DNA of 41,186 nucleotides from Candidatus Gastranaerophilales bacterium (GTDB lineage: Bacteria; Cyanobacteriota; Vampirovibrionia; Gastranaerophilales; Gastranaerophilaceae), in contig CALVEB010000017.1 in assembly GCA_944326465.1 (NCBI GenBank), positions 1 through 41,186 of the forward strand, read 5' to 3'. The translations under genes were made by a program, and so were the position numbers. Below the pieces are notes generated by a model that saw only the letters and a list, made by a program, of their open reading frames with translations, made no database searches and was not told the origin of the DNA. This document shows positions 1 through 41,186 of the stretch, piece by piece (position 1 is the stretch's first letter; the number at the start of each line of letters is the position of its first letter).

Positions 1-2
1 GC

Positions 3-191
3 AACCTAAAAGTAAAGGACGAATACAAAGATAATCCTCCACTCTCTCTTGGCCGCGTCTACTGGTCCAGTGAGGAGAGCGGTGCGCGTAACGCGTACTG
101 CCGGGTCTTCTACACTTCCGGCACGGTCGGCTATGACGGTTACTGGGACTCCAAGGACAGCGGCTTCCGCGCTATATGTGTGTCGAACTAA
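3..191 (+). CDS. C-terminal fragment of a YWSS/GFR-type protein, probable DGR target
   Basis: The reading frame is open from the window edge to TAA at 189-191 and gives 62 residues; the start lies outside the window. The end carries YWSS, a Ser/Tyr/Gly/Asp-rich stretch and a final GFRAICV. This resembles the C-terminus of DUF1566/FGE-like C-type-lectin folds, which often serve as ligand-binding surfaces. Composition changes sharply inside the frame: the first ~16 codons are AT-rich like the rest of the window, whereas bases 51-170 are 77/120 G+C and 26 of the last 46 codons end in C. That pattern fits the variable region of a diversity-generating retroelement target, where AAC-type template codons become NNC. 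No reverse transcriptase or template repeat is in the window, so this is inferred. A GC-rich horizontally acquired domain is the alternative. Confidence 0.6.
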   Translation, partial: NLKVKDEYKDNPPLSLGRVYWSSEESGARNAYCRVFYTSGTVGYDGYWDSKDSGFRAICVSN

Positions 192-213
192 GAGGCTTGG
201 CCTCTTAGTTCGA
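183..213. repeat. Perfect 14-bp inverted repeat spanning the stop codon
   Basis: Arms 183-196 and 200-213 are exact reverse complements around a 3-base loop (TTG). The left arm contains the last codons and the stop of the partial gene. The nearest T-run (235-240) is about 20 bases further on, so this is not a standard intrinsic terminator. A hairpin just after the variable repeat is a known cis element for retrohoming in the Bordetella phage DGR, which is why it is noted with the neighbouring GC-rich codons. Confidence 0.75.
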
Positions 214-265
214 AGGGAATGAGGTAATAGCAAATTTTTTAAAGATATCAAATTATGACAGCAAT

Positions 266-297
266 AAAAAAGGCAATACAAGAAACTTGTATTGCCT
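266..297 (-). terminator. Intrinsic terminator after hydA
   Basis: A perfect 12-bp stem (271-282 with 286-297, loop of 3) is followed on the minus strand by a run of five T (270-266). It lies 24 bases past the hydA stop. The plus-strand side has only a weak T-rich tail, so any action on the partial gene at 3-191 would be less certain. Confidence 0.8.
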
Positions 298-320
298 CAT
301 TTTATACACTACATCAAATA

Positions 321-2072
321 CTAAATATCCCGATATGAATTTGCAAATTTATCTGCGTAAGCAGTATGCAGCAATTCATGAGCCTTATGGGAATTCGGGT
401 GCTCAAGATATTCCTGATAAAGTTTTTGAATTGACGGATTCATGTGAGATTTACGTATCGGTAATTCAGAATCTTCTTTATACAATCCTTCTGCACGTTC
501 AGCTTTAATCTTGCTGTCATCACAGCTTCTTGGCTGACCGCCGCCATTGATACAGCCGCCAGGGCATGCCATAACCTCTAACATCTGGAACGGAGCCGTG
601 CCGTTTTTGATTTCTTGGATGGACTTTTCAGCTTCTTTTAATGTAGAAACAACTCTCACTACAAGTTTTGTGCCTTTTAAATCCAGTTCAACATCGCGGC
701 AGCGATTTTTTGTACCCCGCAGTGGTTTAAAATCAACATCTTTTAACGGTTCACCTGTTGCAAATTCATACGCAGTACGGACTGCTGCTTCCGCAACCCC
801 GCCGGATGCACCGAATATTGTTCCGGCACCGGTATATTCCCCAAACGGTGAATCTGCTTCCTCTGGCTCCAATGCGCTGAAATCAATACCGGCACTTCTT
901 ATCATTCTGCCGAGTTCCTGTGTTGTCAGTACATAATCCGTGTCCGGTCTGCCGTTTTCTGTTAATTCAGGGCGTTTGCACTCATATTTTTTAGCTGTAC
1001 AAGGCATTATTGCAACCACAACCAGATTTTCACGTGCAACTCCAATGTGTTTAGGTACGAGATTTACAAGCACCGGTGATAACATTGACATCGGAGATTT
1101 GCAGCTTGAAAGATGCGGTAACATATCAGGATGATGATCTTCCATATATTTTACCCATGCCGGACAGCAAGAAGTAAACAGAGGAAGATTTTTGCCTGAC
1201 TTTAATCTATCTAAGAATTCTGTTGCTTCTTCCATAATTGTTAAATCAGCGCTGAAATTAGTGTCAAAAACCAGATTAAACCCGATTTTTCTAAGAGCGG
1301 CATTCATCAATTTTATAGAGTTTTCACCTGCCGGAAGTCCGAACATTTCGCCAATAGCAACTCTGGTTGCCGGCGCCATCTGTACAACGACTGTTTTTTC
1401 AGGATTTGTAATTTCTTTCCAGACCGCTTCTATATCGGATTTGATAGTCAAAGCGCCAGTCGGGCAAACTGCAGCGCACTGACCACAGTTTACGCAGTCT
1501 ACCTGTCCTAAAGGTCTGCCGTTCATCGGTTGAACAACGGTTTTAGAGCCGCGGTTAGCAAAGCCCAATACAGAATGTCCCTGAAATTCTGAGCACGCTC
1601 TAACGCATGCGCCGCAGAGTATACATTTATTCGGGTCTCTTACTAATGACGGGCTGCTGTCATCTACCGGAAGATATTCATCAAGCGATTTTTCCGGATA
1701 TCTTATTCTTTTTATGCCATATTCTTCTGAGTATTTTTGAAGTTCGCAGTTGCCTGATTTTTCGCAGGTTAAGCATTCTTTATCGTGGTTAGCGAGTAAA
1801 AGTTCAAGCACTGTTTTTCTTATTCTTCTTGTTTTTTCTGTATTAAGATGGATTTTCAAGCCGTTTTCCGGCGGCATTGTGCAAGAAGATTGAATGCCGC
1901 GGCCTTCAACTTCCACAACGCACATTCTGCATGCGCCAAAAGAAGTCAAATCCGGGCGGTAACAGAATGTAGGTACATTCATGCCGGCCTTTCTTATTAC
2001 TTCAAGCAGGTTTGGTTCGTCGGTAAACTCGACTTCTTTTCCGTCTATAAATAATGTTTTTTTATCTGTCAT
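321..2072 (-). CDS. hydA: [FeFe] hydrogenase catalytic subunit HydA
   Basis: A 583-residue group A [FeFe] hydrogenase that reduces protons or oxidises H2 in the cytoplasm. Domains in order: an N-terminal 2Fe-2S ferredoxin-like domain (Cys37, 48, 51, 64), the His/Cys-ligated 4Fe-4S segment (about 96-109), two 4Fe-4S ferredoxin motifs (Cys150-160 and 193-203), then the H-cluster domain. All three H-cluster signatures are intact: TSCCPAW (300-306), MPCTAKKYE (356-364) and EVMACPGGCINGGGQP (499-514), with ligand cysteines 303, 358, 503 and 507 and the proton-relay Cys302. It is the last gene of hydCBA, the order of NAD(P)-linked, often electron-bifurcating trimeric enzymes. A good ribosome site (AAGGA) precedes the ATG. 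Maturases HydEFG are not in the window. Bifurcation is inferred from gene order, not shown. Confidence 0.95.
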   Translation of the reverse strand: MTDKKTLFIDGKEVEFTDEPNLLEVIRKAGMNVPTFCYRPDLTSFGACRMCVVEVEGRGIQSSCTMPPENGLKIHLNTEKTRRIRKTVLELLLANHDKECLTCEKSGNCELQKYSEEYGIKRIRYPEKSLDEYLPVDDSSPSLVRDPNKCILCGACVRACSEFQGHSVLGFANRGSKTVVQPMNGRPLGQVDCVNCGQCAAVCPTGALTIKSDIEAVWKEITNPEKTVVVQMAPATRVAIGEMFGLPAGENSIKLMNAALRKIGFNLVFDTNFSADLTIMEEATEFLDRLKSGKNLPLFTSCCPAWVKYMEDHHPDMLPHLSSCKSPMSMLSPVLVNLVPKHIGVARENLVVVAIMPCTAKKYECKRPELTENGRPDTDYVLTTQELGRMIRSAGIDFSALEPEEADSPFGEYTGAGTIFGASGGVAEAAVRTAYEFATGEPLKDVDFKPLRGTKNRCRDVELDLKGTKLVVRVVSTLKEAEKSIQEIKNGTAPFQMLEVMACPGGCINGGGQPRSCDDSKIKAERAEGLYKEDSELPIRKSHMNPSIQKLYQEYLEHPNSHKAHELLHTAYADKFANSYRDI

Positions 2073-2106
2073 TTTCGGTTTCCTTTATGTTGTTATAAGG
2101 GAAAGG

Positions 2107-2215
2107 GGAATAAGGCAATAAGGGAAAAGTTCTTTTCAAAAAGTTTATAATAATGACTATTTGAATAATTATCTTTTATAAATCTTATTCCCCTATTTCC
2201 TTATTTCCTTATTCC
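2107..2215. repeat. Imperfect inverted repeat between hydB and hydA
   Basis: The 147-base spacer between hydB and hydA holds 2107-2123 and 2199-2215, which are reverse complements at 16 of 17 positions. The surrounding sequence repeats the theme AAGGGAATAAGG, with an 8-base period (ATTTCCTT) in the right arm. The two halves can fold into a long hairpin on either strand. It may act as an mRNA processing or stability element that sets the HydA:HydB ratio, or be a small interspersed repeat. Neither is proven. Confidence 0.6.
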
Positions 2216-2219
2216 CGTT

Positions 2220-4082
2220 TTACTCCAATACTATCGCTCTGAACGGACAATTTGTCATGCAGGCTTCGCACTTAATACATTTTTCCTGATTAATTTTGTG
2301 CGGCTGCTTAACAACACCCTCAATCGCACCGACCGGACATGTTCTTGCACATTTCGTACATCCCTTACATAATTCCGGAACAATAACGATTTTCTTCATT
2401 GCAGCACAAACACCAGCCGGACATTTTTTGTCCTTGATGTGGGCAATATATTCATCTCTGAAATATTTTAGAGTTGAAAGTACAGGATTCGGAGCCGTTT
2501 TACCCAAACCGCAAAGAGATCCCTCTTTTACAGAATGCGCAAGCTCTTCCAGTAAATCCAAATCACTCATTTCGCCTTTGCCTGCAACGATTTTTTCAAG
2601 AATTTTTAACATATTCTTTGTACCTTCACGGCAAGGAACACATTTTCCGCAGCTTTCGTGCTGGGTAAAGTTCATGAAAAATCTTGCGACTTCAACAATA
2701 CAGGTATTTTCAGCCATAACAACAAGTCCGCCTGAACCGACCATTGCTCCGGCCTTAATCAAATTGTCGTAATCCATAGGGATATCAAGATGTTCTTCTG
2801 TCAAACATCCGCCGGAAGGCCCGCCGATTTGAACAGCTTTGAACTTCTTGCCGCCTCTGATACCGCCTCCGATATCAAATACGATTTCTCTTAAAGTTGT
2901 ACCCATCGGCACTTCTATAAGTCCGGTGTTGTTAACTTCGCCTGTAAGCGCAAAGGTTTTTGTACCTTTTGAAGTTTCTGTACCCATTGACGCAAACCAA
3001 TCTGCACCTTTTAACATAATTACAGGTACATTAGCGAGCGTTTCAACGTTGTTAATCAGTGTCGGACGGCCGAAAAGTCCTTTGTTTGCAGGAAATGGCG
3101 GTTTCGGACGCGGCATTCCGCGTTCACCTTCAATTGATGCTATAAGAGCAGTTTCTTCACCGCAGACAAATGCTCCGGCACCTTCTTTGATATGTAAAGT
3201 GAATGAAAAATCACTGCCCATTATATTTTTGCCTAAGAAATTTCTTTCTTCGGCATCGGCAATAGCTTTGCGCAAACGCTTGATTGCAAGCGGATATTCG
3301 GCACGAACATAAATGTAACCTTCATCTGCACCTATTGCAAAAGCGGCAATTGCCATACCTTCAAGAAGTTTATGCGGATCCCCCTCCATAATACTTCTGT
3401 CCATAAATGCACCCGGGTCGCCTTCGTCACCGTTACAAACAACATAAGATTTTCCGCCTCTGTTTGCAGCAGTAAATCTCCATTTTCTGCCTGTCGGGAA
3501 ACCTCCGCCGCCACGGCCGCGTAATCCTGATTTTTCTATTTCTGCAATAACTGCATCCGGATCATTGGCTTCTATAACATTTGCTAAAGCTTCATATCCT
3601 CTGACCGCAATTGCTTCATCTATACATTCTGCGTTGATGTGACCGCAGTTTGCAAGCGCTGTACGCGTTTGCTTTGCGTAGAAATTAATATCTTCACTTT
3701 TTCTGATATGTTCATGCGTTTTTGGATCCGTGTATAGAAGACGTTCCACTGGTTTGTCGTTTCTGATGTGGCTTTCATAAATCTCTTCAACATCAGATAC
3801 TTTTACTCTTACATAAGTAACGTCTTTGTCCGGAATAATAACAAGAACGCCCTGTTCGCAAAAACCGTGGCAGCCGGTCGGAACAATTGTCATCTTGTCA
3901 TAATCTGTCAGAATAGAGACATCAGCCCCGAGTTCTTTAAATTTTTCAATGACTTTTAAAGATCCGTTTGCCACACAGCCTGTTCCAGCGCACACAAGAA
4001 CACGTAATCCCTGTTTTTTAATTGCTTCCTGTGCTTTTTTTTGTTCTTCTTTTATATTAATATTCAAACTTGTTTTCTCCAT
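2220..4082 (-). CDS. hydB: NADH-binding NuoF-like hydrogenase subunit HydB
   Basis: A 620-residue flavoprotein subunit of the hydrogenase, handling NAD(P)H and passing electrons between FMN and Fe-S clusters. Order: an N-terminal thioredoxin-like 2Fe-2S domain (cysteines in CAGTGC and in the GCHGFC segment), the NuoF core with the glycine-rich NADH/FMN motif GRGGGGFPTGRKW and CNGDEGDPGA, an SLBB region, the NuoF 4Fe-4S motif CGKCVPCREG, and two C-terminal 4Fe-4S motifs (CKGCTKCARTC and CIKCEACMTNC). The C-terminal ferredoxin extension is typical of HydB of trimeric [FeFe] hydrogenases and absent from plain complex I NuoF. A strong GGAGG lies inside the end of hydC. One base separates the hydC stop from this ATG, so coupled translation is likely. 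Confidence 0.94.
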   Translation of the reverse strand: MEKTSLNINIKEEQKKAQEAIKKQGLRVLVCAGTGCVANGSLKVIEKFKELGADVSILTDYDKMTIVPTGCHGFCEQGVLVIIPDKDVTYVRVKVSDVEEIYESHIRNDKPVERLLYTDPKTHEHIRKSEDINFYAKQTRTALANCGHINAECIDEAIAVRGYEALANVIEANDPDAVIAEIEKSGLRGRGGGGFPTGRKWRFTAANRGGKSYVVCNGDEGDPGAFMDRSIMEGDPHKLLEGMAIAAFAIGADEGYIYVRAEYPLAIKRLRKAIADAEERNFLGKNIMGSDFSFTLHIKEGAGAFVCGEETALIASIEGERGMPRPKPPFPANKGLFGRPTLINNVETLANVPVIMLKGADWFASMGTETSKGTKTFALTGEVNNTGLIEVPMGTTLREIVFDIGGGIRGGKKFKAVQIGGPSGGCLTEEHLDIPMDYDNLIKAGAMVGSGGLVVMAENTCIVEVARFFMNFTQHESCGKCVPCREGTKNMLKILEKIVAGKGEMSDLDLLEELAHSVKEGSLCGLGKTAPNPVLSTLKYFRDEYIAHIKDKKCPAGVCAAMKKIVIVPELCKGCTKCARTCPVGAIEGVVKQPHKINQEKCIKCEACMTNCPFRAIVLE

Positions 4083-4083
4083 A

Positions 4084-4578
4084 TTAACGATCCTCCTTCA
4101 AAAGCGTATCCAGAACAATACTGATTGCATCGGATGTCATTTGCGGATAAACTTTGTCATTAATAACGACAACCGGTGCAAGCCCGCAGGCTCCAAGACA
4201 GCTTACTGTTTCCAGAGAGAACAAACCGTCTTCCGTTGTCATTGCGCCATCCTTTAATTCAAGTTTGTTTTTAATAGCATTTAATACCGGCATTGACCCT
4301 CTAACGTGGCAGGCTGTTCCGTCGCAGACTTTTATTTCGTATTTTCCTTTTGGTTCAAGGGAAAATTGTGCGTAAAATGTTGCGACGCCAAAAACAGTTG
4401 CCGGAGAAAGTCCTTCTATTTTTGTTCCGATATAAATCATTGCATCTTCAGGCAGGTATCTGTATACTTCCTGTACTTTTTGTAAAATCGCAATCAAGTT
4501 GGATTTTTTGTATTCGTAAGATTTCAAAATTTCATCCAGCTTAGATGTGTTGATTTTATGATGATTTTCTACAGTCAT
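4084..4578 (-). CDS. hydC: NuoE-like 2Fe-2S hydrogenase subunit HydC
   Basis: A 164-residue thioredoxin-fold 2Fe-2S protein of the NuoE/HydC family. The cluster cysteines are in CDGTACH and CLGACGLAP, preceded by the helical N-terminal domain usual for NuoE. It is the first gene of hydCBA and would relay electrons between HydB and HydA. A TTG two codons upstream is in frame, but AGGAG would abut it with no spacing. The ATG at 4578 has AGGAG six bases upstream and is chosen. Upstream lies a 10-bp inverted repeat that may be the operator of the cluster. Confidence 0.92.
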   Translation of the reverse strand: MTVENHHKINTSKLDEILKSYEYKKSNLIAILQKVQEVYRYLPEDAMIYIGTKIEGLSPATVFGVATFYAQFSLEPKGKYEIKVCDGTACHVRGSMPVLNAIKNKLELKDGAMTTEDGLFSLETVSCLGACGLAPVVVINDKVYPQMTSDAISIVLDTLLKEDR

Positions 4579-4612
4579 CTCCAACTCCTATGTAAATGTA
4601 TTGACCTTTAAA

Positions 4613-4647
4613 ATTATGCAATAAATAACCCAAAACAATTGCATAAT
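4613..4647 (-). promoter_or_regulatory. 10-bp inverted repeat upstream of hydCBA, candidate operator
   Basis: ATTATGCAAT at 4613-4622 and ATTGCATAAT at 4638-4647 are exact reverse complements separated by 15 bases, 35-70 bases upstream of the hydC start. The right-hand element, read on the minus strand, offers CATAAT-like -10 sequences, but I see no -35 at good spacing. It does not match the Rex consensus. A dimeric redox regulator or an mRNA hairpin are both possible. Confidence 0.4.
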
Positions 4648-4699
4648 CTTTCCTAAATTATCACACATAAACATAAGAAAAGCAAGAGTGTATTTTTAC

Positions 4700-5194
4700 T
4701 TAAATATTAGCAGCGTTTTTACCGGTTATACTTCTTGTCATATCTTCAATATTTCTGTAAAAGTTGCGTAAAAAGTTATCTTCTGTTGTATGTATGCCTG
4801 TTCTGACGTATTGAAGATCCTGTTCGCCTTTTACCGGAATAACTACTCTTTGTTCACGTTGTTTTGGATATATGGCATCTGTTTTCGCCGGCACAATTTT
4901 TTCTGTGGATTTACGGGTCAAAAGATTGGTTAATACAACTTTTAAATTTTCAGCCGGTTCATCAGCCAGTGCACTATTCATACCTTCTCTTGATTCAAAC
5001 ACATCAACGCGTACACCTTTTGATTTTGCATAGTTTGCGATAACCGGTCTTGCGGTATATAGTTGGCTAAATGAATCGCCATAAGTATTAACATCATGGA
5101 TATGAACGAAATTTTCCATTTCTTTTTCTTGTTTCAAAATTTTGTTGGTATCTATTCGCCTTTGGATATTTCCAATAATTCTTCCTACGTTCAT
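4700..5194 (-). CDS. Hypothetical protein, 164 residues
   Basis: I do not recognise the family. The protein is soluble and basic to neutral, with no signal peptide or membrane segment. Residues 1-35 are helical and charged (MNVGRIIGNIQRR start). The middle segment NYAKSKGVRVDVFESREGM suggests a small alpha/beta fold, and the C-terminus is helical. The open frame extends 15 codons further upstream, but only the ATG at 5194 has a well-placed ribosome site (GGAGG five bases away), so that start is used. It stands alone between hydC (its stop is 121 bases from the hydC start) and nth on the same strand, with no terminator visible after it. Confidence 0.75.
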   Translation of the reverse strand: MNVGRIIGNIQRRIDTNKILKQEKEMENFVHIHDVNTYGDSFSQLYTARPVIANYAKSKGVRVDVFESREGMNSALADEPAENLKVVLTNLLTRKSTEKIVPAKTDAIYPKQREQRVVIPVKGEQDLQYVRTGIHTTEDNFLRNFYRNIEDMTRSITGKNAANI

Positions 5195-5284
5195 ATAAAC
5201 CTCCATTATTTTTATTATTGTTAGACTTCCTAAAAACACTAAATATAATTTTTTGCCTTTACTTGCATATAAAACTTAACAAAA

Positions 5285-5932
5285 CTAAATAATTTTTGCG
5301 CAATACTCTTTAATCGGACAGAGATCACACATAGGTTTTTGCGGTTTGCAGACATTTTGACCGTGTGTTACAATAAGCGTATTTATATCAATCCAGTGTT
5401 TTACAGGTAATTTTTCACGCAGAGCAAACTCTGTTTCCTCCGGATTTTTGGTTTTCACATACCCCATTCTGTTAAAAATCCTGTGCACATGAACATCTAC
5501 GCAAATAGCAGGTTTATTAAAACCTCTGGCGATTGTCAGGTTTGCAGTTTTTCGTCCGACACCGTTGAATTTAACAAGTTCCTCTATTGTATCAGGGACT
5601 TTGCCATTATATTTTTCAACAATCTCTTTTGAAAGTTCAATAATCTGTTTTGCCTTATTTGCATAAAATCCAACAGGATAAATCGCCTTTTCTAATTCTT
5701 TTTCATCGCATTTTGCAAAATCCTGCGGTGTTCTGCCGAGTTTCAACATTCTTAGCGTTGCAGGATAAGTGGTTTTGTCGTTTGTTCTCAGGCTCAAAAT
5801 ACATGCAATTAAAACAAGATAAGGGTCATTAAATGAATCCATAAGCCCTACAAAGTCGCTTTTTTGCTGTTTAGCGGCTTTCAATAATTCCACTACCTTA
5901 TCAATATTTTTATCGTTAAATTTTTTATTCAC
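5285..5932 (-). CDS. nth: Endonuclease III (DNA glycosylase/AP lyase)
   Basis: A 215-residue base-excision repair enzyme that removes oxidised pyrimidines and cleaves the abasic site. The helix-hairpin-helix motif FNGVGRKTAN contains the catalytic lysine (Lys128), and VDVHVHRI holds the catalytic aspartate (Asp146). The 4Fe-4S loop is C-X6-C-X2-C-X5-C near the C-terminus (Cys195-211). The segment LSLRTND replaces the E. coli LSAQATD, as in archaeal-type Nth. The start is GTG at 5932, overlapping the lpxK stop by 8 bases with little Shine-Dalgarno sequence, so translation probably depends on coupling to lpxK. Confidence 0.93.
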   Translation of the reverse strand: MNKKFNDKNIDKVVELLKAAKQQKSDFVGLMDSFNDPYLVLIACILSLRTNDKTTYPATLRMLKLGRTPQDFAKCDEKELEKAIYPVGFYANKAKQIIELSKEIVEKYNGKVPDTIEELVKFNGVGRKTANLTIARGFNKPAICVDVHVHRIFNRMGYVKTKNPEETEFALREKLPVKHWIDINTLIVTHGQNVCKPQKPMCDLCPIKEYCAKII

Positions 5933-6941
5933 CTAACAATTCCTTCACATCTATGACAGTTTTCAATTTCAATGCATAAATATTATCATAATCAAACGCC
6001 TGTAGTTTTACCGCGTCTTTTTCTGTCACGACAATATTGCCGCTAATATTTTTAATGTCATCTTCAATATATTGATGATGATCGTCCAGCGCGATCTTAG
6101 CTTTAAGATTATAATTTTTCAAAAATGCAAAAAACTGTTCAGGCTGGCCGATTGCGCACAGTGCTGTAATCCCGGCATCCGGCGGTAATTTTTCGCCTGT
6201 CTTGACATTATATACAAAATCAGGTTCGGTTTTGCATACAAATGTTTGCAGATTGAGTTTTTTCCCCATAATTTTAGCGAGTTTTTCAGCACGTTTATGG
6301 TCTGTATTTTTGCTTACAATAACAAATTTATCTATACGTTGAAAAGCTTCATTACCTTCTCTGAGAGGCCCTGCCGGAAGAAGATTTTCATTACCGAAAC
6401 CTTTTTCACTATCCATAAGAACTATATCTAAATCGCGGTGCAATTTTCTGTGTTGAAAGCCGTCATCAAGGATTATGTGCGTAGCAGCGAATTTTTTAAC
6501 AGCATATTCAGCGCCTTTAAATCTGTTTTTTGTTGTTATAACAATGGATTTAGTATTTTCAGCCAGCCAGTAAGGTTCATCGCCGGCCATTTTGGCATTG
6601 TGATAAATTTTTTCACCGTCGGAAATTATATTTATATTTTTGTTGGAAAGCCCGCCGCCATACCCGCGCGAAACTATAGCCGGCTTTTGGCCGATTGATG
6701 CCAAATATTTTGCTATTTCTGCAACAACGGGTGTTTTGCCGACGCCGCCGGTTGTAACATTCCCGACAGATATTACATAAGCCTGAACTCTTTTAGGTTT
6801 TAGAATATTTTTGTCATAAAGCAGATTTTTTAACCCGCTGCCAAGTCCGTAAAATACCGAACAAAATTCCAGCAGCTTAAATAAAGCACCTTTTGCTTCT
6901 TTATTATAATGAATTTCCGTTATTTTAGTTTTTAATTCCAT
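5925..6941 (-). CDS. lpxK: Tetraacyldisaccharide 4'-kinase LpxK
   Basis: A 338-residue inner-membrane-associated kinase that phosphorylates the lipid A disaccharide precursor at the 4' position. The P-loop is unusual in form but typical of the family (GNVTTGGVGKTP, about 58-69). DDGFQHRKLHRDLDIVLMD is the LpxK signature. The N-terminal region has the amphipathic segment expected at the membrane surface. Its presence means the organism makes lipid A, so it has a true outer membrane. It lies 17 bases downstream of the MCE-domain gene and overlaps nth, suggesting one transcript. Confidence 0.93.
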   Translation of the reverse strand: MELKTKITEIHYNKEAKGALFKLLEFCSVFYGLGSGLKNLLYDKNILKPKRVQAYVISVGNVTTGGVGKTPVVAEIAKYLASIGQKPAIVSRGYGGGLSNKNINIISDGEKIYHNAKMAGDEPYWLAENTKSIVITTKNRFKGAEYAVKKFAATHIILDDGFQHRKLHRDLDIVLMDSEKGFGNENLLPAGPLREGNEAFQRIDKFVIVSKNTDHKRAEKLAKIMGKKLNLQTFVCKTEPDFVYNVKTGEKLPPDAGITALCAIGQPEQFFAFLKNYNLKAKIALDDHHQYIEDDIKNISGNIVVTEKDAVKLQAFDYDNIYALKLKTVIDVKELLGE

Positions 6942-6958
6942 TGTTTTTTCCGAGAAAA

Positions 6959-8320
6959 TCAGAACATTAATCTGAACAGCAGGAAGCGTTTATTCAGTTT
7001 TTCTGAGAATTTTCTTAAATTAGATGTTGTTTCAGATGTATCATCAATAATTTTTTCCAGTTCGGATTTGTTTTCAGGAGTAAGCTTGTTAACCGCCGCA
7101 AGCGTTCTTGATATATCACACATCGCGTTGTTGATATTGTTTACAGCTCTTGTCAAATCTTTTTTCAACTGCTCGTCTTTAGTCAAAGAATTAACATAAG
7201 CACTTATTTCATTAACATTATGCGTAATTGCTCTCAAATCTTGAGCCATTTGTTCGGCTTCTTCGTCATTACCGATAATTTTATTCAAATTATTTGCAAG
7301 CTGTTCCACTGAATCCGCGGTTGAATAAATTGTTGTTTTGAATTGCGGATCACCGATTATACTGTTAACATTTTCTGATATTGTATGGAAATCCTGCGTT
7401 GCCTGATCCATCATAGCCATCATGTTTTCGATATCGGTTTTAGATGAATCAATAAGCTCATTGAGTTTTGTCATAGTATCGCTTGTCTGAGCAGTCAGAC
7501 TGTTGATATTTGTGACAGACATCTTTAATTCTGCTATGACTTCATCTGATAATAGATCGTTAATCTTCTGGTTTGTTTCTGTAAGAGATTCTGCTGCCTT
7601 GTACTGCCAATCCATGAAATCTGCTATTCTCATCGGTTCTACAATTGTATATGGAGAAGATTGTTTAGGATAAGGCAAGACAACATCATCCAGTGTCGAA
7701 ATTCGTAATTTATAAGTACCGTCCTCTTTTACGGCACGGCCTTTCAAAAATTCCGGAAGGATTAACCCCGGCAGATCTACTATATAATTAATTTTATAAG
7801 CGTAATTTGTTTTAATGGTTTCTTTAATATTATAAGGAACAACGTCGTGAGAAACGACTTCTATATTTGTAATTTTACCAACATTATAGTACTTATCGCC
7901 GAGTTTCATTTGCACATCGTCATCTTTATAAAGGATATTAGCATTTTTCATCGGAACGTAGATAGTTCTGTTTTTAGGCGGAGTAATTTCTAAAAACAAT
8001 TCGCCAATAAGCCCTGATTGCTGAATAGAGAACATTGAAGCTTTCGGGATAGAAATATGCGGTTCTGTGATTACAAATTTCACGTTAACATGGCTGTTTA
8101 CCCCGTCTAATACAGGTTGTATTTCTTCGACCTGCCCTACACGTATTCCCATCATCTGAACGCCGGCACCGGGGCGCATTCCGTTCACATCCTTGAATTG
8201 AACTTCAATACGCTTTGCGGAAGAAAAAGCACGGCCTTTGACTTTGAATACTATCCCGACCAGCAAAATTATTGCTATGAGAGTTAAAAGACCAACCTTA
8301 AATGATGACGAAAATTTCAT
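6959..8320 (-). CDS. MCE/MlaD-family lipid-transport substrate-binding protein
   Basis: A 453-residue protein anchored by one N-terminal membrane helix (FKVGLLTLIAIILLVGIVFKV), followed by a single MCE domain (IEVQFKDVNGMRPGAGVQMMGIRVGQVEEI) and a long C-terminal half rich in heptad-like helices. This is the architecture of MlaD and cyanobacterial/plastid TGD2, which carry phospholipids between membranes with an MlaE permease and MlaF ATPase. Neither partner is in the window. An in-frame upstream ATG exists, but AAGGAAAGGA precedes the ATG at 8320 at a good distance and a promoter lies just upstream, so the shorter form is used. mlaD-like, lpxK and nth are closely spaced. Confidence 0.88.
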   Translation of the reverse strand: MKFSSSFKVGLLTLIAIILLVGIVFKVKGRAFSSAKRIEVQFKDVNGMRPGAGVQMMGIRVGQVEEIQPVLDGVNSHVNVKFVITEPHISIPKASMFSIQQSGLIGELFLEITPPKNRTIYVPMKNANILYKDDDVQMKLGDKYYNVGKITNIEVVSHDVVPYNIKETIKTNYAYKINYIVDLPGLILPEFLKGRAVKEDGTYKLRISTLDDVVLPYPKQSSPYTIVEPMRIADFMDWQYKAAESLTETNQKINDLLSDEVIAELKMSVTNINSLTAQTSDTMTKLNELIDSSKTDIENMMAMMDQATQDFHTISENVNSIIGDPQFKTTIYSTADSVEQLANNLNKIIGNDEEAEQMAQDLRAITHNVNEISAYVNSLTKDEQLKKDLTRAVNNINNAMCDISRTLAAVNKLTPENKSELEKIIDDTSETTSNLRKFSEKLNKRFLLFRLMF

Positions 8321-8360
8321 TAAGAATCCTTTCCTTACGCAAAATAATCTTCTTGTATTT

Positions 8361-8389
8361 ATCGTAGCAGAAAAAATAAAAACTTGCAA
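8361..8389 (-). promoter_or_regulatory. Promoter of mlaD-lpxK-nth
   Basis: On the minus strand TTGCAA (8389-8384), a 17-base spacer and TACGAT (8366-8361) form a sigma-70-type promoter, with TGC directly before the -10 (extended -10). It lies 40 bases upstream of the mlaD-like ATG, in the gap after the acsC-like gene. Confidence 0.6.
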
Positions 8390-8429
8390 ATAAAGTTAAA
8401 GAGCAGATTATTATATGAATAGAATACTT

Positions 8430-9551
8430 TTAGCAATTATTTTTTACAAAATCACTTATTTCATAAGCTTCAACAGTACCTACGACTATTTCAAAATCCT
8501 CTATTTCGTCTTGCAATTCCTGTTTCATGTGTGCTAAAAGTCCGGGGATAATTATTTTTCTTGTCTTTACTTTGTTAGCTAGCCCGAATTTTTTCAGAGT
8601 TTTTGCAGCTACCTTAGCTGTAAATTTTTCTGCAGACCATGCTGTTAAAACACTCATCCCGTCAGCAGGGGTTACAACAAGATATGAAGGGACATTCAAA
8701 TTCTCCAATTCTGCTGCTACAGCAAAAAACGTCAGTGCAAAATTCGTTGTCATAAATATAATAGAATTTTCATCAGGATTGTTAAACTCGTATATTTTTG
8801 CTTCAACCTGCAAAGGTTTTTGCGGATCTGTAAATATATTCTGACGCAATGTAATCAGTGTCGAAAATAAAGCCTCATCAAAATCCGTAAAAACAAGCAT
8901 ATTTGCATATTTACATATATAATAACTTGCCTGCGCACATACCTCTTCCGCATTAATGCCGCTTTCAAATTTTACATAAACAGGCTCTGAAAAATTTTCA
9001 TCCTTTTCTTTTATCGCGCGGGTTCGAATATTTATAAGATTCTCCTTCGTTAACTTAAAAGTCTCACAGGTGGCATTTTTCAAAGGTAATCTTAAAAAAT
9101 CCTCTTCCTTAATCCAGCGCAAAGATGTCGAAACATCACTGTCGCAGTTTTTTATTATAACAAGATCTACTTTATATTTTTCATTTACACGCGTAATTTC
9201 AAAGCTTTCAAGCCGTTTAATTTTATCGGCAAAATCCGGCGCATGCATATCCAATTCAACAGCAAAAGCCGTCGGATTTATAAAAGTTTTTTCATGCCTG
9301 TAAAGTACATTCTCGCCGCCTATTTTCAAACCGTCTATCTCAACTGTTTTTTGCGGCTGTTTTCTGCTGTGCAAAAATTTTTCTTTTAATTCTTCGGGGG
9401 CAAACGGGCAATCAGATATATCAACCTGATTTTTAGCAAGTTTCAGCGCAAACGCCATGCAGGTAGGCTGTTTACAAAGCTTACAATTAGTATGCTCAGC
9501 TTTTTTAGCTGCCGGAAGATATTTGAAAATTTGTAATCCCGATAATTCCAT
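8430..9551 (-). CDS. Corrinoid iron-sulfur protein large subunit-like (AcsC-like)
   Basis: A 373-residue relative of AcsC/CdhE, the large subunit of the CFeSP that carries the methyl-cobamide in the Wood-Ljungdahl pathway. The N-terminus has the 4Fe-4S motif C-X2-C-X4-C-X16-C (TNCKLCKQPTC to ISDCP). The RHEKTF-NP segment matches the family. The C-terminus keeps the corrinoid-domain sequence DGMSVLTAWSAEKF and IPGLLAHMKQELQDEI. It is about 70 residues shorter than usual AcsC, and the loss appears to be in the middle (TIM-barrel) part. It starts with TAATG overlap on the acsD-like gene and GGAGG upstream. No CODH, ACS or methyltransferase gene is in the window, so its methyl donor and acceptor are unknown. 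Confidence 0.85.
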   Translation of the reverse strand: MELSGLQIFKYLPAAKKAEHTNCKLCKQPTCMAFALKLAKNQVDISDCPFAPEELKEKFLHSRKQPQKTVEIDGLKIGGENVLYRHEKTFINPTAFAVELDMHAPDFADKIKRLESFEITRVNEKYKVDLVIIKNCDSDVSTSLRWIKEEDFLRLPLKNATCETFKLTKENLINIRTRAIKEKDENFSEPVYVKFESGINAEEVCAQASYYICKYANMLVFTDFDEALFSTLITLRQNIFTDPQKPLQVEAKIYEFNNPDENSIIFMTTNFALTFFAVAAELENLNVPSYLVVTPADGMSVLTAWSAEKFTAKVAAKTLKKFGLANKVKTRKIIIPGLLAHMKQELQDEIEDFEIVVGTVEAYEISDFVKNNC

Positions 9552-10321
9552 TAGACCTCCAAACCTTTAATAATACCAACATTTGGAGGATAATTAAGAA
9601 CAACATAATCTGCTCCTGCCGCCGCAACAGCAGAAGCTGCAGATATTTCGTAATAAATCGCACGTTTTCTCTGCTCTCCATAGCTTGCAGGGAAATTGTC
9701 GGTTTTAGCTTCTTTTGTTTTCAAAGATTCTTCGGCGGCAAACGATATCACTGGCAGGTTTAAATATTCGTCATCGTTCTCAAGCTTGATTTTTTCCATT
9801 ATGCTATAACCGTATTCAAATCCGTACCCGAGCCCTCCAATATCAGTATCAATTATGATATTTTCAAGCGGCAGTCCGGCATCAGAAACCAGAATATTCA
9901 TTTCTTTAGCCAGATTTATATCAATAGGTGTTCTTATTACAAGTTTATGTCCGCCTTTTATGACGTGTGGTGTAATCTCTTTATAAGTATTTTCATTTAC
10001 AAATGCAATTATGCATTGTCTATCAAGTGTATTAATCAAAGCCGGCAGCAATTTACTATCAATACTATCATTATTAACACCTCTTATCATAAGCGGTTTA
10101 GTGATAAATGGCAAAAGTTTTTTCAGTAATTCTACAGCCTTATCTATCTCGTTTTCCGTATTTATATTGAACTTTAATCCGAGAATATCACACGGAACAG
10201 CCTGCGCCATAGCAAGTAATTTTTCAGAGATATTCGTCCTGTAATAATCTTTTACGATATCAAATCCGTCATCTATATTAAATACAGGTACTTCAAGAAT
10301 AACTTTAAGCTTGTCTTTCAC
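9551..10321 (-). CDS. Corrinoid iron-sulfur protein small subunit-like (AcsD-like)
   Basis: A 256-residue TIM-barrel protein of the AcsD/CdhD type, the partner of the CFeSP large subunit. The characteristic stretch [24 protein letters not shown] is present in divided form ([19 protein letters not shown]), with [15 protein letters not shown] before it. Members of the family are usually near 310 residues. This one lacks most of the N-terminal extension and begins close to the first barrel strand ([14 protein letters not shown]). The start is GTG at 10321, 17 bases inside the end of ftsH, with no clear ribosome site, so it probably depends on translation of ftsH. It overlaps the AcsC-like gene by one base. 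See that entry for the missing partners. Confidence 0.85.
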
Positions 10322-12203
10322 TTCTGACTCTGTCCATTATTTCTTCAAATTCTTTTTCATCAATAGTTTCTTTTTCCAGAAGTTCTCTTGAAATAGCTTC
10401 AAGCATATCTCTGTTTTCAATGAGTAAATTTTTAGCTATCTCATATCTTTCATCTATGATGCGTTTCATCTCTTCATCTATTTCATAAGCAATTTGTTCG
10501 GAGTAATCGCGTTGATGTCCGAAATCTCTGCCCATAAAAACATTTTCCTGATTTTTGCCGTAAGTCATGTGTCCGAGTTTATCAGACATGCCCCATGCCG
10601 TAACCATTTTTCTTGCGATATTTGTTACATTGGTAAGATCTTGAGAAGCACCTGTGCTGACTTTATCAGGCCCGTATACGATTTCTTCTGCTGCGCGTCC
10701 GCCCAGTGATACAGTAATTTCAGCAAGCAGTTTTGCTTTGCTTGTATGAACACGTTCATCTTTAGGTCTTGTCCACGTTATACCGAGAGCCCATCCGCGC
10801 GGAATAATAGAAACCTTGTGTAATTCATTTCCGTCTTTAACCAGTTTTGCAATTAAAGCATGACCGACTTCGTGATATGAAGTTAATTCTTTATCTTCAT
10901 CCGTCATAACTTTACTTTTCTTTTCTATACCGGCTATAACACGATCTATTGAGTTATCGACATCTTCCATTGAAATACTTGATTTATTATTACGTGCCGC
11001 AAGCAGTGCTGATTCATTCAACAGATTCTGCAAATCCGCACCGGTAAATCCAGGGGTGCGTTTTGCAAGGATTTTCAAATCAACTTCACTGTCAAGCTGT
11101 TTATTTTTAGCATGCACGCGCAAAATTTCTTCTCTGCCTTTTACATCCGGCGCATTGATATAAATTTGTCTGTCAAAACGTCCCGGTCTCAGTAAGGCAT
11201 TATCAAGAATATCAGGTCTATTCGTTGCAGCAATAACAATTATATTTGTATTTTCATCAAACCCGTCCATTTCAACGAGTAACTGGTTAAGAGTTTGCTC
11301 ACGTTCATCGTGCCCTCCGCCTAAACCTGCACCGCGCTGACGTCCGACTGCATCAATTTCATCAATAAATATAATACATGGCTGATGTTTTTTAGCCTGA
11401 TCAAATAAATCTCTTACACGGCTTGCCCCGACGCCGACAAACATTTCAACAAAATCAGAACCGCTTATTGAAAAGAACGGAACACCTGCTTCGCCGGCAA
11501 CAGCTTTAGCCATCAAAGTTTTACCTGTCCCCGGAGGGCCTACAAGAAGTACACCTTTAGGAATTCTTGCGCCGAGTTTTAAATATTTAGCGCCGTTTTT
11601 CAAAAAGTCAACTATTTCTTCCAGTTCTTTCTTTTCTTCATCAATACCGGCAACATCTTTGAATGTTGTTTTAACTTTGCTGTCCAACATCATTTTAGCT
11701 TTGCTTTTGCCAAAGGACATTGCCTGTGAGCCGCCTGCCTGAATACTTTTTGCCATCACAACAAGGAAGATAATAAATAATAACGGCAACAGTAATGAGC
11801 CTAAAATACCCATTAATTGAGAACCGTCTTCCGGCTTAATAACAGTAAGTTCAGCATCAGAGGCTTCCAATTTTTTCATCAGATCAGGATCATTTGGAGT
11901 AAGCACTTTATACTGCACAACCGGTACTTTTTTTTCTACAGCAACACCGAACGGATTTTGTGCTGTCATAGCTGTATCAGTGGCTTGAGTCTCGGCTTCC
12001 GGCTGTACTTTTGGTACCGCTATTAAAAAATCATGCGCTTTTTTAATAGTTTTGAATTCATTATTATTTAATCTTTCCAAAAAGTTAGAATATGAAATTT
12101 CAGTTGTACTGGTGTTAGGACCGGCCAAAAAGACTGATGATATAAACACTAAAGCAACTATTGCCAAAACAATATACATTCCTGCTGATTGATTTTTATT
12201 CAT
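10305..12203 (-). CDS. ftsH: ATP-dependent zinc metalloprotease FtsH
   Basis: A 632-residue inner-membrane AAA+ protease that degrades misassembled membrane proteins and regulators. Two membrane segments (about 9-28 and 132-151) flank a periplasmic domain. The AAA module has Walker A GPPGTGKT (222-229), the pore loop MFVG (254-257), Walker [10 protein letters not shown] and the second region of homology [19 protein letters not shown] in divided form. The protease domain has the zinc motif HEVGH (444-448). Length and all key residues are normal. GAGGGT precedes the ATG. It is divergent from rsmI and heads a transcript that continues into the acsD-like and acsC-like genes. Confidence 0.97.
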
Positions 12204-12235
12204 TATAAACCCTCATCTTAATCTGTCATAAAATC

Positions 12236-12241
12236 ATTATA
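12236..12241 (-). promoter_or_regulatory. -10 element of the ftsH promoter
   Basis: On the minus strand a consensus TATAAT preceded by TG lies 33 bases upstream of the ftsH ATG. The -35 region is T-rich without a good TTGACA match, so only the -10 is proposed. Confidence 0.5.
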
Positions 12242-12272
12242 CACTAAAAAAACAAACAAAAACATCAACAGA

Positions 12273-12300
12273 TTGAAAAAATTTTTAAATATGGTATACT
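12273..12300 (+). promoter_or_regulatory. rsmI promoter, predicted leaderless start
   Basis: TTGAAA (12273-12278), a 16-base spacer ending in TGG, and TATACT (12295-12300). Only six bases separate the -10 from the ATG at 12307, so transcription should begin at or next to the start codon and the mRNA would have no ribosome-binding leader. Confidence 0.65.
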
Positions 12301-12306
12301 TGCAAT

Positions 12307-13119
12307 ATGAAAGAATATGATTTTTACATTGTGCCTACACCGATCGGCAATCTGGGGGATATGACTTTTCGCGCTATAGAAACACTTAAAAGTGTTGACA
12401 TAATAGCATGCGAAGATATGCGCGTTACGCAAAAACTTCTTAATCATTTTGATATAAAGACAAAATGTATTTCTTATCATAAATTTAATGAAAAAGAACG
12501 TGTTGAGCAAATGCTTTCTTTTTTACGCGACGGCAAAAAAATAGCGCTGGTATCTGATGCCGGCACCCCTTTATTTTGTGATCCGGGAGCTGTTATTGTT
12601 AAAGAATTGAGAAAAAACGGATTTTCTGTAACTTCTCTTGCCGGCGCCAACGCGGCCGCAACTTTTTTGTCCCAGATTTCCCGTGATGATGAAGATTTTT
12701 TCTTTAAAGGTTTTCTGCCAAAATCAAGACAGCAGATAGAAAATCTTTTAAGAAAATACCGCGGGACAGATATTGTTTTTTATGAGTCGCCTAACCGCCT
12801 GCTAAGTACTCTTGAAACGATTTCTTCATGCCGGCAGAATCCTTGTATTGCAGTCGGACGCGAACTTACTAAGGTATTTGAAGAAATAGTGGTTGATGAA
12901 TGCGATAAAGTTATTGAGCATTTTAAAACTAATATTTTAAAAGGTGAGATTGTTGCCGTTGTGTTTCGTGACAAAGCAGACAGAGAAGAAATTGATACTG
13001 AGGAAAAGATTGCAGCGCTTCAAGCAAAAGGCTTTAAAGCTAAAGAAATAGCTGCAATACTTTCTGCCCTATACGGATTAAACAAAAATGAAGTTTATAA
13101 AAACATAATTAAAAATTAA
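12307..13119 (+). CDS. rsmI: 16S rRNA (cytidine(1402)-2'-O)-methyltransferase
   Basis: A 270-residue tetrapyrrole-methylase-fold SAM enzyme that 2'-O-methylates C1402 in the 30S decoding centre. The N-terminal YIVPTPIGNLGDMTFRAIE, DIIACEDMRVT and ALVSDAGTPLFCDPGA are diagnostic of RsmI. The C-terminal helical domain is also present, and length is normal. There is no Shine-Dalgarno sequence, and the -10 hexamer ends six bases before the ATG, so this gene is probably read from a leaderless transcript. It is divergent from ftsH. bamA, 95 bases downstream, has its own promoter. Confidence 0.95.
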   Translation: MKEYDFYIVPTPIGNLGDMTFRAIETLKSVDIIACEDMRVTQKLLNHFDIKTKCISYHKFNEKERVEQMLSFLRDGKKIALVSDAGTPLFCDPGAVIVKELRKNGFSVTSLAGANAAATFLSQISRDDEDFFFKGFLPKSRQQIENLLRKYRGTDIVFYESPNRLLSTLETISSCRQNPCIAVGRELTKVFEEIVVDECDKVIEHFKTNILKGEIVAVVFRDKADREEIDTEEKIAALQAKGFKAKEIAAILSALYGLNKNEVYKNIIKN

Positions 13120-13141
13120 TGTTAATTTTAATTTACGTGTT

Positions 13142-13169
13142 TTTACTTTTTATATTTTAATGATATAAT
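13142..13169 (+). promoter_or_regulatory. bamA promoter
   Basis: TTTACT (13142-13147), a 16-base spacer and a consensus TATAAT (13164-13169), 45 bases upstream of the bamA start. It lies in the 95-base gap after rsmI. Confidence 0.55.
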
Positions 13170-13214
13170 GTTTTTAGGAATTGACACAATTGAAGTTTTA
13201 AGGACAAGATTTTC

Positions 13215-15131
13215 TTGAGGTTATTATCAAACAAGTTATATAAAAAAATACTTATAATTTTGGCGCTGACAGTAATTACATTCCCAGTAAAATCTTATGG
13301 CGCTGATGATTTCTGGGGTGAACACTCATCCGGCGAACCGGCGGAAGTTGAGTTTGATGAAACATCCGTTAAAACTGCTAAAACTATTAAGGCTATTGAA
13401 ATTCACGGACTTAATGTTATTAGTCAGGATCTTGTCATGCAAAAATTAACTATGCATGCCGGTGATGAATACAATAAAGAAACACTGCAAAATGATTTGA
13501 AAAGTATTTATGACATGGGATTTTTCTCAGAAAAAATGAAGGCTATACCGGTGACGAATTCCGATGGAACTGTCACCATAAAAATTATTCTTGAGGAAAA
13601 TGCTCCGATAACAGATTTTACAATTGAAGGTAACACTGTTGTTTCGACCGAAGAAATTCTGCAATTCCTTTTGCCGTTGAAAGGCAAACCGCAAAATATA
13701 ACAGAAATTAACAGTGCAATTGTAAAAATTCAAAATCTGTATACAGAAAAAGGTTATATCTTAGCACGTGTTGATTCCGTGACAGATGATCCGGACGGTA
13801 CTGTAAATATCAGCCTTAAAGAAGGTACAATTGATAAAATTATGATTGCCGGTAATGAAAAAACAAAAGATTATATTATTGAACGTAATATTTTGACAGA
13901 ACCGGGTACAATTTATAACGAAAATCAGATAAAAGAAGATCTTGTAAGATTATATGCGACTCAGGCTTTTAAAGATGTAACAAGAGAGATCGAACCGAGT
14001 ACCGAAGATCCTGATATGTATGATATTACAATCAAGGTTGAAGAACAGAGAACAGCAAACCTTTCAGTTGGCGGCGGTGTTGATACGGTAACAGGTTTGT
14101 TCGGATCTGTCGGTATTGCTGATAACAACTTTAAAGGCAGAAACGAAAGACTCGCTCTTAATGTTTTAGCCGGTACCGGTGTAATCTTAAATGATGCCTC
14201 CATTCAGCGTCGTATGAATTTGCAGGCTGAATTGAGCTATTATCTGCCGTATTTCTTTAATGCAGATACATCTTTGTTAAACAAAATTTATTATAGAGAT
14301 TTCGGAAGCTATCAGGTTCCGCTCGCAATTGAACGTAGACTGGGGGCAGAAGTTACTGTTGCTCACCGTATGAAATTCAATAAGCATGTAACTTCAACAT
14401 TCTCACTCGGGGTTGAAAATGTTCATGTTTCAGAAGGTGATTTCGGTAAAATCTCAAGTCTTTACAACAGATACAATGTCCCGATTACTGAACGTGCAAA
14501 ACAGCTTGACGGCGGACTGTTCCTTTCTTTAAGTCCGGCAATGATATTTGATACACGTGACAACGCCACTGTTACAAGAAAAGGTACAATGGCAAGTATA
14601 AGATTTGATGAAGAAATCGGACTTAACGGATTAGACAAAACTCACGGTAAATTAACCGGTATGATTAAACAATATATTCCTGTCGGTAAGAAGTCATCTT
14701 TGTCTTTCACTGCTAAAGCCGGCGGAAAAATTCACGGTGATGAAATGCCTGATGTAATGGCATACCGTTTAGGTGGTCCTTATACTATCAGAGGGTTCAA
14801 GATGAGTGGTGTTGGTACCGGTGATGCTTTTGTCATGGGGTCTGCTGAATTTGCTACTCCAATACCGTTCTTGGACCGAACAAAAATTAAATTCCTTAAC
14901 AACCTGAGATTTACAATGTTTATTGATGCAGGTAAAATATTTAATAATACAATTAGTGATACATTATATGACAGACCCGGTTACGCCGTCGCAGCCGGTG
15001 TCGGTTTGAAACTATATATACCGGGCATGGGACCGCTTTCAATCGATTATGGTATTCCGCTTACCAATCCGGGTGACAACGGCAACCCGAACGGTTACTT
15101 CACTTTTGGTGTCGGCGATTTGATGTACTAA
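13215..15131 (+). CDS. bamA: Outer-membrane assembly protein BamA (Omp85), three POTRA domains
   Basis: A 638-residue Omp85 protein that inserts beta-barrel proteins into the outer membrane. The signal peptide is residues 1-29 (KKILIILALTVITFPVKSYGA). Three POTRA domains (about 57-128, 132-203, 206-277) precede a 16-strand barrel with the conserved RGF of loop 6 (YTIRGFKMSG). Proteobacterial BamA has five POTRA domains; three is the cyanobacterial and plastid arrangement, which supports the proposed lineage. The start is TTG at 13215 with AAGGA upstream. No ATG gives an intact signal peptide. skp follows 20 bases later, as in many diderms. Confidence 0.93.
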   Translation: MRLLSNKLYKKILIILALTVITFPVKSYGADDFWGEHSSGEPAEVEFDETSVKTAKTIKAIEIHGLNVISQDLVMQKLTMHAGDEYNKETLQNDLKSIYDMGFFSEKMKAIPVTNSDGTVTIKIILEENAPITDFTIEGNTVVSTEEILQFLLPLKGKPQNITEINSAIVKIQNLYTEKGYILARVDSVTDDPDGTVNISLKEGTIDKIMIAGNEKTKDYIIERNILTEPGTIYNENQIKEDLVRLYATQAFKDVTREIEPSTEDPDMYDITIKVEEQRTANLSVGGGVDTVTGLFGSVGIADNNFKGRNERLALNVLAGTGVILNDASIQRRMNLQAELSYYLPYFFNADTSLLNKIYYRDFGSYQVPLAIERRLGAEVTVAHRMKFNKHVTSTFSLGVENVHVSEGDFGKISSLYNRYNVPITERAKQLDGGLFLSLSPAMIFDTRDNATVTRKGTMASIRFDEEIGLNGLDKTHGKLTGMIKQYIPVGKKSSLSFTAKAGGKIHGDEMPDVMAYRLGGPYTIRGFKMSGVGTGDAFVMGSAEFATPIPFLDRTKIKFLNNLRFTMFIDAGKIFNNTISDTLYDRPGYAVAAGVGLKLYIPGMGPLSIDYGIPLTNPGDNGNPNGYFTFGVGDLMY

Positions 15132-15151
15132 TAAAAAAACTAGGAGGTTTT

Positions 15152-15601
15152 ATGAAAAACTTAAAATTAGCAGTAGTTACTTTAGGGGTTATCTTACTCG
15201 GAAGTCAGGCATTAGCTGGCGGAGTCGGTTATATTAATTACCAGAAGGTTGTAAACAATTATCCTCTGGCTCAATCCGCGATAAAAGAAATTGATGCAAA
15301 AGCTTTGGAAAGACAACAATTTATGATCGATAAAGAAAAACAATACAAAGCTTTGAGTACTCCTGTTCAAAAACAAAATTTTGAAGAAACAACTTCACGC
15401 GAATTAAAAGCAAAAGACGATGCTTTAATGAAACTACAGGCTCAAAAAGAAGAATTAATTTCAAACAAAATTCAGGCAGCAGCAAAACAAGTTCTTGTAG
15501 AACAAAAGCTTGACGCAATTGTTGATTACAGAACAATTTTTGTCGGCGGCGTTGATGTAAGCGATTTAGTTATTCAAAAATTAAAAAGCGGTCAAATTTA
15601 G
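15152..15601 (+). CDS. skp: Skp/OmpH-family periplasmic chaperone
   Basis: A 149-residue secreted protein that would hold unfolded outer-membrane proteins in the periplasm and deliver them to BamA. The signal peptide ends at ALA-G (about residue 23), followed by the family start GYINYQKVVNNYPLAQ and a long charged helix (about 45-110) that forms the tentacle-like coiled coil. The C-terminal strand region returns to the base (LDAIVDYRTIFVGGVDVSD). A strong AGGAGG lies 5 bases before the ATG. It is in the same transcript as bamA. Confidence 0.88.
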   Translation: MKNLKLAVVTLGVILLGSQALAGGVGYINYQKVVNNYPLAQSAIKEIDAKALERQQFMIDKEKQYKALSTPVQKQNFEETTSRELKAKDDALMKLQAQKEELISNKIQAAAKQVLVEQKLDAIVDYRTIFVGGVDVSDLVIQKLKSGQI

Positions 15602-15609
15602 TTTTACGA

Positions 15610-15640
15610 CGGCAGGCAAACGGTTAACAGCAGCCTGCCG
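15610..15640 (+). terminator. Hairpin after skp, weak terminator or attenuator
   Basis: An 8-bp GC-rich stem (CGGCAGGC, 15610-15617, with 15633-15640) encloses a 15-base loop. It is followed by CTTTAAC rather than a proper T-run, so it may only partly separate bamA-skp from the phosphorylase gene or stabilise the skp mRNA 3' end. Confidence 0.45.
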
Positions 15641-15669
15641 CTTTAACAGGTTTAAAAAAGGAGACATCC

Positions 15670-16440
15670 ATGAAATACTCTCATGACGGAGAACAGTATC
15701 ATATCGGATTAAAAGAAGGTGATGTCGGTAAATATGTTATTTTGCCGGGAGATCCTAAACGATGCAAAAAAATAGCGGAATATTTTGATGATGCCAAACT
15801 CGTTGCAGACAACCGTGAATATACAACTTATACAGGTTATCTTAACGGAGAAAAGGTGAGTGTAACTTCAACGGGAATAGGCGGTCCTTCTGCTGCTATT
15901 GCACTGGAAGAACTCGTAAATATCGGGGCAGAAACATTTATCAGGGTCGGAACCTGCGGCGGAATTGATATTAATGTAAAAGGCGGCGATATAGTAATTG
16001 CAACGGGCGCTGTCAGAATGGAAGGCACCAGCAAAGAATATGCTCCGATAGAATTTCCGGCTGTGGCTGATATTGATATTGTTAATGCTTTGACTACCGC
16101 TGCAAAGTCAGCCGGCGGGGAGTTCCACAGAGGCATTGTCCAGTGTAAGGATTCTTTTTATGGACAGCATTCTCCTGAAAAAATGCCTGTAAGTTATGAA
16201 CTCGTTGATAAATGGGATGCCTGGAAAAGGCTCGGGTGTCTTGCGTCAGAAATGGAATCTGCTGCACTTTTTGTCGTTGCAAGTTTCAGAAAAGTCAAAA
16301 TCGGCTCAGTATTTTTGACTGTTGCAAATCAGGAAAGAGAAAAAGAAGGGTTGGAAAATCCGGTTGTTCATGATACAGATAAAGCAATACGCACTGCAAT
16401 TGAAGCAATAAAAATCCTTATTAACAAAAGCAAGGAGTAA
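15670..16440 (+). CDS. udp: Uridine phosphorylase
   Basis: A 256-residue nucleoside phosphorylase of the PNP/UDP family that splits uridine with phosphate into uracil and ribose 1-phosphate for salvage. The phosphate-binding GDPKR near the N-terminus, the [17 protein letters not shown] segment, VGTCGGI and the ribose-binding EMESAALF motif are all present. [15 protein letters not shown] is the insert that marks the uridine-specific branch. Length is normal. It has a GGAG ribosome site and is followed after 2 bases by the FlhA-C-like gene, so the two are probably co-transcribed. Confidence 0.92.
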
Positions 16441-16442
16441 TT

Positions 16443-17918
16443 ATGTTTAACAAAAAAATGCAATATGTGATAAAAACCTGTTCGAGTGAAAATGTTCAGG
16501 AACTTCAAAATTTATTAAACGAAATGTCTATGAATGGCTGGGAATTATACAGCATGCACGAAGTTGAAGCAGATGAAGGGTTTCAATACAATTGCATTTT
16601 TATGATGGAAGCCCCTGATTATGACAGAAATTCCAATTCTGATATAATTAACATCTCAACGTTTAAAAGTCAGATGGAAAAAATGCTTTCACCAAAACTT
16701 ACGCCTTATGAGCAGTGTTTGGAAATTCAGGGTAAAATCAGAGAGCAGAAAAATAAAATAGCCAGAATTAAACAAGAGCTTGAAGGTGAAGCGCCAGCGT
16801 CTGTCGGACGTAAAAAGCTTAATGATAAAATTTCCGCAGGGCTAAAAGAGCTAGATGATTTGAAAGAAAAGCTTGCGCGTGCCACATCTCCGGATGAAAT
16901 GTATTCAAAACTTCAAACAGAAAAGCTCGGAATATATTTGAGCGAAGAAATTCTCGGGTACGTTGATCCTGAACAGGATATAGGTGAAGAAGAACTTGTC
17001 GCAGAAACTGTTAAATCAAGATTAAAACTGACAGAAGAATTAGGGTTTGTAATTCCTAAAATCGTTTTTCAGGATGATGAGGGTCTTAACCCGTATGAAT
17101 TTGCAATACGTATCCGCGGATTGGATGTCTGCAAAGCTCTTGTGTATCCGAATTATGTAATGTATTTTGCCGATGAAATACATATAGATAAAAAAATTAC
17201 AAACGTCATCAATGATATTGATTTTATAACAGGTAAAGATATTGTCTGGATAGAAAAAGAACAGGCAAAAGATTTCTGGGAAAAAGGTATTTCCGGCTGT
17301 CAGTATATCTCACGTGCACTGGAATTTTGTGCGATAAAATATGCTGATGAACTTTTGGATTATAACGAACTCGATAAATATATAGAAGTTGTAAGCCGAA
17401 AAAATGCTTTTCTTGTAGAAAATCTTATACCGGATTATCTTTCTCTTTCGGATTTAAGATTCATCCTGACAAGTTTGATTACCGAGCGTATTTCAATAAA
17501 AGATATCACATATATTTTTGAAAAATTAAATGATTTTGCAGAAGATCATGCAAGAATTGATATTATAAAAAAATTGCGTCTTGCGTTGTCGCGTCAGATA
17601 TGCAAGTCTTTTGCAGATGAAAACGGTGTTATTTCAGCGCTGGAAATTGATGAGGATACTCTTGATGAGCTTACAACAGAAGATTTTGTGGAAGGCGATG
17701 AGGTTGTCAGAATAGATGCTGATTTTGCAGAAAGTCTGGCTCAAAATATAGCAGAAAAAGCAAAAGAATTTAATATGGAACCCGTAAAGCTTATTGTTCC
17801 TATTGACTACAGACAATTAATGTTTACTATATTAAACAATTATTTAAATAATGTAATTGTACTGGCAAGAGAGGAAGTAAGCTGTAATTGTCATTTAGAA
17901 ATTTTATCTCAGATATAG
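16443..17918 (+). CDS. DUF4177-like / coiled-coil / soluble FlhA C-domain-like fusion
   Basis: A 491-residue protein with no signal peptide or membrane helix. Residues 5-54 look like a DUF4177 domain (LQNLLNEMSMNGWELYSM). Residues 85-165 are a charged helical or coiled-coil linker. Residues 158-491 resemble the cytoplasmic domain of the flagellar/type III export gate FlhA: ELGFVIPKIVFQDD (199-212), EFAIRIRGLDVCKALVYPNY in order (219-238), and LIPDYLSLSDLRFILTSL (328-345) followed by RISIKDITYIFEKLNDFA. In real FlhA this domain follows eight membrane helices, which are missing here. No flagellar or secretion gene is nearby; the neighbours are udp and a glucanotransferase. The FlhA match is from remembered family motifs. 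Its function is unknown; a nonameric soluble scaffold is one possibility. Confidence 0.75.
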   Translation: MFNKKMQYVIKTCSSENVQELQNLLNEMSMNGWELYSMHEVEADEGFQYNCIFMMEAPDYDRNSNSDIINISTFKSQMEKMLSPKLTPYEQCLEIQGKIREQKNKIARIKQELEGEAPASVGRKKLNDKISAGLKELDDLKEKLARATSPDEMYSKLQTEKLGIYLSEEILGYVDPEQDIGEEELVAETVKSRLKLTEELGFVIPKIVFQDDEGLNPYEFAIRIRGLDVCKALVYPNYVMYFADEIHIDKKITNVINDIDFITGKDIVWIEKEQAKDFWEKGISGCQYISRALEFCAIKYADELLDYNELDKYIEVVSRKNAFLVENLIPDYLSLSDLRFILTSLITERISIKDITYIFEKLNDFAEDHARIDIIKKLRLALSRQICKSFADENGVISALEIDEDTLDELTTEDFVEGDEVVRIDADFAESLAQNIAEKAKEFNMEPVKLIVPIDYRQLMFTILNNYLNNVIVLAREEVSCNCHLEILSQI

Positions 17919-17951
17919 CAAAAAAAAATTTGTTTGGGAGTTAAGAATAGT

Positions 17952-19910
17952 ATGAGAATTTTAGAGATTAACAATTTAATTTTTAACAGACAGCCTGCAT
18001 TTACAGAGCGTCCGCGCGGCGAAAAAATACAGGAGATGCAGGACACATGTAATGAAGCTTTTAAATACCTTGGTATAGAAAATCGTGCGATAATCTTACA
18101 CGGGTCATGCTTCCCTTCTTCCGGACCGGATATTGGAATTGGCACGCCATACTCTGAACCTGCAAAAGATTTAATCAAAGAATTTATGATGTACGGGTTT
18201 AACGCAATCCAATTAGGACCTTCCGGTGAAATTTCCAGCTTTGATATTTCGCCTTACGCATCCAAGGTTTACGCTAAAAATCCTCTGTTTATAGATGTAA
18301 AAAAATTGACAAAGCCTGAGTACGCGGAAATACTGTCCAACGAAACTTATGATAATATAACTGATTTAAACAAGGTAAAAGGTCAGAATTATAATTATGC
18401 TAACTTTTTAGAAGCTTTTGAAAACATGGATATAGCATTGGAAGAAGCGTATACTACATTCAAACAGAAATTGCGTGACAAAGATCCTGCTGCTCTTGCC
18501 TTAAACAAAGAATTTGACGAATTTAAGAAAAAATCAGAAGATTGGCTTGTTAAAGACGGTATATTTAAAATCCTGTCTAAAATGAATGGTACTGATGATT
18601 TCACAAAATGGGAAAATCGACTTGACGCGGATTTAATATTGCGGCTGGATAAAGGAGACAGAATTGCCGTAAAACGTTATAATCAGATTTTAAACCGTTC
18701 AAAAGATAAAATAGAAAAGAATAGTTTTACACAGTTTTTGATAGACAAACAAATCCGTGAAAATAAAGAATTTAGAGATGCTAATAATTTTACATACATA
18801 AACGACCTTCTTGTAGGGTGTTCAAAATCAGATGTCTGGGCGAATCCTGAGGCGTTTCTTGAAGGTTATGCTATAGGATGTAAATATGGAGGAAAAGATA
18901 ATTCGCCACAGGCCTGGGATTTACCTGTACTTAATCCGAAACGTTTATTTAATGCTGATGGTACCCTTGATGTTGCCGGCATGTTTCTCAAGAAAAAACT
19001 ATTGTCTGCCTTAGAATATTGCGAAACCGTGCGTGTTGACCATGCTATGGGACTTGTGGATCCATGGATATATGATGCAAATTCTGTTTATTCATCAAAC
19101 GGAATTGTTCGCAGCATAAAGGGTGATTATATTTCAAATATGCCGGGAATTGACCCTGACGGAAATTACAGAAATATATTAGAAAAAATAGTTCTTCCTA
19201 CATTAGAAGAAAAAGGTGTAAAAAACACTGATGTTGTTTGGGAAGATTTAGGCGACAGAACAGGAGTATTTAACGAAATATATTACAATAAATTCAACTT
19301 GCCAAGTATCAAACAACTGGAATGGGATAAGGGTGAATCCGCAGATCATAATGATACATCCTTGATAAGTTCACACGATTCACCTCCTACAAGAATGATG
19401 AATTATAATGCCTGGGATAAAGAATATCTGGTCGGATATTTAAAACCAGATCCCGCAAAACGTAACGAACAAAATCAATTCTGGCAGTCTATTAATTCAA
19501 ACCCGATGGAATTAATAAAGGCAAAATTTGTAGAATTATTCCGCAGCAGTAAAAATATTCAAATGTCATTTGCAGATTTCTTTGCAATAGACAAACGTTA
19601 TAATATTCCGGGTGAGATGAATAATACCAACTGGAAATTACGTATGAATAACAACTATATTGATACATACTACAAAAATCTTTCATCCGGTGAACCAACA
19701 GCCCCAAATATACCTGAATTACTGGCTAAGGCTGTGCAGGCAAAAGTAGATATGGCTGTTGCTAAAAAGAATGATAAAAATCCGCAGGAAGCAAATGAAC
19801 TCAGAGAAAGATTAAATACTGAAACCCAACCGCTTATTTCTCATCTGGAGGCACTTGCAGCATTTTTGAAAAAGCCGGAACCTGTTGAAAAATTAGATCT
19901 GGTTGCCTAG
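17952..19910 (+). CDS. malQ: GH77 4-alpha-glucanotransferase with lineage-type N-terminus
   Basis: A 652-residue GH77 amylomaltase that transfers alpha-1,4-glucan segments, so it acts in glycogen or maltodextrin metabolism. LHGSCFPSSGPDIGIG and QLGPSG form the N-terminal barrel motifs. The catalytic set is complete: VRVDHAMGL (Asp363), WEDLG (Glu431) and SSHDSPP (Asp476). IPGEMNNTNWKLRM is the conserved C-terminal motif. It is about 150 residues longer than typical MalQ, with a charged helical insert near 120-290. The first 20 residues (MRILEINNLIFNRQPAFTER) resemble the M-x-I-x-x-I-N ... F-T leader seen on unrelated proteins in this window. An in-frame TTG six codons upstream lacks a ribosome site; the ATG at 17952 has GGGAG. 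A terminator follows. Confidence 0.88.
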   Translation: MRILEINNLIFNRQPAFTERPRGEKIQEMQDTCNEAFKYLGIENRAIILHGSCFPSSGPDIGIGTPYSEPAKDLIKEFMMYGFNAIQLGPSGEISSFDISPYASKVYAKNPLFIDVKKLTKPEYAEILSNETYDNITDLNKVKGQNYNYANFLEAFENMDIALEEAYTTFKQKLRDKDPAALALNKEFDEFKKKSEDWLVKDGIFKILSKMNGTDDFTKWENRLDADLILRLDKGDRIAVKRYNQILNRSKDKIEKNSFTQFLIDKQIRENKEFRDANNFTYINDLLVGCSKSDVWANPEAFLEGYAIGCKYGGKDNSPQAWDLPVLNPKRLFNADGTLDVAGMFLKKKLLSALEYCETVRVDHAMGLVDPWIYDANSVYSSNGIVRSIKGDYISNMPGIDPDGNYRNILEKIVLPTLEEKGVKNTDVVWEDLGDRTGVFNEIYYNKFNLPSIKQLEWDKGESADHNDTSLISSHDSPPTRMMNYNAWDKEYLVGYLKPDPAKRNEQNQFWQSINSNPMELIKAKFVELFRSSKNIQMSFADFFAIDKRYNIPGEMNNTNWKLRMNNNYIDTYYKNLSSGEPTAPNIPELLAKAVQAKVDMAVAKKNDKNPQEANELRERLNTETQPLISHLEALAAFLKKPEPVEKLDLVA

Positions 19911-19962
19911 AATACAAAACATATTACTATAATATATATCTCATATATCATTTTCAAATTAT

Positions 19963-19992
19963 CCGGCATACAAAATATGCCGGTAATTTTTT
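19963..19992 (+). terminator. Intrinsic terminator after the glucanotransferase
   Basis: An 8-bp stem (19963-19970 with 19976-19983, loop CAAAA) is followed after TAA by six T (19987-19992). It ends the plus-strand run udp, FlhA-C-like, malQ. Confidence 0.85.
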
Positions 19993-20038
19993 ACCTGCAA
20001 GTTATATTTAAAAAGTATTAAATTCTCCGTCCCGTAAA

Positions 20039-20062
20039 GCCTTGACCCGCAATGGGTCAGGC
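20039..20062 (-). terminator. Hairpin downstream of the 20079-20435 gene
   Basis: The stem GCC-(bulge T)-TGACCC pairs with GGGTCA-GGC around a 5-base loop. On the minus strand it lies 17 bases after the stop of the small Pro/Ala-rich gene but is followed only by TTTACGG, so termination would be inefficient. Confidence 0.4.
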
Positions 20063-20078
20063 TGTTTCCTGCTCTCTT

Positions 20079-20435
20079 TTATTTTGCAAATTCATCCGCA
20101 AAAGCTTTTGCAACATTCAAGGCTTTAAGATGCGGATCTGTTACGCCCTCTGCTTTGTAAATCTCTTCTGCTTTTTCTCCTATAGCCAGAGACTTTTTCA
20201 CTAATTCAGGGTTTTCAAGCAGTGTTTTTAAATCATTTTCTAATGAATCTACGGCTTTTACCTGAATTTGAGATTGTCCGATAGCTGCAGCCGGATCATT
20301 ACCCAGATCTTTCTGTGTCATTTCTTTTGCCGGTTCCGGTGCTGGAGCCGGTTTTGCTGCTTCTGTCGGTTTTGTTTCTTTCGGAGTTACGCCAGCTTGG
20401 ATTGGCAACCCTTTGTTTGTGTTGATTTCTGTCAT
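20079..20435 (-). CDS. Small Pro/Ala-rich hypothetical protein
   Basis: A 118-residue soluble protein that I do not assign to a family. The start MTEINTNKGLPIQAG recalls the I-N-x-N leaders of other proteins in this window but lacks F-x-G. Residues 16-40 are a flexible Pro/Ala/Lys/Glu segment (PTEAAKPAPAPEPAKE). The remainder is helical and acidic (AVDSLENDLKTLLENPEL to the C-terminus). No signal peptide or membrane helix is seen. GGATAAGG precedes the ATG at 20435. It is divergent from the kinase gene at 20619. Confidence 0.75.
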   Translation of the reverse strand: MTEINTNKGLPIQAGVTPKETKPTEAAKPAPAPEPAKEMTQKDLGNDPAAAIGQSQIQVKAVDSLENDLKTLLENPELVKKSLAIGEKAEEIYKAEGVTDPHLKALNVAKAFADEFAK

Positions 20436-20522
20436 AGCCTTATCCTCACTTTTTTATCTATTACAGAATTTTTTATTTTCGTGTTTTTTGTTTTAAAACC
20501 CAAAGATTATTTTTTTTGCTAG

Positions 20523-20571
20523 TTTGTCAGTAAAAAATTACAAAAATTAATAATAAAATTTTGCTGACAAA
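20523..20571. promoter_or_regulatory. Divergent inverted repeat TTTGTCAG...CTGACAAA
   Basis: Exact 8-bp inverted copies at 20523-20530 and 20564-20571, separated by 33 AT-rich bases, lie between the divergent genes at 20435 and 20619. The right copy contains CTGACA, a good -35 for the kinase gene. The left copy gives the same hexamer facing the small gene but has no convincing -10 at normal spacing. So the repeat may be two -35 elements, or half-sites for one regulator of both genes. Confidence 0.45.
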
Positions 20572-20592
20572 TTTTATGTTATTATTTAGTAT
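20564..20592 (+). promoter_or_regulatory. Promoter of the kinase/ABC-ATPase pair
   Basis: CTGACA (20564-20569), a 17-base spacer and TAGTAT (20587-20592); TATACT at 20592-20597 is an alternative -10. Transcription would begin near 20599-20604, leaving a leader of only 15-20 bases. Confidence 0.5.
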
Positions 20593-20601
20593 ATACTAAT
20601 T

Positions 20602-20622
20602 ATGAAAGTAATGCAACTATGA
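20602..20622 (+). other. Possible 6-codon upstream ORF coupled to the kinase start
   Basis: ATG at 20602 begins a six-codon frame (MKVMQL) whose TGA stop overlaps the kinase ATG as ATGA. The kinase ATG has no good Shine-Dalgarno sequence, and the predicted transcription start is within a few bases of this first ATG. Translation may therefore begin leaderless here and re-initiate on the kinase. This rests on position alone. Confidence 0.3.
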
Positions 20623-21734
20623 ACTTAACCAAATTATTAAATGCAATAAGCCATAAAGAAGTGCTGGTAAATCTTCCTGACGCTGTCCTTGTTGTCGAAC
20701 TTGACGGCAGAATTTGCTGGGCTAATAAAAAGGCTGCAACATTGTTTGAAGTGGAAACGTCTATTTTACAAAATTGTAATGTAGATGACCTTGTGACAGA
20801 TGGTATGAAAATTATTGCCAAATCCGCAAACAAAAGAACATCTGTAATTACTGCAGCGGTAAGTGCTTCTTCAAGAGAATTTTTTATAGAATTGAGCGCA
20901 AGATTTTATGATGATCAGTATTACGTAACATTACGTGATGTAACAGCTATGACTGCTGTTTTTGATAATGCTGAGGAAACTAACCGGCTTACTAAAGACA
21001 AAAATCTTATGCTGGAAAAATTATCTACTGATCTTAAATCACCTTTGCAATCTATGCTTGGCTTTTCGCAGGCATTGCTGGACGGTTTAGGCGGTGATAT
21101 TACAGAAAAACAAGAAAAATATATCAAAATTATCAATAAAAATGCAAATGATATGTTGTTTTTTATGGATAAACTGCTTGATTTTTCACAATCAGAAGCT
21201 AATTACTTCCGGCCGGAATTACAAACTTTTGATATTCTGAATGCAGTACAAAGTGTTCTTAGAGCCAATGAAGTTGCTCTTTCACTTAAAAATCTGACCT
21301 TGAATCTTGATAGTGAAGATTTTGACAGAAAAACAATTTATTCAGATGAACATTTTTTAAAAGCTATTTTGCAAAACATTTTGGAAACATCAATAAAATT
21401 AACCGAGATTGGGTCTGTATCTGTAAAGATAACTTATGCTGAACAGGAAACTGTTGATGCGCTGGAACTTGACACAAAACATGATAAAAAGTATATGCAA
21501 ATTGCTATAACTGATACCGGTATAGGTTTGACAGAAACTGAAAAAGAAGATCTGTTTAATCCGTATCAGCATCTTGATAAAGTTAATAAAAAGAATATAG
21601 TAAGAGCATTCAGTCTGGGGACTGCACTAAATCTTGCTGAAAAATTAAATGGTACTATTACGGTGAAATCTGAAGTTATGAAAGGTTCAACATACAATGT
21701 TATTTTGCCGGTAGATAAGGAAGAAGATGAGTAA
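20619..21734 (+). CDS. PAS-histidine kinase homologue lacking the phospho-acceptor His
   Basis: A 371-residue cytoplasmic protein without membrane segments. Residues about 15-110 form a PAS-like sensor (LPDAVLVVELDGRICWANKKA). Residues 125-195 form the dimerisation helices, and 235-366 an HATPase domain. The H-box reads LSTDLKSPL (135-143), where active kinases have xSHELRTPL; Thr137 replaces the phosphorylated histidine. In the N-box (LQNILETSIK, 251-260) Thr257 replaces the magnesium-binding Asn. The G1 box DTGIG (299-303) and a weak G2 box (SLGTALNLAEKL) remain. It is therefore likely a pseudokinase or a nucleotide-responsive scaffold. It overlaps the next gene, an ABC ATPase, by 8 bases, and no response regulator is nearby. 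Confidence 0.8.
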   Translation: MNLTKLLNAISHKEVLVNLPDAVLVVELDGRICWANKKAATLFEVETSILQNCNVDDLVTDGMKIIAKSANKRTSVITAAVSASSREFFIELSARFYDDQYYVTLRDVTAMTAVFDNAEETNRLTKDKNLMLEKLSTDLKSPLQSMLGFSQALLDGLGGDITEKQEKYIKIINKNANDMLFFMDKLLDFSQSEANYFRPELQTFDILNAVQSVLRANEVALSLKNLTLNLDSEDFDRKTIYSDEHFLKAILQNILETSIKLTEIGSVSVKITYAEQETVDALELDTKHDKKYMQIAITDTGIGLTETEKEDLFNPYQHLDKVNKKNIVRAFSLGTALNLAEKLNGTITVKSEVMKGSTYNVILPVDKEEDE

Positions 21735-22767
21735 AGTTGTTTTAAAAAATGTCACAAAAATCTATGACAAGAAAAAAGTTATTGATAATGTTGATTTAAC
21801 TATTAATGATAAAGAATTTGTCGTGCTTGTCGGTGCTTCCGGCTGCGGCAAATCAACTATTCTGCGTATGATAGCCGGATTGGAAGAGATTACCTCAGGT
21901 GAAATATATATAGGAGACAAAAAAGTAAATGATATTCCGCCTAAAGACAGAGATATAGCTTTTGTATTTCAGAGCTATGCACTTTATCCGCACATGACTG
22001 TTAGAGAAAATATAGCGTTTGGTCTGAAAATGCGTAAAGTTGATAAAGCAACAATAGAAAAAAAAGTACAGGAAGCCGCTGAAATTTTGGACTTAACCGA
22101 GTATTTAGACCGTAAACCCAAACAACTCTCTGGCGGGCAGCGCCAGCGTGTTGCTTTAGGACGCGCTATCGTACGCAATCCGAAAGTTTTTTTAATGGAT
22201 GAACCTCTATCTAACCTTGATGCAAAATTAAGGGTACAAATGCGTTCAGAAATAAAAAAATTACACGAAAAATTACAGACAACATTTATCTATGTAACCC
22301 ATGACCAGACAGAAGCGCTTACAATGGGTGATAGGATTGTTGTTCTTGATAAAGGAGTTATCCAGCAGTTTGACAGACCGGAAGTTATCTATGACAACCC
22401 TGCAAATACCTTTGTAGCAGGGTTTATCGGCTCCCCGCAGATGAACTTTATAAATGCTGATGTTAACGGCGGTTCAATAGAATTTGACGGCTGCACGTTT
22501 ACAAGTCCAAAAGATTTAGGAGGAAGGCAAAAAGTTATTCTGGGTATAAGACCTGAAAAAATGATTTGCGAAGGAGTGGTTAAATTTTCAAAAGCCGTTG
22601 AGATGGTTGAACTTTTAGGCAGTGAAAAAATAGTATATTTTAATGTCGGCGACCAAAAATGTTCAGCAAAACTTACTGCTGAAAATAACATTGGCAAGAC
22701 AATAGAACTCAGCATAAATCCGGCAGATATTTATCTGTTTGACTACGAAACCGGCATGAGACTATAA
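21727..22767 (+). CDS. Carbohydrate ABC transporter ATPase (UgpC/MsmX/MalK type)
   Basis: A 346-residue ATP-binding subunit of CUT1-type sugar importers. Walker A GASGCGKST, the Q-loop in VFQSYALYPHMTV, signature LSGGQRQRVALGRA, Walker B VFLMDEP and the H-loop VTHDQTEA are intact. The C-terminal third has the OB-fold/TOBE domain of MalK-like proteins. No permease or binding protein is encoded nearby, so it may energise several distant transporters, as MsmX does in Firmicutes. Its start overlaps the end of the degenerate kinase gene by 8 bases, which makes co-translation and possibly physical association plausible. Confidence 0.9.
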   Translation: MSKVVLKNVTKIYDKKKVIDNVDLTINDKEFVVLVGASGCGKSTILRMIAGLEEITSGEIYIGDKKVNDIPPKDRDIAFVFQSYALYPHMTVRENIAFGLKMRKVDKATIEKKVQEAAEILDLTEYLDRKPKQLSGGQRQRVALGRAIVRNPKVFLMDEPLSNLDAKLRVQMRSEIKKLHEKLQTTFIYVTHDQTEALTMGDRIVVLDKGVIQQFDRPEVIYDNPANTFVAGFIGSPQMNFINADVNGGSIEFDGCTFTSPKDLGGRQKVILGIRPEKMICEGVVKFSKAVEMVELLGSEKIVYFNVGDQKCSAKLTAENNIGKTIELSINPADIYLFDYETGMRL

Positions 22768-22768
22768 T

Positions 22769-23404
22769 TTATCTATGGTGATGGTGATGCGGCGGTAATG
22801 GTCTGTGGTGATGCATCGGCGGATGATAAGGAGGATGATAGAAATACGGATTTGCAAAGATTTGCAGCAAATTCATAAAGTTTGCAATGTTTTTGGACTG
22901 CATATAATCTTCCATTATGTTTTTATATTCGCTGTAATTAATGGTATTAGGGTTTGAACCGTTATTATTGTAGCGTCTTGAAAGGTTTTTAACCAGATTT
23001 GCAGTGTTAACTTTCTGCGCTCTTGTCATAGGGTAAGTATGGGTCATATTCCAGTTGTATTCTTCAAGGCCGACAACTTCATTCACGGAAATTTGTCCGT
23101 TTTGTTTTATTGCGCTGTCAATTTCGTTGAATACATCCGGCATGGTCTTTTCGTAATCTTCATTGGTTACATCGCCGTAGACAAAGCAATTCGGGATATT
23201 CATAACAGGTGCTGTCGGTACGTAATACTGAACAGGAGGGTAATACGGCACATAATATTGTGCATTAGCTTCCTGTGTCGGAACAGCCGTTGCAAGTGCT
23301 ATCATTGCGGCTCCTGCTGCTGTTTTTACTCCGTTTGCCTTTTTAGAATTTTCACCTGTAAAGTTTGTACGGTGCGGTGTTGAATTGATTGCAGAAATTT
23401 TCAT
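22769..23404 (-). CDS. F-x-G motif protein with EF-hand-like region and His-rich tail
   Basis: A 211-residue protein of no family known to me. The N-terminus MKISAINSTPHRTNFTGENS carries the recurrent motif. Residues 27-48 (VKTAAGAAMIALATAVPTQEANA) look like a signal or anchor segment, ending in ANA-Q. A Tyr/Pro-rich stretch (YYVPYYPPVQYYVP) follows, then a helical region with an EF-hand-like acidic loop (NQGQI-type: KQNGQISVNEVV). The last 22 residues contain ten histidines and six prolines and end in five consecutive His and an Arg, so metal binding is plausible. It converges on the ABC ATPase gene with one base between stops. AGGGG precedes the ATG. Confidence 0.75.
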   Translation of the reverse strand: MKISAINSTPHRTNFTGENSKKANGVKTAAGAAMIALATAVPTQEANAQYYVPYYPPVQYYVPTAPVMNIPNCFVYGDVTNEDYEKTMPDVFNEIDSAIKQNGQISVNEVVGLEEYNWNMTHTYPMTRAQKVNTANLVKNLSRRYNNNGSNPNTINYSEYKNIMEDYMQSKNIANFMNLLQIFANPYFYHPPYHPPMHHHRPLPPHHHHHR

Positions 23405-23485
23405 ACAGATACCCCTAATTTATTACATAAGATTATAATAACCGTAAAAAAATATTTTTGTCAGTTTTGTAAATAAAACTTTACG

Positions 23486-23514
23486 AAAAAAGCCTCCTTG
23501 GAAAGGAGGCTTTT
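23486..23514 (-). terminator. Intrinsic terminator after acetate-CoA ligase
   Basis: A 10-bp stem (23490-23499 with 23503-23512, loop GGA) is followed on the minus strand by a T-run (23490-23486), 29 bases past the acetate-CoA ligase stop. The plus side ends in TTTT and may also work weakly. Confidence 0.85.
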
Positions 23515-23540
23515 AAAATTTATACGGGTTTTAAGTAAGA

Positions 23541-25694
23541 TTAGCAAGAGCAGCTAGCGCATGTGCAGCCGAGAGCTTCTTTTGCTTCTTCCAGTCTTAC
23601 TTTGATACGACCGTCAACAGCGATGCCTTCGCCGGTTGTTTCAGAGATTAACAGCGGGTTGATATCTAATTCGTCGATGAATTTGAAATCATTAACCAGT
23701 TGTGACAATCTCAGAAGTGTTTCTTGAATTTGATCGATTTGAGCCGGTTTTGTACCTCTTGCGCCTTCAAGAAGTTTGTATGCTTTAACTGATTTAATCA
23801 TATCAAGAGCATCTACATCTGTTAAAGGTGCGATTCTGAATGTTACGTCTTTCATAACTTCAACGAATACACCGCCTAAACCGAACATCATCATAGGGCC
23901 GTATTGAGGATCTGTTGCAATACCGCAAACCATTTCGCGGTTACCTTTAACCATTTCCTGAATAATTACACCTTCCAGACCTTCCAGCAATCCTTTTGCT
24001 TCAAGTCTTTCCAGCAAGCCTTTGTATTCACGTCTTAATTGTTCTTCTGATTTGATGTTAACAACAACACCGCCTACATCGGTTTTGTGAGAAGTTGTTT
24101 TTGAAGTCATCTTCATAACAACCGGATAGCCGATTGAATTTCCGAGTTCTACAACTTCTTCTTCGTTAGTTGCTAAACCGTATTTGCAAGCTCTGATACC
24201 ATAAGCCTGCAATACATCGATTGATTCAAGAGTTGTAAGCTGAGCACGTCCTTCTTTTAATGAATTTTTGATGATTTGTTCAACTTTTGCTCTGTCAACA
24301 TCGTAGCAAGGAATTTTGCCTTCCGGTCTTTCCATCCATAATCTCTGTTGATTTAATCTGTTCAAACCGTCTGCAGCCTGTTCAGCGTACATAAAGAACG
24401 GCATATTAACATTCATATCAGAAAGTTTTGAGAAGAATTCGTTCTTTGTCATAAATACACCGATAACAGGTTTTTGAGGATTTTTAGCCTTAATTTCCAT
24501 TAATGCTTCGGCTACATCAATATCTTTCAAGCCTAAGAACGGAAGATAGATTGTAATAATCATATCAACATTTTCATCAGCAATAACTGTTTCAAGAGTT
24601 TGTTTATAGTGTTCAATAGGTGCTGATGCAATCATATCAATAGGGTTTTTAACTGATGCAGCAGAAGGTAAGAAACTTCTCAATTTTTCTTTAGTTGCAT
24701 CAGAAATTTTAGCCATCTGCATACCGTATTCACAAACAGCATCAGTTGCCATAATACCAGGGCCGCCTGAGTTTGTGATGATTGCTACTCTGTCACCTTT
24801 CGGGATAGGGCAGTTTGCAAATACTTTTGCTGTTTCAAACAGGTTTTGTAAAGAGAATTCTCTGATAACGCCTGATTGATGTAATAAAGCTGCAGCAGCT
24901 TTGTCAGCACCTGCAAGTGAACCTGTGTGTGAAGATGCAGCTGATGCGCCTGCTGCTGAACGACCTGCCTTCAGAGCAAGAATTGGTTTCTTTTTAGAAA
25001 TTCTTGATGCTAATTTTCTGAAGTTTGCAGGATTTTGGATTGATTCCATGTATAAAAGTATTTGTTGAACATCGTCATCATTTTCCCAGTATTCAAGTGC
25101 TGTTTCAGCGTTAACATCAGCCTGATTACCGATTGAAATGAATTGCGCAAAACCTAAATTAAGGTCTTTTAGGATGTTCAAAATACCGCCGCCCAGAGCG
25201 CCTGATTGAGAAACAAAACCGATATTTCCGCGTTCCGGCAGGCTTTCTGCAAAACAGCCGTCCATTCTGATGTCAGGGTGAGTGTTTACAACACCTAAAC
25301 AGTTAGGACCTACACATCTCATGCCGTATTCTTTTAATTTTTCAACAAGTTGTTTTTCTAATTCAGCACCTTCTTTACCGGTTTCTTTGAAGCCGGCAGT
25401 GATTATACACAGACCTTTAATGCCTTTTTCGTGGCACTGGTCTATTGTTGAAAGTACAAATTTAGCGTTAACAACAATAATTGCAAGATCCACATCTCCC
25501 GGAACTTCATTAATGGTTGTGTAAGCTTGTAAGCCTTCTATAATTCCGCCTTTCGGGTTTACAGGATAGATTTTACCGTTAAATTTGTATTCCTGTAAGC
25601 GTTTCATAATATCTGAACCTATAGTGTGTTCTTTTGTTGATGCACCGATAACCGCTATTGATTTCGGTTTCATAATTTTGTCTAAAACATTCAT
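23541..25694 (-). CDS. acd: Acetate-CoA ligase (ADP-forming), fused alpha-beta
   Basis: A 717-residue fusion of both subunits of ADP-forming acetyl-CoA synthetase, which converts acetyl-CoA, ADP and phosphate into acetate, CoA and ATP. The N-terminal CoA-binding Rossmann domain (SIAVIGAST, VNPKGG, GPNCLGV) precedes the ligase domains with the phosphorylated histidine in SSHTGSLAG. A C-terminal ATP-grasp domain (YPVVMKMTSKTTSHKTDVGG, LGGVFVEVMKDV) follows. The last residues, CTCASCSC, are an unusual four-cysteine tail. An ATG six codons upstream is in frame, but AAAGGA sits nine bases before the ATG at 25694, which is preferred. With the hydrogenase it indicates acetate and H2 fermentation. 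Confidence 0.93.
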   Translation of the reverse strand: MNVLDKIMKPKSIAVIGASTKEHTIGSDIMKRLQEYKFNGKIYPVNPKGGIIEGLQAYTTINEVPGDVDLAIIVVNAKFVLSTIDQCHEKGIKGLCIITAGFKETGKEGAELEKQLVEKLKEYGMRCVGPNCLGVVNTHPDIRMDGCFAESLPERGNIGFVSQSGALGGGILNILKDLNLGFAQFISIGNQADVNAETALEYWENDDDVQQILLYMESIQNPANFRKLASRISKKKPILALKAGRSAAGASAASSHTGSLAGADKAAAALLHQSGVIREFSLQNLFETAKVFANCPIPKGDRVAIITNSGGPGIMATDAVCEYGMQMAKISDATKEKLRSFLPSAASVKNPIDMIASAPIEHYKQTLETVIADENVDMIITIYLPFLGLKDIDVAEALMEIKAKNPQKPVIGVFMTKNEFFSKLSDMNVNMPFFMYAEQAADGLNRLNQQRLWMERPEGKIPCYDVDRAKVEQIIKNSLKEGRAQLTTLESIDVLQAYGIRACKYGLATNEEEVVELGNSIGYPVVMKMTSKTTSHKTDVGGVVVNIKSEEQLRREYKGLLERLEAKGLLEGLEGVIIQEMVKGNREMVCGIATDPQYGPMMMFGLGGVFVEVMKDVTFRIAPLTDVDALDMIKSVKAYKLLEGARGTKPAQIDQIQETLLRLSQLVNDFKFIDELDINPLLISETTGEGIAVDGRIKVRLEEAKEALGCTCASCSC

Positions 25695-25761
25695 TTTAAC
25701 GTGTCCTTTCATTTCTTCTTATTTATTGACATGTAACATATAAATTACAATTATATTTTTG

Positions 25762-26166
25762 TTATACTTCGTCTTCATCCTGCATTATATCCATAAATTT
25801 TGTACCGAGTTTATTGAAAAAGTTTTTTATTTTTTGACCGGTAGTTTGATTGTATTTCAATTTCAAATCCTGTTCTTTTACAACATAGTTGGCGCAGTGT
25901 TCATAAAAATCTTCATTGTCTTTCATCATTACAACCGATTTCAAACCTTTGTTATTCATATAGTCTTTTTCACGCTGGGCGGAAACTGTCACTATACCTC
26001 TTGCGTGATTTTGCTCCAAAAATAGATCATAAGGTTTTTTATCAATTATTTTTGCTAATTTAGACGCTGATTTTCTTATTAATTTAGTCGGAACAGCACT
26101 AAATTCCCCGACAAGGATAACATTACCTTTAAATTTTGGTTGATTAGAGATGTTTTGTATTTGCAT
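25762..26166 (-). CDS. Small F-x-G motif protein
   Basis: A 134-residue protein not assigned to a family. It starts MQIQNISNQPKFKGNVILVG, a clear case of the recurrent M-x-I-x-x-I-[NS] plus F-x-G leader. The rest is a compact alpha/beta pattern (VILVGEFSAVPTKLIRKSA, GIVTVSAQREKDYM, GLKSVVMMKDNEDFY) with an amphipathic C-terminal helix and an acidic end. No signal peptide is seen. AAAGGA lies seven bases before the ATG at 26166; an upstream ATG in the same frame has no such site. It follows the radical SAM gene by 16 bases and is probably co-transcribed with it. Confidence 0.75.
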   Translation of the reverse strand: MQIQNISNQPKFKGNVILVGEFSAVPTKLIRKSASKLAKIIDKKPYDLFLEQNHARGIVTVSAQREKDYMNNKGLKSVVMMKDNEDFYEHCANYVVKEQDLKLKYNQTTGQKIKNFFNKLGTKFMDIMQDEDEV

Positions 26167-26182
26167 AATTTTTCCTTTCAAA

Positions 26183-26803
26183 TTAGTATCCGTTTACAAT
26201 CCACTCTCTCACACGGAATTTAGCGCCGAGATCTCCGGCAATTTTTTTACAGGAGTCAAGGTCAAGATGCTGCCCCTTGTAACCTTCAACAACTGTTGCA
26301 ACAACAGAAATACCTTCATTAGAACAGCATTTGATAAAACTTTTTACTTCATCGTAGGCATTTTCTATTTTAGGTTGTGAATATTCGTTATATTCTTCTT
26401 TTGTTGCGCCGTTCAGACTTACCGAAAATTCATCTACAAGACCTTTTAATTCCGGCACAACATTTCTTTTGTATACAAAATTTGCATGCCCGTTTGTGTT
26501 TACACGGATTTTTGTGTCCGGATATTTTGATTTAATATATTCTGCCAGAGCCTTAAGCTGTTCCAGTTTTAGCATCGGTTCGCCGTAACCGCAGAAGATA
26601 ACTTCTTTTGACGGAGTTTTTGCATAAATTTTTTCAAACTGCTCAATTAAATCCTGAATATCGTAATTTTCATTATCCAGCCACAACTCTTGTCCGCAGA
26701 CGTCATTTTTGTCGTTTCTCAGACAAAAAATACAATTATTTGTACATCTGTTAGTAAGGTTTACATATATTTTGTTGTCTAATGTATAAACTAAAATATT
26801 CAC
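26183..26803 (-). CDS. Radical SAM protein, TatD-linked type
   Basis: A 206-residue radical SAM enzyme. The cluster motif is C-X3-C-X2-C at Cys20, 24 and 27 (LTNRCTNNCIFCLRN), followed by the GGEP-like FCGYGEPML and VNTNGHANF. The small size and sequence resemble the TatD-family-associated radical SAM proteins, whose substrate is not known. No tatD is in the window. There is no SPASM or other auxiliary cluster domain. The start is GTG at 26803 with GAGG upstream. It sits between two lineage-type proteins (25762-26166, 16 bases away, and 26850-28532, 46 bases away). Confidence 0.85.
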   Translation of the reverse strand: MNILVYTLDNKIYVNLTNRCTNNCIFCLRNDKNDVCGQELWLDNENYDIQDLIEQFEKIYAKTPSKEVIFCGYGEPMLKLEQLKALAEYIKSKYPDTKIRVNTNGHANFVYKRNVVPELKGLVDEFSVSLNGATKEEYNEYSQPKIENAYDEVKSFIKCCSNEGISVVATVVEGYKGQHLDLDSCKKIAGDLGAKFRVREWIVNGY

Positions 26804-26849
26804 GGCTACCTCATCTATATTATCTCACAAGGAAATATATAATCAATAG

Positions 26850-28532
26850 TTATTTTGATTTTTTCTCAGCGGAATAGTCTGTAGTTCCCGGGAATGCGTT
26901 TTGACCGGTTGTAACTTTTGTAATCCAGTATTGAATTTTCGGAATAAGAGTTGACAGGAATGTTGCGGATATTGCAAAACCAATACCCCAGTTAATTGCG
27001 TTTTTAGCAAAGTTGATGCGTCTTGCTTTTTCTATTAATTCAGGAGTAATATTTTTACCTGCTTTTCTTGCTTTTTTTATAATCTCATTTACATAGTGGA
27101 ACATATCATCTTTCATGCTGTCAAGGTCGGATTGAGAAACATATTTGTAAGGATTTTTGTGTTTTCCGCCTGTTGCAACACCGTATATGCTGTCTAAAAA
27201 TTCCGGCATGTTCAAATAACCTTCTCTGAACACATCTTTTACCTGCGTTTTGGTTAAAATTCTTGTTTTACGCTCTATTGCCGGCTGTAATTTAGACATA
27301 CGCTTTGCAAGATCAGAGTAAGTTTCTATCTCTTCAGCCGTCAAGGTAGGCTCTTTACTGATATGTTCAAGGAATGTATCAAGGTTGATTACGCCGTTTT
27401 TGAATTTAGCATTCAAATCCGGTGTAATTTTATATACATTGTTATTGTTACCCAGAACTTTCAAACTAAAGTCATCAACTGACATGTTGTTACCGTTTTC
27501 TTTTAATACATCAAGCATAAGCTCAGAAACTTCTTTTGCTCCGACCGGATCAAGGCGTGTTTTACGTCCGTCTTCAAGTAAATTCAACCATCTGTTGATG
27601 TTCGGCATGTTGAACATATAGAAGTAAATTGATGTTAAATCCCTGAATAAAACTTCTGTACGTTCATGGTTGTTTCTTGCGCTGATTGCACGACCGCCGG
27701 CAATACCCACATCGGTTGAAAGCAGCTGATAAACAGTATCGTTTTCAAAGTGGTTTGCCACGCTCAACAATGTTGCAGGAGAAATTCCGGTGAATGAAAC
27801 TTTATCTTTTCCATCATTTGCTGCATCGGATATGAAAGTATCCATATTAACCGGTTTAAATGCTTTTTCATCCTGAACAGTATGTTTATCCTGCCGTTTA
27901 TCTTGTAAAATTCTGGTTATTTTTTGATTGATGCGCGGAACAACGAGCCCGACAAGCGCGTTCGCAAGAATTATACTTGAACCGATTTTTAAGGACTTGA
28001 ATATTGCGGCATGTTTTGGAGTAAGTTCCTGCAAGTATTTTCCGGCACGTTTTTGAATAATTTCTGCAGCTTTATCAGGATCATCAATTTTACCAATACG
28101 TTTTTTGATTTTATTCAGGCGTTTAAGCATTGCCTCATCGAAATTTGCAGCTATTTCTTCTTCTGACAATTCGCCTCTTGCTGCTGCTCTAATCAATTTT
28201 TCGTCATGAAGATAATTTGTTACAGGTTTTCTTATATCATCTTCCTTACCGTCAAAATTAGGAGTAAAAAGACGTAAAATCCATTTACCGATACAGTCAT
28301 TCATCTTATTAAATGCTTTTACACCGCAAAACCAGAAAAATGCCCCTACACTTTCTTCTGTCAATCTTTCTCTTGCTTCATCAAATCCTCCGCGTTTTGC
28401 GGCCTGTAAAGTTCTTCCGCCTGTTACAAAGCACTCTAAAAGTACAAGCGGACCAGTGCCGCCAATTTGTAATCCGCGTACAAATCGCTGTGGGTAACTG
28501 AAATTAGAAATTGTTCGGGGTCTTATTTCCAT
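26850..28532 (-). CDS. Large lineage-type membrane protein with internal SFTG motif
   Basis: A 560-residue protein with no family I can name. Hydrophobic segments lie near 26-38, 62-75, 184-199 and 512-535 (NWGIGFAISATFLSTLIPKI), suggesting a membrane protein with large soluble parts. The start MEIRPRTISNFSYPQRFVRG is a loose version of the leader seen elsewhere. A clear copy of the F-x-G motif is internal (KVSFTGIS, 245-251), followed by a well-structured helical region. Charged helices occupy 110-170 and 385-440. AGGT precedes the ATG at 28532. It is the probable first gene of a minus-strand set with the radical SAM gene, the small motif protein and acd. Confidence 0.7.
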   Translation of the reverse strand: MEIRPRTISNFSYPQRFVRGLQIGGTGPLVLLECFVTGGRTLQAAKRGGFDEARERLTEESVGAFFWFCGVKAFNKMNDCIGKWILRLFTPNFDGKEDDIRKPVTNYLHDEKLIRAAARGELSEEEIAANFDEAMLKRLNKIKKRIGKIDDPDKAAEIIQKRAGKYLQELTPKHAAIFKSLKIGSSIILANALVGLVVPRINQKITRILQDKRQDKHTVQDEKAFKPVNMDTFISDAANDGKDKVSFTGISPATLLSVANHFENDTVYQLLSTDVGIAGGRAISARNNHERTEVLFRDLTSIYFYMFNMPNINRWLNLLEDGRKTRLDPVGAKEVSELMLDVLKENGNNMSVDDFSLKVLGNNNNVYKITPDLNAKFKNGVINLDTFLEHISKEPTLTAEEIETYSDLAKRMSKLQPAIERKTRILTKTQVKDVFREGYLNMPEFLDSIYGVATGGKHKNPYKYVSQSDLDSMKDDMFHYVNEIIKKARKAGKNITPELIEKARRINFAKNAINWGIGFAISATFLSTLIPKIQYWITKVTTGQNAFPGTTDYSAEKKSK

Positions 28533-28551
28533 ATACCTAATCTTTTACTTC

Positions 28552-28561
28552 TGTTCGAACA
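28552..28561. promoter_or_regulatory. 10-bp palindrome TGTTCGAACA
   Basis: A perfect palindrome lies 20 bases upstream of the 26850-28532 start codon, in the 207-base divergent gap before 28740. It could be an operator. It has the half-site letters of SOS boxes but the wrong geometry, so no regulator is named. The rest of the gap holds only AT-rich sequence and the plus-strand promoter. Confidence 0.25.
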
Positions 28562-28707
28562 TTGCATTTAATAACCGTAAATTATTTTTTTTGCTTTTTT
28601 GAACAATGTATATTAATAATTCGTTACAACTATAGTGTACAACAAACACCAATTAAGAAATGTAAAATTGTAACATTATAAAGACAAAATTTTTTATGTT
28701 TTGTTTT

Positions 28708-28716
28708 TGCTATAAT
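28708..28716 (+). promoter_or_regulatory. Extended -10 promoter of the 28740 gene
   Basis: TGC followed directly by consensus TATAAT (28711-28716), 23 bases before the ATG. The -35 region is only T-rich, as is usual for extended -10 promoters. Confidence 0.55.
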
Positions 28717-28739
28717 ATGTGTGAAAGGTTAAGAAGAAA

Positions 28740-29642
28740 ATGACAGTGAGTGCCATAAATATCAATAACAATCCAGGTAGAAAGTTTGCTGAGTTTAAAA
28801 CATCCCCTCATACCCCGCAGGCATTCAAACAAGGAGTACCTGAAAGCAAAAAAGAAAAACAGTGTTCAACAACCGGTGTTTTTTTAACTACTGTCCTCGG
28901 AGTTGGAACTGCTTTGGCCTTAATATCCAAAAAGCAGGGATTTTCTCTCAATCCGCAAAAAATATTCAATACAAAAGTAAAAGACTGGGCGCTGGTCAGA
29001 ATTTTTAATAAAAAACATCCTGAGGCGAAAGTCCTCGAATTTGAAGAACCCGAAATTCTTACAATGGCAGCAGGTTCTGTTGCCGGCGGATTAGTTGGCG
29101 GCGCTTTATTTGATGATAAAAAGTATTTTAAATCAAAAGCAAGAGAAGCTGTAAATCAGATGCTCGGAAACGTAATTATTCCGGTAGCGTTTGTCGGCGG
29201 AACATCAAGAATTTACGATAAATATAAAGAAACAATCCTTTCTTTTGTCCCGCAAATCAAGTATTCTAAGGATAACAAAATTCTTAAAAGTCTTTCCGGA
29301 CGCTTGAAATCGGAAAATATCAGCAAATTAGATAACGGACTCAATACCGCGGTTAAATACACAAACAAATTTCTGAAAGTTATTCCGCCAAGTGCTCTGA
29401 CCATTGTTGCACTCGGGGCAGGAATTTTAACAGGTAACAAAGTTTCTAACTTTATTAACGAAAAAGTTTTCCACAAAAAAGTAGAACGGAAAATTCACAG
29501 TACAGACTTTGCGCCGCACGTTGATGATTTGAGTATGGCAATATCACTTATGGCTGATAAATCGGCTGTATCCAGTGTGATTTCGCGTACAATACCTGCA
29601 TTTTTATGTGTTCCCGGAATAGAAACAGGAACTCACAGGTAG
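28740..29642 (+). CDS. Lineage-type multi-helix membrane protein
   Basis: A 300-residue protein of unknown family. The start MTVSAININNNPGRKFAEFK resembles the recurrent leader in its first nine residues but has no strict F-x-G. Hydrophobic segments lie near 43-62 (TTGVFLTTVLGVGTALALIS), 107-125, 140-155, 220-237 and 283-297, separated by basic loops. The middle segment, with KLDNGLNTAVKYTNKFLKVI before a hydrophobic helix, is arranged like that of the 34939-35754 protein, so the two may be distant paralogues. GAAAGG and AAGAAG precede the ATG. It ends at a convergent terminator. Confidence 0.7.
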   Translation: MTVSAININNNPGRKFAEFKTSPHTPQAFKQGVPESKKEKQCSTTGVFLTTVLGVGTALALISKKQGFSLNPQKIFNTKVKDWALVRIFNKKHPEAKVLEFEEPEILTMAAGSVAGGLVGGALFDDKKYFKSKAREAVNQMLGNVIIPVAFVGGTSRIYDKYKETILSFVPQIKYSKDNKILKSLSGRLKSENISKLDNGLNTAVKYTNKFLKVIPPSALTIVALGAGILTGNKVSNFINEKVFHKKVERKIHSTDFAPHVDDLSMAISLMADKSAVSSVISRTIPAFLCVPGIETGTHR

Positions 29643-29702
29643 CCGTTTGAGATGCGGTAAATGCCGGTATGATATACCATATATAGCACTATAAAAGATA
29701 AT

Positions 29703-29725
29703 AAAAAGGCCCTCGTCGGGCCTTT
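29703..29725. terminator. Bidirectional intrinsic terminator
   Basis: An 8-bp GC-rich stem (29705-29712 with 29718-29725, loop TCGTC) separates the convergent genes 28740-29642 and 29773-30060. The T-run is better on the minus strand (29707-29703). Confidence 0.85.
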
Positions 29726-29772
29726 CTATCTAATATAGACAATGAAAAATTGTTTTTTGATTTATCGGAATA

Positions 29773-30060
29773 TTAGAAGTGCATATCAAAGCTTGGCGGC
29801 ATTCCGTTCATTTTTTCGTCTTCCATACGCATTGCAGAACCTATTGTAAAGCTTTCTGCAAATAGTTTGTTTATCTGGAAGTTGATATCACCGTTGAATA
29901 CCTGTTCATTTTCTTCCAAAAATTTAAATAACGGATCCGCCGGTGATTTAGCCAGATTACCTAATGTTTCTCCGGCCAGTTTCAGAGTGCGTTCCGGAAC
30001 TTTTACGTTCATCCCGAAAGGTTTATATGGGCGATTAAATGATGCACCTGCTTCTGTCAT
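29773..30060 (-). CDS. Small hypothetical protein, 95 residues
   Basis: An unassigned soluble protein (MTEAGASFNRPYKPFGMNVK at the start). A short leader containing KPFG is followed by helices (ERTLKLAGETLGNLAKSPAD, FKFLEENEQVF, INKLFAESFTIGSAM) and a methionine-rich C-terminus (MRMEDEKMNGMPPSFDMHF). No signal peptide or membrane helix is seen. The ribosome site is weak (GGA at 12 bases). Codon use matches its neighbours and it has its own terminator, which supports a real gene. Confidence 0.65.
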   Translation of the reverse strand: MTEAGASFNRPYKPFGMNVKVPERTLKLAGETLGNLAKSPADPLFKFLEENEQVFNGDINFQINKLFAESFTIGSAMRMEDEKMNGMPPSFDMHF

Positions 30061-30160
30061 ATCCGTTTAATTCCTTATTGACTAATTACATTTATCTATT
30101 CGGCATTGTTTTGTAAAAAGTTTAGGAATTGAACAGATATTTTTACAATTGTTAATAATT

Positions 30161-31543
30161 TTATTTAAAAGCTTTCATATCTATACGTCTGCCGCTCTCC
30201 TGTTCATAAGTCTTTACCATTTTAAAGAACACATTTTTAGGCAGATTATTTCTTTTTACTTCATTCCATATCTCAACAAAATATTTCTGTTGAGAAGAAG
30301 GTCTAAACGGCAATATAAATGTTTTCATCGGCTCACTTGAACGGTTGTTATTATCACGTCCACAGGCGAGCGCATAGTTATATAATTCATTCGGACCATG
30401 GTCAGATTTTGGATGCATGTGCTCAATTGTGGCAAGTGAAGGTCTTAACATATTAAAACCTATTGCATCAGACGCGGCATTTTCGTGTTTGGTGATAAAT
30501 GAATTTACACTTGTTTGGGAATTAGGCAGGCGTTTTACTATATTGTCAATTCTTGCACGGAGAGTAGTATCCGGCATGCCTTCAAGCACTTCATTAAGGT
30601 CATATCTGAATGCTTTGTTACTGAATTTTATCTTAACCGGTTTTCTGTCAATTGTATCAATTGCAGTAGAGCAGAAATTCAGAATATCTTTTCTGTTCAT
30701 AATTTCTGCATAGCGGGCTATTTGGTTAATCAGCAGCTTTTGCAGGTATGTTTTTGAAATCTGGCTTTTATCGTAATCACGGGTTTCTGTCATCGTAAGG
30801 ATTTTTGATACAAACTTGTCGTTCAGCGGTGTATCTGCATTTTTAAATATCGGATGCGTAAGAGGTTCTGTTAATTTTACAATTCTTGCTGCAAGGTAAT
30901 CGTCTTTGAGAGTATCGCTTACACGGCGGATTTTGTAAGAAAACTCTTTTCCGCTGAATTCATCCGGAATATATTCTTTTTCTTCGAGCCTGTAGCGGGA
31001 AATTGTCATTAGTTTTTTGTATTTTGTTTTCCAGCCGCGCGGAAGTATGTCTGCAAGGGCTGATAATTCTTTTAAAATCGGTTTTTGTTCCTTTAACAGT
31101 TCTTTATTTGCTTCAGGATAGAGTCTTTTTATGGCTTCTGACAGTCTTATATTAGGTGAATCAAATGCCATTATTGTAATTTTTTTCAAAGCTTCTTTTT
31201 CTGTCGGATGAAGATATTCAAGATAGGCGAGCATTTCCTGTGCAAAATTCTTTATGGGCCCTGAAAACACTCCGTTGCTCTTTAGCCGGCCGATAACTTT
31301 ACCCCCTAACATCGGTCTGCCGCAATATATACAGTGGACCGGTCTATAATTAACAAGATTCCGGAAATCTCCTGCTGATTTTATTCCGGTAAAAGCAGGA
31401 ACATTTTTGATAAAAACATCTCCCGAAGTTGCTGCGTTATTTACAGGCAGCCTGTAAGCCGCATAATCATTACGATTATACTCAATTTTGCTTTGCGCAG
31501 TATTCTTAAATATATTGAATCCTGTTATCCCTAAAACTTTCAT
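30161..31543 (-). CDS. F-x-G motif protein with split HNH-nuclease-like zinc module
   Basis: A 460-residue protein with no overall family match known to me. The start MKVLGITGFNIFKN is of the recurrent type, and a clear F-x-G occurs later (NVPAFTGIK, 47-55). A zinc-knuckle CIYCGRP (71-77) follows. About 300 residues later comes EHMHPKSDHGPNELYNYALA (374-393) plus CGRDNNN. Together these look like the C-X2-C and H-N-N parts of an HNH endonuclease with a large helical insertion between them. If folded together, it could cut DNA or RNA. An ATG two codons upstream is also possible (AGGAG 4 bases away versus 10); the motif alignment favours 31543. A terminator separates it from tsaB. Confidence 0.7.
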   Translation of the reverse strand: MKVLGITGFNIFKNTAQSKIEYNRNDYAAYRLPVNNAATSGDVFIKNVPAFTGIKSAGDFRNLVNYRPVHCIYCGRPMLGGKVIGRLKSNGVFSGPIKNFAQEMLAYLEYLHPTEKEALKKITIMAFDSPNIRLSEAIKRLYPEANKELLKEQKPILKELSALADILPRGWKTKYKKLMTISRYRLEEKEYIPDEFSGKEFSYKIRRVSDTLKDDYLAARIVKLTEPLTHPIFKNADTPLNDKFVSKILTMTETRDYDKSQISKTYLQKLLINQIARYAEIMNRKDILNFCSTAIDTIDRKPVKIKFSNKAFRYDLNEVLEGMPDTTLRARIDNIVKRLPNSQTSVNSFITKHENAASDAIGFNMLRPSLATIEHMHPKSDHGPNELYNYALACGRDNNNRSSEPMKTFILPFRPSSQQKYFVEIWNEVKRNNLPKNVFFKMVKTYEQESGRRIDMKAFK

Positions 31544-31563
31544 ATACATATAACTCCTATAAT

Positions 31564-31603
31564 AAAAAATTTTGCCGGTATATTAAGAAACATTACCGGC
31601 AAA
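31564..31603 (-). terminator. Intrinsic terminator after tsaB
   Basis: A 10-bp stem (31571-31580 with 31594-31603, 13-base loop) is followed on the minus strand by A and six T (31569-31564), 9 bases past the tsaB stop. It closes the yebC-GGDEF-tsaE-tsaB cluster and lies upstream of the HNH-like gene. Confidence 0.85.
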
Positions 31604-31611
31604 CTCAAATT

Positions 31612-32223
31612 TTAACCCATAGGCGGCGGCTGAATATAGAGCGGAAGCAATTCTCCCCAGTTGCCTGATGAATTTTTGATTTTTTCTTCACCAAGCGCCG
31701 CAAGTATTTCGCCGAGCGGATAATTCCCCTGCTGATAAGATTTTCCGCCAAGGAGCGGCTGTAATTTGTCATCCGTTATAACTTCATATTTACCGGACTT
31801 TGCCAGTTTTTCAACCTCATCAAGCTCAACGGCTCCTTTTATTTCATTATCAACCCGTAAATATGCTTTATTTTTCCGTGCATCCAGTGCTACCAGCGGA
31901 TTTTTTTCAGCAAGTTTTGATAATATTTCAAGTGATGATACCCCTATTGTTTTGCAGTTTAGCTGTTGAGCCAGAACACGCGCAACAGTCGTGCAGGCTC
32001 TTATTCCCGTAAAACTTCCGGGGCCGATATTTATTGCTATTAAATCTATATCAGCAGGCATGATATTATTTTTGCTCAATATTTCCTGTAATGTTGATAT
32101 TAAAAAGGCAGAATGATATTTTGTACCTGAATTTTCAACAACTTCTGAGGCTAAAATTTGGTCGTCCTGTTTTAAAACCACATACATTTTGTCTAAACAT
32201 GTATCAAATGCTAAAATAATCAA
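31612..32223 (-). CDS. tsaB: tRNA threonylcarbamoyladenosine biosynthesis protein TsaB
   Basis: A 203-residue ASKHA-fold protein that partners TsaD and TsaE in placing t6A at A37 of ANN-decoding tRNAs. The signature is present: ILAFDTCLDKMYVVL at the N-terminus, the YHSAFLI segment and INIGPGSFTGIRACTTVAR. It is somewhat shorter than E. coli TsaB (about 230), with a C-terminal ending QPPPMG. It overlaps tsaE by 4 bases (ATGA). TsaD is not in the window. Confidence 0.92.
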   Translation of the reverse strand: MIILAFDTCLDKMYVVLKQDDQILASEVVENSGTKYHSAFLISTLQEILSKNNIMPADIDLIAINIGPGSFTGIRACTTVARVLAQQLNCKTIGVSSLEILSKLAEKNPLVALDARKNKAYLRVDNEIKGAVELDEVEKLAKSGKYEVITDDKLQPLLGGKSYQQGNYPLGEILAALGEEKIKNSSGNWGELLPLYIQPPPMG

Positions 32224-32684
32224 TTTTTTAACCCTTCTTCTATTTTTTTTGATTTTGCGCCGACGCCTTCAAATTCATATATTCTGGAATCGTCATCAGA
32301 ATATGTTACATTAATTTTCAGGTGGTCAAAAGGTATTTCATCCTGCGAAAATTCAGCCCATTCAACAAAAGTTAACTGACGGCCTTCTGAATATTCGCGT
32401 AATTCATCCAAAATTGTACTAACACCTTCATTTTCAAGCCTGTATAGATCAAAATGATAAACAGGCAGTTTGCCGCTGTGATATTCATTTAAAATCACAA
32501 AACTCGGGCTTGTGACTTTTTCTTTAACGTCTAATGCATCAGCCGCAAGCTTTACAAACGCGGTTTTTCCGGCGCCTATTTCTCCGTAAAGGCTTACGAA
32601 GCAGCCGTTGTCTATGAGTTTGGCAAACCTTTGCGCAAGAATTTTTGTGTCATCTAATGTTTTACATGTTATTTTGTATGTCAT
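32220..32684 (-). CDS. tsaE: tRNA threonylcarbamoyladenosine biosynthesis ATPase TsaE
   Basis: A 154-residue P-loop ATPase that resets the TsaBD complex during t6A synthesis. Walker A GEIGAGKT is followed by TSPSFVILNEY, HFDLYRLEN and the FVEWAEF motif typical of TsaE. Length is normal. AAGG lies upstream of the ATG, inside the end of the diguanylate cyclase gene, which it overlaps by 23 bases. It overlaps tsaB by 4 bases. Confidence 0.94.
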   Translation of the reverse strand: MTYKITCKTLDDTKILAQRFAKLIDNGCFVSLYGEIGAGKTAFVKLAADALDVKEKVTSPSFVILNEYHSGKLPVYHFDLYRLENEGVSTILDELREYSEGRQLTFVEWAEFSQDEIPFDHLKINVTYSDDDSRIYEFEGVGAKSKKIEEGLKN

Positions 32685-34038
32685 AAATCACTACCTTGTT
32701 TCGTCCGCCGGTTTTGGCTTCATACAGCGCCTTATCGGCTTTTTGGATTAATTCGGTTTCGTCTTCTCCGGATTGGAGCTGGTGGACGCCTGAACTAATT
32801 GTAACACTAATATATTTTTCAGGAGAATCAGGTACAACTTTAGATATATCAATATGTTTTAACTCAACAGCCATCCTGAGTCTTTCTGCTACCATCTGCG
32901 CGTCTGAAAGTGTTGTGTAAGGCAGAAGGATAGTAAATTCTTCCCCGCCGTAGCGCCCTGCAATATCGTAGTCACGAAGCTGGGATTTGATAATATGTGC
33001 AACTGTTTTCAATACTATATCCCCGACCGCGTGCCCGTATGTATCGTTTACCTTTTTGAAAAAATCAATATCGATCATTATAGCACACAGCGGTTTGTTT
33101 TTACGGTTTGCTCCGGAGACCTCCTGTCTTGTTCGTTCTTCAAGCTGGCGTCTGTTATAAAAACCTGTAAGAGCATCAAGTGTTGCGTGTTTAAGGATTT
33201 CTGCATAGACGTTAGCCCTGTCTATTGTTGTAGCAGCCTGATTGGTAAGCTGTTCTATATATTCAACCTCTTTTTCATTAAGCCGGCCATCCGTACTTTT
33301 GGCTACAACGCAGCCAATTAATTTGCCTTCTGTCACAAGAGGGAAAAGTCCGATTTTTTTGTCTGCTGTCATTACGCAGTCAGAATTAGGCGTCAAAACA
33401 CTTAATAACCCGAATATTTTTTCATCTTTGCAGGCTCCAGGCCAAACAAGTTTGTAAGTCCCGTTTTCTGCACGAATGAATATATATATAAGATGATTTG
33501 AAACAAATTTATCAATCATTTCTCCGATAAGCGGGATGATGTAGTTAAGTTCATACTGGGTTTCTATAATTTTTGCAATATTTTTCATTGAATCGTGAAA
33601 ATCAATATTTTTCTGCATTTTTTCTGACAGAATTACATTTTGAATTTTCAAAGAGATTATGTATATTGCTAAATCAAGAAAATTAATTAAATTTTCAGTA
33701 TCAATAAACCCGACATCCATTTTTAACATGCCGATAAGTTTTGAGCCTCTATGCAGCCCGTAATACAGAAAATTATTTTCTTCAATGTAATTTTTATAAC
33801 ACAATGTTTCAAAATAGCTGTATAGTTGTCCTGTTGTGGATTTATCGCATATTTCCTCTATATAAAGCCAATTTTTGGCAAAATCACGCAAACTTCTTGT
33901 TGTATCGTCAAACACGTAAATATCCAGCGAAGAAATACCGAAATTCTGTTCAAAATATTCTAACAATACATTTACAATATCCTTTGCATTAAAAGTATTG
34001 CTGAGTACCTGTGATAATTGTTTAATATTGTCTAACAT
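32662..34038 (-). CDS. GAF-like sensor diguanylate cyclase (GGDEF)
   Basis: A 458-residue soluble protein. Two GAF-like regions (about 10-130 and 155-275) precede a C-terminal GGDEF domain (about 285-455). The active-site motif GGEEF is intact. DIDFFKKVNDTYGH gives the metal and substrate contacts, and RDYD five residues before GGEEF is the inhibitory I-site. It should therefore make c-di-GMP with product feedback. No membrane segment is present. It overlaps yebC by one base (TAATG) and tsaE by 23, so it is translated within a housekeeping cluster, an uncommon place for a signalling enzyme. No EAL or PilZ gene is in the window. Confidence 0.92.
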   Translation of the reverse strand: MLDNIKQLSQVLSNTFNAKDIVNVLLEYFEQNFGISSLDIYVFDDTTRSLRDFAKNWLYIEEICDKSTTGQLYSYFETLCYKNYIEENNFLYYGLHRGSKLIGMLKMDVGFIDTENLINFLDLAIYIISLKIQNVILSEKMQKNIDFHDSMKNIAKIIETQYELNYIIPLIGEMIDKFVSNHLIYIFIRAENGTYKLVWPGACKDEKIFGLLSVLTPNSDCVMTADKKIGLFPLVTEGKLIGCVVAKSTDGRLNEKEVEYIEQLTNQAATTIDRANVYAEILKHATLDALTGFYNRRQLEERTRQEVSGANRKNKPLCAIMIDIDFFKKVNDTYGHAVGDIVLKTVAHIIKSQLRDYDIAGRYGGEEFTILLPYTTLSDAQMVAERLRMAVELKHIDISKVVPDSPEKYISVTISSGVHQLQSGEDETELIQKADKALYEAKTGGRNKVVIYDIQNNM

Positions 34039-34787
34039 TATGCCTCAAGTTTTTGTAAGATTTCATCAGAAATATCAAAGTTTGCGTAGACATTTTGAAC
34101 ATCGTCATGTTCTTCAAGTTTGTCCAGAAGTTTCATTATTTGTGACGCTGTATTTTCATCGGTAACTTCTACCGTATTTTGCGGAATACGCGTTAGTTCA
34201 GCGGTTGTGCTTTTGAAACCTTCCTGTTCTAATCCTTCAACTACTTTCTGGAAGTTTTCAACAGAGGTTAATACTTTGTATTCTTCATCTTCTTCAATAA
34301 TATCGTCAGCATCAAGGTTAATAGCTGCTTCAAAGAGTTTTTCATAGTCAACGGATTTGTCAAAAGATATTGCACCTTTTTGATCAAACATCCAGCCGAC
34401 ACAGCCGGTTGCGCCTAAACTTCCGTTATATTTTGTGAAGTAACTTCTTATATCGCCTGCCGTACGGTTTCTGTTGTCAGTCATAGCTTCTACAACAACC
34501 GCAACTCCGCCTGCTGCATAACCTTCATAAATCAATTCTTCGTAATTTTCACTTGCGCCTGAGCCTGCTCCTTTTTCTATTGCACGTTTAATATTATCAT
34601 TCGGGAGTCCTGCAGCTTTAGCTTTTTCTATTGCTGTTCTCAGTCTGAAATTACCGGCAGGATCAGGCCCGCCCAGTCGTGCTGCAACAATTAATTCTCT
34701 TGAATATTTCTGAAATACAACTGCTCGTTGTGAATCTACTTTAGCTTTTTTATGTTTAATGGTTGACCACTTTGAGTGTCCTGACAT
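34038..34787 (-). CDS. yebC: YebC/PmpR-family protein
   Basis: A 249-residue conserved protein. SGHSKWSTIKHKKAKVDSQR at the N-terminus, GGPDPAGNFRLRTAIEKAKA and GGVAVVVEAMTDNRNRT are family hallmarks. Family members have been described as transcription regulators and as ribosome-associated factors that relieve stalling at proline stretches. It has AAGGAG before the ATG and an extended -10 promoter. As first gene of yebC-GGDEF-tsaE-tsaB, its translational role fits the tRNA-modification genes downstream. Confidence 0.95.
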   Translation of the reverse strand: MSGHSKWSTIKHKKAKVDSQRAVVFQKYSRELIVAARLGGPDPAGNFRLRTAIEKAKAAGLPNDNIKRAIEKGAGSGASENYEELIYEGYAAGGVAVVVEAMTDNRNRTAGDIRSYFTKYNGSLGATGCVGWMFDQKGAISFDKSVDYEKLFEAAINLDADDIIEEDEEYKVLTSVENFQKVVEGLEQEGFKSTTAELTRIPQNTVEVTDENTASQIMKLLDKLEEHDDVQNVYANFDISDEILQKLEA

Positions 34788-34821
34788 GTTTTTCTCCTTA
34801 TTAATCTGCTGTTCTGATATT

Positions 34822-34830
34822 AGTATAACA
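34822..34830 (-). promoter_or_regulatory. Extended -10 promoter of yebC cluster
   Basis: On the minus strand TGT is followed directly by TATACT (34827-34822), about 35 bases upstream of the yebC ATG. No convincing -35 is seen. Confidence 0.55.
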
Positions 34831-34879
34831 TGAAAAGATGCTTTTAATTGAAAAATTTAGTTTTTATGCTGTATATGAG

Positions 34880-34917
34880 AAAAACCTTCACAATAATAAG
34901 TTTTTGTGAAGGTTTTT
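34880..34917 (-). terminator. Intrinsic terminator after the 34939 gene
   Basis: A perfect 14-bp stem (34880-34893 with 34904-34917, 10-base loop) whose outer pairs are A/T runs gives a T-run on both strands. It lies 22 bases past the stop of the minus-strand gene and upstream of the yebC promoter. Confidence 0.85.
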
Positions 34918-34938
34918 AAAATTATATTTTACAGCTGT

Positions 34939-35754
34939 TTATTGAATTTCTGCCAATTCTCTTGCTCTTGCGGTTGCAAGGATTGTCTGTGCTGTTTTCA
35001 GATTTGTATAATTCTGAACAGCCTGTTTATTTCGAACAGAAGAATGATTCAATGAGTGTATTATAGTGCCGATACCGATTGTAATCGGAGCAGCAGCCAA
35101 TCCGATTGCACCAACAGCTTTAAGAGCCGGATGTATTTTTGCGGTCATATTTGCATAATGTTTTACTGCACCTTTTACAAGCTTGTTATCATTGAATTTA
35201 ACAACACCTTTTGCAACTTTGTTCCAGAATTTTGTACTGTCTTTGTTGATAAGCTTTTCGCCGAGTTTATTTATGCCTTTTTGTGCCGCATAATTAAGAC
35301 CTACAGCTGAGGCAAATGAAGCAGCCAGTGCCGTATAAGGCTGTTCTTTTACAAAGCGTCTGAATTTTTGTGATTTTTCTTCTAACTTATCCGTACCTGC
35401 GATTACTCCGCCTGCTATAGCCATTGCGCCGGCCCAGATTGCGAATGTTTTGCCGCCTGCAAGAGCACGTGCTGCCGGACTTGATACGATTTTACCGGTA
35501 AATAGTTTTACATCATTACCGCGGCTCAGAATAGCATCTCGTGCCGCTGCTATTACAGGTAGTGACAAAATCGCTATTTTATTGATTTTATTATGTTTTT
35601 CTTCATTAGTCTGTAAGCATGCCTGATAATATGCCGCACGTCTTAAATCATTATCACTTAAAGCTATTGCAGCATCTATGTTTGCACGCCGCTTGCTGCC
35701 TGCTTCTTTTGTATTGCCGCTGAATGACTGATTATTTATTGCCTGTACCTGCAT
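34939..35754 (-). CDS. F-x-G motif membrane protein
   Basis: A 271-residue protein of unknown family. It starts MQVQAINNQSFSGNTKEAGS, the cleanest copy of the recurrent leader. After a basic helical part (residues 20-60), hydrophobic stretches occur near 57-70, 95-113 (TFAIWAGAMAIAGGVIAG), 130-148 and 218-240 (VGAIGLAAAPITIGIGTII), with basic loops between. Layout resembles the 28740 protein. An upstream ATG two codons away touches the AAGG ribosome site; the ATG at 35754 has 7-base spacing and is chosen. It has its own terminator and is divergent from mtaB. Confidence 0.75.
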   Translation of the reverse strand: MQVQAINNQSFSGNTKEAGSKRRANIDAAIALSDNDLRRAAYYQACLQTNEEKHNKINKIAILSLPVIAAARDAILSRGNDVKLFTGKIVSSPAARALAGGKTFAIWAGAMAIAGGVIAGTDKLEEKSQKFRRFVKEQPYTALAASFASAVGLNYAAQKGINKLGEKLINKDSTKFWNKVAKGVVKFNDNKLVKGAVKHYANMTAKIHPALKAVGAIGLAAAPITIGIGTIIHSLNHSSVRNKQAVQNYTNLKTAQTILATARARELAEIQ

Positions 35755-35846
35755 ACACATACCTTCTTTCGTATATATAATTGTACTATATTTAAACACA
35801 AAAGTAAATTTTTTTGCTATAATTGTAGTTTTAATTTCATAAATAT

Positions 35847-35875
35847 TTACAATTCAATTACTTTTTACATATAAT
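35847..35875 (+). promoter_or_regulatory. mtaB promoter, predicted leaderless start
   Basis: TTACAA (35847-35852), a 17-base spacer and consensus TATAAT (35870-35875). Six bases separate the -10 from the ATG at 35882, the same distance as at rsmI, so transcription should start at or beside the A of the start codon. Confidence 0.65.
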
Positions 35876-35881
35876 AGAGAA

Positions 35882-37174
35882 ATGAAGAAGTTTTACATTC
35901 ACACCATGGGCTGTAAATCCAACCAGTTCGAAAGTGATATTATTAAAGAAAATTTAATTAAAAACGGATTGCAGGAAGCTGAAAATATTGAAACTTCCGA
36001 TATTTTTGTACTTAATTCCTGCACAGTTACGCATAAAAGTGATAATGAAGCTTTTTATCTTTTACGGAATGCAAAACATAAAAAGCCTGATATAATAAAT
36101 ATTTTAACCGGCTGTGTCGCTCAGATAGAAAAAAACAGATTATCAGAAAATGATTTTATTGATTATATAATCGGAAATGATGAAAAACTTAATCTGTATG
36201 AAATTTTACAGCAAATTATTGACGCAAAAGTAAATTGTGCTGTCTCAGATATAATGTTATTGACTCAATTTCATAATACGCCCCTTGAAGACACCTTTAA
36301 AACCCGTGCAAGTGTAAAAATTCAAGACGGCTGTGACAACAGATGTTCATATTGTATAATCCCCTTTGCACGCGGTAAAAGCAGAAGTGCAGACACAGGA
36401 TTTATAATTGAGCAAATAAATAATCTTGCCTCTCACGGATTTAAAGAAGTCGTTCTCACAGGTATTCATATAGGATTATGGGGTAAAGATTTAGGACTTG
36501 AACTTATTGATTTACTAAGAGAAATTGAAAACAAAACAACCATTGCGCGATACAGATTAGGCTCTCTTAATCCGCTTGAAATTACGGATGACTTGCTCGA
36601 ATTTTTAGTACAATCAAAAAAGTTTTGTCCGCATTTTCATCTTTCTCTCCAATCTGCCTGCAATAAAACTCTAAAATCAATGAACAGATTTTATACTGTT
36701 GAAAAATATCTTGCGCAAATAGATAAAATCAATGCAATGTTTGACCTTCCGTTTTTAGGCAGCGACATAATAACCGGATATGCAGGAGAAACTGACGAAG
36801 ATTTTGAAATTACGCGCCAAAACCTTGAAAAATCCGGATTGTCTCAGATACATACTTTCCCTTATTCTGTGAGGGAAGGTACTGTTGGCGCCTCTGCATC
36901 CGGTCAGGTTGATGAAAAGGAAAAAGAGCGCCGCGCTTCGGTTGTCAAAAAAATTTCTGCCCGTAAACTCTCAGAATTTATAAATAAGAATGTCGGCACA
37001 GTCCGTGAAATATTGATTGAAAAACATCCGAACAAAAACGGTTTTATGAAAGGGATGACGCGTAACTATCTTACCGTTATAACTGACAGTAAAGAGCTTT
37101 CTCTTGCTAATACGCTAAGACAGGCAAAAATCTTAAGCTACGAAAACGGGCATATCTATTGTGAAATTTTGTAA
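35882..37174 (+). CDS. mtaB: tRNA t6A37 methylthiotransferase MtaB
   Basis: A 430-residue radical SAM methylthiotransferase that converts t6A37 to ms2t6A37. The N-terminal MTTase domain has the cluster cysteines in MGCKSNQ, NSCTVT and TGCVAQ. The radical SAM motif is GCDNRCSYCIIPFARG (C-X3-C-X2-C), with VVLTGIHIGLWG typical of MtaB. A C-terminal TRAM-like domain is present. Length is normal. No Shine-Dalgarno sequence fits between the -10 and the ATG (only AGAGAA), so it is a leaderless candidate. Its substrate is the product of the TsaB/TsaE pathway encoded 1-4 kb away on the other strand. Confidence 0.93.
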   Translation: MKKFYIHTMGCKSNQFESDIIKENLIKNGLQEAENIETSDIFVLNSCTVTHKSDNEAFYLLRNAKHKKPDIINILTGCVAQIEKNRLSENDFIDYIIGNDEKLNLYEILQQIIDAKVNCAVSDIMLLTQFHNTPLEDTFKTRASVKIQDGCDNRCSYCIIPFARGKSRSADTGFIIEQINNLASHGFKEVVLTGIHIGLWGKDLGLELIDLLREIENKTTIARYRLGSLNPLEITDDLLEFLVQSKKFCPHFHLSLQSACNKTLKSMNRFYTVEKYLAQIDKINAMFDLPFLGSDIITGYAGETDEDFEITRQNLEKSGLSQIHTFPYSVREGTVGASASGQVDEKEKERRASVVKKISARKLSEFINKNVGTVREILIEKHPNKNGFMKGMTRNYLTVITDSKELSLANTLRQAKILSYENGHIYCEIL

Positions 37175-37225
37175 AATTCAGTAACCGGTCTGTCAATTTA
37201 TTTTTTGTATTGACTTAATTTCTGT

Positions 37226-38203
37226 ATGATAAATATTAACACTAATCCCGTTCAAACAATAAATTACAAGCCGTCAAAGCCGGTAAACTTTTGCGGTGAA
37301 ACTTGCATAGAAAAATTAGGGAAAGATGTTTTTGTAGGACTTCGCAAAGAGTTAATACAGGAAACATCTTTTTTTAGAGAACCTGAAACATTTGAATTTA
37401 TAAAAAAATATATACAGCGTATGTTCTCCGCTAAACCGGAAATAAATATTTTAGACGGAGCCTGCTCTAAAGGGTATGAAACTTATACGCTTGCTATGAT
37501 GACTGATGATTGCGGGCAAAAAATTAATATAACAGGATTTGATATAGGTAATAATATAATTAAAGAAGCCAGAAAAGGTGTTTTTATAATCAAAGAAATA
37601 GCTGGCGATCCTAACAACTGTGTTCTTATCGATATGCATACGGCGGCAAATAACGATACTTATCTTGCTTTTCCTACAAAAGCTCCGCTATCAGCAAAAG
37701 AGATAGAATATAAAAATTTGTTTAATAAATTTTTTACAGAAATTCCATATAAAAAGCCAAAGCAGACTTTTTGGGAATGGATGGTTGACCTTGCATTGAA
37801 AAAATACAATCCGCACATTGCAATTAAGTCATATCAAATCAATCCTGATAAAGCAGATAAATGTAAGTTTATTCAAGGGGATATAATGAAGCTTGATCAA
37901 CTCGTTCAGCCGCATAAGACAGATGTCCTTTTATTTAGGAATGCACTTTATCACTTAACAACAGCTGAAAATGATGTTTCTTATCGCGCTCCTCTACCTC
38001 AAAAAAGACTTATACCAACTATAAATCAATTCGTCGAACAGGTTGATAAAGCAATAAGTGATAATGGATTGTTTGTTATCGGTAGTCATGAAAGTGATCA
38101 TTCAAAAGAAGTGGGCTCAATTCTTTATAAAAATTTAAAGGAAAGAGGTTTTGAACCTGTATATTATGAAACAAAAGTTCCTGCAATATGGAAAAAGTAC
38201 TAA
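37226..38203 (+). CDS. CheR-like SAM methyltransferase with F-x-G leader
   Basis: A 325-residue protein whose core resembles CheR: ETSFFREPETFEFIKK (46-61), ILDGACSKGYETYTLAMM as the SAM loop (75-92), ITGFDIGNNIIKEARKGVF, and DVLLFRNALYHL. The N-terminal helical domain of CheR is missing. Instead there is a leader (MININTNPVQTINYKPSKPV, then NFCG at 21-24) of the recurrent type. An insert of about 80 residues lies between the second and third core motifs. No receptor or chemotaxis gene is near, so the substrate is unknown and need not be a chemoreceptor. No ribosome site is visible before the ATG. The stop is inside a bidirectional terminator. Confidence 0.75.
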   Translation: MININTNPVQTINYKPSKPVNFCGETCIEKLGKDVFVGLRKELIQETSFFREPETFEFIKKYIQRMFSAKPEINILDGACSKGYETYTLAMMTDDCGQKINITGFDIGNNIIKEARKGVFIIKEIAGDPNNCVLIDMHTAANNDTYLAFPTKAPLSAKEIEYKNLFNKFFTEIPYKKPKQTFWEWMVDLALKKYNPHIAIKSYQINPDKADKCKFIQGDIMKLDQLVQPHKTDVLLFRNALYHLTTAENDVSYRAPLPQKRLIPTINQFVEQVDKAISDNGLFVIGSHESDHSKEVGSILYKNLKERGFEPVYYETKVPAIWKKY

Positions 38204-38229
38204 AAAAGCTCCCTTATGGGAGCTTTTTT
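38202..38229. terminator. Bidirectional intrinsic terminator
   Basis: A perfect 12-bp stem (38202-38213 with 38218-38229, loop TTAT) has A-run and T-run outer pairs and serves the convergent genes 37226-38203 and 38239-38970. Its left arm includes the last bases of the CheR-like stop codon. Confidence 0.92.
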
Positions 38230-38238
38230 AAATTTGTT

Positions 38239-38970
38239 TTACCGTCTGCTGTTTAGTTTAGCAAGTAATTTCAAAAGTTCAATATATAACCATACAACAG
38301 TTACCATTAACCCGAATGCGCCATACCATTCATACTGTTTTTCCAGCATAGCTTGTGACCCGCGTTCAATAAAATCAAAATCTAAGATTAGATTGAGTGC
38401 CGCAATTGCAACAACAAACAGGCTGAATAAAATACCTAAATTGCTTGATGTGAAAATTTGCGGAATACCGCGTCCGAAAAATGACGCAATAATCTGAATC
38501 AAATAAATTACAGCAATTGACATGGTTGAAATAAGTATTACGGATCTAAACTTTTCAGTTGCTCTGATAAGCCCTGTTCTGTAAAGCGCAAGCATAGAGA
38601 AAACAGCCGCAAATGTCGCTGTTACTGCCTGAAAAACAATTCCTGAATATGAAGCTTCAAACATAGCAGAAATACCGCCGACAAAAAAACCTTCACAAAT
38701 TGCATAAAGCGGTGTGAGAACATGCATGGCCTTTCTTGTAAAAATGATAACCAATGCAAGAATAAATCCGGCAATAGCCCCTCCTACAGCCAGCATGCCT
38801 GCCATATCAGTATAGCCTGATGCCATCAAAAACCATGTGTAAGCAGCCGCAACCAGCAGTATACCAAACAAAATAAACGACTTTGAAATAGAACCGTTAA
38901 TCGACATTGGTTCACCCTGAAGAACGCGTTCGTTCTCCAAAAACTTTTCATTTAATACAGGATTTGACAT
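38239..38970 (-). CDS. Bax inhibitor-1/YccA-family membrane protein
   Basis: A 243-residue integral membrane protein with seven predicted hydrophobic helices between residues 30 and 238. GFFVGGISAMFE and the C-terminal LNLILDFDFIE, with its paired acidic residues, are typical of the BI-1-like (YccA/YetJ) family. Some members act as pH-sensitive calcium leak channels, and YccA modulates FtsH. The role here is unknown. The first 25 residues are soluble. AAGGAGG-type ribosome site and a TTGAAA-18-TATACT promoter precede the ATG. Confidence 0.88.
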   Translation of the reverse strand: MSNPVLNEKFLENERVLQGEPMSINGSISKSFILFGILLVAAAYTWFLMASGYTDMAGMLAVGGAIAGFILALVIIFTRKAMHVLTPLYAICEGFFVGGISAMFEASYSGIVFQAVTATFAAVFSMLALYRTGLIRATEKFRSVILISTMSIAVIYLIQIIASFFGRGIPQIFTSSNLGILFSLFVVAIAALNLILDFDFIERGSQAMLEKQYEWYGAFGLMVTVVWLYIELLKLLAKLNSRR

Positions 38971-38998
38971 AAATTTCTCCTTCCTTTACCATATTTAT

Positions 38999-39028
38999 AG
39001 TATAAGCTATATATTATCATATTTTCAA
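38999..39028 (-). promoter_or_regulatory. Promoter of the Bax inhibitor-1-like gene
   Basis: On the minus strand TTGAAA (39028-39023), an 18-base spacer and TATACT (39004-38999), 28 bases upstream of the ATG. It lies in the 91-base gap before the divergent ABC exporter gene. Confidence 0.55.
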
Positions 39029-39061
39029 ATATCTTAATTATTTATTAACAAGGATTAACAA

Positions 39062-40873
39062 ATGAAACTTAACAATTTTAGAAAATTCATAAAAAATTTT
39101 GCGTCCCGCCGGTATTTAAAACTGGGCATATTCTTCGTAATGTCGCTGATAGCCGGTTGTTTTGAATTTGTAGGTATTGCATTGATATACCCGTTCATAA
39201 TGATGATTATAAGTCCTGAAATTGTTACAAATTCGTTATACTATCGTAAATATGTGGAAATTACGCATATTGATAATGTTACATTTACGGCATTTTTAAT
39301 AGGATTTTCTGTACTTGCGATTTTTATTATGAAAAACATATATATTATTTTTAACACTTATGTGCAGAGCAAATTTGTGTCTAACTGGAAAAAAGACATG
39401 ACAAAATTATTTATGGAATATTTTATTTATGCGCCATACAAGGACACAATGCATGTTTCGCGTGCGGATAAGATGTATATATTAACCACACTAATAGCAC
39501 AATCAATTGACGGATTTGTCATGCGCGCCTTAAACCTTGTAACCAATATTATAATTATATCTATGATTATTTTGCTGTTATTTTTCAAATTCCCTATTGC
39601 CGCGACAACGACTATAATATTTGTGGTTACAAGTATGAGCATCCAGAATAAGTATTTCAAAAATAAAATAGGCCGGCTTGCGAAGGTAATCAGTGAGAAA
39701 TCACAAACATACAATAAAACAGTAATGGAAATTATATATAATTTAAAAGAGTTTAAAATATTATCTTCTGAAAATTCGTTTTATGACAACTATGTAAAGC
39801 AGGAAGCAGAATTGCGCAAACTACAGATAACGAATGGTTTTTATGCATCAATACCTCCTTATATTATTGAAATATTAATAGTAATGTCATTGCTTATTTT
39901 AGGAGCCATTATATCAGTGAACAGTATGAGTAATAATTCAGCACTGGTAGCTTCTTATGCGATAATTGCGGCAGCGATATTCAGAATAGCACCGGCTCTG
40001 AACAGAATACAGACCTCAATAATAAATATTAATGCATCAAGGGATTACATACGCAGGATTAATGAATATTATGATAAATTTGATCTGGGCAAATTCAAGC
40101 CGCTGCATGCCGATAATGAAAAACGTCTTACATTCAATGATAGAATAGAATTAAGGAATATAAATTTTGAATATACGGAAGGCAAACCAGTTATAAAGAA
40201 TTTATCTTTGACAATAGAGAAGGGGGATTTTATAGGCATAATCGGGTTATCAGGAGCGGGAAAGAGTACTCTTGCTGATATAATAATGGGATTACTGCCG
40301 CTGGATTCAGGCGAAATACTTCTTGACGGAATGAAGTTAACAGCAAAGAATTTTCCATATTTCAGACATATTATTGGATATGTGCCGCAACAGGTTAATG
40401 TTTTGGATAAATCTTTCAGGGAGAACATAGCGTGGGGAGTATCATCGGATGATATCGAGGATGAAAAGGTAAGACATGTACTGGAGGCAGCGCAGCTATA
40501 CGGAATAATTTCCGGCTATGATGACGGGATATATGCCAAACCGCTTGTAGATTCAACGGGACTGTCACAGGGGCAGAAACAGCGTCTGGCAATAGCGCGG
40601 GCGCTGTATAGGGATCCTGATATTTTAATATTAGACGAAGCTACGGCATCACTTGATGTTCAGATAGAAAGTGAAATAACAGAGATGTTGTGTAAGTTAA
40701 AAAATAAAAAGACGATAATAGCAATAGCTCATAGACTATCGACCTTAAAGGCGTGTAATAAACTTGTATATATGAAGGATGGCCAGATAGTTGATATAGG
40801 TACATTTGAGGAGCTATCCCAAAGACATGCGGATTTTGACAATCTTGTCAAATTATCATCATTAACAGCATAG
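39062..40873 (+). CDS. ABC exporter, fused permease and ATPase (MsbA/PglK-like)
   Basis: A 603-residue half-transporter. Six membrane helices in residues 15-330 are followed by the ATPase: Walker A GLSGAGKST, Q-loop in GYVPQQVNV, signature LSQGQKQRLAIARAL (Gln in place of the second Gly), Walker B ILILDEATASLD and switch His in IAHRLSTL. Such proteins flip lipid-linked oligosaccharides, lipid A or peptides across the inner membrane. The sequence style (FEFVGIALIYPFIMMI start of the permease) is nearest to PglK/WlaB-like polysaccharide flippases, but the substrate is not shown. AAGGA precedes the ATG. It stands alone. Confidence 0.88.
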   Translation: MKLNNFRKFIKNFASRRYLKLGIFFVMSLIAGCFEFVGIALIYPFIMMIISPEIVTNSLYYRKYVEITHIDNVTFTAFLIGFSVLAIFIMKNIYIIFNTYVQSKFVSNWKKDMTKLFMEYFIYAPYKDTMHVSRADKMYILTTLIAQSIDGFVMRALNLVTNIIIISMIILLLFFKFPIAATTTIIFVVTSMSIQNKYFKNKIGRLAKVISEKSQTYNKTVMEIIYNLKEFKILSSENSFYDNYVKQEAELRKLQITNGFYASIPPYIIEILIVMSLLILGAIISVNSMSNNSALVASYAIIAAAIFRIAPALNRIQTSIININASRDYIRRINEYYDKFDLGKFKPLHADNEKRLTFNDRIELRNINFEYTEGKPVIKNLSLTIEKGDFIGIIGLSGAGKSTLADIIMGLLPLDSGEILLDGMKLTAKNFPYFRHIIGYVPQQVNVLDKSFRENIAWGVSSDDIEDEKVRHVLEAAQLYGIISGYDDGIYAKPLVDSTGLSQGQKQRLAIARALYRDPDILILDEATASLDVQIESEITEMLCKLKNKKTIIAIAHRLSTLKACNKLVYMKDGQIVDIGTFEELSQRHADFDNLVKLSSLTA

Positions 40874-40930
40874 AGTATGTGGAAAAAAGAGGGGAAAAAA
40901 TTTTTTTTCGAAAAAAATGTTAAAAGGGTA

Positions 40931-40959
40931 TTTACAAATAATTTTTTTCATATTAATAT
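40931..40959 (+). promoter_or_regulatory. tRNA-Asn promoter
   Basis: TTTACA (40931-40936), a 17-base spacer and TAATAT (40954-40959). The predicted start is 7-8 bases before the mature tRNA 5' end. Confidence 0.6.
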
Positions 40960-40973
40960 AAGAAGGTAAACAT

Positions 40974-41045
40974 TCCTCAGTAGCTCAATGGCGGAGCAAC
41001 CGGCTGTTAACCGGTAGGTTGTTGGTTCGAGTCCAACCTGGGGAG
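40974..41045 (+). tRNA. tRNA-Asn (GUU)
   Basis: A full cloverleaf of 72 bases. The acceptor stem TCCTCAG pairs with CTGGGGA (one T-G pair), and the discriminator is G at 41045. The D stem is GCTC/GAGC, the anticodon stem ACCGG/CCGGT with loop CTGTTAA (anticodon GTT at 41006-41008), the variable loop 5 bases, and the T arm GTTGG-TTCGAGT-CCAAC. CCA is not encoded, so it must be added after transcription. A t6A37 substrate would be expected, linking it to TsaB/TsaE. Confidence 0.97.
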
Positions 41046-41049
41046 TTTT

Positions 41050-41101
41050 TACAAAGAAAGGGACTGGCTAAAGCCAGTCCCTTTCTTTGTATGCATTTTT
41101 T
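41050..41101 (+). terminator. Long perfect hairpin terminator after tRNA-Asn
   Basis: Arms 41050-41069 and 41072-41091 are perfect reverse complements of 20 bases (19 realistic pairs with a 4-base loop). Six T follow after TGCA. Unusually long for an intrinsic terminator. Beyond it, 41102-41186 shows no gene or structure I can support. Confidence 0.85.
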
Positions 41102-41186
41102 AGGATAGGTGCCATTGAACAGACATTGTCGGAATTTGATTTTTTTGAACCAATAGGGCTGTGTTTCAAATATATCTTGATTTTTT

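Follow-up and report, generated by a model that had tools for sequence, protein, structure and literature searches.

Adenine-specific variation in dispersed prepilin-like genes of a Gastranaerophilales genome points to a diversity-generating retroelement with scattered parts

Comparison of one contig end with the rest of its genome has revealed a diversity-generating retroelement (DGR) whose components lie on separate contigs. Positions 47-179 of the contig very likely constitute a DGR variable repeat (VR) in the gene of a prepilin-like target, and positions 183-213 the hairpin of the target site, in a scheme where a template, TR1, and a solo reverse transcriptase (RT) would rewrite the repeat. 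The stretch analysed, hereafter the window, spans 41,186 nucleotides and is the entire contig C17 of the focal genome (G000), a Gastranaerophilales (Melainabacteria) MAG of 2.07 Mb in 52 contigs, 99.7% complete. The evidence comprises the template, VRs that vary specifically at adenines, Avd genes, a DGR-type RT, the prepilin motif, covariation in the hairpin, and the counterpart of one target locus in another bin with a different template-perfect VR. The system is a DGR by every defining sequence test; what is unusual here is the size of the repertoire and the scattered layout of the parts.

The window opens inside the target gene. The 3' end of this gene, which encodes a type IV prepilin-like protein, comprises its last 62 codons and lies at 3-191 on the plus strand in a frame open to the contig start; because the contig begins inside the gene, the 5' part is missing. 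The frame translates to NLKVKDEYKDNPPLSLGRVYWSSEESGARNAYCRVFYTSGTVGYDGYWDSKDSGFRAICVSN before the stop codon, with GFR-AI-CV in the C-terminus SGFRAICVSN. A conserved AT-rich coding stretch at 3-46 on the plus strand, directly 5' of the VR and beyond the homology to the template, contains NLKVKDEYKDNPPL, which is common to the paralogs and absent at the TR locus. The VR follows at 47-179 on the same strand, as delimited by alignment to TR1. G+C content is 38% at 1-50, 64.2% at 51-170, and 34.8% at 171-400, with 36.7% for the window overall, and 26 of the 46 codons at the end of the frame end in C. The G+C jump at 51-170 (64%), the codon count, a GFR-x-x-CV ending, and a perfect 14-bp hairpin at 183-213 had been given in a preliminary description made from the sequence alone, which read them as a possible DGR variable region with a C-lectin-type target. 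Every figure was reproduced on recomputation and the reading held, since a template in the same genome, substitutions at template adenines, and a DGR-type RT were all found; the split cassette, the size of the target family, and the prepilin-like nature of the targets lay beyond that description's view. Paralogs of the gene are dispersed through the genome; there are about 33, and 19 are full length and carry the prepilin leader motif. About 33 further copies of the 213-base block occur in the genome, at 71-86% identity on about 25 contigs, nearly all of them with the hairpin, and the block is therefore not a product of chance.

The preliminary description had proposed a search of the genome for a template repeat, and this search was successful. 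TR1, itself one of the copies of the block, lies at 10073-10208 of contig C12, outside any pilin gene, and is rich in AAC. The excess of substitutions expected at template adenines was also present. In the alignment of the window VR to TR1, from TACTGG through GCTATATGT, 26 of 47 adenines but none of 73 C, G, or T positions are mismatched, with one 3-nt deletion (p = 8e-14). Pooled over the 33 VRs assigned to TR1, mismatches fall on 673 of 1584 adenines versus 155 of 2403 other bases (p = 6e-168). Thirteen of the 33 VRs have no non-adenine mismatch at all, and in the best 14, with at most one each, the counts are 291/682 versus 1/1034. This confinement of mismatches to adenines is the signature of a DGR. 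About 17 of the 33 VRs have four or more non-adenine mismatches; these could be older, inactive, or derived from an earlier template. The 49 adenines of TR1 occupy first (24) and second (24) codon positions, with a single one in the third.

The hairpin at 183-213 has a perfect 14-bp stem and a 3-nt loop, overlaps the last codons and the stop of the target gene, and is a probable retrohoming element. Folded as DNA, it reaches -15.1 kcal/mol (z = -9.6; 0/200 shuffles as good), and only three other perfect inverted repeats of at least 12 bp with loops of 3-8 are present in the 41-kb window. The same hairpin was found in 30 of the 33 VRs by automatic matching and in a thirty-first (L038) by eye; in the two without it (L025, L037) the 3' end of the template follows instead. 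Among 21 distinct forms, 96.8% of cells are paired, three pairs are changed on both sides, and 14 cells carry double changes, a covariation score reached by 0/500 shuffles. Because each cell represents a sequence rather than an evolutionary event, the independent changes number fewer than 14. The hairpin is conserved as a structure through compensatory changes, and its interpretation as a DGR trait was upheld. Stems measure 12-14 bp, and loops of 3-5 nt, among them TTG, ATA, TCT, and CAGAA, vary in both length and sequence without following the GRNA rule. In the hairpin of BPP-1, the structure of the stem matters but not its sequence, and the loop must be GRNA (PMC3240598). A role of 183-213 as transcription terminator was considered and rejected; the terminator-like stem-loop, detected on both strands by a terminator scan, is a separate one, at 271-297, downstream of the target gene. 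The opposite end of the contig (40990-41091) contains an apparent minus-strand tRNA gene, recognized by appearance without a tRNA finder, and, at 41050-41091, a perfect hairpin of 19 bp.

At the candidate 3' initiation sequences (IMH in VRs, IMH* in the template), the shared GCTATATGT is followed in TR1 by CTCGGGAG and in most VRs by GTGTCGAAC or similar; two VRs keep the TR form, and no GC-rich run like that of BPP-1 was seen. L025 (C8) and L037 (C41) represent a second class of VR 3' ends, in which the template's CTCGGGAG or a close variant is kept and the common hairpin is absent. In L025, the match to TR1 extends to the end with zero non-adenine mismatches. The same template-like, hairpin-less class was observed in another genome, G097, at L212, L213, L231, L236, L239, L241, and L243.

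The machinery is distributed over several contigs. At the TR1 locus on C12, a gene for a 123-aa protein comes after the template, followed by what we take to be tpiA, and a gene that we take to be thiamine-synthesis-like comes before it, both neighbours named by reading the sequences. The 123-aa protein, Avd1, matches the Pfam bAvd model with 49.1 bits (cut-off 40) and the PHROG Avd family at 1.5e-22; the NCBIfam Avd model gave 56 bits, under its cut-off of 80, and Avd alone gave no significant match in the PDB. A second module, on C19, comprises a target gene, Avd2 (PHROG Avd at about 1e-22), and a second template, TR2, in the usual order. Both templates are contig-internal, with other genes on either side and no RT. 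Three VRs belong to TR2; those on C19 and C22 differ from it nearly only at adenines, and the third, on C11, is older.

Only two RTs were found in the genome, on C9 and C49, and only that of C9 is of DGR type. It carries the motifs IGNLTSQ and YVDD, the former being a DGR-specific form of its motif. Its closest solved structure is 8ub7 (6.8e-40; runner-up 1e-9), from a PDB series that we take to be the DGR RT of the Bordetella phage BPP-1. The preliminary description had suggested looking for the template beside a group II-like RT; a DGR-type RT is indeed present in the genome, but no template adjoins it. Neither TR nor Avd was found in its neighbourhood, and a genome-wide Avd search returned only the C12 and C19 genes. 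The single-cassette arrangement is thus not met: the RT is on C9, TR1-Avd1 on C12, and Avd2-TR2 on C19, the reading frames of the RT and of both Avds all being open. A joint cassette is common but not strictly defining, and incomplete DGR loci with inferred action in trans have already been described (PMC10907252). As both template modules lack an RT and the genome contains one DGR-type RT, the C9 enzyme probably serves TR1 and TR2 in trans. With the RT and the modules on different contigs, this action is inferred only, and a missing cassette is not excluded. The named relatives of the RT belong mostly to Gastranaerophilales (Candidatus Melainabacteria). Homologs with 50-65% identity in related genomes mostly lie beside Avd, often with TR and VR too. 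In some of the relatives, among them the one with the most similar RT (L092, 68%), the stretch examined likewise shows no Avd next to the RT, and a separated RT is therefore possibly not confined to the focal genome.

The 19 full-length targets measure 334-350 aa counted from (A/G)FTLAE(V/I)LITL, and the prepilin motif is present in all of them; 18 aligned targets share 71-88% identity with the first. PF07963 and TIGR02532 score at or above cut-off in the three targets scanned. The N-terminus of the window gene is missing, and its prepilin motif is inferred from the paralogs. By this motif, the targets are type IV prepilin-like proteins of about 345 aa. Genes for a prepilin peptidase and for secretion ATPases are present in the genome; assembly of the targets into surface pili is inferred, without localisation data. 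Between loci, the pilin bodies show high similarity and apparent recombination.

The C-terminal domain of the targets is predicted by modelling to adopt a C-type lectin fold, with the VR as its C-terminal end, and the C-lectin-type target of the preliminary description therefore held as a prediction. The C-terminal 222 aa of a paralog, modelled from a diverse alignment, reached a pLDDT of 81; a full-length model built on near-identical paralogs reached only 47. Structural re-alignment of the C-terminal model gave Z 10.6 with the C-terminal domain of Bdellovibrio Bd2740, 8.6 with that of Legionella Lcl, and 6-8 with many vertebrate C-type lectins. The lectin assignment rests on this re-alignment. 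A Foldseek search of the model against the PDB returned no significant E-value; a sequence-profile search of the PDB with the target family also gave nothing significant.

Several targets (L043, 2921-3182 on C29; L021, L023, L020, L022, L031, L039, L040, and L037) have extra sequence before the final FTLAEVLITL, and in a few another FTLAE-like motif occurs farther upstream, an arrangement that resembles in-frame insertion of repeat DNA into the leader. The GTGATTAAGTGATT repeat is present in these inserts as its reverse complement, and GTGATTAAGTGATT also follows many VR hairpins. Tandem targets of L028 (C30), at 3267-4280 and 6070-7083, encode the same predicted protein including the VR; a recent duplication or a duplicate made in assembly might account for them.

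Of 97 genomes in the family, 22 have homologs of the RT at E <= 1e-3, some of the matches being weak and incomplete. Among members of the genus, a complete cassette of its own is present in G017, and no RT or TR1 match was found in G053, G080, and G098. G097 of the same genus contains about 33 VRs of the same family with a similar hairpin, several of them near-identical to the common consensus outside the adenine sites. No RT, Avd, or TR was found in this assembly, which is 97% complete; the machinery may have been lost or left unassembled. Large VR sets can therefore persist without visible machinery. A contig binned in another genus, G090:C20 (L173), carries the focal C29 locus with about 99% identity over the first 1.1 kb. 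Past this point, it has a diverged pilin body and a different VR, in which all 74 non-adenine bases match TR1 and 22 of 49 adenines are changed. The simplest reading, and the likely one, is that of a mis-binned contig from another strain of the focal species, although horizontal transfer is not excluded. Under this reading, the C29 comparison likely records rewriting plus exchange between paralogs, which gives indirect support for retrohoming. A scan of viral contigs with the VR-frame pattern found nothing, so that collection gives no indication of a phage copy.

Two alternatives concern the present state of the system, and both are considered unlikely. In the first, the DGR is a fossil, with VRs that date from past activity and split machinery that is now defunct. 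The separation of the RT from TR and Avd, the many VRs with non-adenine changes, and the persistence in G097 of about 33 VRs with no machinery found speak in favour of it. Against it, 13 VRs equal the present TR1 at every non-adenine base, the frames of the RT and both Avds are open, and the C29 locus of the other bin has a different template-perfect VR. In the second, a complete RT-bearing cassette exists but was not assembled, and TR1 does not depend on the C9 RT. The assembly does break at VR genes, the window contig starting in one, and the RT adjoins Avd in most relatives. However, the genome is 99.7% complete, TR1 and TR2 are contig-internal and flanked by other genes without an RT, and only one DGR-type RT was found.

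It is very unlikely that the window VR arose during assembly as a chimera of paralogs at the contig end. The contig does start inside a repeated gene, as do several others, but a chimera of VRs would still consist of VRs, contig-internal VRs (e.g., L018, L020, L022, and L027) show the same adenine-only pattern, and unique sequence 3' of the hairpin ties the gene end to the window locus. A static family of paralogous adhesins (Lcl/FGE-like lectin pilins), in which ordinary mutation, selection, and gene conversion produced the diversity without any retroelement, is all but ruled out. It would fit the highly alike, apparently recombined pilin bodies and the related genomes with many lectin pilins and no RT, but not the confinement of mismatches to adenines of a non-genic template (291/682 versus 1/1034 in the 14 best VRs) or the presence of Avd and a DGR-type RT. 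Virtually excluded as well is the C49 RT (L012) as the DGR enzyme: its contig starts at a VR hairpin, but the protein is close to the anti-phage RT Drt2 (360 bits; cut-off 390), and no Avd or TR is present on the contig, where it adjoins what we take, from reading the sequences, to be a transposase-like gene and an AAA-type protein.

Among known systems, the BPP-1 DGR (PMC3240598) shares with the focal genome a TR, an adenine-specific VR at the 3' end of the target, Avd, a related RT, a C-type lectin target, and a hairpin just 3' of the VR whose stem structure is important. Unlike the focal genome, it is one compact phage cassette with one target, a hairpin stem of 7-10 bp, and a fixed GRNA loop; here the stems are 12-14 bp, the loops are variable (3-5 nt), the RT is apart from TR and Avd, and there are two TRs and about 36 VRs. 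In the Treponema denticola TvpA DGR (PMC4891356), one TR also feeds several dispersed genes for bacterial surface proteins with the C-type lectin fold, but 2-7 targets depend on one TR, RT and TR are together, and the targets are FGE-type and not prepilin-like. Thiohalocapsa PB-PSB1 (PMC10907252) likewise has multiple and incomplete loci, with action in trans inferred from VR matches to a distant TR; it differs in its nine loci, 15 targets, and 21 VRs, and in targets linked to NACHT/conflict systems. Trichodesmium erythraeum (PMC8867640), a cyanobacterial relative, has remote targets and 18 loci with TR/VR homology, but two DGR-RTs, each with two proximal target genes, and pilin targets were not described. 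The closest complete cassette examined, L093 of Gastranaerophilales (CALUVV010000002.1), has an RT 65% and an Avd 72% identical and an adjacent target with an N-terminal prepilin-like motif; in contrast, its RT, target, Avd, and TR form one locus, with a single VR found on that stretch.

DGRs themselves are known. The novelty would be one solo RT serving two template modules and about 36 VRs, a service in trans that is inferred. A Pseudomonas genome has been cited with 91 TR-VR pairs with few adenine changes, and putative pilin structures are mentioned among DGR targets (PMC6642488). The number of about 36 VRs exceeds any report found in the literature searched, in which no paper joined DGRs and Gastranaerophilales; the survey data of PMC8144416, outside this search, may include the genome or its relatives.

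In the proposed mechanism, the solo DGR RT of C9, together with its Avd partner, would copy TR1 RNA from C12 into cDNA and make errors at template adenines. Homology to the VR and the 3' hairpin would then direct this cDNA to any one of the dispersed paralogs, about 33 in number, where it would take the place of the resident VR. The outcome would be rewritten first and second codon positions in the presumed ligand-binding face of the C-type lectin domain that terminates a surface pilin. The second module, on C19 with its target, Avd2, and TR2, would probably use the same RT on three more VRs. Retrohoming, pilus assembly, and ligand binding, like the action of the RT in trans, remain inferences, for which there are no reads, expression data, or homing assay. 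A bolder reading, towards which the balance tilts only slightly, is a dispersed, antibody-like pilin repertoire. An orphan RT acting in trans on two template-Avd modules would diversify about 36 chromosomal VRs, 33 of them in near-identical pilin genes on one template, and the pilin bodies would be shuffled by gene conversion between paralogs, which would add another layer of variation.

The about 33 natural target sites on one TR provide a data set for the requirements of the 3' hairpin, because their loops vary while their stems covary. The target genes also suggest a reason why such MAGs break where they do, the window contig beginning inside one. If the proposed reading is true, DGR RTs would be able to act fully in trans and to serve more than one template. 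A DGR could then operate not as a cassette but as a genome-wide repertoire, in which a single template rewrites dozens of pilus-type lectins of a gut bacterium that has a 2-Mb genome and belongs to a mostly uncultured lineage.
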